NCBI RefSeq assembly: GCF_000021545.1
Contig: NC_012438.1
Location: 1,300,003-1,364,002 of the forward strand
Reading direction: 5' to 3'
Origin: Sulfurihydrogenibium azorense Az-Fu1
GTDB lineage: Bacteria > Aquificota > Aquificia > Aquificales > Hydrogenothermaceae
Length of the DNA: 64,000 nucleotides
This document shows, in pieces, positions 1-64,000 of the stretch (position 1 is the first letter of the stretch; the number at the start of each line of letters is the position of its first letter). The notes below the pieces were generated by a model. The model ran no database searches and was not told where the DNA came from. It was given only the letters and a program-made list of their open reading frames with translations. Position numbers and translations under genes: made by a program.

Positions 1-1091
1 CCCGACTATGAGGGAATTGAAGCCATAATCGTAAGACAGAAAAATATTTTCTGTCCCTACGTTTTTCTCCCGACTATGAGGGAATTGAAGTTCTTTTGAA
101 TATATATACTTCAGTTTGAAGTCAAAGTTTTTCTCCCGACTATGAGGGAATTGAAGTTTTTCTGATTTTGTTATAATGAAGGAGCCAGTATATGTTTTTC
201 TCCCGACTATGAGGGAATTGAAGTTGTTTGTTTTGTCAGATAGATTGCTAACAACTTCTCGTTTTTCTCCCGACTATGAGGGAATTGAAGTTTGACTCCA
301 GTAAACGGCACTATAGAGAGTACAAAGTTTTTCTCCCGACTATGAGGGAATTGAAGGCAGTTGCATACATCAATTCCGTCACTATCTTGTGGGTTTTTCT
401 CCCGACTATGAGGGAATTGAAGAAAAGATTGCTTGATAGGAACCATGTTTTTTTAATTGTTTTTCTCCCGACTATGAGGGAATTGAAGCGTTTTTTGGAT
501 CGCAATGAGTTACATACTCAACGGGTTTTTCTCCCGACTATGAGGGAATTGAAGATCACCTCCTTTATTAAATAATTTCTACTGCTGGTTAGTTTTTCTC
601 CCGACTATGAGGGAATTGAAGACTTTCCTATATACACTCCCCCGATTATTGCTTCTTCTGTTTTTCTCCCGACTATGAGGGAATTGAAGCACTATTGTAT
701 TTTTAGAATCACAATTTGTACTTAGGGGTTTTTCTCCCGACTATGAGGGAATTGAAGGCAAATGCTGGCATGAACGCTGTCAAGGCCAAGCCCTTGTTTT
801 TCTCCCGACTATGAGGGAATTGAAGTATTTCCCATTTGGAAATAGATGGGTAGATAAATTCGTTTTTCTCCCGACTATGAGGGAATTGAAGTGACGAAAA
901 CAATGTTGTTATTCGCGAGAACGAACAGTTTTTCTCCCGACTATGAGGGAATTGAAGTATACTCGAATTGGGTGGTTGGGGTCCTCCAGTTCCGTTTTTC
1001 TCCCGACTATGAGGGAATTGAAGCTTCATACATGATACTACCTCCTATAAATATAAAAATTGTTTTTCTCCCGACTATGAGGGAATTTTTT
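1..1091. CRISPR. CRISPR array, 17 repeats / 16 spacers, trailer end
   Basis: A 30-bp repeat beginning GTTTTTCTCCCGACT and ending GAGGGAATTGAAG recurs at 1-22 (cut by the window edge), 61, 127, 194, 261, 327, 393, 459, 525, 592, 660, 728, 796, 862, 928, 994 and 1062. Spacers are unique and 36-38 bp long. All repeats I compared are identical except the last, which matches for 26 bases (1062-1087) and then loses its GAAG end to a T-run. That decay marks the trailer end, so the leader and newest spacers should lie left of the window. The ATTGAAG 3' end resembles repeats of type I-B and III systems in thermophiles, but no cas gene is present, so the type is not assignable. Repeat-encoded open frames on both strands are artefacts. 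Confidence 0.98.
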
Positions 1092-1203
1092 ATATCTTTT
1101 ACTCCCCAAAATCTCTCTAAATTTTTCCCTGATTAACAATCTGGAAAAACTCATTATTAGCATATATAATATTTTCAAATCCAAATTCCGGAGTAAAAAC
1201 AGC

Positions 1204-1992
1204 TTGAAAGATATTACACAGTTTCTTAAAGCCAAAGAGACAGGACAAAAAATAACGATGGTATCTACCTACGACTACTGGTCTGCCAAACTTTGTGAAG
1301 AAGCCGGAATAGATGCCATACTTGTTGGAGATTCCCTTGGAATGGTTATTCAAGGAAACAACTCAACCCTACCTGTCTCATTAGAGGAGATGATTTACCA
1401 CACCAAAGCAGTTAGAAAAGGAGCACCAAACACCTTTATAGTCGTAGATATGCCATTTATGAGTTATCATACATCAGTAGAAGAAGCTGTTAAAAATGCA
1501 GGCAGAGTTATAAAAGAGACAGGAGCAAACGCAGTTAAGTTAGAAGGAGCTGGCATAGTTTTAGAAATAACAAAAAAATTAGTGTCCATAGGAATACCAG
1601 TAATGGGACATTTAGGATTGACACCCCAATTTATAAACCTGTTTGGAGGTTATAAAGTTCAAGGAAAAACCATAGACAGTAGAAAAAGAATATTGGAAGA
1701 TGCAAAAGCTTTAGAAGAAGCAGGAGTATTTTCCATAGTTTTAGAAGCTGTCCCTTCAGATTTAGCCAAAACAATTACAGACAGTTTAAAAATACCCACA
1801 ATAGGAATAGGAGCCGGAAAAGACACAGACGGACAGATACTGGTTTTCCACGACTTAATAGGAGTATTTGAAAAAACACCTAAATTCGTAAAAAGATACC
1901 TTGAAGCAGGTAAGTTAATAAAGCAAGCTTTATCTTCTTACAATCAAGAGGTAAAAGATGGAAAATTCCCAACAGAAGAATATTCATATTAA
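1204..1992 (+). CDS. panB: 3-methyl-2-oxobutanoate hydroxymethyltransferase
   Basis: This cytosolic enzyme makes ketopantoate from 2-oxoisovalerate and methylene-THF, the first committed step to pantothenate and CoA. The 262-residue length is normal for PanB. Family signatures are the N-terminal KDITQFLKAKE block, VSTYDYWSAK, VGDSLGMV (metal-binding Asp), MPFMSYHTS, VKLEGA, MGHLGLTPQ and GIGAGKDTDGQILVFHD. The start is TTG at 1204 with a GGAG at 1190-1193; no upstream ATG fits. It leads a tightly overlapping run of six plus-strand genes, 112 bp after the CRISPR trailer, which should hold its promoter. Identity is secure; the non-ATG start is the only soft point. Confidence 0.96.
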   Translation: MKDITQFLKAKETGQKITMVSTYDYWSAKLCEEAGIDAILVGDSLGMVIQGNNSTLPVSLEEMIYHTKAVRKGAPNTFIVVDMPFMSYHTSVEEAVKNAGRVIKETGANAVKLEGAGIVLEITKKLVSIGIPVMGHLGLTPQFINLFGGYKVQGKTIDSRKRILEDAKALEEAGVFSIVLEAVPSDLAKTITDSLKIPTIGIGAGKDTDGQILVFHDLIGVFEKTPKFVKRYLEAGKLIKQALSSYNQEVKDGKFPTEEYSY

Positions 1993-2563
1993 AATATCAA
2001 AAAACCTCTTTGACGCTATACCTTACATAAAAGAAGGTAAGTTAGTTGTGGCAAAAACAGACACTATCTACGGCATACTTGCAGATGCATTAAACAAAGA
2101 AGCTGTTGAAAAAATATACAAAATCAAAGGAAGACCAGAAGACAAACCCTTTATAATCCTAATACCTTCTTCACATGATTTAAAAAAGTTTAACGTAAAA
2201 CCAGACCCACAAGGAGAAAAAATACTAAATATAAAAGGCATTACAGTAATATTTGATATAGAAGACCCTACAGGAGAGTTTTACTATTTACACAGAGGCA
2301 AAAACTCGTTAGCCTTTAGGATTCCAGATGACCCTGTTTTCCTATCTTTCTTAAAAGAGTTAGGAAGACCCGTTGTTGCACCCAGTGCAAACCCATCAGA
2401 CCTACAACCTGCCGAAGATATAGAGAAAGCCATAGAATACTTTAAAGACAGTATAGACCTTTACATTGACAGTGGAAAGGTTGAAAAAAACGTTCCCTCA
2501 ACTATAGTAAAAGTAGAAAACGGTAAAATAAAAGTAATTAGAGAAGGAAGTAAGAGGTTGTGA
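1958..2563 (+). CDS. tsaC: Threonylcarbamoyl-AMP synthase family protein (Sua5/YciO/YrdC)
   Basis: The 201-residue protein is a single YrdC domain. Proteins of this family make threonylcarbamoyl-AMP from threonine, bicarbonate and ATP for the t6A37 modification of ANN-decoding tRNAs. Diagnostic blocks are KTDTIYGILADA near residue 27, KIYKIKGRPEDKPFIILI, the SLAFRIPDD strand and VVAPSANPSDLQPA. It lacks the C-terminal Sua5 domain, so it is the short TsaC/YrdC form; a YciO-type paralogue cannot be excluded. The ATG lies 35 bp inside panB and is preceded by AGAGGT at 1948-1953, which supports this start and translational coupling. Confidence 0.88.
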   Translation: MENSQQKNIHIKISKNLFDAIPYIKEGKLVVAKTDTIYGILADALNKEAVEKIYKIKGRPEDKPFIILIPSSHDLKKFNVKPDPQGEKILNIKGITVIFDIEDPTGEFYYLHRGKNSLAFRIPDDPVFLSFLKELGRPVVAPSANPSDLQPAEDIEKAIEYFKDSIDLYIDSGKVEKNVPSTIVKVENGKIKVIREGSKRL

Positions 2564-2564
2564 A

Positions 2565-2957
2565 ATGCAAATAAAAACCCATCTAAAGATAGACAACTCT
2601 CTAAGTGGATACCCTCTATCCATAGAAGAAGGCAAAACTGCCACCGTAAAACTCATTACAGACCAAAGAATGGTAGCCGATGAAAAAGGACTTATACACG
2701 GAGGATTTATCTTCTCAGCTGCAGATTACTGTGCTATGATTACTGTTAACCATCCTAACGTAGTTTTAGGTAGCTCAGAGGTAAAGTTTTTAAAACCACT
2801 AAAGTTAGGTCAAAATGCAATCTTCCAAAGTCAAGTCCTGTCTCAAGAAGGAAAAAAAGTTATGGTAAAAGTAGTAGGATACATTGAAGACACTAATGGA
2901 CAGTTTTTTGAAGGAATGTTTAAATGTTATATTTTAGATAAGCATGTACTGGAATGA
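2565..2957 (+). CDS. Hot-dog fold acyl-CoA thioesterase-like protein
   Basis: A 130-residue protein with the PaaI/FcoT-type hot-dog layout: a central helix with the HGGFIFSAADYCAM motif (residues about 45-58), followed by VVLGSSEVKFLKPLKLGQ. Such proteins hydrolyse acyl-CoA or acyl-ACP thioesters in the cytosol. Its substrate cannot be read from sequence. Its position between a tsaC-like gene and bioW raises the possibility that it acts on a pimeloyl or other acyl thioester, but this is guilt by association only. It begins 1 base after the upstream stop and overlaps bioW by 4 bases. Confidence 0.8.
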   Translation: MQIKTHLKIDNSLSGYPLSIEEGKTATVKLITDQRMVADEKGLIHGGFIFSAADYCAMITVNHPNVVLGSSEVKFLKPLKLGQNAIFQSQVLSQEGKKVMVKVVGYIEDTNGQFFEGMFKCYILDKHVLE

Positions 2958-3691
2958 AAGAGTACTTCTCTGTAAAAATGAGAGCAAGCTTACAAGGAAG
3001 ACACGTTTCAGGAGCTGAGAGGATAGTCTTAAAAGAAGATTTACCTACAGTTATAAGCCAACTTTCCCAAAGACCAAAAGAGTATGACTCTTTAAATATA
3101 AAAGTAGAGAAGATAAATGATTTAAATTACATAGAAAAAAGCTTAAACGTAAAAACAATTAACGTAAAAGACTGGATAGAAGGAAATAAAGTAGCAGTTG
3201 AAATCTTACAAAATCAAGGAGTAGATAAAAAAATAGCAGAAAAGTATATAAATCTTATCCATCAGGGAGCTGTAAACGGAGAAAATATGAGAGGTGCAAT
3301 GATAGTAAATCTATCAGGAGAAAGAGTAGAAAAAGATAAAACCAGAGGAATAAGAACTGTTAATATAGATTTTGAAGATAGAAAAGCTATCACAGAACTT
3401 TTAAAAGAAAAAGGCTACACAGAAAGAACAGTAGATGCCCTTGCTTTGGCAACAAAAACTTTGAATCATCCAGACATAGTAGCAGAATACTGTATATCAG
3501 ACGACCCAAGCTATACAACAGGCTACGTTGCAACCAAAACTACATACTACCGTATAAATCCCTTAAAACAACTCTCAAATGAAAAAGGTGGTAGAATATA
3601 CTTTGTAAAAGATACAGCAAATATAGAAGATATTTACCAATACTTAGAAAGTGAAGCATTTTTGATAAAACAGTTAGGGGATTTACAGTGA
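2954..3691 (+). CDS. bioW: 6-carboxyhexanoate-CoA ligase (pimeloyl-CoA synthetase)
   Basis: BioW activates free pimelate to pimeloyl-CoA with ATP, feeding the BioF-BioA-BioD-BioB steps of biotin synthesis. The 245-residue length is typical. Family blocks seen are FSVKMRASLQGRHVSGAERIV at the N-terminus (residues about 5-25), VNGENMRGAMIV, KDKTRGIRTVNIDF, DALALATKTLNHPDIVAE and YRINPLKQLSNEKGGRIYFV. ATG at 2954 overlaps the thioesterase stop (ATGA). Unusually, it is followed directly by BioH- and BioC-like genes, which belong to a different way of making the pimelate moiety. Confidence 0.95.
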   Translation: MKEYFSVKMRASLQGRHVSGAERIVLKEDLPTVISQLSQRPKEYDSLNIKVEKINDLNYIEKSLNVKTINVKDWIEGNKVAVEILQNQGVDKKIAEKYINLIHQGAVNGENMRGAMIVNLSGERVEKDKTRGIRTVNIDFEDRKAITELLKEKGYTERTVDALALATKTLNHPDIVAEYCISDDPSYTTGYVATKTTYYRINPLKQLSNEKGGRIYFVKDTANIEDIYQYLESEAFLIKQLGDLQ

Positions 3692-4326
3692 GAAAGATTT
3701 TCATTCACGGATGGGGATTTTCTAAAAATATATGGAGTAATTACTTTTACTTAGATGACGCAGAATTTTTAAGCCTTCCTTTTCACGGTGGAAGCAGAGA
3801 ATATACATCTATAGAGTCTTTTGCAGACTATTTATCTAAAAGTATAAATCAACCTACAACTTTGATAGGGTGGTCTCTTGGAGCTTCTGTCAGTGTTTTA
3901 ACTGCTTTAAAAAATAAGAATGTAAAAAAGTTAATACTAATTGGTTTTAGTCCTAAGTTTGAAGATGAGAAACTTGGAAGTCCAAAGGCAAGTATAAAAG
4001 CATTTATGTTAAACCTTAAAAAAGATTTTGAAAAAACAGTTAGAAACTTTAGAGTATCAGCGGTAGAAAAAGACCCTTTATGTCCTGTTCCTGAAAAAGA
4101 AGGTAGTATTGCACTACTTAACGACTTTATAAGTTTAGACCTAAGAGAGGCTTTAGAAAGTGTAGAATGTGAGACCCACATATTACACGGTATAAATGAT
4201 AAGATAGTAAATAAAGAAGCTGCATTTTTTACTAACCAAAAAATAAAAAACAGTCAACTTTACCTGTTTGACTCTCACCATGCACCATTTTTAGATAGGG
4301 ATGTGTTAGAAATTGTCTATCAGTAA
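3688..4326 (+). CDS. bioH: BioH-like alpha/beta hydrolase (pimeloyl-ACP methyl ester esterase candidate)
   Basis: This 212-residue alpha/beta hydrolase has the catalytic triad in the expected order: nucleophile elbow GWSLGA (Ser about residue 63), Asp in LHGINDKIV and His in DSHHAPFLD. The FIHGWGFSKNIW start and the GWSLGA and HAPF motifs match the BioH type rather than the DUF452 BioG type. In the BioC-BioH route this enzyme removes the methyl ester from pimeloyl-ACP and stops chain elongation. It is shorter than E. coli BioH, with a reduced lid. The start is GTG at 3688 overlapping the bioW stop (GTGA). The gene name rests on motifs plus the adjacent bioC-like gene. Confidence 0.78.
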   Translation: MRKIFIHGWGFSKNIWSNYFYLDDAEFLSLPFHGGSREYTSIESFADYLSKSINQPTTLIGWSLGASVSVLTALKNKNVKKLILIGFSPKFEDEKLGSPKASIKAFMLNLKKDFEKTVRNFRVSAVEKDPLCPVPEKEGSIALLNDFISLDLREALESVECETHILHGINDKIVNKEAAFFTNQKIKNSQLYLFDSHHAPFLDRDVLEIVYQ

Positions 4327-5026
4327 AAGCAGAGTAAAAACATCTTTTACAAAAGCTATTAAAAGTTATGAAAATCATATTTATGTCCAAAAACAGACTG
4401 CTGTTAAACTCTCTGAGCTTTCTAAAGATTTGGAAGGTTTTGGTATAGATTTAGGCTGTGGAACAGGAATACTTAGCACTCTTTTAGATAAGAATGTTAT
4501 AGGTTTAGATATATCCTTCAGTATGGCAAAAAGTTATAAGGATAAAAATCTAAAAGTTGTAGTAGGAGACATAGAAAATATACCTTTTAAAGCAAACACT
4601 TTTGATTTTGCGGTCTCAAATTTTGCTCTACACTGGACTAATTTAGAAAAAAGTTTTAAAGAGATAAGCAGAGTTTTAAAAAAAGAAGGAAAATTTTTAT
4701 TTTGTATGCCTATAGAAAACAGTTTTAAAGTGGTTGAAGAGATTTTAGGAGAGAAAAACTTTGATTTTGTCTCTGTAGAAACCTTACTTAAAATGTTATC
4801 CTATAACTTTGACATACAGTATTTAGAAACAAAAGAGTACAACTTAGAGTTTAAATCGGGATTGGATTTACTTCTACATCTTCACCTTACAGGCTCCTCT
4901 GTAGGAAAAGTTGGAAGTACAGTAGGAGAAAAGAGAAAGATTTACAAAAAGTTTTCAAGTTATAAAAAACCTTTAACTTTAAACTTTAACGTGGTTTTTA
5001 TAAAAGCTGTTAATCTCCAATCTTAA
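4313..5026 (+). CDS. bioC: BioC-like malonyl-ACP O-methyltransferase
   Basis: A 237-residue class I SAM methyltransferase. It begins with the BioC-like stretch SRVKTSFTKAIKSYENHIYVQKQ, followed by motif I GIDLGCGTGIL, VIGLDIS, the GDIENIPF acidic loop and SNFALHW. BioC methylates malonyl-ACP so that fatty acid synthase can build a pimeloyl chain. The start is TTG at 4313, inside the 3' end of the bioH-like gene; no ATG gives the family N-terminus. The last gene of the plus-strand run, its 3' end overlaps the convergent ferredoxin gene by 17 bp. Confidence 0.83.
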   Translation: MSISKSRVKTSFTKAIKSYENHIYVQKQTAVKLSELSKDLEGFGIDLGCGTGILSTLLDKNVIGLDISFSMAKSYKDKNLKVVVGDIENIPFKANTFDFAVSNFALHWTNLEKSFKEISRVLKKEGKFLFCMPIENSFKVVEEILGEKNFDFVSVETLLKMLSYNFDIQYLETKEYNLEFKSGLDLLLHLHLTGSSVGKVGSTVGEKRKIYKKFSSYKKPLTLNFNVVFIKAVNLQS

Positions 5027-6092
5027 GAAGTTCTCTTAACTCATCTTCAAGTTGTCTACACCTTGGACAGACTGTTGTATCTCCTTTGTAAGAGAAAGGC
5101 ACTAAACATTCACTACAAGGTATCATTACATGTTCTGCTAAAACTTTATACTTTTTAGATACAAAGTCCGAAATGTAGAGCTTTTCTTCTAAATGGATAC
5201 ATTTTTCAGGGCATACATCGTGACATATTCTACACTTTATACATAGAGATGGGCTAAATAAAACTTTTAATTTACTATCACTTGATGTTAGAGCTCCCGT
5301 AGGACAGACGTTATAACATACAGAGCAGTTAGTACAGCTGCTGTCTATCCATTTATCCGATGAAAACTCTATCTTATCAACTTCGAAGTATTTATCTTCT
5401 GTGTCTACTTTAGATAAAGCGTTAATTAAAATATCTCTTTTAACAGGATAAACTTTTTCACTGACTATATTTTTAAATTCCCTGTCTCCTGTTTGAGATT
5501 CATCTATAGGTGGAAGTTTATCAGCTACAGCCCAAAAAGCTAAAGAAGCTGTTTGTTTTACAAACATTTTTAAGAAAGACCTTCTTTTATTCTCTTTAAT
5601 TTCAGGTTTTTCGTAGCCTACCTCTTGAGTTTTAACTCTGTAGTCTACACCGGCAGCATCAAGGATGTAGTTTGCTTTTTCTACGTTTTTGTTTATTAAA
5701 TCTATCTGTTTTCCTATACTACAGTTTTGACAGTGTTTTATATCTAAAATAATATCTCTTTCTTTTTCTATACAGAGAGCTGATAGATAATTTTCATCTA
5801 AGGCTGAAAGGCATGGAACGTTTAACTTACAGCTTATTAAGTTATTATCGTCCTCTATAAATTTAAAGTAGAATTCGGGTAAATCAAAGCCTTGGATTTT
5901 ATAGCTTTCTGTAGGACAGTTTCCTACGCAAGCACCACAGTTTATACAGTTTTCATAGTTTACTTTTATTTTATCGTTTTCTAACGTTATAGTGTTTTCT
6001 ACGGGACAAACATCAACACACCTTCTACAGTCTGCATACCTATAGTAAACCCTTACACAAGAGTATACATCAAAGGATAATCTAACTGACAT
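5010..6092 (-). CDS. Polyferredoxin with four [4Fe-4S] motifs and a C-terminal zinc ribbon
   Basis: The 360-residue soluble protein carries four CxxCxxxCP-type binuclear ferredoxin half-motifs. Two are near the N-terminus (CRRCVDVCPVE and CINCGACVGNCP) and two near residues 255-300 (CTNCSVCYNVCP and CIKCRICHDVCP). A CSEC...CPRC zinc-ribbon pair lies at the end. A basic ENKRRSFLKMFVK stretch followed by a short hydrophobic run sits mid-protein. It resembles NapF/NapG-like or maturation ferredoxins that accompany molybdoenzymes. It is the last gene of the sulfur cluster and overlaps the TorD-like gene by 11 bp, so it probably delivers electrons to, or helps assemble, the adjacent complex. The exact function is unknown. 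Confidence 0.8.
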   Translation of the reverse strand: MSVRLSFDVYSCVRVYYRYADCRRCVDVCPVENTITLENDKIKVNYENCINCGACVGNCPTESYKIQGFDLPEFYFKFIEDDNNLISCKLNVPCLSALDENYLSALCIEKERDIILDIKHCQNCSIGKQIDLINKNVEKANYILDAAGVDYRVKTQEVGYEKPEIKENKRRSFLKMFVKQTASLAFWAVADKLPPIDESQTGDREFKNIVSEKVYPVKRDILINALSKVDTEDKYFEVDKIEFSSDKWIDSSCTNCSVCYNVCPTGALTSSDSKLKVLFSPSLCIKCRICHDVCPEKCIHLEEKLYISDFVSKKYKVLAEHVMIPCSECLVPFSYKGDTTVCPRCRQLEDELRELLKIGD

Positions 6093-6726
6093 TTTCTAAT
6101 TCCTCTAACTGCTGAAGTATGTACTCGTAATCTGACATTATAAACTCAAGGGTTGTTTGACAGACATCGTAGTAAAAAGGTGTTTCTGCCATATCTCTTG
6201 CTGCTAGTAAGTATATAGGAGCCCACTGTAATAGATGTTCTTCCATAAACCTTTTTTGAAGCTGCAAGTACTTTTTTTCTTCTTCTTCGTTGTTTATTGA
6301 GTAAGCTGTAAGTTGTTCTTTTATAAGTGTTATCATAAATTCAAGTTCTATGGCTATGTGGTCTGGAGATAGGACTCTTGTTTTGTTTAGGTCTATCTCA
6401 TATCCGTTTTCTAAGTAAAATTGTAATGTAGGATTTGTAGGGGTTGGGTTTATATGTCCTTCATCATTCATAAAAACGGACTGATAAGGGTATGCATTAA
6501 GTATAAAAACGGTGGTATAATCTACGTTCAGGTCTTCATCTATAAGTTGTTTAGTTGTTTTTGTTTTAAAAACTTCCCAGTCCTTTGTGTTTGGGAAAAG
6601 GTCTAACAACTCTGGGGTATACTTTATTTTATCTAACAATTCTTCGTCTACTTCCTCAACTAAAAGCCTTGATAAAAAAGCGTACATGTTTATTCTTGCT
6701 TGGTTTTCTGTTATTTTTTCATCCAT
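6082..6726 (-). CDS. TorD/DmsD-family molybdoenzyme chaperone
   Basis: A 214-residue all-helical protein of the TorD family. These chaperones bind Tat signal peptides and promote molybdenum-cofactor insertion. Recognisable features are the YPYQSVFMNDEGHINP block and the SPDHIAIELEFM signature. The start is ATG at 6726 with AGGAGA just upstream. It lies directly behind the large Tat-exported molybdoprotein but is separated from it by a terminator-like hairpin (6745-6766), which fits a chaperone needed in smaller amounts than its client. The likely client is the 6774-9989 protein; the type II alpha subunit farther upstream lacks a Tat signal. Confidence 0.87.
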   Translation of the reverse strand: MDEKITENQARINMYAFLSRLLVEEVDEELLDKIKYTPELLDLFPNTKDWEVFKTKTTKQLIDEDLNVDYTTVFILNAYPYQSVFMNDEGHINPTPTNPTLQFYLENGYEIDLNKTRVLSPDHIAIELEFMITLIKEQLTAYSINNEEEEKKYLQLQKRFMEEHLLQWAPIYLLAARDMAETPFYYDVCQTTLEFIMSDYEYILQQLEELENVS

Positions 6727-6737
6727 TGATTTCTCCT

Positions 6738-6766
6738 AATAAAAAAGCGGGTTTTTCAACCCGCTT
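6738..6766 (-). terminator. Terminator-like hairpin between molybdoprotein and torD-like gene
   Basis: A perfect 9-bp stem (AAGCGGGTT / AACCCGCTT, 6745-6753 with 6758-6766) has a 4-nt loop and, read on the minus strand, is followed by a run of about six U. It lies 8 bp after the molybdoprotein stop and before the TorD start, so it probably lowers read-through into torD. Confidence 0.75.
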
Positions 6767-6773
6767 AATAGAT

Positions 6774-9700
6774 TTACGCTGATGGGAATTTCCAATATTC
6801 GTCATCAATTGGGAACCAAGGTCTTGGCATCCACTTAGGTCTTCTTAAACCACCTGGCTGGTAGTTTGGTCTTGTAAGCTGGTCTCTCCACGCTTTGTAA
6901 ACTTCCCAAGTTTTGTTTATATCTACAAATACATCTCCTATCTTATCTTCAGGACCTGCTTTCTCTATTAAAACTTTCTTGTGCCAGCATTGCATACCTG
7001 ATAGTGGGTCTGGGTTTGCTGGGAAAACTGCGTTTTGGAATACTCCCGTTGTTCCTTTCCACCATATTTGCTCTGTGTCTTTGTTAAACTCAGGGAACTG
7101 CCAAGATTTAAATGGTTTTACACCTTCCTTAGTTCTCATAAAAAACTGGTTACCTTTTTGTTGAATATCTACCAATACAGAACCCATTCTCATTACACCA
7201 AGTTCGTGTTTAAATCCATCTACTTTTACTTCGTTTACCAATCTCCATCTACCGTTATGGTGAGAGCATGCTACCACTCCGGGTCTTGTGGCCTGTGTAG
7301 GCATAGCCATTGCAACAAAGTATCCTGTTTCTATACCTGTTAAAGTATCTACAACTCTAACTTTTACAGCATCTCCTCTTTTGATACCTAACCTTTTAGC
7401 ATCTTTTTCGTATATCCATAGTGGGTTGTGGTTTTGTCCTATTTCCATAAGCCATTTTGAGTTTATTGACCTTGTGTGTATTAGATAAGGAAGTCTGTAA
7501 ATCGGGTTTAAAACAAACGCATTTTCTTCTTTTATATAATCATGGTGTACTTGGGATACAATGTGAATCATCTGTTTTCTTTCTTCAGCGTTTCTTGGAT
7601 ATATAGGTATTGCATACTCAGGCCATTTCCACTCTTTTAAAGTTGGAGAGTAAAACTCTATAAGTCCAGAAGGGGTTTTAAATCCGTTTACTATTTTTCC
7701 ATCTTTGACTATTCCTATCTTGTGTTTTTTTCCACCTTCTTCTACGTGGTAAGCTATATCATTTTCTATTTTTACCTCATTTTCTGGTATCCATTTTCCA
7801 TCGTATTGATAAGCTTTTTTCTCAGGATCGTAAGGTAATGGTTTTTCGTGAACGTTGTAAACATCCGTTGCCTCTGTCCAAGCTCCTCTGTCTCTCATAT
7901 ATTCGTAAGGAGTTATACCAAGCTGCTGGCATACTTCACTGAGTTTTGGTAGTGTTGAAAATGCAGCGTTGTAGTATTCTTCCATGGTAACAGGTTTACC
8001 TGGGTTTTGTTTTGATTCCCAGTATTTTCTTATACCTAAAGATCCATCTGGGTCAATTGCAAATGCCAAGTTTACAAAAAACTCATCTTCTTCCCATATT
8101 TCCCCTAAACCTACTTTTTTATGAGCTTCTAACGTAGCTTTAGCTGGGTCGTTTGGTTTCCAACCCATCTTTTGTAGTGCAACTCTTAAAACAGGTTGTC
8201 TAAATCCTGTCCACTTTTCCGGTTTAGTAGGTTCTGAGTGTTGGTCGTGTCTCTCTCCAGCAAGTCCCATAGGTAAAATGTAATCACAGTAAAATGCAGT
8301 TTCAGACCATATAGGAGACAAGTATACAGTTAAACCAAACCTATTTTCATCTTTTAGAGCTTCTACCCATCTAAAACCATCAGGGTTAATCCATACTGGG
8401 TTGTAAATTCTTGAAAACCACACTTCTACTTTATCAGGTATTTTAAGACCTTTTTCTTTCCATTTGTTTCTCCACTCATCATCCATCACTAAGTGAGGTA
8501 AGAGATAACTAAGTTCGTAAGCTGATAAAGGCCACTCTGGAGGCCACTCAAGTTCATTCCATGCTTTAACTGGTTCAGGAGTATCAGCCATACATGCACT
8601 ACCACCTTTATCACCAATAGATATTGTATGCCATTTGTACCATCCTACTCCACCTACGTTACCTATAGCACCCATGAAAGCCATAAGTATTGTTCCTGTT
8701 CTACCAGCTCCCATCCATCCGCCCCTGTTTCCAGCTGCAACTGCTCTCCAGTGGTACTGAGTTATTCTATCTCCGGCCCAAAGTATCAATTCGTAAAGTT
8801 TTTCTAACATAGATACTGGAATTTTTGCTTCTTGTGCAGCCCATTCGAAGGTGTAATCTTTGTAGAGGTCTTTTAAAACTGCAACAAAGTCTTCAAAAGA
8901 GTTTCCGGAAGGTACTTCAGTTAGGAATCCTTTTTCTTTTAAGAAGTTTAAGTAATCTTTGTCTTCTATAAACTGTTTCCAGTTAAACCATCTTTTTACA
9001 AACTCCTTATTGAACTTTTCTTCTTTTACAATCCTGCTTATCATTGCAAGGTTTATTGCAGCTTCTGTTCCAGGCCAAGCAGGTATCCAAAGGTCTGCCA
9101 TTCCTGCAGAGTTTGACAGCCTTGGGTCTATAACTACAAGTTTTGCACCTTTTGCCCTTGCATCTGCTATGTATCCTGCATGTTGCTGGTAGTAGTGTCC
9201 TGCATCTGCAGCGTGAGAAGATACAAGAAGTATTAATCTACTGTTTGCAAAGTCCGGAGATGTTCTATCATCTCCTACAGTGACTATGTTTCCAAATCTT
9301 CCGTTTGAAGAACATATGTTTGTGTGAGAGTTTCTACCATCTACTCCCCATGACCAAACAACTCTTTTTACATGAAAACCGTTTTCATTCGGTCTTCCTA
9401 CTTGGTATATGATTTGTTTTTTAGATATTTCATCTCCTTTAAGGAGAACTTCTCTCATTCTCTTACCAATTGTCTCTAAAGCTTCTTCCCAAGTGGTTCT
9501 AACCCACTTATTTTCACCTCTTTTACTTCCAGGAGCTCTCTTTAGAGGGAATGGTATTCTATCAGGGTCGTACATTTGAGAAAGTGCTGCGTATCCTTTT
9601 GCACAGTTTCTTCCTCTTGACCCAGAGTGGAAAGGATTACCCATAAACTTTCTAACAGTTAGAGTGTCTTTATCTATCCAAGCTGTTAAACCACATGCAG

Positions 9701-9989
9701 CTTCACAGTTATTACAAACAGTTGGAACTATCATGTAGTTAATAAGTTTTACACCATCCCTTAAAGCTCCACCATGTATTTTCCAGTAATCCCCTGCAGG
9801 TTCTTTCCAGTCATTCCACTTTTCAAACGGTGGATAGTAGTCTAAATGTTTTGGTTCAAATGTTAACTCTTGATTGTTTGCTACTTTATTATCTGCTTCT
9901 ACTTTTTCAAAAACTCCTTTAGTCAGTGCAACAGCACCGATAGAAGCTGCAGCTCCTTTTAAAAAGTTTCTTCTTGTTGTCTTTATCAT
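6774..9989 (-). CDS. Tat-exported molybdopterin oxidoreductase catalytic subunit (TtrA/PsrA-like)
   Basis: This 1071-residue catalytic subunit carries a twin-arginine signal (TTRRNFLKG at residues 4-12, then a hydrophobic stretch). An FS0 [4Fe-4S] motif CxxCxxxC-x29-C has cysteines at about 92, 95, 99 and 129. HTNICSS supplies a candidate Mo-ligand Cys at about 226, as in polysulfide, tetrathionate and formate enzymes. Dinucleotide-binding blocks end with a C-terminal cap domain. Length and gene order (FeS protein, NrfD, catalytic subunit) resemble TtrBCA more than PsrABC. The substrate is probably an inorganic sulfur compound, but a selenium or arsenic oxyanion or sulfite cannot be excluded. 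ATG 9989 is chosen because AGGAGG sits 7 nt upstream; the in-frame GTG at 9995 abuts the ribosome site. Confidence 0.88.
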   Translation of the reverse strand: MIKTTRRNFLKGAAASIGAVALTKGVFEKVEADNKVANNQELTFEPKHLDYYPPFEKWNDWKEPAGDYWKIHGGALRDGVKLINYMIVPTVCNNCEAACGLTAWIDKDTLTVRKFMGNPFHSGSRGRNCAKGYAALSQMYDPDRIPFPLKRAPGSKRGENKWVRTTWEEALETIGKRMREVLLKGDEISKKQIIYQVGRPNENGFHVKRVVWSWGVDGRNSHTNICSSNGRFGNIVTVGDDRTSPDFANSRLILLVSSHAADAGHYYQQHAGYIADARAKGAKLVVIDPRLSNSAGMADLWIPAWPGTEAAINLAMISRIVKEEKFNKEFVKRWFNWKQFIEDKDYLNFLKEKGFLTEVPSGNSFEDFVAVLKDLYKDYTFEWAAQEAKIPVSMLEKLYELILWAGDRITQYHWRAVAAGNRGGWMGAGRTGTILMAFMGAIGNVGGVGWYKWHTISIGDKGGSACMADTPEPVKAWNELEWPPEWPLSAYELSYLLPHLVMDDEWRNKWKEKGLKIPDKVEVWFSRIYNPVWINPDGFRWVEALKDENRFGLTVYLSPIWSETAFYCDYILPMGLAGERHDQHSEPTKPEKWTGFRQPVLRVALQKMGWKPNDPAKATLEAHKKVGLGEIWEEDEFFVNLAFAIDPDGSLGIRKYWESKQNPGKPVTMEEYYNAAFSTLPKLSEVCQQLGITPYEYMRDRGAWTEATDVYNVHEKPLPYDPEKKAYQYDGKWIPENEVKIENDIAYHVEEGGKKHKIGIVKDGKIVNGFKTPSGLIEFYSPTLKEWKWPEYAIPIYPRNAEERKQMIHIVSQVHHDYIKEENAFVLNPIYRLPYLIHTRSINSKWLMEIGQNHNPLWIYEKDAKRLGIKRGDAVKVRVVDTLTGIETGYFVAMAMPTQATRPGVVACSHHNGRWRLVNEVKVDGFKHELGVMRMGSVLVDIQQKGNQFFMRTKEGVKPFKSWQFPEFNKDTEQIWWKGTTGVFQNAVFPANPDPLSGMQCWHKKVLIEKAGPEDKIGDVFVDINKTWEVYKAWRDQLTRPNYQPGGLRRPKWMPRPWFPIDDEYWKFPSA

Positions 9990-10003
9990 ATTCACCCTCC
10001 TTA

Positions 10004-10885
10004 TTAACTAAGTGGTAACATTTGAGGAGCTAAAAGCCATGAATGTTTTACAAGCCAAAGACCAACCAAAGCAGATATTGAGCCAAGTAAAGCATACTCG
10101 TACTTTTTCTTTTCGTTTGCTATTCCTACTAAGATTATTGGGATGATGAATGTTAAAAATATTCCAAGCCAGAACATAGGTGCAAGACTACCAAATGTTA
10201 AAATTTCCACAGCTCTATGGGAAAATTCTGAGTGCATTCTTGCAAATAAAATCTCTCCAAGGTACATCATTCCTGATAAAAATGCAGAACCTATAAGTAT
10301 ATAACCAAGCTCTCTTTTTACTTCTTCCATCTCAACTTTATAAATTGTCATAAGTAAAAGGTAAGCTGCAGAACCTGCCAATGTTGCAGATAAAAGCATT
10401 TGAATCATTTCAGCAGGGAAAACCCATAACTCTCTTGCTGTTGATTCACCCATTATACCTGCAGTGTAGATAGTTGAAAAGAATGCCAGTACAAACCCTG
10501 GAAGCATCACTTTATCAAAAAGTTTTTTATTTCCAGTTACCCATGACCAGAAAGATATTAAAAGGACTATAACAAAACCAGAAACAACCCATGCTCCGAG
10601 TGTAACTGCTGAAGTAAAGTGTGCAAATAAGAATATCTTCCAAAATCTAAACATATGGTGAAGGTCTAAAACTGTTACTAAAAGTGTAATACCTATAAAT
10701 ATTAATCCAAGTATTGGAACCCACTTTCTAAAAAATGCATCTTTTTCTGGATACTTTTTTATAAAATACAAACCAAGAAGAAAACTTCCTGTTGCAATAC
10801 TTTTAGCCCACATATTTGTTGAAACAAGCCATCCCCATACAACTTTTGGTAACGCTACATCAAAAGTTACTTCAGCTCCCAACAT
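10004..10885 (-). CDS. NrfD/PsrC-type membrane quinone-interacting subunit
   Basis: A 293-residue protein with about eight hydrophobic spans in the NrfD arrangement, including WLVSTNMWAKSIATGSFLLG at the start and DLHHMFRFWKIF in an early loop. NrfD subunits anchor periplasmic molybdoenzyme-FeS dimers and exchange electrons with the quinone pool without haem. It lies between the FeS protein and the catalytic subunit, 14 bp from the latter. The start is ATG 10885 with AGGAGG upstream. Electron direction (quinone reduction during sulfur oxidation, or quinol oxidation during sulfur respiration) cannot be told from sequence. Confidence 0.9.
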   Translation of the reverse strand: MLGAEVTFDVALPKVVWGWLVSTNMWAKSIATGSFLLGLYFIKKYPEKDAFFRKWVPILGLIFIGITLLVTVLDLHHMFRFWKIFLFAHFTSAVTLGAWVVSGFVIVLLISFWSWVTGNKKLFDKVMLPGFVLAFFSTIYTAGIMGESTARELWVFPAEMIQMLLSATLAGSAAYLLLMTIYKVEMEEVKRELGYILIGSAFLSGMMYLGEILFARMHSEFSHRAVEILTFGSLAPMFWLGIFLTFIIPIILVGIANEKKKYEYALLGSISALVGLWLVKHSWLLAPQMLPLS

Positions 10886-10887
10886 GA

Positions 10888-11523
10888 TTAATGCCCTCCT
10901 ATATGGTCTAAAAACTTAACTTCTGTAAATAAAGTATAACCTTCAGGTCTTTCTGAAGCTAATGGGTCAAGAGCAACTGTAGAACCTCTTACATAAAAAT
11001 GTTTTGGTTTTGTGTTTAACTCTGGTTTTCTAACCATTACATCTTTATGTTCTTTTAAGTATTTAGAGATTTCACTTTCAGGGTCATCTAAATCACCAAA
11101 TATGTTTGCATGGGTTGGGCATGCAACTACACACGCAGGCATCATTCCTACTTCTATTCTATGGGCACAGTAAGTACACTTGTCTGCAGAGTTTGTAATA
11201 GGGTCTATATAAATCGCATTGTATGGACAAGCCATCATACAGGACGCACATCCTATACATCTGTTGTGGTCAACGTTTACTATACCGTTAGGAAGGTAAT
11301 GTAATGCACTTACAGGACATATTCTTTCACAAGGGGCATTTTCACAGTGATTACATCTTAAAGGTACAAAGTGTCTCTTTACTTCTGGAAACTCCCCTTG
11401 GTCTATGTACTTAACCCTCAACCTCCAACTATGTAAAGGAACATCGTTTTCAGCCTTACAAGATACAGCACAAGCCATACACCCCATACATCTACTTAAA
11501 TCCACTAAAAATCCAAGTCTCAT
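10888..11523 (-). CDS. PsrB/TtrB/NrfC-like four-cluster ferredoxin subunit
   Basis: A 211-residue electron-transfer subunit with four cysteine clusters typical of DmsB/PsrB proteins: CMGCMACAVSCK near residue 13, CNHCENAPCERICP near 57, CIGCASCMMACP near 91, and CTYCAHRIEVGMMPACVVACP. It should carry four [4Fe-4S] clusters between the NrfD anchor and the molybdoprotein. It has no signal of its own and would be exported with the Tat-tagged partner. It ends 2 bp before the NrfD gene start. Confidence 0.92.
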   Translation of the reverse strand: MRLGFLVDLSRCMGCMACAVSCKAENDVPLHSWRLRVKYIDQGEFPEVKRHFVPLRCNHCENAPCERICPVSALHYLPNGIVNVDHNRCIGCASCMMACPYNAIYIDPITNSADKCTYCAHRIEVGMMPACVVACPTHANIFGDLDDPESEISKYLKEHKDVMVRKPELNTKPKHFYVRGSTVALDPLASERPEGYTLFTEVKFLDHIGGH

Positions 11524-11553
11524 AGTTTAACCCTCCATTGTATAATCACAGAC

Positions 11554-11955
11554 TTATAGACATCCTTTGAAAAATCCTGCTTTTGGTTTTGGAGATATTT
11601 TATACTCTTGAATTTCTAATACAGGTAAATCACCTTCTTTTTTTACTATTTTGCCTTTTGCATCTATACTTCCACCAAACCCTTCATCAAGCTCAAAGTA
11701 GTAAATGTTTTTTGGAGCTATTGCATAAAAAGTATTTTCTGTAACGTCGTATATCACATAGCCGGTTTGAGCTGCTTCAACAGGTGGACAACTTGATAAA
11801 AGCTCAAAGCTCCCTGTTGCTTTTGCCTTTTCTGCACAAGATTTTGCTGTTATAACAGCACTAGATAACTCAACTTCTTCTCCAACATTCTCTGCAGCAA
11901 AAGAAGGTATTATTAAACCAAGAGACAATATAACACTTAACATAACTTTTCTCAT
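11554..11955 (-). CDS. Small exported protein of unknown function
   Basis: A 133-residue protein with a clear Sec signal peptide (MRKVMLSVILSLGLIIPSFA, cleavage near residue 20). I do not recognise a family. The mature part has three cysteines (in AKSCAEKA, LLSSCPPVE and the C-terminal KGCL), enough for a disulfide or metal site, and an aromatic YFELDEGFGG loop. It is the first gene behind the second copy of the 19-bp promoter element at 12007-12025, so it leads the sub-operon encoding the TtrBCA-like complex. It may be a periplasmic accessory or electron-transfer protein; this is inference from position only. Confidence 0.7.
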   Translation of the reverse strand: MRKVMLSVILSLGLIIPSFAAENVGEEVELSSAVITAKSCAEKAKATGSFELLSSCPPVEAAQTGYVIYDVTENTFYAIAPKNIYYFELDEGFGGSIDAKGKIVKKEGDLPVLEIQEYKISPKPKAGFFKGCL

Positions 11956-12006
11956 TATATTAACCTCCTTATTAAATCTTCGATAAAATACTAACCTTCT
12001 AAAATA

Positions 12007-12025
12007 AAGTTGTCAAACATTAACC
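12007..12025 (-). promoter_or_regulatory. Shared promoter element, copy 2
   Basis: On the minus strand this reads GGTTAATGTTTGACAACTT. It contains a consensus -35 TTGACA and lies 52 bp upstream of the 11955 start codon. Copy 1 at 19133-19151 matches 18 of 19 bases and lies 51 bp upstream of the rhodanese start. It implies a second promoter inside the sulfur cluster. Confidence 0.65.
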
Positions 12026-12028
12026 AAA

Positions 12029-13162
12029 TCATTTTAAAGTTTTTAAATACGCAACTATATCTTTTAAATCCTGTTCAGATAAATGAGCATACGGTGGCAT
12101 TTTAGAAGTTATATTACCTTTGTCGTCTTTTATGTACCATGTATACATATCGTTATTTGGATAAGCACCATTTTTATCTGGTCCTGCAGCTTTGTTATAG
12201 TGTCTGTTTATGTTAAGGTTTCTAATTACAACATCGTTTGGATTTACTATTGACTCTTTTAGGTATATAGGGTTAGAGTATCCTCCGATTTTTGAAAGAT
12301 TTGGAGCCAGTCCTTCTGGAGCTGCAGTTTGGTCTGCAAATCTGTGGCAACCGTTACATCCATTTTGAATCATTAACTCTTTACCTCTTGCTGGATTACC
12401 TATTTCACCGTATCCCCATGAGATATATTTTAAGTAGTTAGGATCTACTTTTGCATTACCCATTTTTATAAACTTCCAGTTAGATATAACTTTATTACCA
12501 TCTCTGTTTAGAGAGTTTCCATCCCATATTGCAAAAGATACCGGAACCATTCCAGAAGCAAGGTTTAAATCAGGTGTTTTTATAGGTTTTTTAATAAAAG
12601 CTATCCATTGCTTATTTGCATCATCGTATTTCATTGTAAATGTATAACCTTTTTCTTGAATCTCAGTTAAACTTCCAAAGCCTTCAGCTATAAATGCCTT
12701 TTGGTAATCCTTTCCTTCTACAGCCTTTTTTAGATAAGTCATAACAGGATGTTTTGAGTCTCCCATTCCTATGTAAGCAAGAGTTGTCCCTTTACCGTAT
12801 TTAACTGGAAATTGAACTGATACTCCATCTCCATACTTGTTAGTTGTCATAGCTGGCTGAACAGATTTTGTTTCATCTTTCCATTTTATTAAAATTCCTA
12901 TCTCTTTTTGATTATAACCAACGGTAACTTCTGCTTCTACAGGCTTTTGTTCCTCTACTAATTTTTTAGCATTTGCATCATTTAATGCAACTGTATATTG
13001 CTGATATAAAGTTATTTTTTTTGTAGGTAAAGACGAAAGACCTTCTTCAGATATATTTGCTATTTGTTTAGCTTCTATAACATCATCTTCAAACTTATCT
13101 ACGCCAGCATTGGAAGATATTACTAAAGTTGATAAAGCAAGTAAAGATAAAGCTTTTTTCAT
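12029..13162 (-). CDS. Type II DMSO-reductase gamma (haem b) subunit fused to cytochrome c
   Basis: The 377-residue exported protein has a Sec signal (about residues 1-19). An ethylbenzene-dehydrogenase-type haem-b domain follows, with the family block PVSFAIWDGNSLNRDG near 206-222. A C-terminal class I cytochrome c domain has CNGCH at 269-273 and a candidate axial Met in SKMPPYAHLS. Gamma subunits of SerC, DdhC, ClrC and EbdC type carry the haem-b domain alone. Here the fused c domain would pass electrons directly to or from periplasmic carriers. It is encoded behind the beta subunit, across a short hairpin, and should form the periplasmic alpha-beta-gamma enzyme. Confidence 0.86.
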   Translation of the reverse strand: MKKALSLLALSTLVISSNAGVDKFEDDVIEAKQIANISEEGLSSLPTKKITLYQQYTVALNDANAKKLVEEQKPVEAEVTVGYNQKEIGILIKWKDETKSVQPAMTTNKYGDGVSVQFPVKYGKGTTLAYIGMGDSKHPVMTYLKKAVEGKDYQKAFIAEGFGSLTEIQEKGYTFTMKYDDANKQWIAFIKKPIKTPDLNLASGMVPVSFAIWDGNSLNRDGNKVISNWKFIKMGNAKVDPNYLKYISWGYGEIGNPARGKELMIQNGCNGCHRFADQTAAPEGLAPNLSKIGGYSNPIYLKESIVNPNDVVIRNLNINRHYNKAAGPDKNGAYPNNDMYTWYIKDDKGNITSKMPPYAHLSEQDLKDIVAYLKTLK

Positions 13163-13196
13163 TATTTACCTCCTTGTCTTGATTATTCAAATAAAT

Positions 13197-13215
13197 GGCA
13201 GGGAAAATCCCTGCC
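13197..13215 (-). terminator. Intercistronic hairpin between beta and gamma genes
   Basis: A GGCAGGG / CCCTGCC stem with a short A/T loop. The T-run after it on the minus strand is weak (ATTTATTT), so it is more likely an RNA-processing or partial-attenuation hairpin than a full terminator. Confidence 0.5.
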
Positions 13216-13223
13216 CTAATTTT

Positions 13224-14375
13224 TTAATGACCACCATGTTTTTCTTTCTGTGGAAGTGGTAAAACCTTTTCGTGGAATGTGTAGTCTTTTATCTCTACTC
13301 TTTGAGTGTTTGCACCGTGTAAGTATCTTTGATCTACAATCCTGAAGAACTCTGAACCTTTAAGTCCTTTTTTAGCAGCTTCTTGTTGGTAATAGTTGTT
13401 ATCAAGTCTGAACATATCTCTGTGGGAGTATGCAATAAGAATATCCATTAACTCTGATTCTTCTCCTCTTGCTCTTTTTTCCATTTCTTTTCTTAAAGTT
13501 TCAAGTGCTTGATGAACTTCTTTTCCAAATAGAAGCTCTAAGTATTCAATAGGAGTTCTTCTTGAACCTTCTATTGGAGCCATATTGTCATCGAATTTTG
13601 GTGGTTCAAACAACGGTGGTACATAGTAAACGTTTGGTTGAGTTCCAAAGTCAGGTCTAAGTGGTAAAGCTACTTTATATTTATGAACTAATTTGTAAAC
13701 TTGTCCTTCTTCGTCATCTAAAAATCCTACAAATCTTATTCTACCTACACACTGGTGAGCACAAGCTGGTGGTAGTCCTCTTTCTACCCTTGGGAAGCAG
13801 AATATACACTTTTCAGACTTAGATATTTTAGGGTTAAAGTATATCTTTTTGTAAGGGCAACCTGCTATACAGTATCTATAACCTTGACATCTTTCAAGGT
13901 CAACTAATACTATACCGTCTTGCTCTCTTTTAAATATAGCTTCCCTTGGACATGCTGCAAGACAACCTGGGTTAGAACAGTGGTTACATATTCTTGGGAT
14001 GTAGAAGAAGTAAGAGTTTGGATACTCTCCTCCTCCTACATCTTCGTCCCAGTTTGGTCCCCACTGTAAATCAGACTTAGTTTGTAAAAGTGAACCATTG
14101 AAAAGTTCATCGTGGTTGTAATCCCATGGTACTCCATAGTCTAATGCTAAGTCTGGAATTATACCGTCCTTTAGATTACCATCTTGATCAAATCCTCCAC
14201 CAGCTTCCATCCAGTTTCTTGGGTATCCAGCTCCAGGATGTGTCTCAACATTGTTCCAGTACATGTATTCTCTTCCGTTTCTGTTCGTCCACTGTGTTTT
14301 ACAAGCAACTGTACAAGTTTGGCAACCTATACATTTATTTAAATCCATTACCATTGCAAGTTGTCTTTTTGACAT
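13224..14375 (-). CDS. Type II DMSO-reductase-family beta (FeS) subunit
   Basis: A 383-residue NarH/SerB/DdhB-like subunit. It starts MSKRQLAMVMDLNKCIGCQTCTVACK and has further cysteine groups CNHCSNPGCLAACP, CQGYRYCIAGCP (a Tyr/Trp-type replacement as in the NarH family, where one cluster is [3Fe-4S]) and CIFCFPRVERGLPPACAHQC. The VGRIRFVGFLDD block is characteristic of the type II group. It moves electrons between the molybdenum subunit and the haem-b gamma subunit. AGGAGG precedes the ATG. It lies 12 bp after the alpha stop. It carries no signal peptide and would need the alpha Tat signal for export, which is missing here. Confidence 0.92.
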   Translation of the reverse strand: MSKRQLAMVMDLNKCIGCQTCTVACKTQWTNRNGREYMYWNNVETHPGAGYPRNWMEAGGGFDQDGNLKDGIIPDLALDYGVPWDYNHDELFNGSLLQTKSDLQWGPNWDEDVGGGEYPNSYFFYIPRICNHCSNPGCLAACPREAIFKREQDGIVLVDLERCQGYRYCIAGCPYKKIYFNPKISKSEKCIFCFPRVERGLPPACAHQCVGRIRFVGFLDDEEGQVYKLVHKYKVALPLRPDFGTQPNVYYVPPLFEPPKFDDNMAPIEGSRRTPIEYLELLFGKEVHQALETLRKEMEKRARGEESELMDILIAYSHRDMFRLDNNYYQQEAAKKGLKGSEFFRIVDQRYLHGANTQRVEIKDYTFHEKVLPLPQKEKHGGH

Positions 14376-14387
14376 TTACATACCTCC

Positions 14388-16922
14388 TTAAACTTTTTCT
14401 ATATCAACGGAAGTTTCGTAAGCATGTTGGTTACCATCCCAGTTTCCACCAAACTTGAGATGTCCCCAACCGTCGGAAAGCTCTAACAGGTTTAAAGGTG
14501 AAGCAACAACTTCGTTATGTCCTTTTCTTCCTTTGTAGAAGAATGGTTCCCAACCATGTTCAAGAAGTATTGCATCTTTAGGACAAGAAGGGTATACCTT
14601 AGCCATTGCGTAAAACTCACCTAAAGTATTGTAAACTCTTACTTCATCTCCATCTTTAATACCTTTTTTCCTTGCAATCTCAGGGTTTATCATTACGTAA
14701 GGTTTTCCTCTTTGGAGTCTAAGGAGAAGTGTTGATGTCTTATAAGTAGAGTGGATAGACCATCTTGCGTGTGGTGTCATAAGTACAAATGGGAATTTTC
14801 TTGGTCTGATAGGTTCTTTTGCAGTTGGTACGTTTGCACCTTCCTGTATCCATAAGTCATCATCTACATAGTAAGTTATTCTTCCTGATAGAGTTTCAAA
14901 TCTTTCATATAGGAAAAGATTATTTTCAAATACATTATATGGTTTATCTGGATATAGAGGTGAGGATTTTCCAGCTTTTTCGTTTAGTACTAAGTAACCA
15001 CCTCTTTTAAACATAGATTCTATTGTGTTTGGTTTAAACTGGTCTGTGTTTTCAAGAGCAAGCTCTACCGCATCTTTGTCAGTTCTGAGTTGTCCGTTTA
15101 TCGTGTACTCGTCAACTAATGTATCAAGGTCTCTGTACCCGGTTTTTGAAAGTTGCGGGTCTGGTATTTTAATGTATTTTTTATCTCCTGTTTCTTTGTA
15201 CTTTTTCATTGCAATTTCTTGAATTTTTTCAACGATCATTGTACAGATTTCCCACTCAGATTTAGCTTCTCCAACTGGTTTTAGATTTGCAGGTGGATGT
15301 GCTAAGTTTGCAAACCTGTGGTACCCTGGGTTCGTTCTTAGGTCCCAAACTTCGTAGTGAGATTTTGCTGGTAGAAGTATATCTGCATAATTTGCAAAAT
15401 CTGACATTCTAAAGTCCACATAGGCTATAAATTTAGCTTTCTCTAAGAATGCTTTTTTGTAAGAAGATCCTTTATTTCTTCTAAATCTTGCATCTGCAAA
15501 GAGTAAGAATGTTTGAACATCTTTCCAGTAAGACTTTCCATGCCCTATTCCTTTATCACCTTCAGATTTTGAAAGCATCTCTTCCACTTTCTTTTTATAC
15601 TCTTCTTTTGACATTCCCATCACTTGTTTAAATGTTTCTTCTTCATAGAGCTTATCAAAATCTTGCATCATATTACCAAGGACAAACTCACTTACAAATC
15701 CAGATGCAAATCTTTCTTTATATTTACCAGCAAATCCAGATATTTTTGCCAGCCCTGATATTGACCACTCATTCTCAGTGTTAAATCCACCGTAAGGTCC
15801 AAGTCTTCCACAAAGTGGCGTAATAGACGCTATAGCCCTTTGAGCTAACATTCCGTTAAAGTACTTACCTATTGTAAATCCCATAGATATAAACGCAACT
15901 TTTGGAAGGGCTATATCCCTTGCAAGTTGTTGGACTATCTTTGGATGAACATTTGTTAGTTTAAATGTCTTTTCTGCTGGGAATTTTGCAGCTTCTGCTT
16001 TTAACAGCTCAAACACAGGTGTAACTTTAACTTTTGAACCATCTTTTAATCTAACCTCATAAACACCTTCTAAAGCTGGGTCTATGTCCCATCCAAGGTC
16101 TTTTAATCTCAACGTTTTAACTGGGTTTCCTTCAGAACCAGGCATTATTGTGAATTTACCGTTTTTAAGGTTGTAGGATAAAAATACTTCATGCTCTTCA
16201 AACTCTTTTCCGTGGGCTTTTTCTTCCATATTGTGGAATATCTCTTTATCAAACATAGGATCATTTTTATCTATGTCTGATAGTCTTAATAGCTTCTTAT
16301 TATCAAGTCTAACCAAGAAAGGTAGGTCTGTAAATACTTTAATAAAGTTAGGTTTGTAGAGTTTTTGCTGGATTATCTCATTTATTATAGACATTGCTAA
16401 AAATCCGTCATATCCAGCTCTTACAGGCACCCATAGGTCAGCTCCCTTTGCTGTTGCGTTGTAGTCAGGAGTGATAACTATAACTTTTCCACCGTTATAT
16501 TTACCTTCCCAAACCCAGTGAGCATCAGGAATTCTTGTTTTATTAGGGTCTTGTCCCCACCAAATTTGAACGTTTGCAGTGTAAACAAAGTCGTAAGAGA
16601 ATCCTATATTACCTTCACCGTAAACTAAAGACACACCAGGGAACATATCACCAACGTAAGAAGCTATGTAAGGTCTTACAGCACCAAGTAACGTTCCAAG
16701 TCTTTTACCAGAGGCTGCCCTTGCTTCTGTAAGCATACCTGCACCAACATGTATGTAGTTTCCTTGAGGACCAACAGTTAACATAGTTTCGTATATTCTA
16801 GTAGCCACTTCTGTAATAGCCTCATCCCAAGATATTCTCTTCCATTTACCTTCTCCTCTTTCTCCTACTCTCTTCATTGGATAGAGGATTCTGTCTTTTT
16901 CATACATTAAACACTGAAACAA
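14388..16922 (-). CDS. Type II DMSO-reductase-family alpha subunit, N-terminus missing
   Basis: The 844-codon frame encodes a NarG/SerA/DdhA-like catalytic subunit from the conserved YEKDRILYPMKRVGERGEGKW block to a normal C-terminus. SYVGDMFPG supplies a candidate Mo-ligand Asp (residue 92), as in type II enzymes. Family members have roughly 100 or more residues before this block, with the Tat signal and FS0 [4Fe-4S] cysteines. Here an in-frame stop lies 4 codons above TTG 16922 and only 62 bp separate it from the YeeE stop. The rest of the frame is intact. Translation may start at TTG 16922 or, by coupling to the micro-ORF stop, at ATG 16907. The gene is either recently truncated and non-functional or encodes a cytosolic, FS0-less variant. 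Confidence 0.85.
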   Translation of the reverse strand: MFQCLMYEKDRILYPMKRVGERGEGKWKRISWDEAITEVATRIYETMLTVGPQGNYIHVGAGMLTEARAASGKRLGTLLGAVRPYIASYVGDMFPGVSLVYGEGNIGFSYDFVYTANVQIWWGQDPNKTRIPDAHWVWEGKYNGGKVIVITPDYNATAKGADLWVPVRAGYDGFLAMSIINEIIQQKLYKPNFIKVFTDLPFLVRLDNKKLLRLSDIDKNDPMFDKEIFHNMEEKAHGKEFEEHEVFLSYNLKNGKFTIMPGSEGNPVKTLRLKDLGWDIDPALEGVYEVRLKDGSKVKVTPVFELLKAEAAKFPAEKTFKLTNVHPKIVQQLARDIALPKVAFISMGFTIGKYFNGMLAQRAIASITPLCGRLGPYGGFNTENEWSISGLAKISGFAGKYKERFASGFVSEFVLGNMMQDFDKLYEEETFKQVMGMSKEEYKKKVEEMLSKSEGDKGIGHGKSYWKDVQTFLLFADARFRRNKGSSYKKAFLEKAKFIAYVDFRMSDFANYADILLPAKSHYEVWDLRTNPGYHRFANLAHPPANLKPVGEAKSEWEICTMIVEKIQEIAMKKYKETGDKKYIKIPDPQLSKTGYRDLDTLVDEYTINGQLRTDKDAVELALENTDQFKPNTIESMFKRGGYLVLNEKAGKSSPLYPDKPYNVFENNLFLYERFETLSGRITYYVDDDLWIQEGANVPTAKEPIRPRKFPFVLMTPHARWSIHSTYKTSTLLLRLQRGKPYVMINPEIARKKGIKDGDEVRVYNTLGEFYAMAKVYPSCPKDAILLEHGWEPFFYKGRKGHNEVVASPLNLLELSDGWGHLKFGGNWDGNQHAYETSVDIEKV

Positions 16923-16971
16923 GTAAAACCACTATAGCTATCCAAAATAGTAATCTTTCTGTCATACTCAT
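16900..16971 (-). CDS. 23-residue membrane micro-ORF overlapping the alpha-subunit start
   Basis: ATG at 16971 is preceded by GAGGTGGG and opens 23 codons: MSMTERLLFW, a hydrophobic IAIVVLLVSV run and FNV. Its TGA (16902-16900) overlaps an in-frame alpha ATG at 16907 as ATGTATGA, a classic coupling geometry. Most likely it is the 5' end of another gene, or of the original alpha, joined out of frame to the alpha body by a deletion. A real leader peptide is the alternative. Moderate confidence in the frame, low in its function. Confidence 0.45.
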   Translation of the reverse strand: MSMTERLLFWIAIVVLLVSVFNV

Positions 16972-16984
16972 TTTACCCACCTCT

Positions 16985-18106
16985 TTAGTCGTAAACTTCT
17001 TCAGATTCTTTTTTAGCTTCTAAAAATCTTGACCATCTACCAAAGTATATTAAGTTTGCAGTTAGTACACCTACTATAAAGTAAGTTCCGGACATTGCCA
17101 TACTACCTATAGAAAGTGTAGGATAGGCAGCTAAGAATGCTCCAGTTGTGCAACCACCACCTATTAAAGCTCCTAAAGCCAAAAATATTCCTGCGAAGAA
17201 AACTAAAACCATTCTTACGTAAGGGATTGGTGTAACTCTTGCAAACGCAGGAGGAACAGGATCAAACTTAAATCTACCTGATATTATAGCAGCCAAGAAA
17301 GCACCAGGTAAAACACCTAATATTAATCCAGAATGCCATAGTATGGTTTCATTAACTTGAGGAACAACGTTTGATATAGGATAACCTATTAAGTGAGAAA
17401 TCCAACCTACTAATGCAAGTAGAGCTCCTGAAAAGCCCAAGTATTCTCCCTGAGCTGTAGCCCATGCGATTATAGAACCAGCAGCTACACCACCTATAGC
17501 CCAATGCCACTCATCTTTTATAAGATTAAAACTTGTTTTCTCTTGATAAAGTTTCTTAGCAGGGTCTAACCAATCAGCAATTAAAGCAAATACTAAAAAT
17601 AAAACTCCCCATGCAACAGCTAATGGACCATAAGGAACTCCTAAGACACCATAAAGGGTTAAATCTTGTTTATTACCTAAAATACCAGCCTCTACTAAAG
17701 AGGGTTGAATAGCGTTATAAATAATCACACCCAAAACTAAACCAACAACACCTGCAGCTGATATAAACTTTCCTGCTCCTACTCTTGCAACACACGTTCC
17801 CGGACAAAAACCTGCAGAAGCCATAGCAATTCCAAACATTACACCACCTATAAGGTGAGCTACTCCCAGATAAGGCATTATTCTTGGAATAAGGTTTGTA
17901 GATTCTGAAAATCCAAGAATATCAGCAAGTCCATAGATTATTGAAGCTGTAGCTATCCCAGTAAACGCAAACTTCATAATTTTTAAGTCCCTTAAAAGGA
18001 GCATACCTTCAACACGGGAATACCTTACAGCTCCAACCTTAAAGAGAACAAAACCAAATAGAGCACCTGTTATAAGACCCATTATAAGATGATTTGTGTG
18101 TTCCAT
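16985..18106 (-). CDS. YeeE/YedE-family sulfur-compound transporter
   Basis: A 373-residue inner-membrane protein made of two homologous halves with about ten spans. Each half has a conserved cysteine loop: SAGFCPGTCVARVGAGK in the first and IGGGCTTGAFLAAYPTLSIG in the second. These are the signatures of the YeeE/YedE (TsuA-like) family, whose characterised member takes up thiosulfate. It lies between the periplasmic rhodanese and the type II enzyme, so it probably moves thiosulfate or a related sulfur species across the inner membrane for this cluster. A hairpin (18139-18156) separates it from the rhodanese gene. Confidence 0.88.
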   Translation of the reverse strand: MEHTNHLIMGLITGALFGFVLFKVGAVRYSRVEGMLLLRDLKIMKFAFTGIATASIIYGLADILGFSESTNLIPRIMPYLGVAHLIGGVMFGIAMASAGFCPGTCVARVGAGKFISAAGVVGLVLGVIIYNAIQPSLVEAGILGNKQDLTLYGVLGVPYGPLAVAWGVLFLVFALIADWLDPAKKLYQEKTSFNLIKDEWHWAIGGVAAGSIIAWATAQGEYLGFSGALLALVGWISHLIGYPISNVVPQVNETILWHSGLILGVLPGAFLAAIISGRFKFDPVPPAFARVTPIPYVRMVLVFFAGIFLALGALIGGGCTTGAFLAAYPTLSIGSMAMSGTYFIVGVLTANLIYFGRWSRFLEAKKESEEVYD

Positions 18107-18138
18107 GATACTAACCTCCTGATATTAAAAATAAGAAA

Positions 18139-18156
18139 GCCGGCTTTTAGCCGGCC
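18139..18156 (-). terminator. Terminator-like hairpin between rhodanese and YeeE genes
   Basis: A GCCGGCT / AGCCGGC stem with a short loop, followed on the minus strand by TTTCTTATTTTTAA. It is GC-rich against an AT-rich background and probably causes partial termination after the rhodanese gene, making it the most abundant product of the unit. Confidence 0.7.
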
Positions 18157-18164
18157 TTGATTGA

Positions 18165-19082
18165 TTACTGCTCTATAGGTAAAGATGCGTCGTTACCCCA
18201 TTCGTCCCAAGAACCTACATAAACTTTTGCTTTAGGATATCCTGCAAGTTTTAAAGCTGCAAATACAAAAGATCCTCTTCCAAGTCCTACGTGACAATAG
18301 GAGATAACTGTTTTATCAGGAGTAATTCCAGCTCTTTCAAGTTGTTTTTTGATTTGATCTACAGGTTTAAATAGAGGTTTATCAGGCTCACCGTTAGGGT
18401 TACCAGCCAGTTTTTTCCATTCAAAGAATTTAGCTCCAGGAATGTGTCCACCCCTTTCAACTTGCTTGTGTTTTCCAGGAGCTTCCAATGCTTCCAATAG
18501 AGTTTTACCTGTGTATTCTTCAAATCTTCTTGCATCAAGTATCACATAGTTAGGATCTTTTGAAGCTTTTAGTACTTCATCTTTTGTAGCTAAGATATCT
18601 TTTCTTACTTTTACAGTAAATTTACCAGGAGCTGGTTTTTTAGCAGGACCTGTTTCTACAGGTAATCCTTTTGCTTTCCAAGTAGCAAAACCACCATCTA
18701 ACATTTGAACGTTGTCAACACCGTATAAGTAAAGGAAAAACCATACACCAGATGCGTTAGGTCCTTTACCATCGTCGTAAGCTATTACGTGAGAGTTGTT
18801 GCTGATACCAAGCCCAGATATTAACTTTTGTGCATTGTTTTCACACATAGGAAGTCCGCCACACTTTTTAATGTCAGAGAGGTAGTGAAGGTCGTGAGCG
18901 TATGCATTTTGAGCATTTGGAATGTGTCCTGCTTGAAATACTTTTGGGTCATCACCACATACAAACACTGCCTTTCCAAGTAAGTCTTTTGCTTGGTCTA
19001 CAGAGATTAGTAAATCTGCAGCCTTTGAAGATGCTGCTACTGTTAAAAGTCCTGCTGCTGCAAGTGTTAAAACTTTTTTCAT
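18165..19082 (-). CDS. Periplasmic two-domain rhodanese (thiosulfate sulfurtransferase)
   Basis: The 305-residue protein has a Sec signal peptide (about residues 1-21, ending ASSKA) and two rhodanese domains. The first has an inactive loop (DDGKGPNASG). The second carries the catalytic cysteine in ISYCHVGLGRGS. Such enzymes transfer sulfane sulfur from thiosulfate or polysulfide to an acceptor, and a periplasmic location suits sulfur-oxidising or respiring bacteria. It is the first gene of the cluster, with promoter element copy 1 51 bp upstream and a good Shine-Dalgarno (AGGAGG). It should supply or accept sulfur for the transporter and molybdoenzymes behind it. Confidence 0.9.
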   Translation of the reverse strand: MKKVLTLAAAGLLTVAASSKAADLLISVDQAKDLLGKAVFVCGDDPKVFQAGHIPNAQNAYAHDLHYLSDIKKCGGLPMCENNAQKLISGLGISNNSHVIAYDDGKGPNASGVWFFLYLYGVDNVQMLDGGFATWKAKGLPVETGPAKKPAPGKFTVKVRKDILATKDEVLKASKDPNYVILDARRFEEYTGKTLLEALEAPGKHKQVERGGHIPGAKFFEWKKLAGNPNGEPDKPLFKPVDQIKKQLERAGITPDKTVISYCHVGLGRGSFVFAALKLAGYPKAKVYVGSWDEWGNDASLPIEQ

Positions 19083-19398
19083 CTAAAACCTCCTATAAAA
19101 AGATTTGAATATTAATATGACCTAATATTTTCAAGTTGTCAAACACTAACCTAATTTAAAACAAGGTTATAAAACATATTCCATTACCAGATTAATAAGC
19201 AATTTTAATGCCAATTGTTAAGAAATTTTAATATTATTGATTTTATAAAAACTTAAAAAGTTAATATATACTAACTAATTACAAATTAGCAAAATTTTTT
19301 TTATTAAAGATTGAAATAAAGTTATTTCATTTTGAAATATCTAAAAATCATCTTGAAAATGCTATAATAATTAATCATCAAATTAACAAGGAGTTTCT
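19083..19398. promoter_or_regulatory. Divergent intergenic region, rhodanese / gyrA
   Basis: A 316-bp AT-rich gap. The rhodanese promoter element lies at 19133-19151 (minus strand). A TATAAT at 19363-19368 upstream of gyrA is the best -10 for the plus strand, but I see no good -35 at the usual distance. AAGGAG before the gyrA ATG is its ribosome site. No gene or RNA is evident in the middle. Confidence 0.55.
19133..19151 (-). promoter_or_regulatory. Shared promoter element, copy 1
   Basis: On the minus strand this reads GGTTAGTGTTTGACAACTT, 51 bp before the rhodanese start. It matches copy 2 at 12007-12025 except at one base. TTGACA serves as -35 and CATATT or TATTAA downstream may be the -10. 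Confidence 0.65.
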
Positions 19399-21786
19399 AT
19401 GGAAGACATTAAGAAAGTTCCTATAGAAGAAGAGATAAAAAGTGCGTACATAGATTACGCAATGTCTGTTATAGCCGGAAGGGCTATCCCAGATGTTAGG
19501 GATGGTTTAAAACCAGTTCAAAGAAGAATCTTATTTGCAATGTATGAGTTGGGATTGCTACCTAACAAACCTTACAAAAAATCTGCAAGAGTTGTAGGTG
19601 AGACTTTAGGTAAATTCCATCCTCACGGAGATACTTCTGTTTACGATGCACTTGTTAGAATGGCTCAAGATTTTACGATGAGATATCCTCTTATAGATGG
19701 CCAAGGAAACTTTGGTTCTATAGATGGAGACCCTCAAGCTGCAATGCGTTATACAGAGGCAAGACTTACAAAACTTGCAGTAGAGATGCTTGAAGATATA
19801 GATAAAAACACCGTTGATATGGTACCAAACTTTGATTCATCTTTAGAAGAACCAACGGTTTTGCCTTCAAAATTTCCAAACCTTATATGTAATGGAACGT
19901 CAGGAATAGCTGTAGGGCTTGCTACAAGTATTCCTCCCCACAACTTTACAGAAGTCGCAGAGGCTCTCAAATACCTTGCTCAATTTCCTGATGCAACAGT
20001 TGAAGAACTATGTCAGTTTATAAAAGGTCCTGATTTCCCAACAGGTGGAATAATAACAAACTCTCACGAAGAGATAATAGATATATACAAAACAGCCAGA
20101 GGCTCTATAACTATAAAAGGTAAAGCTAGAATTGAAAAACTACCCGGAAACAGACAAAGAGTAGTTATATATGAGATACCATACCAAGTAAATAAAGTTG
20201 AGCTTATAAAAAGAATAGCAGAATTAGTTAGAACAGGAAAAGAAAAAGGTATATCAGACTTAAGAGACGAATCAGACAGAACAGGAATAAGAATAGTTAT
20301 AGAGCTTAAAAGAGACGCAGACCCAGAAAAAGTTTTAAAAAAACTCTACAAAAGCACTCCCCTTGAAAAAAGCTTCCCTGTTAACTTTACGGTCTTAGTA
20401 GACAAACAACCAAAAGTTTTAAGTCTAAAAGAGATACTCCAAGAATTTATAAAACATAGATTAGAAGTTATAACAAGAAGAACGTTATTTGACCTTGAAA
20501 AAGCAGAAAACAGACTTCACATAGTAGAAGGTTTAATAGTAGCCCTTGAGAACGCAGACAAAGTGATAGACATAGTAAGGTCATCAAAAGACACATCACA
20601 AGCAAGAGAACTTTTAACAACAAGGTACAATCTAACAGAAACACAAGCAAATGCAATCCTTGATATGAGACTTGCAAGGTTTACAGCATTAGAAACAACT
20701 AAATTAAAAGAAGAGAAAAAGGAACTTGAAGCTCAGATAGAAAACTACAAAAAAATTCTCTCAACTGAAGAAGAAAAGATAAAAGTGTTTATTCAAGAAA
20801 TGGATGAGATGCTTTCAAAATATTCAGACGAGAGAAAGACAACTATAGCAGTAGAAAAAGAACTTACATTTAAAGAGTACTTTATGTTTGCGATAATGTC
20901 TTCAGGAAAAGTATACAATCACAAAGTAGATGAAAATACAGATAAAAGTGAGATTTTACAGAAAATTATAAACGATATATCTTTAAACTCTGTGGAAGGT
21001 AAAAAGATAGTATCTATTCAGGAAGTAGAGAGCTCTAAACCTGTTGCATTCTTCACAAAAGAAGGAAAGGCAGACTGGAGTCTTGTTATAGACCTTCCAA
21101 AAGGAGAAGGTAAGTTAAAGATAGATTCAGAGATTGTAGGAACAATTTACCAAGGAGAAGGAGAGGAAAATAGAGTATTTTTAATAACTAAGAAAGGTAT
21201 TATAAAAAGAATGTTTGATGAAGACATCTTCTACAAATCTCATAAACATACTGTAATGCCTTTAAATGAAGGAGATGAGTTAGCAGTTGCTATAGCAGAC
21301 CAAAATCCATCTTATATAGGAATATACACAAAAAATGCAGATTTATTACTTTTTGAAAGAAACGAAGTTAGAGTAACAGGTGATAAAGCTAAAGGAGTAG
21401 AAGGAATAGATTTAGATCCAAACGATGAAGTTGCAGGATCGTTCTTAATAGATGGCCATAACTATATTTTAATTGCTACTTCAAAAGGTTATATGAAGTT
21501 AGTTGAAAAGTCTGAGTTTCCTATAAAGAAAAGAGGACAAAAAGGACTAATGGCTGTAAAACTTAATAAAGATGATTATGTGGTCTCTATGATTCCTGTA
21601 GATATAGGTGAAGATGTTTTAGTTCAAACAAAACATGGAAAGCTATTAAAAATCAAAGTAGACCCATCTATAATACCAATAGGAAAAAGAACATCTACTG
21701 GAGAAAATAAATTTAACTTTGAAGCTGACAGTATAGTAAAAGTTCTAAAATTACCGAAATTTCAGGAAATAGGAAATGATAGTTAG
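19399..21786 (+). CDS. gyrA: DNA gyrase/topoisomerase IV subunit A with degenerate GyrA box
   Basis: The 795-residue type IIA topoisomerase subunit begins with the usual [28 protein letters not shown] block. The catalytic tyrosine is Tyr118 in [10 protein letters not shown]. The GKFHPHGD and [10 protein letters not shown] motifs are intact and a six-bladed C-terminal domain follows. The GyrA box needed for DNA wrapping, normally QRRGGKG, reads KKRGQKG (residues 710-716; 21526-21546). In Aquifex aeolicus a GyrA-annotated protein without a proper box behaves like topoisomerase IV, so this protein may relax and decatenate rather than supercoil. The start is ATG with AAGGAG upstream; its stop overlaps the next gene by 11 bp. 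Confidence 0.95.
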
Positions 21787-21985
21787 GATTCTTTATCTTC
21801 TTGGCATAGTTATAGGTTTATATGCTATTTTCAATAACTTACCCTATATCTTTAAAGTAGATTTTTCTGACCCTATGTTAGCGTTGGGAAAGATTTTAGT
21901 TTCTTTATTCCCTGTGATAGCCGGGACTGTAATAGTTTACGTTTCAGCTTACAACTTGTATTTAAGCTTTAAAAATAAATCTTGA
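21776..21985 (+). CDS. Small two-span membrane protein
   Basis: A 69-residue protein with two hydrophobic segments (residues about 4-22 and 36-62) and a short basic tail (SFKNKS). I do not recognise a family. It starts inside the gyrA 3' end and its last 30 bases form the left edge of the 954-bp duplicated unit (from 21956). It is probably co-transcribed with gyrA and the FAD protein. Confidence 0.6.
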
Positions 21986-21999
21986 CAGGAGGTGAAAAT

Positions 22000-22611
22000 A
22001 TGGAAAGGTATGATGTGGTAATAGTAGGTGGAGGACCTGCTGGACTTTCCTGTGCTTTAACGTTAGCATCAGCTAAAGGACACTTTGAGTGGGGAGAAAA
22101 CAGAAAGTATTTAGTAATTGATAATGACTCTTCAGACTTACTGAAAGCACAGCTTTATAACGTACCAGGACTTCCTCAAGGAATACTTGGAAGAGAAGCT
22201 TTAGAAAACCTAAGAAAACAAGCACAAAGTTATGGAAACGTTGAAATTGTTAAAGGAAGAGTTGTTAAAGTAGAAGGTGAGTATAAAAACTTTAAGGTTA
22301 TCACTGAAGAAGATAAAGAGTATTTAGGTGATATAGTAGTATTTGCAACAGGATTTCATGAGTTTAACATAGAGTGTGAAGGTGTAGAAGTTATAGAAAA
22401 TAAAAGGTCTCCAAGACCGGGTAAAGTTCAGTTAAAAGTTGATGAAGATAATAAAATAAGAGAGGGTCTTTATGCAGCTGGATTGATAGCAGGAGTTAGT
22501 ACTATGTACGCTTGTGCAGCCGGAAGTGGTGTTCAAGTAGCTTGTAATATCCAAGCTTTATGGGCTGGTAAAAACGTTGTTGTTCACGATGTACCTAAAG
22601 ATAAACAATAA
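22000..22611 (+). CDS. Short thioredoxin-reductase-like FAD-binding protein, copy 1
   Basis: A 203-residue flavoprotein: the FAD-binding Rossmann motif VVIVGGGPAGLSC is at the N-terminus, with the VVFATGFHEF strand mid-way and the C-terminal GLYAAGLIAG flavin-binding motif. It lacks the NADPH domain and the CxxC of true thioredoxin reductase, so it is half the usual length; substrate and partner are unknown. ATG 22000 has AGGAGGTG 6 nt upstream; the in-frame TTG at 21982 lies before that site and is rejected. An identical second copy follows at 22954-23565. Confidence 0.85.
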   Translation: MERYDVVIVGGGPAGLSCALTLASAKGHFEWGENRKYLVIDNDSSDLLKAQLYNVPGLPQGILGREALENLRKQAQSYGNVEIVKGRVVKVEGEYKNFKVITEEDKEYLGDIVVFATGFHEFNIECEGVEVIENKRSPRPGKVQLKVDEDNKIREGLYAAGLIAGVSTMYACAAGSGVQVACNIQALWAGKNVVVHDVPKDKQ

Positions 22612-22618
22612 AAAAATT

Positions 22619-22638
22619 AGGAAGGCTTTTGCCTTCCT
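22619..22638. terminator. Bidirectional terminator, copy 1
   Basis: AGGAAGGC / GCCTTCCT stem with a TTTT loop, flanked by A-run and T-run, between the FAD gene and the convergent coiled-coil gene fragment. Duplicated at 23573-23592. Confidence 0.8.
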
Positions 22639-22645
22639 TTAAAAT

Positions 22646-22909
22646 TTAATAGTTAACTTTTATTAATAAAACTCCTTTTTCTTTTGCAATATCCTCTATA
22701 TCATCACTACCTTCTACGTATACAACGGTAGGTATAACCTCTTGTTTTAAAACCTTATAAAGTGCGTTTGCTCTATCTAAAGATCTTTCTAAGTCATCTT
22801 TGTATAGAGAGTAGCTAACTTCTACAGCTAAGTACACAGGTTTTCTGTTTTCTCTTAACTCTCCACTAACCACTAAATCTAAGTCAAATAGAGAATATCT
22901 CTCGCTTTG
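22646..22909 (-). pseudogene. Orphan 3' fragment of the coiled-coil protein gene
   Basis: These bases duplicate the last 264 bp of the 23600-24403 gene, created by the tandem duplication. Reading the minus strand, the fragment's left-over frame runs from the junction to the stop at 22646 with no start site, promoter or ribosome site of its own. It corresponds to the C-terminal 87 residues (from about SERYSLFDLDLVVSGE). It is not expected to be expressed. Confidence 0.88.
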
Positions 22910-22953
22910 TTGTATTTAAGCTTTAAAAATAAATCTTGACAGGAGGTGAAAAT

Positions 22954-23565
22954 ATGGAAAGGTATGATGTGGTAATAGTAGGTGGAGGACCTGCTGGACT
23001 TTCCTGTGCTTTAACGTTAGCATCAGCTAAAGGACACTTTGAGTGGGGAGAAAACAGAAAGTATTTAGTAATTGATAATGACTCTTCAGACTTACTGAAA
23101 GCACAGCTTTATAACGTACCAGGACTTCCTCAAGGAATACTTGGAAGAGAAGCTTTAGAAAACCTAAGAAAACAAGCACAAAGTTATGGAAACGTTGAAA
23201 TTGTTAAAGGAAGAGTTGTTAAAGTAGAAGGTGAGTATAAAAACTTTAAGGTTATCACTGAAGAAGATAAAGAGTATTTAGGTGATATAGTAGTATTTGC
23301 AACAGGATTTCATGAGTTTAACATAGAGTGTGAAGGTGTAGAAGTTATAGAAAATAAAAGGTCTCCAAGACCGGGTAAAGTTCAGTTAAAAGTTGATGAA
23401 GATAATAAAATAAGAGAGGGTCTTTATGCAGCTGGATTGATAGCAGGAGTTAGTACTATGTACGCTTGTGCAGCCGGAAGTGGTGTTCAAGTAGCTTGTA
23501 ATATCCAAGCTTTATGGGCTGGTAAAAACGTTGTTGTTCACGATGTACCTAAAGATAAACAATAA
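22954..23565 (+). CDS. Short thioredoxin-reductase-like FAD-binding protein, copy 2
   Basis: Identical in protein and DNA to the gene at 22000-22611, with the same AGGAGGTG ribosome site. It lies behind copy 1's terminator and the orphan fragment, and only 44 bases of leader were duplicated with it. It has no promoter of its own unless read-through or a sequence in the fragment provides one. The duplication may therefore raise dosage little. Confidence 0.85.
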   Translation: MERYDVVIVGGGPAGLSCALTLASAKGHFEWGENRKYLVIDNDSSDLLKAQLYNVPGLPQGILGREALENLRKQAQSYGNVEIVKGRVVKVEGEYKNFKVITEEDKEYLGDIVVFATGFHEFNIECEGVEVIENKRSPRPGKVQLKVDEDNKIREGLYAAGLIAGVSTMYACAAGSGVQVACNIQALWAGKNVVVHDVPKDKQ

Positions 23566-23572
23566 AAAAATT

Positions 23573-23592
23573 AGGAAGGCTTTTGCCTTCCT
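23573..23592. terminator. Bidirectional terminator, copy 2
   Basis: Same AGGAAGGC / GCCTTCCT hairpin as at 22619-22638, serving FAD copy 2 and the full-length convergent coiled-coil gene. Confidence 0.8.
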
Positions 23593-23599
23593 TTAAAAT

Positions 23600-24403
23600 T
23601 TAATAGTTAACTTTTATTAATAAAACTCCTTTTTCTTTTGCAATATCCTCTATATCATCACTACCTTCTACGTATACAACGGTAGGTATAACCTCTTGTT
23701 TTAAAACCTTATAAAGTGCGTTTGCTCTATCTAAAGATCTTTCTAAGTCATCTTTGTATAGAGAGTAGCTAACTTCTACAGCTAAGTACACAGGTTTTCT
23801 GTTTTCTCTTAACTCTCCACTAACCACTAAATCTAAGTCAAATAGAGAATATCTCTCGCTTTGGGTTATTATACCTTTTTCCTCTGCTTCATCTATCTCA
23901 TCTATAAGACGGTTTAAGTCTACAAGCTTAGACTTTTTTAAGATTCTACCAAAATATGCAGCAAACTTATCCCTAACTTTTCTTTCAAAATCACTACCTT
24001 TAAACTTTCCAAACTCACCTTTTAAGTAGTTTACATCTTTTTTGAGTACTGCCACATCCTTTTTAAGACCTTCTACATCCTGCTTTAATACTGCTACGTC
24101 TTGTTTTAATACTGCTACATCTTGTTTCAGTATTGCTACATCTTGTTTTAAGACTTCTACATCAGCTTCTATTTTGTCAACCTTCTTCTCTAGTCTATCA
24201 TGTTTTTCTTCTAAAGTTTTAAGGTGTTGTAAAAGTTCCTCCATTTTTTTGGGAAGTTCTAAAAGCTCAGAAGTCAGTATTATCTTTCTCAACTCTTCAA
24301 GCCAATCAGGATGTTCTATTAATGCTTTAACAATGTCTGCAAAGGTTTTAATCTCGTACTTTTTCATTTCTTGCTCAATTCTTTCATCTAACGTTAAGCT
24401 CAT
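23600..24403 (-). CDS. Coiled-coil protein with a nuclease-like C-terminal domain
   Basis: This 267-residue protein has three parts. An acidic N-terminal helical region comes first (residues 1-60). A long coiled coil (about 60-130) contains tandem heptads of the form VLKQDVA. A C-terminal alpha/beta domain (about 140-267) contains FDLDLVVSGE...VYLAVEVSYS, resembling the D...ExS core of DUF3782-like, PD-(D/E)XK-type domains. The heptads correspond to imperfect 21-bp DNA repeats at about 24045-24165. Such proteins are common and often multicopy in Aquificales; function is not established. Its 3' third is duplicated at 22646-22909. Confidence 0.75.
   Translation of the reverse strand: MSLTLDERIEQEMKKYEIKTFADIVKALIEHPDWLEELRKIILTSELLELPKKMEELLQHLKTLEEKHDRLEKKVDKIEADVEVLKQDVAILKQDVAVLKQDVAVLKQDVEGLKKDVAVLKKDVNYLKGEFGKFKGSDFERKVRDKFAAYFGRILKKSKLVDLNRLIDEIDEAEEKGIITQSERYSLFDLDLVVSGELRENRKPVYLAVEVSYSLYKDDLERSLDRANALYKVLKQEVIPTVVYVEGSDDIEDIAKEKGVLLIKVNY
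24045..24165 (-). repeat. Imperfect 21-bp repeats coding coiled-coil heptads
   Basis: About five consecutive 21-bp units resembling TGCTACATCTTGTTTTAATAC, each coding one VLKQDVA-like heptad of the coiled-coil protein. Near-identity of adjacent units points to recent slippage. Confidence 0.75.
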
Positions 24404-24434
24404 AATAAGTACCTCAAAAATAACCTGTTATAGA

Positions 24435-25937
24435 TTATATGTACTTAGCTCTCTTTAGCAACAAGGTTGTTATGGTCCTTACTGGTATACCTGTAGCTCC
24501 CTTTGGATGGTAGTACCATCCTGATGTGTGATGGGATGGACCTGCTATGTCTATATGTACCCAAGGTATTTTAGGGTCTACAAATTTTTCCAAAAATAGT
24601 CCTGCAGTTATTGCTCCTCCATACCTTGTCGTTCCTACGTTATATACATCTGCGTGGGGTGCCTTTATCTGTTCCCTAAGTTTATCGTTAAAAGGAAGCT
24701 GCCACATCCATTCTCCAGTTTTTTCAGTTATTTTTAAAAGCTCATTTATAAGTTTTTGGTTGTTTCCCATAACTCCGGCTGTAAACTCTCCAAGTGCTAC
24801 TACACATGCACCTGTTAAAGTAGCCATATCGATAATCGCATCTGGTTTTAACTCTGATGCGTAAGATAAAGCATCTGCAAGGGTTAATCTTCCTTCAGCA
24901 TCAGTGTTTCCTACTTCTATTGTAACTCCGTTTTTTGCTTTTAAGATATCATCAGGTCTGTAAGCTTTTCCACTTGGCATGTTCTCAGCAGCTGCAACTA
25001 TACCGTGGACTGTTATGTTTGGTTTTAACTCTCCTATAGCTTTAAATATACCAAGAACTGCACAAGCTCCAGATTTATCTGTTTTCATCCATCTCATAAA
25101 GTCTCCAGTTTTTATATTAAGACCACCACTGTCAAACATCAATCCTTTTCCAACTATCGCAATTTCTCCTTCTGATTTTTTAGGTTTATACGTCAAATGT
25201 ATAAATCTTGGTGGATTATCACTACCTTTTGCAACTGCAAGGTAAGCACCCATTCCCATCTTTTCTATCTCTTCTTCATCGTATATCTTTATTTCAAAAC
25301 CATACTGTTTTGCTAGATTTTCTGCAATCTCCGCAAACTGAACTGTGTTTATAACGTTAGCTGGCTCGTTTACAAGGTCTCTTGTAAAGTTTTGAGCTTC
25401 TGCTAAAACTTTTCCTATCTCTATGTATTTTTTCAATGAGTCTTTATCCGTTTTCTTAGAGACATTTATCTGAATTGAGTTTACTTTAAAATCTTCCTTC
25501 TTAGTAAAGTACTTATCAAAATTATAATCTCCTAAAATTGCACCTTCAGTAAGAGCTTGAACTGCTTCTTTTATATCGAAGTCCTCTAGCTCTATATCTA
25601 AATCAATAACGCAATCGGAAGCTTTTATAGATTTTAACCTTCTAACTGTGTATGCAGATAACCTTCTTAGAACATCTAACTCAAACTTCTTTTTAGAACC
25701 CATCCCTGCTACAATAACATAATCAGCTTTTATTTTTCCAAAGGTTGGAACTACTAAAAAGCTATTTTCATTAGCTTTAAACTTTTGAGATTTAAATAGA
25801 TGTGATACAGCTCCCTCTAAAATGTTATCAATCTTTTCAAGATTCCCAGAGAACTTCTTTTCTTCTTCAAACAAAGGAAATACTAAAGCATCTGTTTTTA
25901 CAGACTCTAACTTTTTTGAAACAGCTTCTATTTTCAT
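24435..25937 (-). CDS. pepA: Leucyl (M17 family) aminopeptidase
   Basis: A 500-residue cytosolic M17 aminopeptidase. The N-terminal macro-like domain is about residues 1-160. The catalytic domain holds the two-metal site: GKGLMFDSGGLNIKTGDFMRWMKTDKSG, supplying the metal-binding Asp and catalytic Lys, and the signature NTDAEGRLTLADAL. A catalytic Arg follows in the same segment. It releases N-terminal residues from peptides; in some bacteria PepA also binds DNA at recombination sites, which cannot be judged here. The start ATG is preceded by GAGGTG. The gene ends 31 bp from the coiled-coil gene on the same strand. Confidence 0.96.
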   Translation of the reverse strand: MKIEAVSKKLESVKTDALVFPLFEEEKKFSGNLEKIDNILEGAVSHLFKSQKFKANENSFLVVPTFGKIKADYVIVAGMGSKKKFELDVLRRLSAYTVRRLKSIKASDCVIDLDIELEDFDIKEAVQALTEGAILGDYNFDKYFTKKEDFKVNSIQINVSKKTDKDSLKKYIEIGKVLAEAQNFTRDLVNEPANVINTVQFAEIAENLAKQYGFEIKIYDEEEIEKMGMGAYLAVAKGSDNPPRFIHLTYKPKKSEGEIAIVGKGLMFDSGGLNIKTGDFMRWMKTDKSGACAVLGIFKAIGELKPNITVHGIVAAAENMPSGKAYRPDDILKAKNGVTIEVGNTDAEGRLTLADALSYASELKPDAIIDMATLTGACVVALGEFTAGVMGNNQKLINELLKITEKTGEWMWQLPFNDKLREQIKAPHADVYNVGTTRYGGAITAGLFLEKFVDPKIPWVHIDIAGPSHHTSGWYYHPKGATGIPVRTITTLLLKRAKYI

Positions 25938-26002
25938 AGATTACACCTCTAAGATTAATTTTTGAGATATTATAAAGATTTTTGAAGAGATTTTCAATGA
26001 AT

Positions 26003-27103
26003 TGTATGAGTTCTATACATCGTGAACACCTTCACCTAAAAATTTTATCATACTCCATAAACAATGTCTGCTGGTCTTTTGTATCCTAAAGAATGATGTG
26101 GCCTTATAAAATTGTACTTCCTTACATACTTCCTTAACTTCTTATTCATCTCCTCTAATGTGTAATCTAATCCCTCTATCAACCATAACTCCTCTTCTAT
26201 TGTCCTTATCAATCTTTCTACAACACCATTAGTCTTTGGACTCCTTGGATAGCTAAAGTAATGCTCCACTCCTATATCCGTTAAATACTTGTTAAACTCC
26301 CCTAAAAACTCACTCCCGTTATCTGTTTGTACCCTCTTTATCTCAAATTCAAAATACTCATTTAACTCAATATAAAATTCTTTTGTTTTCTTTGAATTTT
26401 TACTTTCATATACCCGTGCAAAACAAAATCTGCTATACTTATCTATAGCTGTGAATTGGTAATATGTTGCACCTGCGATGTTCAGGTGTTTTACGTCTAT
26501 TTGTACTACATCCCCTGGGGCTTGTGCTTGCAAGCCTCTTTTTGTCCTTTTCTTCTTTATACTCTTTTTTCTTTTGTTTTGTATTTTAATTGATTTTGTT
26601 CTCTCTATTAATCCTTCTTCTTTTAATACTTTATACACTGTAGATGGTGATACTTTTATGTTTTTTTCTTCTTGTAGATATGCCGATATTTTTTCTTTGC
26701 TCCAAGTTGGGTTTTGTTTCCTGACTTTTATTATTTGTTCTCTGTACTGATTTCTTATAGTTGGTTTTCTTGTGTTTTTTGGTGTTTTAGGTCTATCAAG
26801 AAGTCCTTCAAGTCCGTCTTTTTTGTATCTTTCAAACCATTTATAGAAGGTAGTTCTTGATATTCCGAAGTATCTGCAGGTTTTGGATATATTTTTTGTA
26901 TCTTGGTAGTGCTGTATCCATTTTAGTCTTTTTTTGGCTTCTTTTGTTAAAGGAATGTCTTTAATCTTGTTTGATAGTTTTTTAGGAAAGAGTGTTGTCA
27001 TATACATAGGGGTTCCTATAATACCTTTCATATAACCTACCTCCTGTTTTTGTTGAAATTATTTTAAAGGGGTAGGTGTTCACTGTGTATTGAAACTTAT
27101 ACA
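26003..27103 (-). mobile_element. IS481-type insertion sequence, copy A (1101 bp)
   Basis: The element runs from TGTATGAGTTCTATACATCG at the left to its imperfect inverted repeat at the right, which on the minus strand starts TGTATAAGTTTCAATACAC. Both ends share GTGAACACCT and have TGT...ACA termini, as in IS481/IS3-type elements. It encodes one transposase and has a 5-bp direct repeat (TGAAT). An identical-looking 1101-bp copy in opposite orientation lies at 61941-63041. Confidence 0.95.
26048..27031 (-). CDS. IS481-type DDE transposase, copy A
   Basis: A 327-residue transposase. N-terminal helix-turn-helix segments (residues about 30-135, with CRYFGISRTTFYKWFERY) precede an rve integrase core with a DDE triad at D179 (QIDVKHL), D237 (VQTDNGSEF) and E272 (VVERLIRT); 35 residues separate the last two. 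The C-terminal YNFIRPHHSLGYKRPADIV block is typical of the group. It is a single frame, unlike most IS3 elements that need frameshifting. AGGAGG precedes ATG 27031. The frame is identical to the copy at 62013-62996, so the element is probably active or recently so. Confidence 0.95.
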   Translation of the reverse strand: MKGIIGTPMYMTTLFPKKLSNKIKDIPLTKEAKKRLKWIQHYQDTKNISKTCRYFGISRTTFYKWFERYKKDGLEGLLDRPKTPKNTRKPTIRNQYREQIIKVRKQNPTWSKEKISAYLQEEKNIKVSPSTVYKVLKEEGLIERTKSIKIQNKRKKSIKKKRTKRGLQAQAPGDVVQIDVKHLNIAGATYYQFTAIDKYSRFCFARVYESKNSKKTKEFYIELNEYFEFEIKRVQTDNGSEFLGEFNKYLTDIGVEHYFSYPRSPKTNGVVERLIRTIEEELWLIEGLDYTLEEMNKKLRKYVRKYNFIRPHHSLGYKRPADIVYGV

Positions 27104-27131
27104 TGAATTTATAGAGAAAAAAAGAGAAAAT

Positions 27132-27149
27132 CCCCCTTATAAAAGGGGG
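27132..27149 (-). terminator. Terminator of the superoxide reductase gene
   Basis: CCCCCTT / AAGGGGG stem with an ATAA loop, followed on the minus strand by ATTTTCTCTTTTTTT. It lies 9 bp after the gene's stop and protects it from IS read-through. Confidence 0.85.
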
Positions 27150-27158
27150 AACTATGGG

Positions 27159-27563
27159 TTATGCAGTAGCTGGTTGTCCTTCTAAAACTTCTATTTCTAC
27201 AGTTTCACTTTGCCATAAACCATGCTTTGTACAGTAGCTCATAGCATTTAATTTTAATTTGTCTTTAGTTGGAACGATGTAAAAATCCACTTCTGCTTGG
27301 TTAGGCTTGTTTCCAAGAGAACCTGGTGTAAATGTTGCTTGTCCAAGTAAAGTATCTCCATCCCATAGCTGAACGTAAGCTATGTAGTGGTCAAAGTCAT
27401 CTGGATGAACGTACTCATTTCCAACTCTTACTTTAACTTTGAGCTTTTGACCTTTTACCGCTTCTCCTTCTACGTAAACAAATGGAGAGTGTCTGTCAAT
27501 AAAGTCTCTCTTAGCTTCTTTGTCGATTGTTGAAATGTCCACATAACTGTTAACCTTTGGCAT
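27159..27563 (-). CDS. Superoxide reductase (neelaredoxin/desulfoferrodoxin family)
   Basis: A 134-residue single-domain superoxide reductase that reduces superoxide to hydrogen peroxide without making oxygen. Candidate ligands of the Fe(His)4Cys centre are H25 (in DRHSPF), H53 and H59 (YVHPDDFDHY), C111 and H114 (CTKHGLW). No N-terminal desulforedoxin iron site is present, so it is class II. The usual EKH loop reads DRH, so the catalytic Lys is replaced by Arg. It is cytosolic (no signal). It is divergent from a superoxide dismutase gene, with a shared palindromic operator between them. Confidence 0.88.
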   Translation of the reverse strand: MPKVNSYVDISTIDKEAKRDFIDRHSPFVYVEGEAVKGQKLKVKVRVGNEYVHPDDFDHYIAYVQLWDGDTLLGQATFTPGSLGNKPNQAEVDFYIVPTKDKLKLNAMSYCTKHGLWQSETVEIEVLEGQPATA

Positions 27564-27652
27564 TAATGCACCTCCTGTTTAAAGTATTTTCTTAGGACTA
27601 TATATTTTAATTTATACTCTACATTTTAGGTAATGACTATAATCACTTAGAT

Positions 27653-27666
27653 ATAATGACCATTAT
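27653..27666. promoter_or_regulatory. Fur/PerR-like palindrome between superoxide genes
   Basis: ATAATGACCATTAT is a perfect 14-bp palindrome (ATAATG-AC-CATTAT) in the 156-bp divergent gap, and the context resembles half-sites of Fur and PerR boxes (GATAATGAT / TTATAAT). It lies 54 bp before the dismutase start and 90 bp before the reductase start. The regulator is not in the window. Confidence 0.5.
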
Positions 27667-27719
27667 CATAGGCAAAAATATTTTGATAACCTAAACTTAC
27701 TAAAAATGAGAGGTAATAG

Positions 27720-28463
27720 ATGGATAGAAGGGAATTTTTAAAGCTGTCTGGTTTATCAGCTTCATTAATTTTGACAGACAATTTACTCGCTATGGAAATT
27801 TTAGAAAAAGAAGAAAAAAGAGAAATTAAATCTAAATCAGGAGGTAAGAAGATGAAAGTAGTTAAACTTCAGCCAAAGGATCACTTAAAGCCAAAAGGTC
27901 TTGTTGGAATTTCAGATGAACAAATTGAAGTTCACTTTGAAGCTCACTATAAAGGATACGTTGCAAAGTATAATGAAATCCAGGAAAAGCTTGCTTCGGA
28001 CTTTGCAGATAGGTCTAAAGCTAACCAAAATTACTCGGAGTACAGAGCTTTAAAGGTTGAAGAAAGTTTTAACTATATGGGTGTGGTTCTCCATGAGCTT
28101 TACTTTGAAAACCTTGTAGCAGGTGGAAAGGGAGAACCTTCTCCAGAGCTGAAAAAAATGATAGAAGAGTATTTTGGTTCTGTAAATAACTGTATTAATG
28201 AGATAAAGGCAACAGGAATAGCTTGTAGAGGTTGGGCTACTTTATCTTATGACTTGTATAACAAAATTTTAGTTGTTAATGGTTTTGATGCTCATAACCA
28301 GTATGGTTTTGTTTACTCTGTTCCATTAATTGTTCTTGATGTTTACGAACATGCTTACTACGTAGACCAGAAGAATAAAAGACCACCTTACATAGATGCA
28401 TTTTTCAAGAATTTAAACTGGGAAGTAGTAAACGAAAGGTTTAATAAAGCTGTTAAGTTCTAA
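27720..28463 (+). CDS. sod: Fe/Mn superoxide dismutase with Tat-like signal and internal start
   Basis: A 247-residue Fe/Mn-type dismutase. Residues 1-24 form a Tat-like signal (DRREFLKLSG then hydrophobic). Metal ligands by motif are H72 (VHFEAHYKGY), H125 (VVLHELYF), and D207 and H211 in LDVYEHAYY; Tyr80 is the gateway tyrosine. The usual DxWEH signature reads DVYEH, so the second-shell Trp is replaced by Tyr. A second ATG at codon 45 (27852) has AGGAGG at ideal spacing and would give a 203-residue cytosolic form. The first start has AGAGGT. Divergent from the superoxide reductase. Confidence 0.88.
   Translation: MDRREFLKLSGLSASLILTDNLLAMEILEKEEKREIKSKSGGKKMKVVKLQPKDHLKPKGLVGISDEQIEVHFEAHYKGYVAKYNEIQEKLASDFADRSKANQNYSEYRALKVEESFNYMGVVLHELYFENLVAGGKGEPSPELKKMIEEYFGSVNNCINEIKATGIACRGWATLSYDLYNKILVVNGFDAHNQYGFVYSVPLIVLDVYEHAYYVDQKNKRPPYIDAFFKNLNWEVVNERFNKAVKF
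27840..27854 (+). promoter_or_regulatory. Internal ribosome site and start of the dismutase
   Basis: AGGAGGTAAGAAGATG (27839-27854): a stronger Shine-Dalgarno than that of the upstream start, in the same frame (132 bp = 44 codons downstream). It sits exactly between the signal/linker and the catalytic domain, suggesting two products, one exported and one cytosolic. Confidence 0.6.
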
Positions 28464-28485
28464 GAATAAATACTAACAGGTAGAT

Positions 28486-28523
28486 CCAGTGGTACTTTTC
28501 TCATAACTGCCACTGGGTTTTTT
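28486..28523 (+). terminator. Terminator of the dismutase gene
   Basis: CCAGTGG (28486-28492) pairs with CCACTGG (28510-28516) across a 17-nt loop, followed by a run of eight T. It lies 22 bp after the stop codon. Confidence 0.82.
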
Positions 28524-28662
28524 TTATTTCATTTGATGCTATGGTAATCAGAAAAAACTTTGTTAGATAGTTATCCTATGCTAAAATATGTCTTAAAGAT
28601 TTGGAAAAAATGTAAATCGAATAAGTAATATTAACCATTGAAAATCAGAGTAAAATTTTAAA

Positions 28663-28690
28663 GGGAGCTTAAAAGCTCCCTATTTTTTAT
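28663..28690. terminator. Bidirectional terminator before iscA-type gene 3' end
   Basis: GGGAGCTT / AAGCTCCC palindrome (28663-28680) followed by ATTTTTT on the plus strand and TTTAAAATTTT on the minus strand. It terminates the iscA-type gene and backs up the dismutase terminator. The 136 bp between the two terminators holds no recognisable feature. Confidence 0.8.
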
Positions 28691-28691
28691 A

Positions 28692-29039
28692 TTAACCACA
28701 AGAGAATGAGTTTCCGCAACCACAAGAACCTACAGCGTTAGGATTTTTAATAGTAAATCCACCACCCATAAAGTCCATTACGTAGTCTAACACAGCTCCA
28801 TTTATGTAAGGTGCACTAAACTCATCAATGACTATTTTTACGCCGTGGTCAGCTTCTACTACTCTGTCGTTTTCAGATACTTCATCATCAAATCCCATAG
28901 CGTATTGGAAACCAGAACATCCACCAGGAACAACTCTAACCCTTAAAATTGGGTTTTCTATTTGGTTTTCGTCTGCTATTCTTTTGATTTCTTTAGCAGC
29001 AGTTTCTGTAACGATAAAGTTTACTGTTTGTGTTTGCAT
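28692..29039 (-). CDS. IscA/ErpA/HesB-type Fe-S cluster carrier
   Basis: A 115-residue A-type carrier that delivers Fe-S clusters to apoproteins in the cytosol. The three conserved cysteines are in VVPGGCSGFQY and the C-terminal SCGCGNSFSCG, and the FMGGGFTIKNPNA block is family-standard. An extra C-terminal cysteine (SCG) is present. ErpA, IscA and SufA cannot be separated without phylogeny. AGGAGG precedes the ATG. It is monocistronic between a terminator and sppA. Confidence 0.93.
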   Translation of the reverse strand: MQTQTVNFIVTETAAKEIKRIADENQIENPILRVRVVPGGCSGFQYAMGFDDEVSENDRVVEADHGVKIVIDEFSAPYINGAVLDYVMDFMGGGFTIKNPNAVGSCGCGNSFSCG

Positions 29040-29108
29040 AACTATTTACCTCCTAAATAAATTTTCAAATAAGTTATCCTATTTAATCCTATTTAGTTAT
29101 GATATCTA

Positions 29109-29939
29109 TCAGAAAGTCATTAAATAGTATATACCTGTTTTAGGTTTTTCTATAGAAATTCCAAATTTCGATTTTAGCAGTTCTTCTAAAAGTGGTTTTG
29201 GAGGTTTTATTTCAATAACCGGAGCATCTTCTGGAAGTTTTCCAAGTTTCTTAGCTTCTTTTACAGCATCTTGAATATTTCCAAGTTTATCAATTAAGCC
29301 AATCTTTTGGGCTTCTCTTCCACTGAATACTCTACCATCTGCATAAGTTTTTAAAACTTCTTTTTTTATTGGTCTATACTTTACAATAGCATCTAAAAAT
29401 TGGTCGTACACATCCATAACAGTTTTTTCTAAAATCTGTTTTTGTTCTGGTGTTAGAGGTTTTGTAGGATATAAGATATCTTTGTTTTCTCCGCTTTTTA
29501 CAGTGTTTACTTTTACTCCTATCTTATTAAGAACTTCACTCAAATCTACTTGCTGTATAATAACACCTATACTTCCGGTTATAGTTCCGGGGTTTGCGTA
29601 TATAACGTTGGCAGGAGCTGAGATATAGTATCCCCCAGAAGCTGCAACATTTCCCATAGATACAACTACAGGTTTTTTCTCTCTTAACTTTTCTATGGCT
29701 CTGTATATTTCCTGTGAAGCACCTACAGCTCCTCCAGGACTGTCAACTGCTATAACTACAGCTTTAATAGATTCATCTTTTTCAGCTTGGGCTATATTAG
29801 AGACAGTTTCCATGTGATCCATAATAGTATCGTTTACCCTTATAAGGGCAACTTTTGGTTTTGATGTTTCTTTTAGCGAAGATATAATGTAAAATACTAT
29901 AAATATTGCTACTAAACCAATTAAAACTTTCTTGAACAT
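29109..29939 (-). CDS. sppA: Signal peptide peptidase A, short form
   Basis: A 276-residue membrane-anchored S49 serine peptidase that digests cleaved signal peptides. One N-terminal span (residues about 3-22) anchors the catalytic domain outside the inner membrane. VAASGGYYISAPA carries the nucleophile Ser; SGENKDILYPTKPLT should carry the catalytic Lys. The short one-domain form is typical of Gram-positives and Aquificales. ATG 29939 is chosen because GGAGGGACAAATT precedes it; the longer frame from TTG 29960 would begin inside that site. It follows proB closely. Confidence 0.9.
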   Translation of the reverse strand: MFKKVLIGLVAIFIVFYIISSLKETSKPKVALIRVNDTIMDHMETVSNIAQAEKDESIKAVVIAVDSPGGAVGASQEIYRAIEKLREKKPVVVSMGNVAASGGYYISAPANVIYANPGTITGSIGVIIQQVDLSEVLNKIGVKVNTVKSGENKDILYPTKPLTPEQKQILEKTVMDVYDQFLDAIVKYRPIKKEVLKTYADGRVFSGREAQKIGLIDKLGNIQDAVKEAKKLGKLPEDAPVIEIKPPKPLLEELLKSKFGISIEKPKTGIYYLMTF

Positions 29940-29956
29940 AATTTGTCCCTCCAAAA

Positions 29957-31072
29957 TCAATAAATAACTAAATTATCTCTATGAACAACTTCTTCAACAT
30001 CTTTTCCAAGTATTTTAGAAGCTTCTTTTGTATTTAAGCCTTTTATCTTTTTCAAATCTTTATAGCTTAAATTAACTATTCCTTTCCCTATAACGATATT
30101 ATCTTGACTTACAATAGCTACAGTATCCTTTGGATTAAAAATTCCTTCTACTTCTTTGATACCACTTGGAAGTAAACTTTTACCTTCTTTTAAGGCTTTT
30201 TCAGCTCCTTTATCTACTATTATCCTACCTTTGGGGTGAGATAAGAGGGCAAGCCAGCTTTTTTTACCTGACATCTTCTTTCTTTTAGAGGGGTAGATAA
30301 AGGTTCCTACTTCTTGCCCTGTTAAAACTTTGTCTATAATATCACTACTTTTAGGTACAATCATTACAGGAATTGAGTGAGATGTTGCTATCTTTGCAGC
30401 TTCTAACTTACTTCTCATTCCACCGGTTCCAAAGGTGGACTTTGAAGATTTTGCATAGTTTAGTGCCGAATCTACATCAACTACTTCTTTTATAAGCTGT
30501 GCATCGGGATTTGAAGGGTCGTCTGTGTATAGTCCTCCAGCTGTTGAAATTATTATTAGTAAGTCTGCATCTGCCAATACAGAAACATGGGAAGAAAGGT
30601 AGTCATTATCTCCAAATACTATCTCTTCTACGGCTATTGCATCGTTTTCATTTATGATAGGAACAACTTTATATTCAAGTAATTTATTTAACGTTTCTTT
30701 TGCATATAGGTATCTTTTCCTCTCTTGAAGTCCTTCTATGGTAAGTAGCATCTGACCTATAATTAAATCTTTTTCGGAAAATACTTTGTCGTAAATTTGC
30801 ATAAGGTATGCCTGTCCTACACTTGCTATAGCCTGTTTTTCTGTAATGGTTTTAGGTCTACTTGGTAATTTTAGCTTTTTTACACCAGCTAAAACAGCTC
30901 CAGAAGAGACTATAATAAACTCTCTATCAGAGTATTTTTTTATCTGGTTTGCAATGTCTGTAATGAAATCTATATCTATATCGTTGTTTTTTTCAAGTAT
31001 TTGAGAACCTATTTTGATGACAATTCTTTTTGCTTTTTTTATGAGCTGATTTTTTTCCATTTGTTTATCCAT
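29957..31072 (-). CDS. proB: Glutamate 5-kinase with C-terminal PUA domain
   Basis: A 371-residue kinase that phosphorylates glutamate to glutamyl-5-phosphate, the first step of proline synthesis. The amino-acid-kinase domain (residues about 10-260) shows RIVIKIGSQIL, VSSGAVLAGVKKL, NENDAIAVEEIVFGDND and STFGTGGMRSKLEAAKIA. The PUA domain follows (about 280-360, GRIIVDKGAEKALKEGKSLLPSGI). ATG 31072 overlaps the trmI stop as ATGGATAA. ATG 31057 or TTG 31081 are alternatives. Confidence 0.94.
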   Translation of the reverse strand: MDKQMEKNQLIKKAKRIVIKIGSQILEKNNDIDIDFITDIANQIKKYSDREFIIVSSGAVLAGVKKLKLPSRPKTITEKQAIASVGQAYLMQIYDKVFSEKDLIIGQMLLTIEGLQERKRYLYAKETLNKLLEYKVVPIINENDAIAVEEIVFGDNDYLSSHVSVLADADLLIIISTAGGLYTDDPSNPDAQLIKEVVDVDSALNYAKSSKSTFGTGGMRSKLEAAKIATSHSIPVMIVPKSSDIIDKVLTGQEVGTFIYPSKRKKMSGKKSWLALLSHPKGRIIVDKGAEKALKEGKSLLPSGIKEVEGIFNPKDTVAIVSQDNIVIGKGIVNLSYKDLKKIKGLNTKEASKILGKDVEEVVHRDNLVIY

Positions 31073-31823
31073 TTTTTGCAAAAATAAGGTATCCTGTATG
31101 AGCTACCATTCTGTCATCAGGACGGAGTCTATCAGGTACAGGTTTATAACTTCTAAGTAGAATCTCTTCTACTTCTAAATCCAGAAAGTTTAACCTTTTT
31201 AGTTCTTTTAAAATCTCAATAACTTGGTTAGTGGTAGGAACTAAAAAACCTATCACAGCTCCTTTTTTTAACACAGATTTAACATTTTCAATATACAACC
31301 ATGGTTCCCTAACATCTATAAACGCAGCATCAAAATCTTTCTCTTGGATTGGTTGGGATAAGTCGTGAAGATGGGGGATAACTATGTGGTCTAACTTTGC
31401 AAGCTTTAAGTTATTTAGTGCATTTTTTAAAAATTTTTCCTCTTTTTCATAAACGTATATTTTTCCATCTGGGTTTAGTGCGTTAGCCATTACTATTGTA
31501 AGAGCTCCACTTCCTATCCCAGATTCTAAAACCTTCATTCCTGAGGTAAGACCAAGTTTTAAGGTAATATAGGCAGAATCTTTTGGGTATATTATCTGAG
31601 TGTACCTTTTTATTCCGTACAATATTAATTCATAAAGGGTTGGTTTTAGTATAAAAAATTCCTCACCTTTATGGGTGAGGACTGTATCTCCAAAGTTTTT
31701 ACCTATTATATCGTTAAATTTTATAGTTCCTTTATGGGTAGAAAACTCTTTATCTTTTTCTACTATAACAAAAAACGAGTCTTTTTTGCCTTTTAAATGG
31801 ACTGTATCGCCTTCTTTTATCAT
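31065..31823 (-). CDS. trmI: tRNA (adenine-58-N1)-methyltransferase
   Basis: A 252-residue SAM-dependent methyltransferase making m1A58 in the T-loop, important for tRNA stability in thermophiles. An N-terminal beta-barrel (VHLKGKKDSFFVIVEK, residues about 1-65) is followed by a Rossmann domain with VLESGIGSGALTIVMA, the FDAAFIDVREPW motif and FLVPTTNQVIEILKEL. The C-terminus has the family SYKPVPDRLRPDDRMVAHTGYLIFA block. ATG overlaps the preceding gene's stop by 4 bases. Confidence 0.93.
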   Translation of the reverse strand: MIKEGDTVHLKGKKDSFFVIVEKDKEFSTHKGTIKFNDIIGKNFGDTVLTHKGEEFFILKPTLYELILYGIKRYTQIIYPKDSAYITLKLGLTSGMKVLESGIGSGALTIVMANALNPDGKIYVYEKEEKFLKNALNNLKLAKLDHIVIPHLHDLSQPIQEKDFDAAFIDVREPWLYIENVKSVLKKGAVIGFLVPTTNQVIEILKELKRLNFLDLEVEEILLRSYKPVPDRLRPDDRMVAHTGYLIFAKNG

Positions 31824-32476
31824 TTTTTATGGGATAAAAGCTGTAATGATAACTCTTTGTTGTTGTAAATGTCTATTGAGTAGTTATCCCAAAATACACA
31901 TGTTCCACCAGCTATAAAACATCCTCCGGAAGGATCTTGATACTTTGCAAACAGTATTTTTTCTTTTCCCAGTAAAGATTTTGCAGTGTCTTCTGCATAA
32001 ATGATAGGCTCCACGTTATTACCTGTAATTGTAAGGCTGTCTGTACAAGCAAGAACTACTTTATTTATGTTTTTCTCTTTCATCTTTTGACTTGTTTTTG
32101 TAGTTGTTATCAGTAGGTTGTCATTGTCGTAGTTGTTAACATCGTCAGTTATAATATCTCCATTAAACTTTATTCCAAATCTTTCTGCCATTGTATTACA
32201 GGTATCTGCTATTTTGTCTTCGTTTTTGTAGTATGCAAAGATTCCTACTTTTTTTCCTTTCTTTACTAATTCTTCTATAAAGTCAACTTCTTCTTTTTTA
32301 AATGGGATTTCTGGGTAGTTAAAGATAATAACGTCATAGTTAGCAAACTTTTCAAACTCGTCAACTTCTTCTACAGATATATCGTTTTCCTTTGCGTACC
32401 TTTGAAGTTTTGAAAAGTAGTAATGGTCCGAAATGATAAACTCTTGATGGGTAGTACTCCAAGCAACTTTAATCAA
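31820..32476 (-). CDS. Conserved protein with DUF4350/IFT52-like Rossmann domain
   Basis: A 218-residue cytosolic-looking protein without signal or spans. It starts with IKVAWSTTHQEFIISDHYYFSKLQ and has alternating strands and helices (YDVIIFNYPEIPFKKEEVDF, KKVGIFAYY) like the GATase-like/DUF4350 fold that senses carbohydrate or nucleotide ligands. The family call is tentative. It includes a cysteine-rich GGCFIAGGTCVFWD stretch near the C-terminus. It shares a 4-bp overlap with trmI, so it is likely in the same transcript. No function assigned. Confidence 0.65.
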   Translation of the reverse strand: MIKVAWSTTHQEFIISDHYYFSKLQRYAKENDISVEEVDEFEKFANYDVIIFNYPEIPFKKEEVDFIEELVKKGKKVGIFAYYKNEDKIADTCNTMAERFGIKFNGDIITDDVNNYDNDNLLITTTKTSQKMKEKNINKVVLACTDSLTITGNNVEPIIYAEDTAKSLLGKEKILFAKYQDPSGGCFIAGGTCVFWDNYSIDIYNNKELSLQLLSHKK

Positions 32477-32500
32477 GCCAAACCTCCTGTAAAAAATTTT

Positions 32501-35030
32501 TTAAATATTATACAACCTTTTAAAGATGAAAAACTCAAACCATTTTCTAATCTCTATTATAATAAAAGCTGCCATAAACGCTGAAAGTGGATACAACCAG
32601 TATTCAACAGGTATTGAAACACAGTGGAGGAAGTCAGGTAAAAGGTATATTAAAGCCACTTGAACAGGTAGTCCTACAAACGCCGTAGCTATGTATATGT
32701 AAGGATTTGCTTTAAAGTTTTCTAAAATATTGTAGAAAAATGGAAATTCCCTTACAGACTGCCAACCGTTTGCCCACTGAACAAATATAGTACTCAAAAA
32801 TGTCACCGTTATAGCTACTTCTAAAGAGGTGGTTTGTAGGAGATGATAGAACATTCCTACTATCATCAATCCCATTAGTATAGAAAAGTATAAAATTCTA
32901 AAAATTTGGATTTTATCAATAAACCAAACTGAGAAAGTCTTGGGTTTTAACTTAAATATCCAACTTTCTTCTTTTGAAAAGACTAACGTTTTATCCTGAA
33001 TTCCATCTGTTACTACGTTTATCCAGAGAATCTAGGTCGCATAAAGAGGTTGTGGAAGTGCTAAAACGACAGCAAAGAAAAGAAGAAATATTTCACTTAT
33101 ACCTGTTGAAAGTAAATAGCTGATTACTTTTCTAAGGTTATGAGATATTCTTCTACCTATTTTTATAGCATCTACTATAACCGATAAATCTCTCTCTAAA
33201 AGGATCATCTTCGCTACAGATTTTGTTGCTTGAGACCCTTCATTCATAGCAATTCCTAAATCTGCAGCTTTTACCGCCGGCATATCGTTAACTCCATCCC
33301 CCATCATTACAACCTCTTCACCAGCTGATTGTAGTATTTTTACTATTCTGTACTTATCCTCTGGTGTTGACCTTGCAACTACAGAAATGTTGTAAAGTAA
33401 ATCCTTTAACTCATCGTCTGTGTACTTTTCTAATTCTCTTCCTTCAACGGCTAATTTCCCTTCTTCATGTATACCAACCATTTTGGCAACAGCTACAGCT
33501 GTCTTTAAGTTGTCTCCCGTTATCATAATAACCCTTATTCCGGCCCCTTTAGCTGCCTTTACAGCATCTATTGCAGTCTGCTTTGGTGGGTCTAAAAATC
33601 CTACCAGTCCTACCAGTTTAATCTTAACTTTAGTTATATCATCTATAGGTTGATCTACAATTTGATAACCAAAGGCAAGTACCCTTAGTCCACTTTCTGC
33701 CATTTGGTCATGCTCTAATCTTAGTTTTTCTAAATCTTCTTTGTTTGCTGCTAACTTCTCTAAAGATTCAAAGGCTCCTTTTATAAATAAAATGTTTTTA
33801 TTTCCTAACTTTGTTAATAGAAGCCATAAGTTTTAATTTTGTGTCAAATGGGTAAAGTTTAACTCTTGGATTTTTTCCTCTTATATCTACATAGTCATAA
33901 CCGTTATCTTTAAGTCACTTTAACATTGCAGTCTCTATAGGATCTCCCTTTTCTATCTCCGAATCATTACACAAAGCAAAAACCAATGGAATAATCTCAT
34001 TATCTAAGGAGTATACCTTTTCGACTTTTAACTTATTCTCTGTTATCGTCCCTGTTTTATCGGTACAGATAAAGGTTGCACTTCCAAGGGATTCAACTGC
34101 AGGAAGCTGTCTAATAAGAGTTTTCTTTTTATAGAGTGTTATAGCTCCAACTACTAAAGCTATAGTAATCACTACAGGAAGTCCTTCGGGGACAGAAGAA
34201 ACAAGTTGAGCTATTATAAGCATAACAAGGGTTTTTAACTCTCTGCCTTGAATTAATCCTATAACAAAGATAAACGATAGAATAAGTACAAGTGTAATTA
34301 TTAATCTTTTTGAGAATGACCTTATTGACCTTGTTAGAGGCGTTTCTCTCTCTTTAATCTTTAATTTGGTGTATATTCTACCCATCTCTGTGTTTAGCCC
34401 AACGGCAAAAACAACAGCCTTTGCTACACCTTTAACAACGTAAGTTCCACCGTACCCTATATTTTCTCTCTCGTATATAGGTGTATCTTCAGGTAAAACT
34501 TTTTCTGCATGTTTTTCTACTGGTATAGACTCTCCTGTAAGAAGGGATTCATCTACTAAAAGATTGTTTGTTTCTATAAATCTAACATCTGCAGGGATAA
34601 CATCACCTTCTCTAAGAATAATTATATCCCCTACAGTAATATCTTCAGAAGACAGCTCAACAACCTTCCCATCTCTTAAAACTTCTACTTTGGGTATTGA
34701 TAACTGTAGAAGGTCTTTTATTTTTGTTTTTGCTTTGTACTCTTGATAGAAACCTATAAGACCATTGACAAAAACAATACCTACGATAAAGTAAAAATCT
34801 TTTAAATCTCCCAGATAAAGAGCTATAAATGATGCAAGTATAAGTATGAGGATTAAAGGATTTGTAAACTGTCTTATAAATATCTTTAATGTACTTTCTT
34901 CTTCTAACTCTATTTTGTTTTTACCATAAATCTTTAACCTTTTTTCTGCTTCTTGAGTAGATATCCCGTTTATTGAAGATTTAAGTTCTTCTAAGGCTTC
35001 TTCAATTGTTTTACTGTGCATTACTTTCAT
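32501..35030 (-). pseudogene. P-type cation-transporting ATPase, inactivated by two stops and a frameshift
   Basis: Minus-strand pieces line up into one P2-type (PMR1/SERCA-like, or related P3-like) ATPase: N-terminal domain with EGDVIPADVR and LLTGESIPVEK, the phosphorylation motif CDKTGTIT, then TGDN and GDGVNDMPAVKAADLGIAM, and C-terminal spans to 32501. Three lesions interrupt it. TGA at 33917-33915 sits where WLKDNGYDY would continue (TGG to TGA). A +1 shift lies near 33801-33810. TAG at 33034-33032 in LYAT*ILWINVVTDG replaces a Gln. All other sequence reads through, so inactivation is recent. The start is probably ATG 35030 with AGAGGAAAG. Confidence 0.92.
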
Positions 35031-35250
35031 CGTTTTTCTTTCCTCTTTGGACATTTTCTTGATTTTTCTTTACAAACCACATACTCGCTCCAAACATCAA
35101 GGCTACTCCTATTATGATAATGATACCTTCAATAAATGAGTTTGCATTGCAAAAAACACCAAATGAAGAGTAAGGGTCGCACTGTTTTAAGTCTGAAATA
35201 TCTAATGGATTTTTTTCTTCTACCTTTAAAATAAGGTTTAGAATATCCAT
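35011..35250 (-). CDS. Small single-span membrane protein upstream of ATPase pseudogene
   Basis: A 79-residue protein: an acidic N-terminal part with two cysteines (KQCDPYSSFGVFC), one transmembrane helix (about residues 42-60, IEGIIIIIGVALMFGASMWF) and a charged tail. I do not recognise it. It overlaps the 5' end of the ATPase pseudogene by about 20 bp and probably was its partner or leader gene, so it may also be dispensable now. It lies 9 bp behind the xer gene. Confidence 0.6.
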   Translation of the reverse strand: MDILNLILKVEEKNPLDISDLKQCDPYSSFGVFCNANSFIEGIIIIIGVALMFGASMWFVKKNQENVQRGKKNDESNAQ

Positions 35251-35259
35251 TTTATCACC

Positions 35260-36153
35260 TCATAAATCAATATTTTCAGATAAGGCTTTTGTTGCTTTTA
35301 AAAGTTGTTTTTGACCTACTTTTGCGTACCTTGCCGTTGTAATAGGTGAAGCATGTCCTAAAAGTTCCTGTATTACTCTCAATTCTGCACCTGATGCCAA
35401 GGCTACCGTTGCAGCTGTATGTCGTAGTTTATGTGGGTGCAAGGATGTGGCAATTTTTTTACCAATATCTTTAATTTTTCTCCAAAGTGTGTGGTATGAG
35501 ATAGGAAATATTGGTGTTTTACTGTCTATGTAATGATTTACTTCTTTTAGGTATTCTACAAGTATTTGTAAAGGCTTACCTGTAATTGGAACTTCTCTCT
35601 CTTTATCTCCTTTTCCTACAACTCTTATGTAGGCTATATCATCCTCTTTTAATCCTTCTTCTATAACTTTATCAACAGAAAATGTCTGGTTTTGTCTTTC
35701 TATTAAAATGTTTGACTTTTTTATGTTGAGAAGTTCAGAAGACCTAAGCCCTGTTGTTAAAAGAAGTACTACGATAGCTTTGTCCTGAAGGTTATCTATG
35801 TTTTTTAAAAGGGTCTTAATCTCTTCGTTTGAGAGAGAAGAGGGTATCCGCTGGGAGATTTTAGGTCTGTGGGATTTTGTGATAGGTGATACCTTTACAA
35901 GCTCTAAGTCTATAAGGTATTGGTAAAGTGAGTTTAAAGTAGCTAACTTCCTTGCTATTGTAGAAGATTTCTTTTTTTGGGATTGTAAAACCATACGAAA
36001 CTTTGCAATGTCTGATTTTGAAACAAGTTCTACTTCTTTATCTCCTACTATTTTTATAAACTGGTTTAGGTCTACACTGTAATTTTTTATTGTGTTTGGA
36101 GATTTATCCGCTATGTAAGACAGAAAAAGCTCACAGCACTCAGACAGCTTCAT
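35260..36153 (-). CDS. xer: XerC/XerD-type tyrosine recombinase
   Basis: A 297-residue site-specific recombinase with an N-terminal SAM-like core-binding domain (about 1-90) and a catalytic domain. The catalytic set is R in TTGLRSSELL, K in the VGKGDKEREVP hairpin, HKLRHTAAT (H-x-x-R), LLGHAS and the nucleophile Tyr in ARYAKV. It is likely the chromosome-dimer recombinase; no second xer gene is in view and no dif site was recognised. ATG 36153 lies 2 nt after the ubiX stop with AGGT upstream, preferred over GTG 36168. Confidence 0.92.
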   Translation of the reverse strand: MKLSECCELFLSYIADKSPNTIKNYSVDLNQFIKIVGDKEVELVSKSDIAKFRMVLQSQKKKSSTIARKLATLNSLYQYLIDLELVKVSPITKSHRPKISQRIPSSLSNEEIKTLLKNIDNLQDKAIVVLLLTTGLRSSELLNIKKSNILIERQNQTFSVDKVIEEGLKEDDIAYIRVVGKGDKEREVPITGKPLQILVEYLKEVNHYIDSKTPIFPISYHTLWRKIKDIGKKIATSLHPHKLRHTAATVALASGAELRVIQELLGHASPITTARYAKVGQKQLLKATKALSENIDL

Positions 36154-36155
36154 CT

Positions 36156-36725
36156 CTAACCTTCCCACCTTTTGTAAAGGTTATGTTCTACTTCAAAAAT
36201 ATCTAAAACTTTTCCTATAACAAAGTTTACCATATCATCTACTGTCTTTGGTTTATTGTAAAATCCCGGAGATGCAGAGGCTACTATACCACCTGCGAGC
36301 ATAACTTTTCTCATATTCTCAATGTGAATAAGAGAAAATGGCATCTCTCTAACAAGAAGTAAAAGTTTTTTTCTTTCCTTTAGTGCAACATCACAGACTC
36401 TCTGGATAAGGTTAGAACTTACTCCGTTTGCTACTGCTGCCAGTGTATCCATAGAGCAGGGAGCCACTATCACACCTTGGGTTTTAGTTAAGTACGACCC
36501 ACTTGATACAGAAGCTCCTATGTTTTGGTTTGATATAACTTCTACATTTTGGTTTAAACTTTTTAAAAAATCAGATTTAGTAATACCTTCTTCTTTTTCC
36601 ATTACAATGTAAGCTGCATTTGATACAACAAGGTGGACAAAGTGATTTTTAGATAGCTCTTCCACCAACCTTTTACCGTATATAAAACCACTTGCTCCAG
36701 TTATACAGACAACAAACTTTTTCAT
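36156..36725 (-). CDS. ubiX: Flavin prenyltransferase UbiX
   Basis: A 189-residue enzyme that prenylates FMN to make the cofactor of UbiD decarboxylases, for quinone synthesis or aromatic metabolism. The family blocks are VCITGASGFIYGKRLVEEL at the N-terminus, VIVAPCSMDTLAAVANGVSSNLIQRV, KLLLLVREMPFSLIHIENM and AGGIVASASPGFYNKP. The ATG sits 7 nt behind a TATCAT hexamer with no Shine-Dalgarno, suggesting a leaderless transcript (see 36726-36790). Its UbiD partner is not in the window. Confidence 0.94.
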   Translation of the reverse strand: MKKFVVCITGASGFIYGKRLVEELSKNHFVHLVVSNAAYIVMEKEEGITKSDFLKSLNQNVEVISNQNIGASVSSGSYLTKTQGVIVAPCSMDTLAAVANGVSSNLIQRVCDVALKERKKLLLLVREMPFSLIHIENMRKVMLAGGIVASASPGFYNKPKTVDDMVNFVIGKVLDIFEVEHNLYKRWEG

Positions 36726-36790
36726 AACTCATATGATAACACAAATTGGAAAAGCTTATAAGCCCCCTTTTTTATGTTATCATATCTTAT
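36726..36790. promoter_or_regulatory. Mirrored divergent promoters of ubiX and rsmD
   Basis: The 65-bp gap carries a perfect 11-bp inverted repeat: ATATGATAACA at 36731-36741 and TGTTATCATAT at 36775-36785. Each copy stands exactly 5 nt from the ATG of its gene. The TATCAT inside fits a -10 (TANNNT) with the start-codon A at +1, so both genes are probably transcribed leaderless from one shared region. There is no ribosome site before either ATG. Confidence 0.6.
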
Positions 36791-37258
36791 ATGAGAGATT
36801 TAAGACCAACATCTAACTTAGTATTACAGGCTATTTTTAACATACTTTACTCTGTTAAAGGTAAGGATTTTTTAGACCTTTTTGCTGGAACAGGACAGGT
36901 AGGATTAAAGGCTCTGGAAAAAGGTGGAAAGTCTGTTGTTTTTGTTGATATAGAGAGAAAAAGAGTAGAGAATATAAAGAAAAAAGCAAAAAATTACCAA
37001 AATGCCAAATTTGTAGTTTCAGATGCTTTAAAGTTTTTAAAAACAGCTAACTCTTTTGATATAATCTTTGCTGATCCTCCTTACGATTACAAGTTTTATG
37101 ATAAACTTATACAGCTATCATTTGAAGCTTTAAAAGAAGGTGGAATCTTGATAGTAGAGCATAGGTCAAACAACGACTTAAGTGGTATTCTACCTGATTA
37201 CTTTTTAGAAAGTAGAAAGTACGGAGATACTGTAATATCTTTCTGGAGAAAGGAATGA
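36791..37258 (+). CDS. rsmD: 16S rRNA (guanine-966-N2)-methyltransferase, RsmD-like
   Basis: A 155-residue methyltransferase beginning MRDLRPTSNLVLQAIFNIL, the usual RPTS...FNIL entry of RsmD. It has a SAM-binding LDLFAGTGQVGLKAL loop, VVFVDIERKRV and the catalytic ADPPYDY motif. It lacks the first 15-20 residues (the RIIxGxxxGRxL strand) of common RsmD proteins. ATG 36791 is chosen from the -10/ATG spacing; a TTG 45 bp upstream (36746) lies inside the promoter region. It overlaps coaD by 4 bases. Confidence 0.88.
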   Translation: MRDLRPTSNLVLQAIFNILYSVKGKDFLDLFAGTGQVGLKALEKGGKSVVFVDIERKRVENIKKKAKNYQNAKFVVSDALKFLKTANSFDIIFADPPYDYKFYDKLIQLSFEALKEGGILIVEHRSNNDLSGILPDYFLESRKYGDTVISFWRKE

Positions 37259-37755
37259 CAACAAAGGTATGTGTATATCCAGGAACATTTGACCCTGTTC
37301 ACTTTGGCCATCTTGACATAGTTGACAGGGCACTTAACATATTTGAGACGGTTGTGGTAGCGATTGCAGAAAACCCCAAGAAAGAGCCATTTTTTTCTCT
37401 TGAAGAAAGGATAAAGATGTTCCAAGATGCCGTAAGTAAGTACAAAGGAAGAGTTATAGTAGAAGGATTCTCCGGTTTACTTGTCGACTTTGCAAGAAAA
37501 TACAACACAAAGATTATAATAAGAGGTGTGAGACTTTTTACAGATTTTGAGTATGAACTTCAGATAGCCATGACAAACTACAAATTAGACAAAGTAGAGA
37601 CATTTTTTATGATGCCACAACAAGAACTTATACACATAAGTTCCTCGATAGTAAAAGATGTGGCAATACATGGTGGAGATATAAGTAGTATGGTTACTCC
37701 CTTTGTAAAAAGTATGTTAGAAGAGAAGGTAAAGACACTATGGAAAAACTCTTAA
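37255..37755 (+). CDS. coaD: Phosphopantetheine adenylyltransferase
   Basis: A 166-residue nucleotidyltransferase that forms dephospho-CoA from phosphopantetheine and ATP, the penultimate CoA step. The PGTFDPVHFGHLDI block contains the HxGH motif, followed by KKEPFFSLEERIKM, FSGLLVDFA, RGVRLFTDFEYELQIA and the ISSSIVKDVA motif. Normal length. ATG overlaps the rsmD stop (ATGA), and rsmD-coaD pairing is common in bacteria. Confidence 0.97.
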   Translation: MTTKVCVYPGTFDPVHFGHLDIVDRALNIFETVVVAIAENPKKEPFFSLEERIKMFQDAVSKYKGRVIVEGFSGLLVDFARKYNTKIIIRGVRLFTDFEYELQIAMTNYKLDKVETFFMMPQQELIHISSSIVKDVAIHGGDISSMVTPFVKSMLEEKVKTLWKNS

Positions 37756-38222
37756 CCCTTTTATTAACCTTTGTTTTAGCTGGTTGTACAGTTAAGGATT
37801 ACAACACTTACAAACCAAAAGAAAAAAAGGTAATTTGTTTTAAAGACTTAGTTGTAAATACTCCAGAACCTACATTAAAGGATATCCTCTATAAGAATAT
37901 AAGTGATGGAGTTTTACAATCAGGAAATAAACTTGAATGTGGAGAAAAAACTAACTACAACCTTTATATAACGTTAAACAGTGTAAGATTTTACACTATA
38001 GGATACTCACCATCCCAAAGAGCTAACGTTTACGCAGTTGAGATGAATATAAACGTTAAGTTAGAAGACCTAAAAGGAAACATCTTAAAAGATAAAACTA
38101 TTAGAGAAAAAACCCAGTACGTAGGAACAGGGTTAAGGTCTGACTTTGAAAAGAGGTATGCATTTGAAGAACTTGGAAAATTGATTAAAGTAAGAGTACT
38201 TTCAATACTGTCAGAGCCATGA
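37740..38222 (+). CDS. lptE: LptE-like outer-membrane LPS-assembly lipoprotein
   Basis: A 160-residue lipoprotein with a signal peptide ending in lipobox LAGC (Cys about residue 16). The mature part has alternating beta strands with YNLYITLNSVRFYTIGYSP, ANVYAVEMNINVKLEDLKG and a C-terminal helix, resembling LptE. LptE plugs LptD in the outer membrane. Sequence alone is weak, but lptE immediately followed by holA is a classic arrangement, and lptB lies one gene further. It overlaps coaD by 16 bp and holA by 4 bp. Confidence 0.75.
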   Translation: MEKLLTLLLTFVLAGCTVKDYNTYKPKEKKVICFKDLVVNTPEPTLKDILYKNISDGVLQSGNKLECGEKTNYNLYITLNSVRFYTIGYSPSQRANVYAVEMNINVKLEDLKGNILKDKTIREKTQYVGTGLRSDFEKRYAFEELGKLIKVRVLSILSEP

Positions 38223-39211
38223 ACGAGATAAAGATACAGCAACTTTTAAAAGAGTATAACTTATCAAACTTAAAACCACTAATACTTATATACGGCAACG
38301 AAGAGTTAACAAAAAGTCTTTTTTTAGAAAAAGTTAAGTCTACAACTGCCTCAACAGTCTTTTGGGGAGACAGTCTTGACTTTAAAACTCTTTTAAATGA
38401 ACTTGGAACAAAGTCATTATTCCAAACAGAGAAGACCATTATCGTTAAAAATTTTGATGAGTTTGTAAGTAATCTAAAGAAAGATGAGATAAAGCTATTT
38501 TTAGAAACGTTAAAAAAAGTCAACTTACCTACAAGATTTATAATGGTATGCTCTTTTGAAAAAATACCTTCTACAGAACCTTACAAAACTATAACAACTT
38601 TAGCCGATATTTTAGTGTCAACTAAACTTACACCTTCCGCATTTTACACATCTATAAAAAATAAACTATCAAGAGAGAGTAAAAAGATATCAGAAGAAGA
38701 TTTAAAGTATCTTGTATCTCTACTTAACAATGACCTTACATTAGCCAAAAACGAGATTGAAAAACTACTTCTATATACAGCTGACAAAGACACCATCACA
38801 AAAGAAGATATAGATGCAGTAATAACACCAAAGTTTGAAGATAACGTGTTTGTCTTTTTAACCCAATTTTTCAAGAAAGATAAAACAGCTTTAAAAACTC
38901 TTTTAAACTTAATTGAAAATGGGTCTCACCCTTTTGAGATACAAAGTCTGATTTTATATCAACTTGAAAAAACTCTTTATTTTAAATCTTTGATTGAAAA
39001 AGGTATAGACCAAGAAGAAGCATTCAAAACAGTTGGGATAACAGCTCCCATACAGAAATCAAACATTTTAAATATATTAAAAGTATTAAAAGAAGAAGAC
39101 CTTGAAAAATTAATAAAAGGTTTATACACATTAGAGATACAGCAAAAAGTTTTCTTTCAAGACCCTATAGAGAAGTTAACAGAGTTTGTAGTTAAAAATC
39201 TGGTAAAATAA
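38219..39211 (+). CDS. holA: DNA polymerase III delta subunit
   Basis: A 330-residue clamp-loader subunit that opens the beta clamp. The N-terminal LILIYGNEELTKSLFLEKV, the FQTEKTIIVKNF clamp-binding strand, the central SRESKKISEEDLKYLVSLLNND (where AAA+ sensor residues lie) and the C-terminal collar helices (residues about 210-330) match HolA. Like other delta subunits it has no functional Walker A. ATG overlaps the lptE stop by 4 bases. Confidence 0.9.
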   Translation: MNEIKIQQLLKEYNLSNLKPLILIYGNEELTKSLFLEKVKSTTASTVFWGDSLDFKTLLNELGTKSLFQTEKTIIVKNFDEFVSNLKKDEIKLFLETLKKVNLPTRFIMVCSFEKIPSTEPYKTITTLADILVSTKLTPSAFYTSIKNKLSRESKKISEEDLKYLVSLLNNDLTLAKNEIEKLLLYTADKDTITKEDIDAVITPKFEDNVFVFLTQFFKKDKTALKTLLNLIENGSHPFEIQSLILYQLEKTLYFKSLIEKGIDQEEAFKTVGITAPIQKSNILNILKVLKEEDLEKLIKGLYTLEIQQKVFFQDPIEKLTEFVVKNLVK

Positions 39212-39216
39212 TCACT

Positions 39217-39948
39217 ATGGAAAAATCAAAACTTGAGCTTAAAAACATTGAAAAAAGTTTTAAAGGTAGAACTGTAGTAGCAGGAGTATCTCTTTACGCA
39301 GAGGAAGGAGAGATAGTAGGACTCCTTGGACCAAACGGAGCTGGAAAAACTACTACCTTTAAGTGTCTTTTAGGTTTCTTAAAACCAGACAGGGGAAATG
39401 TAGTATTAAACGGTGAAGATATAACAAATCTACCAGTATATAAAAGGGCAAAAAAAGGTATAAGTTTTCTACCTCAAGAGTCTTCTATATTTAGAGATTT
39501 AACTGTTTGGGAAAATCTAATGATGTTTTTAGAATTTCAAGATATCTCTCCATCTGAAAGGGAGAGAAAAGCAAAAGACCTTTTAGAAGAGTTTCATATC
39601 CTCCATCTAAAAGACCAGAAGGCATCAACTCTTTCCGGAGGAGAGAGAAGAAGGTTAGAAATAGCCAGAAGTCTCATAACAAACCCTTCTTTTTTACTTT
39701 TAGATGAACCGTTTGCAGGAGTTGACCCTGTTTCAGTAAAGGAGATAAACTCTCTTATAAAGTCTTTGGTGGAGAAAGAGATAGGTGTTATAATCACAGA
39801 CCACAACGTAAGAGAAACACTAAAAATAACAGACAGAGCTTACATAATAGCCCACGGTAAAGTAATAGCAGAAGGAACACCTCAAGAAATCGTAGAAAAC
39901 GAAGAAGTAAGAAAAGTCTTCTTGGGAGAAGACTTCGTTTTAATTTAG
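39217..39948 (+). CDS. lptB: LPS export ABC transporter ATP-binding protein
   Basis: A 243-residue ATPase driving LPS extraction from the inner membrane with LptFG. Walker A GPNGAGKTTT (residues about 38-47), the Q-loop PQESSIFRDLTVWEN, signature LSGGERRRLEIAR, Walker B LLLDEPFAGVDP and switch His in ITDHNVRETL are all intact. The SIFRDLTVWENL stretch is characteristic of LptB. Its neighbours lptE and holA support the assignment. Its stop overlaps the convergent DUF6394 gene by 4 bp. Confidence 0.95.
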   Translation: MEKSKLELKNIEKSFKGRTVVAGVSLYAEEGEIVGLLGPNGAGKTTTFKCLLGFLKPDRGNVVLNGEDITNLPVYKRAKKGISFLPQESSIFRDLTVWENLMMFLEFQDISPSERERKAKDLLEEFHILHLKDQKASTLSGGERRRLEIARSLITNPSFLLLDEPFAGVDPVSVKEINSLIKSLVEKEIGVIITDHNVRETLKITDRAYIIAHGKVIAEGTPQEIVENEEVRKVFLGEDFVLI

Positions 39949-40298
39949 TAGTTATCCTCTTGTTTTCTATACTCCATAACCATCTCTATAAATAGCAAGA
40001 TTATAGAGATTATGTTTGCAACAGCAGCTCCTATAGCAAGACCTATTGCCAAATCTACGTGAACGTTTGAAAAGTATAAAATTGCTGCAGGAATAAGATG
40101 AAGGTCTGCAACTAAAGCAGTTGCAAGTAACTCTGCCGATAGGATTTTTTTGGCACCAAACTTTAAAACGGTTGCTATAAGATTTACACCAATAGCAACA
40201 ACCAACTGATAAGGGTCATGACTAAAGATAAAACCAACATTTGAAGTTAGTGCAAGAAATATAAAAAAATCTGACCAAACCTTACCCCAATTTATCAA
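39945..40298 (-). CDS. DUF6394-like small membrane protein
   Basis: A 117-residue protein with about four hydrophobic spans, starting MINWGKVWSDFFIFLALTSNVGF and containing a conserved-looking LVADLHLIPAAILYF segment. It resembles the DUF6394 family that occurs beside K+ channel or Trk-type genes. It overlaps the channel gene upstream by 4 bp, so the two are probably made together and may form one transport unit. The role is unknown; the family name is recalled from pattern, not searched. Confidence 0.6.
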   Translation of the reverse strand: MINWGKVWSDFFIFLALTSNVGFIFSHDPYQLVVAIGVNLIATVLKFGAKKILSAELLATALVADLHLIPAAILYFSNVHVDLAIGLAIGAAVANIISIILLFIEMVMEYRKQEDNY

Positions 40299-41443
40299 CT
40301 TTGAACCTCCTGTGGATTATTTATGTACTGCTTGGCTTTTTCTACGTTTGAAGGTTTTCCAAGTAAAAGTAAAGTATATCCTGCCTTGATAACAGAATCT
40401 CCACTTGGAGCTATCTCCATTGTTCCATCCGGTTTAACTATTGCCACAACTGTTGTTTGAGTATTTTTTCTCAAATGTATATCTTTTAAAGCTTTTCCTA
40501 CTATCCAAGCGTTTTCATCTACATAAATTTCTGTAATGTCTATGTCTGTTCTCTCCCCAAAAGCTATTTTATTTAAAAAGTTTGAAACTAAAGGAGAAGG
40601 TGGATGTAGTACTAACGATACTATCCTTTTACCTATTGTTTGTTGTGGAACAATGACTTCGTTGGCTCCAAGGAGCTTCATCTTTTCTGATGACCCTTCT
40701 GTTGTTGCAGTTGCAAAGATGTAGAAACTATCTTTTTCTGGTTTTATAAGTCTTGCTGTCACTATTACTGCTAAATCTTGAGTGTTTTCTTCAAAAGCTG
40801 TTATTAATCCCCTTGCCCTTTCTATAAAACATCCAAGTAAAACAGCCCTTTTATGAGGCTCATCAAAAACGAAATAGTCAATATTGTATGCTCTTATCTC
40901 CTCTTCTTTACTCTTATCAGGTTCAATCAAAATAAATGGTATTTTTCTTTTTTTAAAGTCTTTGATTATTTCTTTTGTTATCTCATTAAAAGGTGTTATT
41001 ATAAAGTGGTCTTTTATTTTTTCCATCTCCTTGTACATCCTCCAGTATCTGTATATAGTTTCAAGATTGCTTGTAGTCAAAACTTGAATTGTTTTAACCA
41101 GACCGTACATATAACCCAAAGGAAAGGCAAACATTATAAAAATACTAGATAAAAATCTGTTTAGTATAACATTTTCAGTGTAAGGCTCAGTATACCCTAT
41201 AGTTGAGATTGATATTACTGTATGGAAAAAGAAGTTTACTACACTTTCCCCATCTGATTTATTGTTCACTATCATAAACATCAACGTTCCGATTGTAGTC
41301 ACAAATATAACTATCATTAAAGGAAGTTTGAGCTGACCTAAAACATCGTAAAACTTCTCTTCGTAGATGTACCTGTAGTTTATAGGCTTTACTTTTCCGT
41401 AGTGTGGGATTTTTTTATCTTTCAACTTTTTACCAATTTTCAA
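40295..41443 (-). CDS. Two-span K+ channel with tandem RCK-like regulatory region
   Basis: A 382-residue ion channel. It has two transmembrane helices (residues about 36-58 and 88-110) flanking a pore loop with selectivity filter STIGYTE, which fits potassium. A cytoplasmic TrkA-N/RCK domain follows, then a TrkA-C domain (about 290-375, ITEIYVDENAWIVGKALKDI). In the RCK domain the expected GxGxxG nucleotide loop reads IITPFNEITKEI, so NAD(H) binding is unlikely and another ligand may gate it. It is 13 bp overlapped with ribE. Confidence 0.85.
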   Translation of the reverse strand: MKIGKKLKDKKIPHYGKVKPINYRYIYEEKFYDVLGQLKLPLMIVIFVTTIGTLMFMIVNNKSDGESVVNFFFHTVISISTIGYTEPYTENVILNRFLSSIFIMFAFPLGYMYGLVKTIQVLTTSNLETIYRYWRMYKEMEKIKDHFIITPFNEITKEIIKDFKKRKIPFILIEPDKSKEEEIRAYNIDYFVFDEPHKRAVLLGCFIERARGLITAFEENTQDLAVIVTARLIKPEKDSFYIFATATTEGSSEKMKLLGANEVIVPQQTIGKRIVSLVLHPPSPLVSNFLNKIAFGERTDIDITEIYVDENAWIVGKALKDIHLRKNTQTTVVAIVKPDGTMEIAPSGDSVIKAGYTLLLLGKPSNVEKAKQYINNPQEVQS

Positions 41444-42062
41444 GTAAATTTTTTAACTTTTCATCTTTATCATACCACTTTCCTATCATTTTGGCAACAT
41501 ACTTTCCAAGAATATCAAACTCTATGTTTACAACATCTCCCACTTTTCTGTATTTAAGGTTTGTGTTTTCAAGGGTATGGGGTATAATGTTTAAGTCTAT
41601 GATATTTTCATTTATATAGTTTACAGTCAAACTTATCCCATCTATTGCAATAGACCCTTTTTCTATTACAAGATTTTTATACTCAGGAGAAAAAGATATT
41701 TTAAAGTTTGTATGGCTTCCAAGGGAAGTTTTAGAAACTATACTTCCAGTTGTATCAACGTGTCCTTGGACTATATGTCCTCCCAGTCTAGACTGGGGAG
41801 TTAAAGACCTTTCAAGGTTTACATAGTCTCCTGTTTTTAAAAAGGAAAAATTACTTCTTTTTATAGTCTCTTGAGACACATCAAAACTTGCACTTTCTTT
41901 ATCCATATCTACAACCGTTAAACAAACGCCGTTTACTGATATACTATCTCCTAAAACAGTCCCATCTAATACTTTTCTGCAACTTACAACCAACCTCATA
42001 CCATCAGAATTTTTTATAACACTTTTTACCTTTCCAACTTCTTCAATCAATCCTGTAAACAT
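41430..42062 (-). CDS. ribE: Riboflavin synthase alpha subunit
   Basis: A 210-residue enzyme that dismutates two 6,7-dimethyl-8-ribityllumazines to riboflavin. Two lumazine-binding barrels are visible: the MFTGLIEEVGKV start with SISVNGVCLTVV, and SIAIDGISLTVN in the second half. LGGHIVQGHVD and TLENTNLKYRKVGDVVNIEFD are standard. ATG 42062 has GGAGG 6 nt upstream; GTG 42068 two codons earlier is less likely. It starts 2 nt after the slt-type stop. Confidence 0.95.
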   Translation of the reverse strand: MFTGLIEEVGKVKSVIKNSDGMRLVVSCRKVLDGTVLGDSISVNGVCLTVVDMDKESASFDVSQETIKRSNFSFLKTGDYVNLERSLTPQSRLGGHIVQGHVDTTGSIVSKTSLGSHTNFKISFSPEYKNLVIEKGSIAIDGISLTVNYINENIIDLNIIPHTLENTNLKYRKVGDVVNIEFDILGKYVAKMIGKWYDKDEKLKNLLENW

Positions 42063-42064
42063 TT

Positions 42065-43693
42065 TCACTCCTCCAGAGCATCGTATATAACATAGTTTCT
42101 TAAAACTTTTTTAACGTAATCCCTTGTCTCATCGTAAGGGTACAGCTCTATAAACTCTGCTAAGTCTTTTGGTCTTCTGTTTTCTATAAACCTTTTTACA
42201 GCTCCTTCTCCAGAGTTGTAAGATGCAAAAACGTAAACAAGTTCTCCGTCAAACATACTGATAAGCCTGTTTAAATACCACATGGAAAACTTTACACCTA
42301 AATCGGGATTAAAGAGGTCTGTAATATCAAAGTTTTCAATCTTTAAATTTTCTGCAGTCCACTTAGCGGTTTTTGGAATAAACTGGGTAAGTCCAACAGC
42401 GTTAGACCAAGATATAGCGTAAGGGTCAAAAAAACTCTCCTGTTTTATAACAGCGTAAACTATATTCTCCATATTTTTATCTTCTATTCTTGAAAAAGGT
42501 TTTACATAACTACATAAAGAGTTTTGACCGAAACACTTTACTGCAATCTCTGGCATTACATTGTAAAGTTTTTCACAGGGATTAGTTTTAATATAGTAAT
42601 TTCCTTCAATGTAGGCAAGTTTATAATCTTTATCTTTTAATTGTTTTATTATTAAAGCTGTACTGTCTGGCTCTAAAGAGCATCTTCTGTTTTTGAGAAT
42701 ATTTGGTTTAATTTTACTTTTGTAGTAAATAAGTGCTAAGTAAGGTGTAATCTCTTCTACCTTCAGCTTCTCTTTAGGCGGAGTTAACTGAGTCCCTTGT
42801 AGTAGAGACTCCCAGTAAAGTATCTGGTAAGGGTCTTTTGAGTAATTTTTATACTGGTTTAAGTAATAGGTTGCTTGTGTATAATCTCCTTGAGTGTAGT
42901 GATACAAAAACATTAGCCAAATCAAGTCTTCTGGTAGTGTTTGAAAGTAAGTTTTTAAGGTTTCTACGTAAAACAAAAACAAGTTGTAATTTTGTCTGTA
43001 AAATTCTTTACTTGCCCTTTGAGTTAAAAACTCTCTTAATTTATCAAGTTGTTTTTTTTCAAGAAGGTAGTTTATGTAAGTATTTTCATACTCTTTACTT
43101 AAGTTTGCAGCTACCTTTAAGGCTTTTTCAAAGTAAGGACTATCTTGACTTATGTTTAAAAAGTAGGATATATCTCTCGTTAGTCTTAAAAGAAAGTAGT
43201 TAACTGCGTTTTGGTCTTCTAAAGTATAAACTAAGTATTTGGCTTTTTCGTAATGTTTGTTTTTTATACAGGTTTCCACTGCTTTTTCTTTGTCCTCTTC
43301 TGAAAGGTAAGGGTATAGTTCTAAGTATGCTTTGTAGCCGTAGTACGTGTGAGTTAAACCAGTTGCAAGCTCTTTTAAAGTTTGTTTGTCATTTTTTAAT
43401 TTTGAGTAGATGTAAAGGTAAAATGGATAGTCCTCTTTTAAAAAAGCTCTTTTATTTACTTGGTCTATAAACTTTTCTGCCTTTTCTAAATCTCCACTGT
43501 AATACAAAAATGAAGCTATTTTTACAGCTACATAACTACTTAAAGCATAGTTTTTGTTCTCAGTAATAACTGAGTATGCGTTATTTAAGTCTATTTTGTC
43601 AAAATCTGATTTGTAAAGGTCTAAAAGTTGGTTGTAGTCTGCAAAAGCAAAAACTACCGTAAAAAGTATTGATAAAATTAATTTTTTAACCAT
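42065..43693 (-). CDS. slt: Soluble lytic murein transglycosylase-like protein
   Basis: A 542-residue exported protein with a signal peptide (about 1-18, ending VVFAFA). A long helical superhelix of TPR-like repeats (about 20-390) is followed by a C-terminal SLT lysozyme-like domain with the catalytic Glu in VIKQESFFDPYAIS, then AVGLTQFIPKTAKWTAE and ASYNSGEGAVKRF. It cleaves peptidoglycan glycan strands in the periplasm. It overlaps the pseudouridine synthase gene by 8 bp. Confidence 0.93.
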   Translation of the reverse strand: MVKKLILSILFTVVFAFADYNQLLDLYKSDFDKIDLNNAYSVITENKNYALSSYVAVKIASFLYYSGDLEKAEKFIDQVNKRAFLKEDYPFYLYIYSKLKNDKQTLKELATGLTHTYYGYKAYLELYPYLSEEDKEKAVETCIKNKHYEKAKYLVYTLEDQNAVNYFLLRLTRDISYFLNISQDSPYFEKALKVAANLSKEYENTYINYLLEKKQLDKLREFLTQRASKEFYRQNYNLFLFYVETLKTYFQTLPEDLIWLMFLYHYTQGDYTQATYYLNQYKNYSKDPYQILYWESLLQGTQLTPPKEKLKVEEITPYLALIYYKSKIKPNILKNRRCSLEPDSTALIIKQLKDKDYKLAYIEGNYYIKTNPCEKLYNVMPEIAVKCFGQNSLCSYVKPFSRIEDKNMENIVYAVIKQESFFDPYAISWSNAVGLTQFIPKTAKWTAENLKIENFDITDLFNPDLGVKFSMWYLNRLISMFDGELVYVFASYNSGEGAVKRFIENRRPKDLAEFIELYPYDETRDYVKKVLRNYVIYDALEE

Positions 43694-44642
43694 CTAACTT
43701 CTCAATAATATAGGGAATTGGTTCTGGAAGTTTCTCTAACTGTATATGTAAATCTTTATTGGTTCGTGGATGTTTAAAGGTTAAACTGTAAGCAACCAGT
43801 GCGTGGTAATTAAGAATGTTTGATAACTCTACAGCTAAACTTGAGCCTAACTTACTTTTTTTAAATCCGTAAACTTGGTCGTTTAAAAGTGGATGTCCTA
43901 TGGCTGAGAAATGGACTCTTATTTGGTGCGTTCTTCCTGTATGAAGTTTTATATCAACCATTGTAAGATTATGTTTTTCCCATCTTTTTTCAACCCAGTA
44001 CTCCGTTAGGGCATCTCTTAGATTTGTTGCTACTGTTCCCATTTTTTGCCTATCGTATATAGACCTTCCAATAGGTAAATCTATTATACCGTGGTCTTTC
44101 TTTACAATACCTACTACTATTGCTTTATACCTTTTATCTATCTCCCTATTTTGAAACATTTTTTGTAATTCTTTATGGGTAAATTCTGATTTTGCAACTA
44201 TTATTAATCCTGCCGTATCTTTATCAAGTCTGTGGACTATTCCAGCCCTTTCTTTTCCTTGGTATGTAGACACATTTTTAAAATGGTATAACAGAGCATT
44301 TACAAGAGTTCCACTTGTATGTCCCACAGAAGGATGGACTACCATGCCCGGTGGTTTGTAAACAACGGCAAGGTCTTCATCTTCATAGTACACTTTTAAT
44401 GGTATATTTTCTGGGACTACTTCTAAAGGTTGTGGTGGAGGGATAATTACTGTATAACTCTCTCCAACCTTTACTTTCAAAGAAGGCTTTTTAATTGGTT
44501 TGTCTTCTTTTAATATAAAGCCTTTTTCTATTAGGTCTTGATAGTAAGAGCGAGAGTACTCTGGGTAGACTTTTGCTAAGAACTGGTCTAATCTCAAACC
44601 TGCATACTCTTCATTTACCTTAAATGTTAGAATTTCTTCCAT
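43686..44642 (-). CDS. rluD: RluD-family 23S rRNA pseudouridine synthase
   Basis: A 318-residue enzyme: an N-terminal S4 RNA-binding domain (about 12-75, LDQFLAKVYPEYSRSYYQDLI) and an RsuA/RluD catalytic domain with the catalytic Asp in GIVHRLDKDTAGLIIVAK, then RYKAIVVG and HTGRTHQIRVHFSAIGHPLLND. RluD, RluC and RluA-type specificity cannot be fixed without phylogeny, but domain order favours RluD. ATG 44642 is used; GTG one codon earlier is possible. Confidence 0.9.
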   Translation of the reverse strand: MEEILTFKVNEEYAGLRLDQFLAKVYPEYSRSYYQDLIEKGFILKEDKPIKKPSLKVKVGESYTVIIPPPQPLEVVPENIPLKVYYEDEDLAVVYKPPGMVVHPSVGHTSGTLVNALLYHFKNVSTYQGKERAGIVHRLDKDTAGLIIVAKSEFTHKELQKMFQNREIDKRYKAIVVGIVKKDHGIIDLPIGRSIYDRQKMGTVATNLRDALTEYWVEKRWEKHNLTMVDIKLHTGRTHQIRVHFSAIGHPLLNDQVYGFKKSKLGSSLAVELSNILNYHALVAYSLTFKHPRTNKDLHIQLEKLPEPIPYIIEKLDG

Positions 44643-44958
44643 CACTTACATTTTATCCAAGAACTAAGTATTTTTCAAACCTTTTACAAAAATTATTATT
44701 TTTCATATACTTACATAATTAAAATAAAGTTCCATATTTAAATCTATTCTAAAAATACTGCATAAAAAATATGCAATAAAACAATGTTATATTAAAAATT
44801 GCTTATTTATCATCATCTATTCTACCCAATATAAAAATATTAGAATTTTATTAATCAAACAATGTTTTATTTTTTACTAAAAATTTGACATTAAAAGTAT
44901 TTTCAGTAAAATACTGTTTTATTTTTAATAATAAAACCACGTTATAAAGGAGGTTAAC
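44643..44958. promoter_or_regulatory. acs upstream region with four palindromic operators
   Basis: A 316-bp AT-rich gap. Four 17-bp sites of the form ATaAAACA-N-TGTTtTAT lie at 44776-44792 (16 of 17 positions palindromic), 44854-44870, 44906-44922 and 44931-44947. The last abuts the acs ribosome site (GGAGG at 44949). Two more copies precede the porin gene. They are probably operators for one dimeric regulator of the acetate module. The left 130 bp (promoter side of the rluD-type gene) shows nothing I can name. Confidence 0.65.
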
Positions 44959-46851
44959 ATGGAAAAGGCTGATTTACTTTTAAAGGTAGATGAAAAGTAC
45001 TATCCACCACAAGAAATAGTGGAGCAAGCTTGGATTAAGGATTACGAATCTCTCTACAAACAGTCGATTGAGGATAGAGAAGGTTTTTACAGTAAAATTG
45101 CAGAAGAGTTAGAGTGGTTTCAAAAGTGGGATAAAGTTTTAGAGTGGAACTACCCTTACGCAAAATGGTTTATAAATGGAAAAACAAACATCACTTACAA
45201 CTGTATCGATAGACATGTAAAAAATGGAAAAAGAAACAAGGTAGCTTTTATATCTATAGATGAGGAAGGAAACGAAAAAAAAGTTACCTATGGAGAACTT
45301 TTAGACTTAGTAAGCAGACTTGCCAACGGTTTAAAGTCTTTAGGTATTAAAAAAGGTGATAGGGTCTCTATATATATGCCAAACACTGTAGAAGCTGCTA
45401 TTGCCATGCTTGCATGTGCAAGAATTGGTGCTATACACAGTGTAGTTTTTGCTGGATTTAGTGAAGGAGCATTAAAGATAAGAATAGATGATGCAAAAGC
45501 AAAAGCTGTTATAACTGCAACTTACACAAAAAGAAGAGGTAAAAAAATACCTTTATTCCCAACTGTAAAAGAAGCTATAAAAGATTTAGATTTTGTTGAA
45601 AAAGTAATACTCTGGGATAGAGATAACGAATTGTCTGAAGAGTACGAGGAACATAATGTTGTTGATTTTTACAAATTAATTAAAAATTCTTCTAAAGACT
45701 GTCCTCCTGAAATCCAAGACGCAGAAGACCCCCTATTTATCCTTTACACATCAGGAACAACAGGTAAACCAAAAGGTGTTTTACACACAACTGGTGGATA
45801 CATGGTTAATACTTATATGACCTCTAAATACGTGTTTGACTTAAAAGAAAATGATATTTACTGGTGTACTGCAGACGTAGGCTGGATTACAGGACATAGT
45901 TACATAGTGTACGGACCACTAGCAAACGGTGTGACTTCTATAATGATGGAAGGAGTACCTGTATACCCTCATCCTGGAATATGGTGGGAGTACGTTGAGA
46001 AGTACGGCGTTAATGTATTCTACACAGCTCCAACAGCCATAAGAATGCTTATGAGATTTGGAGACGAGATACCTGCTAAGTATGATTTATCATCTTTAAA
46101 AGTTTTAGGGTCTGTAGGAGAGCCTATAAACCCTGAAGCTTGGCTTTGGTACTACAAAAACATAGGAAGAGGAAAAGCTGTAATAGTTGATACATGGTGG
46201 CAAACAGAGACAGGAGCTCATATGATAACAACAGTTCCATCTTACCCAGCAAAACCGGGAAAAGCAGGAAAGCCAATGTTTGGAATAGAGGTTGCAGTTG
46301 TTGATAAGCAAGGAAATCCTATGCCACCAAACCAAGTAGGACACCTTGTTATAAAAAATCCTTGGCCTTCTATGCTTAGAACTTGCTGGGGAGAGCCCGA
46401 AAGATATGAAAAGTACTGGAATGAAATACCAGGATACTACTCAGCTGGAGACCTTGCAGCTATAGATGAAGAAGGTTATATAATGGTTGTTGGTAGAGCT
46501 GATGACGTTTTAAGCGTTGCAGGACACAGAATAGGAACTGCAGAAGTAGAGTCAGCAATAGTTGAAAATCATGCCGTTACAGAAGCAGCTGTAATAGGAA
46601 AACCAAACGAGATAAAAGGAGAATCTATAAAAGCGTTCGTAATCTTAAAAGAAGGATACCAACCATCAGAAGAGCTAAAAGAGAGAATAAAAGACACAGT
46701 AAGAGAAGTACTTGGACCTATAGCTGTTCCGGACGAGATAGAATTTGTAGATAAACTACCAAAAACAAGAAGTGGAAAAATAATGAGAAGACTTTTAAAA
46801 GCAAGAGAGTTAGGCCTTGAAATTGGAGACACTTCTACTTTAGAAGAGTAA
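44959..46851 (+). CDS. acs: Acetyl-CoA synthetase
   Basis: A 630-residue AMP-forming enzyme that makes acetyl-CoA from acetate, CoA and ATP. The adenylation P-loop YTSGTTGKPKGV (about residue 265), GWITGHSYIVYGPL, DTWWQTETGAHM and YSAGDLAAIDEEGYIMVVGRADDVL are all present. The C-terminal TRSGKIMRRLLKA carries the catalytic lysine that Pat-type acetyltransferases modify. AAGGAGG precedes the ATG. A terminator separates it from the porin, but shared operators tie them together. Confidence 0.97.
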   Translation: MEKADLLLKVDEKYYPPQEIVEQAWIKDYESLYKQSIEDREGFYSKIAEELEWFQKWDKVLEWNYPYAKWFINGKTNITYNCIDRHVKNGKRNKVAFISIDEEGNEKKVTYGELLDLVSRLANGLKSLGIKKGDRVSIYMPNTVEAAIAMLACARIGAIHSVVFAGFSEGALKIRIDDAKAKAVITATYTKRRGKKIPLFPTVKEAIKDLDFVEKVILWDRDNELSEEYEEHNVVDFYKLIKNSSKDCPPEIQDAEDPLFILYTSGTTGKPKGVLHTTGGYMVNTYMTSKYVFDLKENDIYWCTADVGWITGHSYIVYGPLANGVTSIMMEGVPVYPHPGIWWEYVEKYGVNVFYTAPTAIRMLMRFGDEIPAKYDLSSLKVLGSVGEPINPEAWLWYYKNIGRGKAVIVDTWWQTETGAHMITTVPSYPAKPGKAGKPMFGIEVAVVDKQGNPMPPNQVGHLVIKNPWPSMLRTCWGEPERYEKYWNEIPGYYSAGDLAAIDEEGYIMVVGRADDVLSVAGHRIGTAEVESAIVENHAVTEAAVIGKPNEIKGESIKAFVILKEGYQPSEELKERIKDTVREVLGPIAVPDEIEFVDKLPKTRSGKIMRRLLKARELGLEIGDTSTLEE

Positions 46852-46865
46852 GTTTTTTTATAGAT

Positions 46866-46894
46866 AACCTCTCCATTTTGGAGAGGTTTTTTTA
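46866..46894 (+). terminator. Terminator of acs
   Basis: AACCTCTCC / GGAGAGGTT stem (46866-46874 with 46880-46888), ATTTT loop and a run of eight T. It starts 15 bp after the acs stop. Confidence 0.9.
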
Positions 46895-46911
46895 TTGCTT
46901 GAAAAAAGTAA

Positions 46912-46953
46912 ATATAACAGTGTTATAAATATAAGAATATAACGATGTTTTAA
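46912..46953 (+). promoter_or_regulatory. Two operators upstream of the porin gene
   Basis: TATAACAGTGTTATA at 46913-46927 is a perfect 15-bp palindrome of the same type as the acs sites; a weaker copy (ATAACGATGTTTTAA) lies at 46939-46953. Both are within 70 bp of the porin ATG. Confidence 0.65.
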
Positions 46954-46981
46954 TAAAACTACTTTATTAGGAGGTTAAACG

Positions 46982-48340
46982 ATGAAAAAGATTTTGGCAC
47001 TGTCGGCAATTTTGGCAGTAGGCTCAACTCAGGTATTTGCAGCAAACGACCTTGAGTCTGCTTTCAAAGAAAGTAAGATTATGGGTCAGTTTAGAGCTTT
47101 CTACATTGATAGGGATTACAACACTGCGTTCTCAAAAAATGACCGTTCAGCTTTTGCAATCGGTGGTAAGTTTGGATTTGAGACAGCAGCTGTCAACGGC
47201 TTAAAGTTTGGTATTATGGCTTACACAACTAACGCAATAAACCCAAATAGAACTAATGGTAACGGGACTCCAAACTTACATATGGATCCATCTTTATTCG
47301 GTAAAGATAGAAAAGGTGTTACTTACATAGGTCAACTTTATCTTAATTACTCTTACAAAAATACCAATGTAAAAATAGGAAGACAGGAAATAAACACACC
47401 TATGGCAGGTATGGATGATGCAAGGATGCTTCCAAACCTCTTTGAAGGTATCGTAATTACAAATAAAGACCTACCTAAAACAACCTTAATAGGTGCTCAC
47501 TTCTGGAATATGGCTTATGGAACATTTGCAAACGCCTATTCAGCATGTAGTTACCTTGGAATACAATCAGGTTATGGTTGCGGAGGATACTCAAGTCTAA
47601 ATCAAGGATTAGCTAAATACGACACAGGAAACTTTATGAATATGGGTAAACAGGCTATAGGAAAGTCTAACGCTGGAGTAACAGTCTTAGCTGCGATTTA
47701 CGAAGGAATACCTAATTTAAAACTTCAAGCTTGGGACTACTACGCTTGGGATATGATGAACATCTTATATCTCCAAGGTGATTACACTTTAAATTTATCT
47801 AATATAAAAACTACAGTATCAGCCCAGTATATAAACGAAACAAACGTTGGAGATAATGTTAAAAAAGTTTTTGGTAAAGAAGTTGGAGCAAACCTTTTTG
47901 GAGCAAAAATTAACTTTAATATTCCAACTTCTGTAGTTCAAAACTTTAATCTTTATGCAGCATACTCTACAACAGGTAGTGATACAGATAAAGTGTTAAA
48001 TGGTGGACTTATCACTCCTTGGGGTGGAACACCAGGATTTGTACAAGGTACAGTTACAAGACTTGGATACGTAGCAGACACAACTGCTTGGAAAGTTGGG
48101 ACAAGCTTTGACATAATAAAAGGCTTAAACCTACACTTAGCTTACTCTTACTTTAATGTTGGAAGTAAGGCAAAATATGCTTTAACAACCCACGATGCAA
48201 GCGAGACAAACTGGGATCTAACTTGGAAGTGTAGATTAATCAAAAATTTAGAGGTAAGAGCAAGGGGAATATACACTTGGAACTTTGTCCCAGGACAAAA
48301 CTTTACAGAGTATAGATTAATAGCAAACTACAACTTTTAA
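46982..48340 (+). CDS. Outer-membrane porin
   Basis: A 452-residue protein with a Sec signal peptide (MKKILALSAILAVGSTQVFA) and a repeated amphipathic beta-strand pattern ending in the classic C-terminal aromatic ...YRLIANYNF. It resembles OprD-like or epsilonproteobacterial porins. Position between acs and the acetate permease suggests an entry route for acetate or other carboxylates; the direct solute is inferred. AGGAGG precedes the ATG. Cysteines in YSACSYLG and YGCGG could form a loop disulfide. Confidence 0.85.
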   Translation: MKKILALSAILAVGSTQVFAANDLESAFKESKIMGQFRAFYIDRDYNTAFSKNDRSAFAIGGKFGFETAAVNGLKFGIMAYTTNAINPNRTNGNGTPNLHMDPSLFGKDRKGVTYIGQLYLNYSYKNTNVKIGRQEINTPMAGMDDARMLPNLFEGIVITNKDLPKTTLIGAHFWNMAYGTFANAYSACSYLGIQSGYGCGGYSSLNQGLAKYDTGNFMNMGKQAIGKSNAGVTVLAAIYEGIPNLKLQAWDYYAWDMMNILYLQGDYTLNLSNIKTTVSAQYINETNVGDNVKKVFGKEVGANLFGAKINFNIPTSVVQNFNLYAAYSTTGSDTDKVLNGGLITPWGGTPGFVQGTVTRLGYVADTTAWKVGTSFDIIKGLNLHLAYSYFNVGSKAKYALTTHDASETNWDLTWKCRLIKNLEVRARGIYTWNFVPGQNFTEYRLIANYNF

Positions 48341-48355
48341 TAGGAGGTAAGCGTT

Positions 48356-48670
48356 ATGGACAGAAGTCTTATTGAAAAAATAAAAAACGACCCTGACTTT
48401 CAAAAGTTAGTATCAGAAAGAAACAGGGTAATGGTTATTCTTACAGCGTTAGAGCTGATAATCTACTTTGGATTTATCCTACTGGTTGCCTTTAACAAAG
48501 AATTTTTAGCTCAAAAAATTGGAGAAGGTGTTGTAACAATCGGTATACCTATTGGTATTGGTGTTATCGTCTTATCTTTCTTATTAACTGGAGTATACGT
48601 CTACATTGCAAACAAAGATTACGATGAACTCTCAGAAAAAATAAAGAAAAAATACTTAAAGGAGGTTTAA
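48356..48670 (+). CDS. DUF485 membrane protein (YjcH-like)
   Basis: A 104-residue protein with two transmembrane helices (about 27-47 and 61-83) and a [24 protein letters not shown]-terminus typical of DUF485. In many bacteria this small protein is encoded immediately before the acetate permease ActP and is thought to assist it. Here it ends 1 bp before actP, with AGGAGG inside its tail serving actP. Confidence 0.9.
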
Positions 48671-48671
48671 C

Positions 48672-50405
48672 ATGACAAAAAGGGGACTTTTATTTTGGTT
48701 TTTAAGTTTTGTTATAGTTTCAATAGCATTTGCAGCTGGTAGTGTTGATGGAAACGTTCAAAAACAGGCTGTTAATATGACTGCCATTACAATGTTTATA
48801 CTTTTTGTTGTAGCTACTTTAGGTATTACATACTGGGCAGCTAAGAGAACAAGAACTGCAAAGGATTTTTACACAGCTGGTGGTGGTATCACTGGATTTC
48901 AAAATGGTCTTGCAATAGCTGGAGACTACATGTCAGCAGCTTCTTTCTTGGGTATCGCAGGACTTGTTTACACGTCAGGATACGATGGACTTTTATACTC
49001 AATTGGTTTCTTAGTAGGCTGGCCTATAGTTATGTTCTTACTTTCTGAGCCACTTAGAAACCTTGGAAAGTACACTTTTGCCGATGTCACTTCCTTTAGA
49101 CTTGAACAAAGAAGAATAAGAATCCTTGCTGCTATCGGTTCTTTATCAGTTGTTACTTTTTACCTTATCGCTCAGATGGTTGGTGCAGGTAAATTAATAC
49201 AGCTTTTATTTGGACTACCTTACTCTACAGCTGTTATAGTAGTAGGTGCTTTAATGATAACTTACGTTGCGTTTGGTGGGATGCTTGCAACTACTTGGAT
49301 TCAGATCGTAAAAGCTGTTTTACTCCTTGGTGGTGCATCCTTTATGGCGTTTATGGTTCTTCTACACTTTGGATTTAGTTTTGAATCACTATTTTCAACA
49401 GCTACCAAGGTTCATGCAAAAGGTGAAGCTATTATGGCTCCGGGTGGACTCGTATCAGACCCGTTAAACGCTATATCTTTAGGACTTGCTCTAATGTTTG
49501 GAACGGCAGGACTACCTCACATACTAATGAGATTCTTTACAGTACCAAACGCAAAAGAAGCAAGAAAGTCAGTATTCTTTGCAACAGGATTTATAGGCTA
49601 CTTCTATATACTTACTTTCATCATAGGTTTTGGAGCTATTGCTTTATTTGTAAACCATCCTGAGTATTTCCAAAACGCAAAACAGATTGTTGTTGATGGA
49701 ATAACAAAAATAGTTAGTGCTACAGACGAAACTAAAAACTTGATAGGAGATAAAAAAGCGTTAATCGGTGGAGATAACATGACAGCTATCCATCTTGCAG
49801 AAGCTGTAGGTGGATCAGCATTCATGGGATTCATATCAGCAGTTGCATTTGCTACTATATTGGCAGTTGTTTCTGGACTAACTTTAGCTGGAGCTTCTAC
49901 TTTATCCCACGACCTGTATGCAAACGTTATAGCAAAAGAAAAAGATGAACAAAAAGAGATGAAAGTTTCAAGAATAGCAACTTTTGTAATCGGTATACTA
50001 GCAATAATCTTAGGTATAATCTTTGAAAAACAAAACGTAGCGTTTATGGTTGGACTGGCGTTTGCTATTGCTGCATCAGTAAACTTCCCGATACTTCTTT
50101 TATCTATATACTGGAAAAACCTTACTACAAGAGGTGCATTCTGGGGTGGTTTAGCTGGATTAGTTGTTGCTTTAGTATTAATCGTTATATCTCCTACTGT
50201 ATGGGTTGATGTATTTAAAAATCCAGAGCCAATAATAAAGCTTAAAAACCCCGCATTATTCTCAATGCTCACTACATTTGTTTTAACAATACTAATATCC
50301 AAACTTGACAACTCCGAAAGAGCTAAAGAAGACAGAGAAGGCTTTGAACCTCAGTATATCAGGTCTCAAACCGGAATAGGTGCAGAAGGAGCTGTCCATC
50401 ACTAA
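48672..50405 (+). CDS. actP: Acetate:cation symporter (SSS family)
   Basis: A 577-residue sodium:solute symporter with about 13 spans and an N-terminal signal-like segment, as in ActP. Family blocks include [51 protein letters not shown] and [21 protein letters not shown]. Together with Acs it would take up and activate acetate. The companion DUF485 gene supports this over a general carboxylate permease. AAGGAGG sits just before the ATG. Confidence 0.94.
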
Positions 50406-50414
50406 TGCCAAGTA

Positions 50415-50440
50415 AAGGGGGCTTTTAAGCCTCCTTTTTA
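50415..50440 (+). terminator. Terminator-like hairpin after actP
   Basis: GGGGGCTT / AAGCCTCC stem with one G-U pair and a T-run after it, between actP and the regulator gene, 10 bp after the actP stop. Confidence 0.75.
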
Positions 50441-50459
50441 AAAATCAAGGAGATTAGAG

Positions 50460-52268
50460 ATGAGTATAGCAGATATCAAGCTTTTTTTAAAAACATGCTA
50501 TCCTTTTGAGCTACTGACAGATTCACAGCTAAACGAGATTATAGATAACACAGAGATAGTGTATCTAAAGCCAAATCAAACAGTATTAAACCTTCCGGAT
50601 TTTTACTATATCATTCTAAAAGGGTCGGTAGTTGAAAAGGATTTAGCAGGAAATGAATTAAATTATTTTGGAGAGAAAGACAGTTTTGATTATCTATCAA
50701 TAATAGGTCAAAACGAAAACCAGTTTATTACTGTAGAAGAGTGTATACTCTACAGATTTCCATCAACCATACTACTAAAGCTAATCTCTGAAAATCCTGA
50801 TTTTGCAAGGTACTTTAAAAAATCTACAAAAGAGAAACTTTCTTCCATAGCTTCAGAAAATCCTTATCTATTCTCAAAAGTTAAAGATATAAAGTATCAA
50901 AAACCTTTGATAGTTGAAAGTAGCTCTTCTATCTACGAAGCTGTAAAAAAGATGACCGAAGAAAAGGCTTTAAGTATAATAGTTAAATACTCAGATACCT
51001 ACGGCATAGTAACAGACTCAGACTTAAGAAAAAAAGTTATTCTTTCCAAAAAAAATGTAGAAGACCCTATAGGAGATATAGCAAACAAAAACATTATAAG
51101 TGTAAACCCAGATACTTTCTTATTTGATGCAATAATAACAATGATAAAACACAACATAAAAAGAGTTGTAATTAAAGATGAAAACAACCAAATAATCGGA
51201 GTTTTAAACGAAGTAGATATACTAACCCAGTACTCAAACCAACCTCAGTTTTTAGCACTACAGGTAGAAAGAGCAAAATCAGTGGAAGAATTAAAAGTCA
51301 TATCAGACTCAATGATAAACACAGTAAAACTTCTTCATAAAGAAGGAATAAGAACCCGTCATATAATGAAATTTGTATCAGAGATAAACGAAAAAATATT
51401 TAAAAAATTATTCAGTCTTCTCGCAGACGAGAGTATAAGAGAAAACACTTGCTTAATAGTTATGGGAAGTGAAGGCAGACAAGAGCAGATACTCAAAACA
51501 GACCAAGATAACGGTTTAATTCTGTCTGATAATTTTGAGTTTGATAAAGAAGTTTTAGAAAACTTTTCAAAAAACTTTATAGAAGCTCTCAAAACGTTAG
51601 GTTATCCAGAGTGTAAAGGAAACGTAATGCTTACAAATCCACAATGGAGAAAAACTTTAAAAGAGTTTAAGGAATCTATTTTTGAGTATATAAACAACAT
51701 AACCCCAGAAAACATGCTAAACCTTGCAATACTCATAGACTTAAGACCTATTGAAGGAAAGATAGAACTGGCAGAAAAACTTAGAGAGTACATTTTTGAA
51801 AACATCTCAGACAACAAAACATTTCTATCTTGGTTTGCATTACCAACTATAAACTTTAAAACACCTTTAAACTTTTTTGGTGGATTTGAGACAGAAAAAG
51901 GAGAACACAAAGGAGAGTTAGACATAAAAAAAGGTGGTATATTCCCTATCATTCATGGTGTTAGGTCTTTAGCTGTTGAGAATAGAATAACTCAAACAAA
52001 CACATTTAACCGTATAAAAGAACTGGTTAATTTAAATGTAATAAATAAAGATTTTGGCAGAGAATTAATAGAGTCGTTAGAATTTATGCTAACTTTAAGA
52101 CTTAGAGAAAGACTTAAAAAGATAGAGATGAAAAAACAACCCGACGATTATATAAATGTAAACTCTCTAACAAACTATGAAAAAGATTTATTAAAAGAGT
52201 CTTTTAAAGTTGTAAACAAATTTAAAGATTTTATAACAAACCACTATAAACTAAACTACTTAAGATGA
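50460..52268 (+). CDS. cNMP-binding / CBS / DUF294 nucleotidyltransferase-like regulator
   Basis: A 602-residue cytosolic protein with four parts: an N-terminal cyclic-nucleotide-binding-like domain (about 10-125), a pair of CBS domains (about 140-265, KALSIIVKYSDTYGIVTDSDLR and IKRVVIKDENNQIIGVLNEVDIL), a DUF294 nucleotidyltransferase-like domain with MGSEGRQEQILKTDQDNGLI, and a C-terminal DUF294_C domain. It resembles GlnD-type transferases and is a recurrent neighbour of acs/actP. It probably senses nucleotides and modifies or gates an acetate-pathway target; the target is unknown. It shares a 4-bp overlap with the exonuclease gene. Confidence 0.88.
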   Translation: MSIADIKLFLKTCYPFELLTDSQLNEIIDNTEIVYLKPNQTVLNLPDFYYIILKGSVVEKDLAGNELNYFGEKDSFDYLSIIGQNENQFITVEECILYRFPSTILLKLISENPDFARYFKKSTKEKLSSIASENPYLFSKVKDIKYQKPLIVESSSSIYEAVKKMTEEKALSIIVKYSDTYGIVTDSDLRKKVILSKKNVEDPIGDIANKNIISVNPDTFLFDAIITMIKHNIKRVVIKDENNQIIGVLNEVDILTQYSNQPQFLALQVERAKSVEELKVISDSMINTVKLLHKEGIRTRHIMKFVSEINEKIFKKLFSLLADESIRENTCLIVMGSEGRQEQILKTDQDNGLILSDNFEFDKEVLENFSKNFIEALKTLGYPECKGNVMLTNPQWRKTLKEFKESIFEYINNITPENMLNLAILIDLRPIEGKIELAEKLREYIFENISDNKTFLSWFALPTINFKTPLNFFGGFETEKGEHKGELDIKKGGIFPIIHGVRSLAVENRITQTNTFNRIKELVNLNVINKDFGRELIESLEFMLTLRLRERLKKIEMKKQPDDYINVNSLTNYEKDLLKESFKVVNKFKDFITNHYKLNYLR

Positions 52269-52879
52269 TAAATTTATTAAAACGCCTAAAAAAAGAATTT
52301 TTAAAGAAAAAACTTAAAGACAATGAGTTCCTATTTCTTTTTGATGACCCACCAGAAGATGAGTACGTAGTCTTTGACACAGAAACAACAGGCTTAAACC
52401 CAAAAACAGACGACATTCTCTCCATCGGAGCTGTAAAGATAAAACAAAACAGAATCCTTTTAAATGATAGATTTTACACAGTAGTAAAACCAGAAAGAGA
52501 AATAAATGAAGAAACGATAAAGATACACGGACTTAGGAAAAAAGACCTTGAAAACGGCATTCCCATAGAAAAAGCTATAAAGGACTTTTTAAGATTTATA
52601 GGTAGTAGACCTCTTGTTGGATATTACATAGATTTTGATGTAGCAATGATAAACAAGTATACAAAAAAAATCATAGGAATACCTCTTCCAAACAAAAAAA
52701 TAGAAGTATCCGGAATGTACTACGATTACAAGATAGGTACAATACCACAGGGATTTGTAGATTTAAGGTTTGATTCTATCCTAAAAGGCCTAAAAATTCC
52801 ATCTTTTGGAAAACACGACGCCTTAAACGATGCCATCATGACCGGACTTATTTTTTTAAAGTTGAAGTCAAAAAATTAA
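52265..52879 (+). CDS. DEDDh 3'-5' exonuclease (DnaQ-like)
   Basis: A 204-residue exonuclease with the DEDDh set: FDTETTGL (Exo I), the HGL helix after the KPEREINEETIKIHGL strand, GYYIDFDVAM (Exo II) and HDALNDAIM (Exo III). The basic N-terminus (about 20 residues) precedes the domain. Its constant pairing with the DUF294 regulator in acetate operons hints at a signalling rather than proofreading job, possibly degrading a small RNA or nucleotide signal. It is unlikely to be the main PolIII epsilon, because the clamp-binding and polymerase-binding tail is absent. Confidence 0.85.
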   Translation: MINLLKRLKKEFLKKKLKDNEFLFLFDDPPEDEYVVFDTETTGLNPKTDDILSIGAVKIKQNRILLNDRFYTVVKPEREINEETIKIHGLRKKDLENGIPIEKAIKDFLRFIGSRPLVGYYIDFDVAMINKYTKKIIGIPLPNKKIEVSGMYYDYKIGTIPQGFVDLRFDSILKGLKIPSFGKHDALNDAIMTGLIFLKLKSKN

Positions 52880-52964
52880 CAAATTTACAAAATATTTACA
52901 CAAAAAAATTAAAAGAAAATATATAATATAAAGTGATAAAATTTAACCAGAAGGAGAGAAATTA

Positions 52965-53855
52965 ATGAAGTTAAAAATGTTTATAGCTGGATTGATGTTT
53001 GCAGGAACAACTGTTTTTGCAGCTGAAAGTTGTCTTGGTGGTGGAAGTAGTAAAGTAAGTGCTGCTCAAGTAGAAAAAGCATTATCCGGAATTTTAGGAA
53101 ACGCAAAAGTTGTAAGTGTGTCCGATTCGCCTATATCAGGACTTTACGAAGTTATAATAGAAACAGGAAATAAAAAAGTACCTATATACGTTGATTGTAA
53201 TTTAAAGTACTTAGTAAACGGTGAAATTATAGATGTAAACAAAAAAGTAAGTCTTACAAGAGAAAGATTCCAACAGCTCCAATCTCAAGCCAACTCTGAG
53301 AAAGAGGTTAAATTAGCAAAGCTTTTAGGTAAAGACAAAGTTGAAATGCTGAAAAAAGAAGGATTAATAGACCTTATAAACTTTGTTGACACAAAAAATT
53401 TACCTAAATCTAACATTACCTACGGTAATGGTAATATTGTAGTCTACGTATTTACAGACCCACAGTGTCCTTTCTGTGCAAAGCTGCATAAAGAGATAGA
53501 AAAAATCCTAAAAGATAGAAAAGATGTTAGATTTGAGATGGTGCTGTACCCTCTACCGTTCCATAAACATGCAAGAGGTATATCAGAAAATATAGAGTGT
53601 CAAAAAGACAACAACTCTAAACAAAACATACTTAACAAATCTTTTGACAGTGTAGCAAAAGGAGATGAATCGGGACTGTCTTCTATAGATAAGCCTTGTA
53701 CAGCTGGTAGAGGAATAATAGATAAAAATCTTCAGTACGCTCAATCAGTAAGTATAAATGGAACTCCTACAATAGTTTTCCCAAATAAAGGTATCGCAGT
53801 ATCCGGTGCAATACCAGCCGAAACTTTAAACAAACTTATAGACATTTTAAAGTGA
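52965..53855 (+). CDS. dsbC: DsbC/DsbG-like periplasmic disulfide isomerase
   Basis: A 296-residue protein with a Sec signal (about 1-18, VFA-AES). An N-terminal dimerisation-like part (about 30-110) is followed by a thioredoxin fold with CPFC in FTDPQCPFCAKLH and the cis-Pro loop NGTPTIVF. Two further cysteines lie in the helical insert (IECQKD and DKPCTAG). It rearranges or forms disulfides in exported proteins. AAGGAG precedes the ATG, and an A/T-rich promoter lies in the 85-bp gap before it. Confidence 0.9.
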   Translation: MKLKMFIAGLMFAGTTVFAAESCLGGGSSKVSAAQVEKALSGILGNAKVVSVSDSPISGLYEVIIETGNKKVPIYVDCNLKYLVNGEIIDVNKKVSLTRERFQQLQSQANSEKEVKLAKLLGKDKVEMLKKEGLIDLINFVDTKNLPKSNITYGNGNIVVYVFTDPQCPFCAKLHKEIEKILKDRKDVRFEMVLYPLPFHKHARGISENIECQKDNNSKQNILNKSFDSVAKGDESGLSSIDKPCTAGRGIIDKNLQYAQSVSINGTPTIVFPNKGIAVSGAIPAETLNKLIDILK

Positions 53856-54625
53856 TAAAAGTTGAAAATTTAAAAGTAAAGTTTTCTCTCGATAATCAAA
53901 CAGTGGAGGCTCTAAAGGGAGTCTCCTTTCATCTAAATCAAGGTGAGATTTTAGCAATAGTGGGAGAGTCTGGCTCAGGAAAAAGTGTAAGTTGTAATGC
54001 TATAATGGGTCTTCTGCCTTCTTATGCAACAGTAGAAGGAAATATATTTATAGACGAGAAAAATATAAAAGATTTATCAAAGGAAGATATGAGAAGATTA
54101 AGAGGTAGTACAGTATCGATGGTATTTCAAGAGCCATCGGCAGTTTTAAACCCTTTACTAACCGTAGGAGACCAGATACTAGAAACTGTGTTAGCCCATA
54201 AAGATGTATCTTACAAAGAAGCAAAAGATATAGTTTTAGAAACGATGGAAGCTGTTAAAATTCCAGACCCTGAAAGAAGATTCTACCAGTATCCCCACGA
54301 GTTATCAGGTGGTTTAAAACAAAGGGTTGTAATAGCTGCAGCTGTTGTAAACAAACCTAAGTATATTTTAGCAGATGAACCAACAACGGCTCTGGACGTT
54401 ACAACGGCAGCTGGAATTTTATCTCTTTTTCAAGACTTAAAACAAACCTACAATATCGGAATACTGTTTATAACCCATGACCTTGGAGTGGTTGCCCAGA
54501 TAGCTGATAGAGTTGTTGTAATGTATAAAGGAGAGATTATGGAAGAGGGCGATGTTTACCAGATATTTGATAACCCAAAATCAGACTATACTAAAAAACT
54601 CCTATCATCGAGAGTCTATCTGTAA
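53852..54625 (+). CDS. Oligopeptide-type ABC transporter ATPase (DppD/OppD-like)
   Basis: A 257-residue ATPase. Walker A is GESGSGKSV, the Q-loop VFQEPSAVLNPLLTVGDQI, the signature LSGGLKQRVVIA (normally LSGGMKQRV), Walker B YILADEPTTALDV and the switch ITHDLGVVAQIADRVVVM. It resembles DppD/OppD, but ends after the nucleotide domain and lacks the C-terminal oligopeptide tail with its Fe-S cysteines. No permease or binding protein is nearby, so it is orphaned. The start is GTG overlapping the dsbC stop. Confidence 0.85.
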   Translation: MIKVENLKVKFSLDNQTVEALKGVSFHLNQGEILAIVGESGSGKSVSCNAIMGLLPSYATVEGNIFIDEKNIKDLSKEDMRRLRGSTVSMVFQEPSAVLNPLLTVGDQILETVLAHKDVSYKEAKDIVLETMEAVKIPDPERRFYQYPHELSGGLKQRVVIAAAVVNKPKYILADEPTTALDVTTAAGILSLFQDLKQTYNIGILFITHDLGVVAQIADRVVVMYKGEIMEEGDVYQIFDNPKSDYTKKLLSSRVYL

Positions 54626-54720
54626 ACTCACCGTTTAATAAAAACTACATCACCTAAATCTTGTATGTTTATGCTAAAATTATAAACGTTTTTGTTATTA
54701 TTGCTTACGGAGTAAAACAT

Positions 54721-56133
54721 TTGGATAGAAAGTTAGTCATTACAACAGGAACAAAAAAAATTTTTTATCTTATATTAGAAGATAACGTTCCTGTTGAACT
54801 TAAAATTGAAGATATAGAAATATCAAAACAAACAGGTAGCATATACAAAGGAAAAGTTTTGTCCTACAGCTCCGCAATGGAAGCTTACTTTGTAGATATA
54901 GGAGAGGATAAAGAAGCCTTTTTACCCAGTAAAGATATATGTGAAGAAGAATGTAAAAACATAAAGAAAGGCTCTGTAATACTTGTTCAAGTAAAAAGGT
55001 CTCCTGTAAGTACCAAAGGTGCAAAGCTGTCCTGTAAACTCTCTTTACCGGGAAAATTTTTAGTTTTGCTCCCACAAAATAAAGGGAAAGTATCAATATC
55101 ATCAAAATACGAAGACCAAGATGTAAGAGAGTCTTTAAAAAGTCGTATAACTAACCTTATAAAAGATATTAACCCTGATAACTACGGAATAATAATAAGA
55201 ACTTCCGCAATAAACGCCACAGATCAAGAGATAATAGAAGATTTTAAATTTTTAAAGGAGTTATGGAGTAATATCCAAAAAGAAGCCGAAAAAAAGAAAG
55301 CTCCTGCCATTATTTACGAAGAACCCTTCAAAGCTTTTACAATAATAAGAGACTACGCAGCAAACTTCTCAGAGATAATATCTGACGATATAAAACTTTT
55401 AAAACAGATAAAAGAGTTTTTAAATAACAACTTCCCAAACAACAGTATAAAAATCACACCCTACAGAAAAAGAAAAGAGTCTTTATACTTTGCATACGGT
55501 ATAGATAAGTTGATAAATAAAATACTTTCACCTTACGCATACCTAAAAAGCGGGTCTTACCTTGTTATACAAGAGACAGAAGCATTGGTTGTAATAGACG
55601 TAAACAGCGGAAGCTGTAATAAACAAAAAAACCTTGAAGAAACAGCATTTAAAATAAACACAGAAGCTGTAAAAGAGATAGTAAGACAGATAAGACTGAG
55701 AGATTTGGCAGGAATAATAATAATAGACTTTATAGACATGACAGAGAAAGAACACAAAGAAAAACTACTTGAATTGTTAAAAGAAGAATTTAAAAAAGAC
55801 AAAAGACCAGTAAAAATAAAAGGATTAACCCAACTTGGTTTAGTAGAACTATCAAGAAAAAAGTTAGAAGAAAGTATAGTAAAACAACTCTCCCAATCCT
55901 GCCAAACATGCTATGGAAAAGGTTATATAAGATCTGAAGATATATTACTTTTTGAACTTGAAAAAACACTTCTTAAAGCCAAACCATTTGTAAAGTTAAA
56001 ACTTATGATAAACCCTAAGTTATCAAGTGGAGTGAATCAACTCTTAGAAAGTTTAAACCTTAAAGAGTTTGTAGAAATAGAGTATAATAATAAAATGCAC
56101 ATAGATAAATTTGAGGTTGAAAAAGTATTATGA
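54721..56133 (+). CDS. rng: Ribonuclease G/E family endoribonuclease
   Basis: A 470-residue endonuclease that processes rRNA and mRNA. Its S1-like domain (about 35-110, GSIYKGKVLSYSSAMEAYFVDIG) and the catalytic DNase I-like domain with VVIDVNSG and IIIDFIDM supply the metal-binding Asp residues. A zinc-link-like CQTCYGKGYI follows near 400. It is RNase G-like in length. TTG 54721 is chosen because GGAG at 54709 is correctly spaced; the TTG 54661 start would add 20 residues with no ribosome site. It overlaps bamD by 4 bases. Confidence 0.92.
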   Translation: MDRKLVITTGTKKIFYLILEDNVPVELKIEDIEISKQTGSIYKGKVLSYSSAMEAYFVDIGEDKEAFLPSKDICEEECKNIKKGSVILVQVKRSPVSTKGAKLSCKLSLPGKFLVLLPQNKGKVSISSKYEDQDVRESLKSRITNLIKDINPDNYGIIIRTSAINATDQEIIEDFKFLKELWSNIQKEAEKKKAPAIIYEEPFKAFTIIRDYAANFSEIISDDIKLLKQIKEFLNNNFPNNSIKITPYRKRKESLYFAYGIDKLINKILSPYAYLKSGSYLVIQETEALVVIDVNSGSCNKQKNLEETAFKINTEAVKEIVRQIRLRDLAGIIIIDFIDMTEKEHKEKLLELLKEEFKKDKRPVKIKGLTQLGLVELSRKKLEESIVKQLSQSCQTCYGKGYIRSEDILLFELEKTLLKAKPFVKLKLMINPKLSSGVNQLLESLNLKEFVEIEYNNKMHIDKFEVEKVL

Positions 56134-57056
56134 AGAAAATTGTTTTTTTAGGCATTTTATCGGCTTTTATGTTTTCTTGCGGTAGCAAAACAGAAGTTTA
56201 CGTAGGTCAAGAAAAGTTATCAAAAGGTTTAACTCTATACCAAAAAGGAGATTACAAAAAAGCAAAAGAAGAGTTAAAAAATGCAATATTTAAGTCAGAA
56301 GGTCTTACACCTGCACAGCTTATGGAAGCAAGATTTGCTTTGGCAGACTCTTACTATAACAGGGAAGAGTACGTAGATGCTATCGTTGAGTTTGAAGAGT
56401 TTATAGCCCTTTTCCCTACTTCACCTAAAATCCCAGAAGCTCTTTACAAACTAGCCATGTCTTACTTATTTGTTTCTCCAGATTACAAAAGAGACTTAAC
56501 CTATGTAAACAAAGCAGAAGAAAAAGCTCAAGAGATAATAGATAATTATCCAGACAGTAAATACGTTGCAGCTGCAAAAGAGATAATCAAAAAAGTAAAC
56601 GAAATAAAAGCAAAACATACACTCTATATAGCAGAAACTTATGAAAAGTACGGAAAACCATACTCAGCCGCCGTATACTACGAGGAAGCTTACAGTAAGT
56701 ATAAAGATTACATACAGAAAGATTACGTAATATACAAACTTGCTTACAACTTAGTAAACTCTCAGTACCAGTACACCCAAGAAATTGAAAAGTATAAGAA
56801 GCAGATAAAAGAGTTAGAAAAAAAGATAGACCAAGAGAAAGACTTAGAAGCTAAAAATGTTTTAATAAACAGAAAAAAGCTTTTAGAAGAACAGCTTAAC
56901 AATCTTATAGAAAGAATAAACAACTCAAAAGAAAAAGCAAAGGAGTTAATTGCATCATTTGATAAGGCATTCCCTGAATCTCCTTACAAACAACAAGTCA
57001 AAAATCTTGAAAATGAAAGCAAATTGCAAAATTTATTAAAAAAACTTCAATTCTAA
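56130..57056 (+). CDS. bamD: BamD-like outer-membrane assembly lipoprotein
   Basis: A 308-residue lipoprotein: the signal ends in FMFSCG (acylated Cys about residue 17). Tetratricopeptide repeats cover about 25-200 (KGLTLYQKGDYKKAKEELKNA, YVDAIVEFEEFIALFP). A long coiled-coil-rich C-terminal part follows (about 205-270). BamD is an essential partner of BamA in outer-membrane protein insertion. The tail is longer and more charged than usual. ATG overlaps the rng stop. Confidence 0.87.
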   Translation: MKKIVFLGILSAFMFSCGSKTEVYVGQEKLSKGLTLYQKGDYKKAKEELKNAIFKSEGLTPAQLMEARFALADSYYNREEYVDAIVEFEEFIALFPTSPKIPEALYKLAMSYLFVSPDYKRDLTYVNKAEEKAQEIIDNYPDSKYVAAAKEIIKKVNEIKAKHTLYIAETYEKYGKPYSAAVYYEEAYSKYKDYIQKDYVIYKLAYNLVNSQYQYTQEIEKYKKQIKELEKKIDQEKDLEAKNVLINRKKLLEEQLNNLIERINNSKEKAKELIASFDKAFPESPYKQQVKNLENESKLQNLLKKLQF

Positions 57057-57064
57057 GAGGTGAG

Positions 57065-57424
57065 ATGGAAACGTTGGAAATTTTAAAAAAGATTGTAGAA
57101 AAAGCAGAAGAGAAAAAAGGAGAAGATATAGTTGCTTTAGAGATAGGTAAAGTATCTCCGATTGCAGATTATATGATTATTTTATCTGGAAGTGTTCCAG
57201 TTCATACCAGAGCTATATGTGATAACATTATAGCAGGATTAAAAGAGTATGGTGTGATACCACAACATTTAGAAGGTTATAACGAAGGAAGGTGGATAGC
57301 TATAGACTATGGAGATATTATGGTAAATATATTTTTACCAGAGATAAGAGACTACTACAAACTTGAATGGTTGTGGTCAGACGCCCCAAGGGTTGAATTA
57401 GATTATAAAGCTGCGGAAAGTTAA
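57065..57424 (+). CDS. rsfS: Ribosomal silencing factor RsfS
   Basis: A 119-residue protein that binds uL14 and blocks subunit joining in starvation. The standard features are ADYMIILSGSVPVHTRAICDNI, HLEGYNEGRWIAIDYGDIMVNIFLPEIRDYYKLEWLW. GAGGTGAG precedes the ATG. Its stop overlaps the murI start by one base. Confidence 0.95.
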   Translation: METLEILKKIVEKAEEKKGEDIVALEIGKVSPIADYMIILSGSVPVHTRAICDNIIAGLKEYGVIPQHLEGYNEGRWIAIDYGDIMVNIFLPEIRDYYKLEWLWSDAPRVELDYKAAES

Positions 57425-58206
57425 TGTCTATTGGAATATTTGATTCTGGAATAGGTGGCTTAACAGTATTTAAAGAAGTTGCAGAAAACTTTCCAAAGGC
57501 AGATATCTACTACTTAGGTGATACTGCAAGAGTCCCTTACGGAAATAAATCCAAAGAAACGATAATAAGATACTCCATTGAATGTGCTACATACCTTTAC
57601 CACAACTTTAACGTAGACCTTTTAATAATAGCCTGTAATACAGCCTCTTCTTATGCAATAGAAACATTAAAAAAAATCCTACCTATTCCTATAATAGGCG
57701 TTGTAAAACCCGGGGCTGAAGCTGCTATAAGGTATACAAAAAACAAAAAAGTTGGAGTGATAGGTACAGTTGCAACTGTTAAAAGTCAATCCTATGTAAA
57801 TGAGCTGAAAAATTTAGACAACTCGTTAGAAATCTATCAAAAGCCTTGTCCTTTGTTTGTGCCACTGGTAGAAGAAGGTTGGATTGATAACGAAGTAGCA
57901 AGGTTAACAGTGAAAGAGTATCTACAAGAGTTGATAGAGAAAGGTATAGATACCCTTATACTTGGATGTACCCACTATCCCCTTTTAAAAAACACTATTA
58001 AATCTCTCTATCCACATCTTAATATAGTTGACTCTTCTATAGCGATAGTTGACCATATAAAAAATTTAAATTTAACATTTAACGGAAATGGAGTTAGAAA
58101 AGTATTTATTACAGATGAGTCCCACGCATTTGATAATTTCAAAAAAATGCTAATAGGAGATGTAAAAACAGAAAAGATAGAACTGTCTGATTTATGCTCC
58201 CTCTAA
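57424..58206 (+). CDS. murI: Glutamate racemase
   Basis: A 260-residue racemase making D-glutamate for peptidoglycan. IGIFDSGIGGLTVFKEV at the start contains the substrate-binding Asp-Ser; the two catalytic cysteines are in IACNTASSYA and LGCTHYPLLK. It ends the plus-strand run from dsbC; its stop overlaps the convergent NmrA-like gene by 4 bp. Confidence 0.97.
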   Translation: MSIGIFDSGIGGLTVFKEVAENFPKADIYYLGDTARVPYGNKSKETIIRYSIECATYLYHNFNVDLLIIACNTASSYAIETLKKILPIPIIGVVKPGAEAAIRYTKNKKVGVIGTVATVKSQSYVNELKNLDNSLEIYQKPCPLFVPLVEEGWIDNEVARLTVKEYLQELIEKGIDTLILGCTHYPLLKNTIKSLYPHLNIVDSSIAIVDHIKNLNLTFNGNGVRKVFITDESHAFDNFKKMLIGDVKTEKIELSDLCSL

Positions 58207-59054
58207 AAAACAAAGGCATCTCTTACATTTCCAAGTAAATCTTTTACACCTTTATACTTTCCGCTACAAACGTTATCCTCTTGTAGCATATAATACTGGT
58301 CTAAAGTCATTATAGGGTCTGGCATTAAAGAAAATACTGGTATCATAAATAAAAATGCTTTCTTTGGAACAGGTATAACAGGTCTTTTTATGTTTAAGTA
58401 TTTTAATGCAAACTCAAATAACTCTTTGTAGTTTATTACTTTATTACCGCAAAGCTCAAAAATCTCATTTTTTATTTCTGTTAAAGTTGCTTTTTCAAAA
58501 CACTCTGCTACATCGTAAACATTAACAGGCTGGACTTTTGCATCATAAGGTGCTAAGAAAAAAGGTGCTATTTTACTGTACTTTTTAAAATCTTCAAACA
58601 GTTTCTGCTCTTTTCCAAGTATTATTGAAGGTCTAAATATTACATAATTAAGACCACTGGATATTAAGTACTCCTCTGCCATTGCTTTGGTTTTTTGATA
58701 CATACTTTTTGAATTTATATCAGCTCCTAAGGCTGACATCTGAATAAACTTTTTAGCGTTTAAATTTTTTGAAGCATCTATAAGTCTTTTTGGTATTTCA
58801 TAGTGAGTATACTCAAAAGTGTTATTTCCACTCTCTTTTAAAATGCCTATAAGATTTATAACAACATCCGGATTAACTTCAAAAATAGGATTCTCAATTT
58901 TATCATTGAATTTTACAGCTTTTACAGAATCTCCAAAAATGCTCTTTGCTTTACTTTCATTTCTCGCAGCTAAAAAAAGCTCCACTTTACCAATCAGCTG
59001 CCTTACAACATACCTTCCTACAAATCCAGTAGAACCATAGATTAAAACCTTCAT
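58203..59054 (-). CDS. NmrA-like/NDUFA9-like NAD(P)-binding protein
   Basis: A 283-residue atypical short-chain dehydrogenase. It begins MKVLIYGSTGFVGRYVVRQL with the GxTGFVG nucleotide loop, and continues with VINLIGILKESGNNTF, KFIQMSALGAD and the atypical active-site YQKTKAMAEEYL. Members resemble the 39-kDa complex I subunit and quinone-binding reductases. The ATG at 59054 is chosen because the nucleotide loop starts there. It has no ribosome site; TATTTAAT lies just upstream, so the transcript may be leaderless. It borders the NO-reductase gene; a functional tie is not shown. Confidence 0.82.
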   Translation of the reverse strand: MKVLIYGSTGFVGRYVVRQLIGKVELFLAARNESKAKSIFGDSVKAVKFNDKIENPIFEVNPDVVINLIGILKESGNNTFEYTHYEIPKRLIDASKNLNAKKFIQMSALGADINSKSMYQKTKAMAEEYLISSGLNYVIFRPSIILGKEQKLFEDFKKYSKIAPFFLAPYDAKVQPVNVYDVAECFEKATLTEIKNEIFELCGNKVINYKELFEFALKYLNIKRPVIPVPKKAFLFMIPVFSLMPDPIMTLDQYYMLQEDNVCSGKYKGVKDLLGNVRDAFVF

Positions 59055-59123
59055 AGTATTAAATATTGATAAAAAATCAAAAATTTGCAATAAGAGTTAT
59101 TGAATTTTAAACTTCATGATAAG

Positions 59124-59146
59124 GAGGGAAGGTAAAACCTTCCCTC
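59124..59146. terminator. Hairpin after the NO-reductase gene
   Basis: GAGGGAAGGT / ACCTTCCCTC stem (59124-59133 with 59137-59146) 11 bp after the NO-reductase stop. The U-run is short on both strands, so termination strength is uncertain. Confidence 0.6.
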
Positions 59147-59156
59147 GAAGTTTTGA

Positions 59157-61379
59157 TTATGGAGATGTCTTATATGATACAGATTCTTTTGGAGAAAGGT
59201 AAAGCTTATAAACAATATCCACTAAAATTAAAGCACTTCCTATTAATATCATCGCATCTGGTACTATTCTAATCCACATCCAAAATCCTAAACCTTCTAA
59301 TACTTCTCTTGTTCTCGCAGCCCAATATCCTATTTCGTATGCCCATTGAAATTGTTTAGTTCCAATAACCATTGTAGGAATTGCATATAAGAATATTCCC
59401 GCTGTTGTTAATCCAAAGGCAAGGTTTGAAAGCTTTTCATCCCAGTGAAGACCTTTTGCTAAAGCATTTGCTCTGACAATAAAGTAAAGAAATGCTATTG
59501 CTACATATCCAAATGCACCAAGTAGTGCAACGTGTCCATGAGCTATTCCAAAGTAGGTTCCGTGTTCGTAATAGTTAACTATAGGTAGATTTACTATCAT
59601 TCCATAAAATCCTGCTCCTAACCAGTTTAAGAATGCAGAACCAGCAAGCCAGATAAACGCCATTCTAAATGGAAAATCTTTATGAGATACATGAGCATAC
59701 TCTTTGTATGCTTCAACCATCAGTATAACAAGTGGTAAAGGCTCAAGGGATGAAAGTACACCACCCCAAGCAATCCACATCTCATTTTCTCCCATCCAGA
59801 AATAGTGGTGTCCTGTTCCAATCGTACCTGTAGCAACTATTAAGAATGCTTCAAAGAACATCATTATTGTTGCAAATCTAACACTGACAAGACCTAAAGC
59901 AACAGTTAAAAATGCCATAGTTCCCGCTGCAAAAAGTTCAAAAGTATTTTCAACCCAAAGATGAACGACCCACCATCTAAAGTAATCATCAACAGTAAAG
60001 TTTGGCATTATTTTTGTTAGGGGTGCCATACCAGCAAGATATAAAACAGCTATTGCAAAAGAAGACCATATAATCATCTGAAGTGGTGGAGTGATCTTTT
60101 CAGCTTTTCTTATTGTAAAGAATACTATCGCAAACCATAGGACAAGTCCAACTACTATTCCAATATCCCATAATCTACCTAATTCAATGTACTCTCTTCC
60201 TTCATTACCAAACCAAAACCAAAGATTATCAGGGAGTTTTCCTAAAGCTCCTAACCATAATCCTGCCAATCCTCCAAGTCCGACGATAACAAGTGCAATC
60301 CAAAGTATATCTACAGCTATTGGGAATTTAAAGTCTTTTCCTTTTGTAACTAACGGTGCTATAAATAATCCACCTGCCAACCAACCAATAGCAATCCAAA
60401 GAACTGCTAAGTTTAAATGGAAAGATCTTGCAGCGTTAAATGGTAATAATGATTGGGGAATTATCCAGCTATGGGCAGGATCTGCGTATAGGTGCGCTAA
60501 ATATCCTCCCATAACCACCTGCAAGAAAAAGAACAGTGGAACTAATGGAACAAACTTTAAAACTTTTTGTTGCATAGGTGTTAAAGATGTTATAGTCAAC
60601 GAAGGTTCCGGTTTTTCTCCATTAAATTTCATAAAGTAATCATAAAATGCCCATAAAACCACTATTGTTAATGTCCATATGGCCATTACTGCAACCAATG
60701 ACCATGCTAATGATGAGAAAGAAGCAGTTAATCCAATCCTTGGTTCTGGCGGCCAGTTGTTTGTATAAGTTAAATTACTACCAGGTCTGGGGGATGCAGC
60801 GACCAAGGCAGACCAGTCAACGAATGCAGCAATCTTTTCCGCCTCTTCTGGTTTGATAATCCCTCCGATTAAGGAGTAATTTGGGTTTCCTTTTGTTAGA
60901 AATTCAACTAATTCTTGTTTTGCTTTTAAAAAAGCTTGTTCATGCTCAGGAGTAATCTGGGTTGTATCTGGCTTTAGTACAGATACTTCCCTCATATCTT
61001 TTTTAACAAGTGCGTCGATATAAGCTTTTTCAGCTGGATTTAAAGAATCAAAATTTTTTGATAACATTTTTTGCGAGTAGATTTCTTCTAAATGTCTTAT
61101 TTTTTTGTCCAACATCATCGCAGTGTAATCAGGTCCTATGTATCCTCCATTACCAAGGATAGAGCCTTGATCCATAAGAACGTACTTTTGAAAGTAAGCT
61201 TTCCCTTGAACTACATCGTCATAAGTGTAAAGTGTTCCTGTAGCTCCTTTCACCTCCTTGGGAATAGGTGGAACATTTTTAATCTGATAGACAGTAAAGC
61301 CTGTAAAAAGTAAAACAGCAACAATCAGGCCTATCAGAAATGTCACAAACCACTTCTTGTAAGACCTTTCTTCAGCCAT
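59157..61379 (-). CDS. norZ: Quinol-dependent nitric oxide reductase
   Basis: A 740-residue membrane enzyme that reduces 2 NO to N2O with quinol electrons. The N-terminal NorC-like extension (about 1-220) lacks a c-haem motif, which defines the quinol type. About 12 spans follow. HLWVENTFELF (haem/FeB His and the FeB-ligand Glu), GTIGTGHHYFWMG (FeB His pair) and HGHVALLGAFGYVA near the C-terminus match NorB. It uses a quinol site instead of a cytochrome. AGGAGG precedes the ATG. It should detoxify or respire NO under low oxygen, matching the FNR-type box upstream of this operon. Confidence 0.94.
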   Translation of the reverse strand: MAEERSYKKWFVTFLIGLIVAVLLFTGFTVYQIKNVPPIPKEVKGATGTLYTYDDVVQGKAYFQKYVLMDQGSILGNGGYIGPDYTAMMLDKKIRHLEEIYSQKMLSKNFDSLNPAEKAYIDALVKKDMREVSVLKPDTTQITPEHEQAFLKAKQELVEFLTKGNPNYSLIGGIIKPEEAEKIAAFVDWSALVAASPRPGSNLTYTNNWPPEPRIGLTASFSSLAWSLVAVMAIWTLTIVVLWAFYDYFMKFNGEKPEPSLTITSLTPMQQKVLKFVPLVPLFFFLQVVMGGYLAHLYADPAHSWIIPQSLLPFNAARSFHLNLAVLWIAIGWLAGGLFIAPLVTKGKDFKFPIAVDILWIALVIVGLGGLAGLWLGALGKLPDNLWFWFGNEGREYIELGRLWDIGIVVGLVLWFAIVFFTIRKAEKITPPLQMIIWSSFAIAVLYLAGMAPLTKIMPNFTVDDYFRWWVVHLWVENTFELFAAGTMAFLTVALGLVSVRFATIMMFFEAFLIVATGTIGTGHHYFWMGENEMWIAWGGVLSSLEPLPLVILMVEAYKEYAHVSHKDFPFRMAFIWLAGSAFLNWLGAGFYGMIVNLPIVNYYEHGTYFGIAHGHVALLGAFGYVAIAFLYFIVRANALAKGLHWDEKLSNLAFGLTTAGIFLYAIPTMVIGTKQFQWAYEIGYWAARTREVLEGLGFWMWIRIVPDAMILIGSALILVDIVYKLYLSPKESVSYKTSP

Positions 61380-61401
61380 GACAAAACCTCCTATTAAAAT
61401 T

Positions 61402-61809
61402 TTAATGAACTAAATAAACTCTACTTAAATAAACTAAAAAATAAATCAAAACCATAACCTGTATTAGAATTTTTTTAGTTTTTAAACTATCTCCTTTATA
61501 TAAAAGGAGAAATATAAAAATAAATACCAGAATGGAAAAACCGCCAACCATAAAAAGTATGCTTATTCCAACATTGTTTGTTGTTAGGTCATCCATACCC
61601 CCCATACTGAGTATAGATAGAAGTCCTATTCCAGATAGAAAAGAAACAATCAAAAAAATAGATGAGAATTTTTTATATATGGACAAAACTTTACTTTCAC
61701 ATGTGTATTCACAAGCAAGAAGCATCAAAACAGAAGAACCAAAAAAGGCTGAATTTGTTATCATATGAGCCATATATGAAATTTTCCAGATAAATCCAAC
61801 AATATCCAT
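61402..61809 (-). CDS. Four-span membrane protein of the nor operon
   Basis: A 135-residue protein with four hydrophobic helices (about 10-30, 48-68, 80-104 and 113-132) and little else. I do not recognise the family. It includes a His in the first helix (AHMITNSAFFGSS) and a CEYTCESK loop. It lies 22 bp upstream of norZ and just after the IS-split small gene, so all three probably form one transcript. It may bind haem or help assemble the reductase; this is speculation. Confidence 0.6.
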   Translation of the reverse strand: MDIVGFIWKISYMAHMITNSAFFGSSVLMLLACEYTCESKVLSIYKKFSSIFLIVSFLSGIGLLSILSMGGMDDLTTNNVGISILFMVGGFSILVFIFIFLLLYKGDSLKTKKILIQVMVLIYFLVYLSRVYLVH

Positions 61810-61940
61810 ACAAACCTCACATCAAGCTTTTTAGTAAGAGAGTTATAATTGAAATAATGCAAGGACCTATTAGCAAAACAACTGTTAAAACTATTGGTAT
61901 TCCCGCCAGTATGACAATAATCACAGCTTTCTTTAACCCA

Positions 61941-63041
61941 TGTATAAGTTTCAATACACAGTGAACACCTACCCCTTTAAAATAATTTCAACAAAAACAG
62001 GAGGTAGGTTATATGAAAGGTATTATAGGAACCCCTATGTATATGACAACACTCTTTCCTAAAAAACTATCAAACAAGATTAAAGACATTCCTTTAACAA
62101 AAGAAGCCAAAAAAAGACTAAAATGGATACAGCACTACCAAGATACAAAAAATATATCCAAAACCTGCAGATACTTCGGAATATCAAGAACTACCTTCTA
62201 TAAATGGTTTGAAAGATACAAAAAAGACGGACTTGAAGGACTTCTTGATAGACCTAAAACACCAAAAAACACAAGAAAACCAACTATAAGAAATCAGTAC
62301 AGAGAACAAATAATAAAAGTCAGGAAACAAAACCCAACTTGGAGCAAAGAAAAAATATCGGCATATCTACAAGAAGAAAAAAACATAAAAGTATCACCAT
62401 CTACAGTGTATAAAGTATTAAAAGAAGAAGGATTAATAGAGAGAACAAAATCAATTAAAATACAAAACAAAAGAAAAAAGAGTATAAAGAAGAAAAGGAC
62501 AAAAAGAGGCTTGCAAGCACAAGCCCCAGGGGATGTAGTACAAATAGACGTAAAACACCTGAACATCGCAGGTGCAACATATTACCAATTCACAGCTATA
62601 GATAAGTATAGCAGATTTTGTTTTGCACGGGTATATGAAAGTAAAAATTCAAAGAAAACAAAAGAATTTTATATTGAGTTAAATGAGTATTTTGAATTTG
62701 AGATAAAGAGGGTACAAACAGATAACGGGAGTGAGTTTTTAGGGGAGTTTAACAAGTATTTAACGGATATAGGAGTGGAGCATTACTTTAGCTATCCAAG
62801 GAGTCCAAAGACTAATGGTGTTGTAGAAAGATTGATAAGGACAATAGAAGAGGAGTTATGGTTGATAGAGGGATTAGATTACACATTAGAGGAGATGAAT
62901 AAGAAGTTAAGGAAGTATGTAAGGAAGTACAATTTTATAAGGCCACATCATTCTTTAGGATACAAAAGACCAGCAGACATTGTTTATGGAGTATGATAAA
63001 ATTTTTAGGTGAAGGTGTTCACGATGTATAGAACTCATACA
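61941..63041 (+). mobile_element. IS481-type insertion sequence, copy B (1101 bp)
   Basis: Same length and ends as copy A (26003-27103) in opposite orientation: TGTATAAGTTTCAATACAC at the left and CTCATACA at the right. Flanking bases are ...AACCCA and TCTTCTT..., which do not repeat, so a target duplication is absent. It separates the FNR-type box from the rest of the nor operon. Confidence 0.95.
62013..62996 (+). CDS. IS481-type DDE transposase, copy B
   Basis: The protein is identical to copy A (327 residues, D179, D237, E272, N-terminal helix-turn-helix, C-terminal PHHSLGYKRPADIV). AGGAGG sits before the ATG. It reads away from the nor operon, on the opposite strand. The perfect identity over 327 codons points to very recent movement. 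Confidence 0.95.
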   Translation: MKGIIGTPMYMTTLFPKKLSNKIKDIPLTKEAKKRLKWIQHYQDTKNISKTCRYFGISRTTFYKWFERYKKDGLEGLLDRPKTPKNTRKPTIRNQYREQIIKVRKQNPTWSKEKISAYLQEEKNIKVSPSTVYKVLKEEGLIERTKSIKIQNKRKKSIKKKRTKRGLQAQAPGDVVQIDVKHLNIAGATYYQFTAIDKYSRFCFARVYESKNSKKTKEFYIELNEYFEFEIKRVQTDNGSEFLGEFNKYLTDIGVEHYFSYPRSPKTNGVVERLIRTIEEELWLIEGLDYTLEEMNKKLRKYVRKYNFIRPHHSLGYKRPADIVYGV

Positions 63042-63059
63042 TCTTCTTGATAGACCCAT

Positions 63060-63252
63060 TTCACTAACCTCCGTTTAATTTAATAGTTGGGTTTTTAACT
63101 AAATATAAATGTAATTAAAATTAAAAACAATATCTAAATTTAAAACAAAAATATCTGAAATTATATTACTTTTGTTATATAATTTAAGTCATTGATTTAA
63201 ATCAAGACATTTTTTTATTGAATAAAAAAATTGGGAACCGGAGGAGGTTCCC
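63060..63252. promoter_or_regulatory. nor operon upstream region and hairpin ribosome site
   Basis: A 193-bp AT-rich gap. For the minus strand it holds the FNR-type box at 63192-63205 and TAATAT at 63168-63163, where a -10 would sit if the box is at -41.5. For the plus strand it holds a perfect GGGAACC / GGTTCCC hairpin (63233-63252) with GGAGGA in its loop, ending at an ATG at 63253. Confidence 0.6.
63192..63205. promoter_or_regulatory. FNR-type box, nor operon side
   Basis: TTGATTTAAATCAA is a perfect TTGAT-N4-ATCAA palindrome, the consensus of FNR and NnrR/Dnr-type regulators. It lies 133-146 bp before the nor operon start codon. Confidence 0.75.
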
Positions 63253-63351
63253 ATGGGAGAAAACAAATGTAAAAGGAGGTGTGGTGGAACTTACATTTAT
63301 ATTTTATTGATAAGTTTTAACTTAATCATTGATTTTTATCAAAAATTTTAA
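63253..63351 (+). CDS. Possible 32-residue micro-ORF with hairpin ribosome site
   Basis: ATG 63253 opens 32 codons: a basic, cysteine-containing start (MGENKCKRRCGG) and a hydrophobic stretch (TYIYILLISFNLIIDF). Its GGAGGAGG ribosome site is in the loop and 3' arm of the 63233-63252 hairpin. The FNR-type box at 63329-63342 lies inside its last codons, so it may instead be a leader or a coincidence. No homologue is known to me. Confidence 0.3.
   Translation: MGENKCKRRCGGTYIYILLISFNLIIDFYQKF
63329..63342 (+). promoter_or_regulatory. FNR-type box upstream of glutamate dehydrogenase
   Basis: TTGATTTTTATCAA is a second perfect TTGAT-N4-ATCAA box. A TATATT at 63366-63371 puts the box centre about 42 bp before the expected start site, the class II activator position. 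Confidence 0.7.
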
Positions 63352-63406
63352 TAATAAAATGATAGTATATTTAGATTTAAAATTATTTTGTATATGTGAG
63401 GGTTAA

Positions 63407-64000
63407 ATGGAGAATTTTACAACGTCTACTTTCGAAAAAATAAAAAGTATTATTAATTATTTTTCAATTGCTACTGAGGAAAAAAATTCTTTACTTGAGA
63501 TACTTAAATATCCAGATATATCTTTTGAGTTTTCAATCTACTTAAAAAAAGAAAATCAAATAAAAAGTATTAAGGCTTATAGAGTACTTCATAACTCTTT
63601 GAACGGACCATACAAAGGAGGATTAAGAATATCTCAAGATATAACTTACCAAGAACTTTTAGAATTATCTACGCTCATGACTTTAAAAAATGCTTTACTT
63701 GATATTCCTTTTGGTGGTTCAAAAGGCGGAATTTCAATTGGTTCAAAATCTCTAACATTGGAAGAAAAAGAACTAATCATAAGAGAATATGTAAGAAAGT
63801 TAAGTAAATATATTGACGAGTATACTGATATTCCTGCTCCTGATATGAACACAGATGAGTATGATATGAACGTTTTCTTTGATGAATATTCAAAAATAAA
63901 GGGAAAGCCAGTTTATGCTATAGTTACTGGAAAATCTCCTGAACTAAAAGGCATTGAATATAGGAAGTTTTCTACGGGATATGGTGTTGCTTATATAACC
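63407..64000 (+). CDS. gdhA: Glutamate dehydrogenase family protein, 5' part
   Basis: The first 198 codons of a Glu/Leu/Phe/Val dehydrogenase, cut by the window edge. KAYRVLHNSLNGPYKGGLR has the PYKGGLR substrate site, LMTLKNALLDIPFGGSKGG supplies the K and GG loop, and IPAPDMNTDEYDMNVFFDEY is the catalytic-Asp region. Then FSTGYGVAYI begins the nucleotide domain. It converts 2-oxoglutarate and ammonia to glutamate, or the reverse. GAGGG precedes ATG 63407. The FNR-type box points to oxygen-linked or nitrogen-oxide-linked control. Confidence 0.9.
   Translation, partial: MENFTTSTFEKIKSIINYFSIATEEKNSLLEILKYPDISFEFSIYLKKENQIKSIKAYRVLHNSLNGPYKGGLRISQDITYQELLELSTLMTLKNALLDIPFGGSKGGISIGSKSLTLEEKELIIREYVRKLSKYIDEYTDIPAPDMNTDEYDMNVFFDEYSKIKGKPVYAIVTGKSPELKGIEYRKFSTGYGVAYIT

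Follow-up and report, generated by a model that had tools for sequence, protein, structure and literature searches.

A short type II molybdoenzyme alpha subunit and its upstream micro-ORF in Sulfurihydrogenibium azorense probably derive from a single deletion

Introduction

In the genome of Sulfurihydrogenibium azorense Az-Fu1, the alpha subunit of a type II molybdoenzyme starts well inside the sequence expected of its family, without a Tat signal or FS0 cluster, and behind a micro-ORF that overlaps its start. How did this arrangement arise? The initial annotation offered two answers: a deletion that fused the start of another gene out of frame to alpha, or a leader-controlled cytosolic enzyme. 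Here, we compare the locus, which lies in a 64,000-nucleotide stretch of contig NC_012438.1 (the window), with its counterparts in other Hydrogenothermaceae.

Results

On the minus strand, TTG 16922 and ATG 16907 are possible starts of the alpha frame, which is open to 14388, with no stop in the 839 remaining codons. The shorter product begins with MYEKDRILYP, and the TTG start lies 62 bp from the end of YeeE, as had been annotated. TIGR03479 (type II alpha) is the best NCBIfam model, with a score below its cutoff, and molybdopterin and dinucleotide-binding domains (PF00384, PF01568) are found. However, the profile match starts only at position 112 of 913, whereas the full-length alpha of the closest relative (genome G006, 97% protein identity; locus L002) matches from position 1. 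Relative to this protein, 123 N-terminal residues are gone, in line with the annotation, in which about 100 or more residues expected in this family were noted as absent. The window alpha carries no Tat signal, while relatives have one of the SRRDFLK type, and none of the FS0 ligands of the pattern HxxxCxxxC...C, which are H71, C75, C79, and C114 in L002; the three cysteines left (366, 555, and 775) include no FS0 ligand. The annotated alpha subunit without Tat signal or FS0, starting at the YEKDRILYP block, is thus confirmed by both the profile and the comparison with the relative.

The neighbouring genes are intact (Table 1), and both the beta and the heme-b gamma partners of the type II family are present; gamma scores above the cutoff for EB_dh (PF09459) and below that for TIGR03477. 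Directly downstream lies a second, intact molybdoenzyme operon (6774-11955) encoding a PhsA-like alpha, a TtrB/DsrO-like ferredoxin, NrfD, and a 133-aa protein with a signal-like N-terminus and no Pfam match. We considered this PhsA-like alpha as an intact replacement copy and rejected it, as it is only distantly related to the truncated subunit. The window also opens with a CRISPR-like array (1-1105) of about 17 copies of GTTTTTCTCCCGACTATGAGGGAATTGAAG, spaced 66-68 bp apart, the last of which is degenerate.

Table 1. Features at and around the alpha locus, in window coordinates.
Feature	Coordinates	Strand	Remarks
Second Tat-dependent molybdopterin enzyme alpha, thiosulfate-reductase PhsA-like	6774..9995	-	Intact
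Gamma-type subunit, EB_dh heme-b domain fused to cytochrome c	12029..13162	-	Intact; signal-like N-terminus
Type II beta (iron-sulfur) subunit	13224..14375	-	Intact; TIGR03478 above cutoff
Alpha remnant, type II DMSO-reductase	14388..16907	-	No Tat signal, no FS0 ligands; frame still open
Putative deletion junction	16907..16909	-	Left homology to 16909, right homology from 16907; base 16908 (A) ambiguous
Micro-ORF, 23 codons, membrane-type	16900..16971	-	ATG 16971 to TGA 16900; product MSMTERLLFWIAIVVLLVSVFNV
YeeE/TsuA-like sulfur transporter (PF04143)	16985..18106	-	Intact; conserved neighbour
Rhodanese, two rhodanese domains	18165..19082	-	Intact; conserved neighbour; signal-like N-terminal stretch

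Other Hydrogenothermaceae with an assembled locus share a longer operon, in which a rhodanese gene and YeeE are followed by a small single-TM protein (45-52 aa), a TM-anchored rhodanese (163 aa), an alpha subunit of about 962 aa with Tat signal and FS0, beta, and gamma. Other Sulfurihydrogenibium and members of neighbouring genera have the same order. In G006, YeeE is followed by genes for the small protein (45 aa, MSMTERLLFWIAIVVLLVSVFGVKKHVSELDAKVSQVQTQTGGQQ), for the membrane-anchored rhodanese (163 aa, with GGGGGCL at its end), and for an alpha of 962 aa with the Tat signal SRRDFLK and the complete FS0 motif. Of the 41 family genomes, 33 gave a match to the alpha N-terminus and 31 to the TM rhodanese in protein searches; the window genome gave neither. 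The window genome is the only one to lack the N-terminus among those with an alpha body assembled from its first residues. We sought relatives that share the short gene together with the micro-ORF, which would have spoken against a deletion, and found none; all 12 relatives' alphas that we inspected directly contain the FS0 motif. The whole locus is absent from three genomes (G003, G014, and G015), and the operon can therefore be lost.

Several further observations concern this operon in relatives. The small single-TM family (in the closest relative, L002:485-622) is characterized by an MSMxERxLFW start and a short charged tail over 45-52 aa, has no Pfam or NCBIfam match, and is paired with the TM-anchored rhodanese ending in GGGGGCL in many Hydrogenothermaceae. 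A description of an operon combining YeeE, the small single-TM protein, the TM rhodanese, and a type II molybdoenzyme was not found in the papers searched. Two alpha genes elsewhere look damaged, by an apparent frameshift at L019 (G010:C12:152588-155541) and by several stops at G055:C31:11715-14629, reflecting either sequencing error or independent loss.

Aligning the window to L002 places the difference at a single point. The YeeE side matches without gaps (L002 1-547 to window 17455-16909), and the alpha side matches over 4 kb with 3 gap positions (L002 1504-5520 to window 16907-12890); the roughly 956 bp between these flanks (L002 548-1503) are missing from the window. Likewise, a 201-bp junction query gave two matches about 1 kb apart in each of four congeners. 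Intact orthologues with flanks that align on both sides of one junction, the signature of a recent deletion pseudogene, are thus at hand. Microhomology at the breakpoints amounts to 1-2 bp at most, and we reject a deletion mediated by direct repeats on this ground. The metagenome-assembled genome G001, with a contig end about 97-99% identical to the locus, was dropped from the comparison, as its assembly is chimeric and inverted at that end.

Relocation of the 5' part would be another way to obtain a short gene. The window genome is a single contig of 1,640,877 bases, which we searched whole: the missing DNA gave no match beyond chance, and queries with the alpha N-terminus and the TM rhodanese protein returned only chance or distant rhodanese similarity. 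Since the same protein queries match in 33 and 31 of the 41 family genomes, the search for relocated parts works, and relocation is rejected by the DNA and both protein searches.

The micro-ORF can be accounted for by the same junction. As annotated, it is a membrane-type frame of 23 codons with a ribosome site of its own (AGAGGTGG) upstream. Its residues 1-21 are identical to those of the family-conserved small single-TM protein and are followed by out-of-frame alpha DNA up to the stop, the TGA being alpha codons read in another frame. The micro-ORF is therefore not a chance frame, because its first 21 residues equal a family-conserved protein; on sequence comparison it is what remains of the 5' end of the conserved small-protein gene, with codons 1-21 followed by a hybrid end. 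The annotated coupling into alpha stands insofar as the micro-ORF does terminate in ATGTATGA and overlap the downstream start. However, in L005 and in the inspected congeners ATGTATGA belongs to the normal interior of the alpha gene, and the apparent start-stop coupling is therefore an accidental by-product of the deletion. In relatives, neither the micro-ORF nor the coupling is kept: the frame is 45-52 codons long and overlaps instead the start of the rhodanese gene that comes next (ATGA in L002, L004, and L007).

These results bear directly on the second annotated possibility, namely that an alpha lacking both Tat signal and FS0 evolved here into a working cytosolic enzyme under leader control. 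While the reading frame of the remnant is uninterrupted and its sequence strongly conserved, and re-initiation after the micro-ORF is possible through ATGTATGA, the arrangement is shared by none of the relatives, those with an assembled 5' region having the N-terminal extension. In addition, ATGTATGA is unremarkable in congeners, the micro-ORF is the 5' end of a broken gene, and gamma keeps its signal-like N-terminus, as in a periplasmic complex. We consider a leader-controlled enzyme very improbable. A related idea, that re-initiation from the broken upstream gene still yields truncated alpha and that this product works in the cytosol as a molybdenum enzyme without FS0, kept by purifying selection, appears to us extremely improbable.

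When did the change occur? Polarised with outgroups, and with many sites ambiguous, alpha accumulated 2 nonsynonymous and 28 synonymous changes on the window branch, and 4 and 32, respectively, on the G006 branch. By hand arithmetic from these counts, a wholly neutral branch would give about 100 nonsynonymous changes. The pN/pS of the remnant (~0.031) is below that of every neighbouring gene tested except one, and the polarised counts revealed no relaxed selection on the 839 codons. Against the neutral expectation, free drift can cover only a few percent of the window branch, with a rough upper bound of about 6% that rises when ambiguous sites are included. With neither stops nor relaxed selection, the deletion is therefore very recent, derived from culture, or a cloning or assembly artefact. 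The lack of decay fits a recent event and would also suit retained function or an artefact.

An artefact would mean that the deletion was introduced by a sequencing clone or by the assembly and that the organism's real genome keeps the full operon. The full constraint on the remnant and the intact beta, gamma, and YeeE genes favour this possibility, as does a second odd structure only 5 kb away, a perfect 954-bp tandem duplication present as one copy in G006. On the other hand, no repeat that could mislead an assembler lies at the breakpoints, and the genome is a single contig with clean sequence across the junction. We regard an artefact as rather unlikely. The duplication itself (21956-22909 and 22910-23863, without mismatches) holds an FAD/NAD oxidoreductase-like gene twice, along with the 3' part of gene 23600-24403, and is either very recent or an assembly error.

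Discussion

We conclude that both the short alpha and the micro-ORF are likely explained by one deletion in the sequenced lineage or its culture, which took out about 956 bp and of which they would be the two stumps. The annotated out-of-frame fusion to the start of another gene is thereby supported, by the loci of the relatives as well as by the junction alignment. The event would have joined codon 21 of the small-protein gene, out of frame, to alpha codon 124, removing the rest of the small TM gene, the entire membrane-anchored rhodanese, and the alpha N-terminus with its Tat signal and FS0-binding region. It appears to be recent, possibly dating from laboratory culture.

In PcrA, EbdA, and NarG, electrons go from the cofactor to beta through FS0. 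Without Tat signal and FS0, both the normal periplasmic route and electron transfer to beta would be blocked for the alpha remnant. Low-level translation by re-initiation may persist; any alpha so made would be expected to stay cytoplasmic, FS0-less, and inactive, and the periplasmic enzyme would be lost in this strain. Loss of the molybdoenzyme, the small TM protein, and the TM rhodanese is most likely the present state. The event is of an ordinary kind, and what the genome record says about this enzyme probably misleads: reading respiration from the window record would yield a cytosolic enzyme or no enzyme at all. The practical value is modest, consisting of caution about this record and a pointer to an operon for which we found no description in the literature searched. 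The adjoining rhodaneses and YeeE/TsuA-like transporter suggest a role of the intact enzyme in sulfur chemistry. Should the deletion prove real, this strain would serve as a natural knockout, and its sulfur chemistry, set beside that of a close relative carrying the intact operon, could show the enzyme's role.

The closest known systems are the type II DMSO-reductase alphas (PcrA, 4ydd; EbdA, 2ivf; TIGR03479). The relative's full-length alpha aligns with the 4ydd chain over most of its length (E 7.6e-118) and shares with the family the FS0 motif, the Tat signal, and the adjoining type II beta and heme-b gamma. It scores 816 bits against TIGR03479, below the curated cutoff of 985, and therefore represents a divergent branch. 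The window alpha differs from the family in lacking the first 123 residues, the Tat signal, and all four FS0 ligands. Its short upstream frame, with a ribosome site and an overlap with the downstream start, resembles control by leader peptides or translational coupling; here, however, the overlap would have been made by the deletion. The locus also resembles lineage-specific pseudogenisation by internal deletion, in which non-homologous sites are joined and two stumps fused out of frame while the rest of the operon stays intact. The window case differs in that no secondary damage has built up, and the event is therefore very recent or an artefact.

Follow-up and report, generated by a model that had tools for sequence, protein, structure and literature searches.

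Extended −10 elements at leaderless spacing before the divergent ubiX and rsmD start codons of Sulfurihydrogenibium azorense: two predicted leaderless promoters and an unconserved mirror symmetry

Introduction

Extended −10 promoters carry a TG one base before the hexamer, and their −35 is weak or absent. The intergenic region between the divergent ubiX and rsmD genes of Sulfurihydrogenibium azorense Az-Fu1 resembles them in both respects, the difference being that here the position of the element is set by the start codon.

A second comparison is with TA-led leaderless genes. Passages of Zheng et al. 2011 (PMC3160421) report leaderless genes in two of five Aquificae genomes, give a share of 20.7–32.4% for those two, and list Aquifex aeolicus among the examples. 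As that class is described there, the likeness lies in the −10-like signal about 12 bp upstream (counted from the first T of TANNNT) and in the lack of a Shine-Dalgarno (SD) sequence; what differs is that we find two divergent genes, both with extended −10s, and that one of them, rsmD, recurs in leaderless-type form in two families (PMC3160421). A paper on the Aquificales calls the SD well conserved, and the word ‘leaderless’ does not occur in its text (PMC4227106). The literature that we searched contained no paper mentioning leaderless genes together with Sulfurihydrogenibium.

A third comparison is with bidirectional promoters built on a symmetric −10, where, in the sections of Warman et al. 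drawn on here, occupancy in one direction excludes the other (PMC12825309). Divergent transcription from symmetric DNA would be common to both; there, one −10 is shared and the starts lie beside or within it, whereas ubiX and rsmD have two −10s 39 bp apart (PMC12825309). No single shared −10 is found between these genes; rather, there are two, at 36733–36738 and 36778–36783.

Results

Two extended −10 elements stand back to back between ubiX and rsmD

We analysed a 64,000-nt stretch, the window (G000:C1:1300003-1364002), of a genome of 1,640,877 bases. Within it, ubiX (minus) and rsmD (plus) diverge from a 65-nt intergenic region, with the following features:

36156–36725, minus: ubiX, UbiX family flavin prenyltransferase (NF004685 and TIGR00421 above cut-offs), predicted leaderless
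36725, minus: predicted transcription start of ubiX, the A of its ATG, from the −10 spacing
36731–36741, no strand: left arm of a perfect 11-bp inverted repeat, ATATGATAACA
36733–36741, minus: extended −10 of ubiX, TGTTATCAT, from sequence, 7 nt to the ATG
36775–36785, no strand: right arm of the repeat, TGTTATCATAT
36775–36783, plus: extended −10 of rsmD, TGTTATCAT, from sequence, 7 nt to the ATG
36791, plus: predicted transcription start of rsmD, the A of its ATG, from the −10 spacing
36791–37258, plus: rsmD, 16S rRNA G966 N2-methyltransferase family, N-terminally short (PF03602 above cut-off), predicted leaderless

The end of rsmD overlaps coaD (37255–37755). An earlier, sequence-only reading of this DNA had described the perfect 11-bp repeat, and the sequence bears it out: the arms are separated by a 33-nt spacer, each lies 5 nt from its divergent ATG (that of ubiX ends at 36725 on the minus strand, that of rsmD begins at 36791), and read towards each gene the arm is TGTTATCATAT. 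The same reading correctly placed a TATCAT 7 nt ahead of both starts (36733–36738 on the minus strand, 36778–36783 on the plus strand), a TANNNT spaced for transcription to begin on the start codon at both genes. It had also held that neither gene has an SD, and indeed none of GGAG, GAGG, AGGA or AAGG occurs in the −16 to −4 region of either. What it overlooked is the TGT that precedes both hexamers and makes each an extended −10, TGTTATCAT (TGT-TATCAT). A scan of the intergenic centre found no −35.

We consider it likely that this region holds two independent extended −10 promoters, each initiating at the first base of its own start codon, so that the ubiX and rsmD mRNAs are predicted to be leaderless. 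In this model, two sigma-70-type extended −10s, arranged back to back and lacking a recognisable −35, would each recruit RNA polymerase without the help of a strong −35, and the resulting transcripts, whose 5′ ends would coincide with the start codons, would be started by ribosomes with initiator tRNA instead of SD pairing. The perfect mirror would then arise from two close matches to a single consensus, placed at the same allowed distance from their start codons, with no joint operator. Because the two predicted starts are only 66 bp apart and two polymerases hardly fit there together, ubiX and rsmD would probably compete for polymerase.

The rsmD element recurs in two families

Some rsmD match is present in 39 of 41 genomes of family f1, although certain of these matches are not genuine or complete rsmD genes; 34 rows were used, and one (L064) was dropped as having no upstream DNA, leaving 33. 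As the start we took the nearest ATG upstream of the RPTS motif or, where there was none, the nearest other start. A start further upstream, a TTG 19 codons before the motif, was rejected on the ground that 26 of the 34 rows have no candidate upstream of the chosen start.

By this rule, and with all ubiX and rsmD counts taken over related rows without regard to kinship, TAWNAT stands 6–7 nt before rsmD in 17/33 rows of f1 (TG-extended in 15/33) and 8–9 nt before it in four more; 16/33 rows lack an element at 6–7 nt, and an SD tetramer occurs in 5/33. Outside f1 we chose 18 places, 14 from the 64 f2 genomes and 4 from the 7 f3 genomes searched; with one row without the motif (L141) and one without a start (L147), 12 usable rows remained for f2 and 4 for f3. 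In the second family, f2, TAWNAT lies at 6–7 nt in 8/12 and at 8 nt in the other four, hence in 12/12 at 6–8 nt, the 8-nt gap being a value accepted post hoc, once the data had been seen. None of the 4 rows of f3 has TAWNAT at leaderless spacing. Counted by genus, the element at 6–7 nt is found in 5/10 genera of f1 and 5/8 of f2 (8/8 counting 8 nt). Two species of the same genus (G035 and G037; L042 and L043) begin rsmD with TTG behind an SD, CAGGAGAGAAT, and their ubiX retains a leaderless-type −10.

Upstream of rsmD in f2 (L130–L140) we also noticed a divergent SD-led gene starting MxKxLGLHI, in 11/12 usable rows, which we take to be SpeD-like. In 7/12 usable rows the rsmD −10 of f2 is itself a palindrome, ATTATAAT, that could serve both directions.

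The ubiX element recurs within family f1 and in none of 17 rows outside it

Before ubiX, 13/38 rows of f1 carry TAWNAT at 6–7 nt. TGnCATAAT at 6 nt adds 8 further rows, all of genus g8, and with this form, accepted post hoc once the data had been seen, a −10 at leaderless spacing is found in 21/38 rows and missing from 17/38. The extended form at gap 6–7 occurs in 15/38 rows and an SD tetramer in 8/38; 27/38 rows have no candidate start upstream of the chosen one. Among the 18 places fetched outside f1, of which one (L160) lacked the motif, a −10 at leaderless spacing was found before ubiX in 0/17 (0/14 in f2 and 0/3 in f3).

A short RsmD accompanies the element in much of f1 and f2

The RsmD protein itself departs from the full-length form. 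Against the equivalog model TIGR00095 it scores 95.5 bits, below the cut-off of 117.5, and matches only profile positions 30–193, with positions 1–29 missing. Within the order, the PF03602 match of the listed rsmD rows starts at profile position 6–20; in the outgroup, drawn from the same class but from outside this order, it begins at position 1 in 20/20 genomes with a hit. We read 16 of these 20 (one from f4, fifteen from f5): 16/16 start MxxxGG, like full-length RsmD, 15/16 have an SD tetramer and the remaining one a G-rich stretch, and 0/16 carry TAWNAT at 6–8 nt. The SD-led long RsmD is probably the ancestral form. Over much of f1 and f2, short RsmD and the leaderless-type promoter co-occur, but the link is not strict, since in f3 RsmD is short and the element absent.

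Comparator genes and genome-wide counts

Other genes of the same loci, scored by the same rule, have the plain −10 in 3/158 cases and the extended form in 0/158. Only two genes that look leaderless in the source genome, hemA and yggS, served as comparators, at 30 loci each. hemA has the element in 3/30, namely those with the closest protein, and an SD in 20/30; yggS, with one row dropped, has it in 0/29 by the strict pattern and an SD in 23/29, and even the yggS of the source genome shows only the looser form TGTTAAACT.

Within the source genome, 222 sampled genes have at least 40 nt free upstream, ubiX and rsmD included. The extended −10 lies at gaps 6–7 in 7/222, with 0–2 at each other gap; plain TAWNAT lies there in 9/222, with 0–6 at each other single gap. 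A clear peak at gaps 6–7 therefore exists for the extended form only, the plain form not being clearly above gaps further out. Over the whole genome, TGnTATnAT-N7-ATG occurs 18 times against 4 in the reversed control, and TGnTATnAT-N6-ATG 9 times against 6. An SD tetramer precedes 249/424 sampled genes, a figure scored from the first ATG and blurred by start errors. Leaderless-type genes are a small minority here (extended −10, 7/222), compared with the 20.7–32.4% that the passages cited above give for two Aquificae genomes (PMC3160421).

We also observed an extended −10-like TGGTAAAAT 7 nt before the ATG of lptB (window position 39217), lying across the end of the upstream gene.

The mirror symmetry is not kept in relatives

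Upon examination of the three other genomes of the genus that hold both genes in one contig region (G034, G036 and G038), we found the perfect symmetry gone in every one. G038 has TGTTATCATAT before ubiX and TGTTATTATAT before rsmD, both at gap 7 and 3.1 kb apart; between the genes lie two large minus-strand open frames of 454 and 462 aa, whose CxxCH motifs suggest to us cytochrome-like proteins. The elements of G034 are TGTTATGATAT (ubiX, gap 10) and TGCTATCATAT (rsmD, gap 6), and those of G036, each at gap 9, are TGTTATTAT and TGTTAAACT. In the other f1 genomes that list both genes, the two are either on separate contigs or separated by more than 100 kb, although the former, in drafts, does not strictly exclude closeness. 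The conserved feature, as judged from the sequences compared, is the predicted −10 near the start and not the symmetry.

How unusual the mirror is depends on the background. When the 65-nt intergenic region was shuffled 20,000 times with its dinucleotides preserved, a perfect inverted repeat of 11 bp or more arose somewhere in 18 shuffles and one mirrored about the middle in none. Real divergent intergenic regions (20–400 nt) in a 464-kb sample, made up of the window and 20 further stretches of the genome, contain such a repeat in 4/32 cases, mirrored to both starts only at ubiX/rsmD. The exact 11-mer has 6 copies in the genome, two of them the ubiX/rsmD site; 4.9 are expected from base composition and 1.5 from dinucleotides, a slight excess over the latter and none over the former, and the reversed control pattern has 0. 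The four other copies lie one each in open frames of 638, 559 and 139 codons and one outside such frames. With up to one mismatch allowed, there are 9 copies in the window, where shuffles average 2.1. When 15 ubiX elements of the family were paired with 15 rsmD elements, 2 of the 225 pairs were identical over 11 positions, 19 had one difference, and 85 had the same gap. The identity of the two arms is less odd because both genes already carry extended −10s, and the mirror image of the two promoters is probably due to chance.

Two one-mismatch copies of the 11-mer, at window positions 26993–27003 (plus) and 62041–62051 (minus), are each embedded in the same sequence of 100 nt or more, so that a longer repeat, perhaps a mobile element, is present twice in the window.

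Discussion

The sequence-only reading had left two possibilities, that both genes are leaderless or that the repeats are operators that block both, and had named missing symmetry in relatives among the findings that would refute it. The symmetry is indeed missing. This strips the mirror of its meaning and leaves the case for leaderless promoters standing: ‘both leaderless’ gains support because the −10 at leaderless spacing recurs for each gene, even where the two are unlinked, and the operator reading loses it with the symmetry in G034, G036 and G038.

A different account accepts the promoters as real and supposes a very short leader of 2–6 nt, or an A/T-rich stretch that aids translation through ribosomal protein S1, so that the mRNAs would not be strictly leaderless. 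Gaps of 8–10 nt in several relatives point that way (the ubiX −10 sits 9–10 nt from the ATG in G034 and G036, which makes a leader of 2–4 nt possible there), as does the statement, in a survey (PMC5397173), that A/T bias near −10 in non-SD genes is not to be ascribed simply to leaderless mRNAs. The commonest gaps are 6–7 nt, however, and they come with the TG of an extended −10, for which a translation signal has no need. We regard this account as unlikely.

A single operator, on both arms of which a dimeric repressor would shut off ubiX and rsmD together, would explain why no shuffle (0/20,000) reproduced a perfect 11-bp repeat placed symmetrically to both starts and why the 11-mer exceeds its dinucleotide expectation (6 copies against 1.5, with 0 for the reversed control). 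It fits poorly with the relatives G034, G036 and G038, in which the arms no longer match or have moved and, in the last, stand 3.1 kb apart, and with the other family genomes, in which the genes are unlinked and the element is often retained; three of the four other 11-mer copies, moreover, sit inside open frames whose lengths run from 139 to 638 codons. With symmetry, spacing and adjacency all unkept, and a test for palindromic half-site symmetry failing in the same three genomes, we rejected a shared operator as very improbable. A wider 11-mer regulon was rejected as well, the exact-match search having yielded 6 copies, two at the ubiX/rsmD site itself and three of the rest in open frames. 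That the repeat is a hairpin, cruciform or terminator remnant is hardly credible and was rejected: the 65 nt do fold as single-stranded DNA at −7.7 kcal/mol (z −3.25; 1/200 shuffles as good), but the fold merely reflects the repeat, the arms do not co-vary in relatives, and no terminator-like site was found in 36400–37100.

Two independent, predicted leaderless promoters are thus our preferred reading. The locus would be an unusually recurrent instance of leaderless genes already reported in bulk for the Aquificae, and the recurrence at rsmD appears, within the literature searched, to be the new part. Leaderless genes have mostly been counted in bulk, and our comparators, hemA and yggS, change easily between species. 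In rsmD, by contrast, a leaderless-type start is kept in two families, and the enzymes of its product family modify the part of the ribosome where initiator tRNA sits (the P site), so that the gene offers a specific example on which to ask whether leaderlessness can be selected for a function. The reading of the locus is also corrected, its eye-catching mirror being the unconserved part.

A review (PMC7949028) describes two nucleotides, G966 and C967, that RsmD and RsmB methylate and that stack on C34 of initiator tRNA, and states that bacterial leaderless mRNAs mostly recruit 70S ribosomes; together these make feedback on rsmD thinkable. In the full form of this proposal, which we hold to be improbable, leaderless initiation would need the contact between G966 and initiator tRNA, and this need would have kept rsmD leaderless in much of the order; undermethylated ribosomes would translate the rsmD mRNA differently, in a feedback that senses its own product, and the loss of the RsmD N-terminus would be part of the same change.

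Elsewhere in the window, on the minus strand at 33032–35054, the open frames 33032–33703 and 33915–35054 look, by eye, like fragments of a single P-type ATPase, whose gene may be broken or frameshifted.
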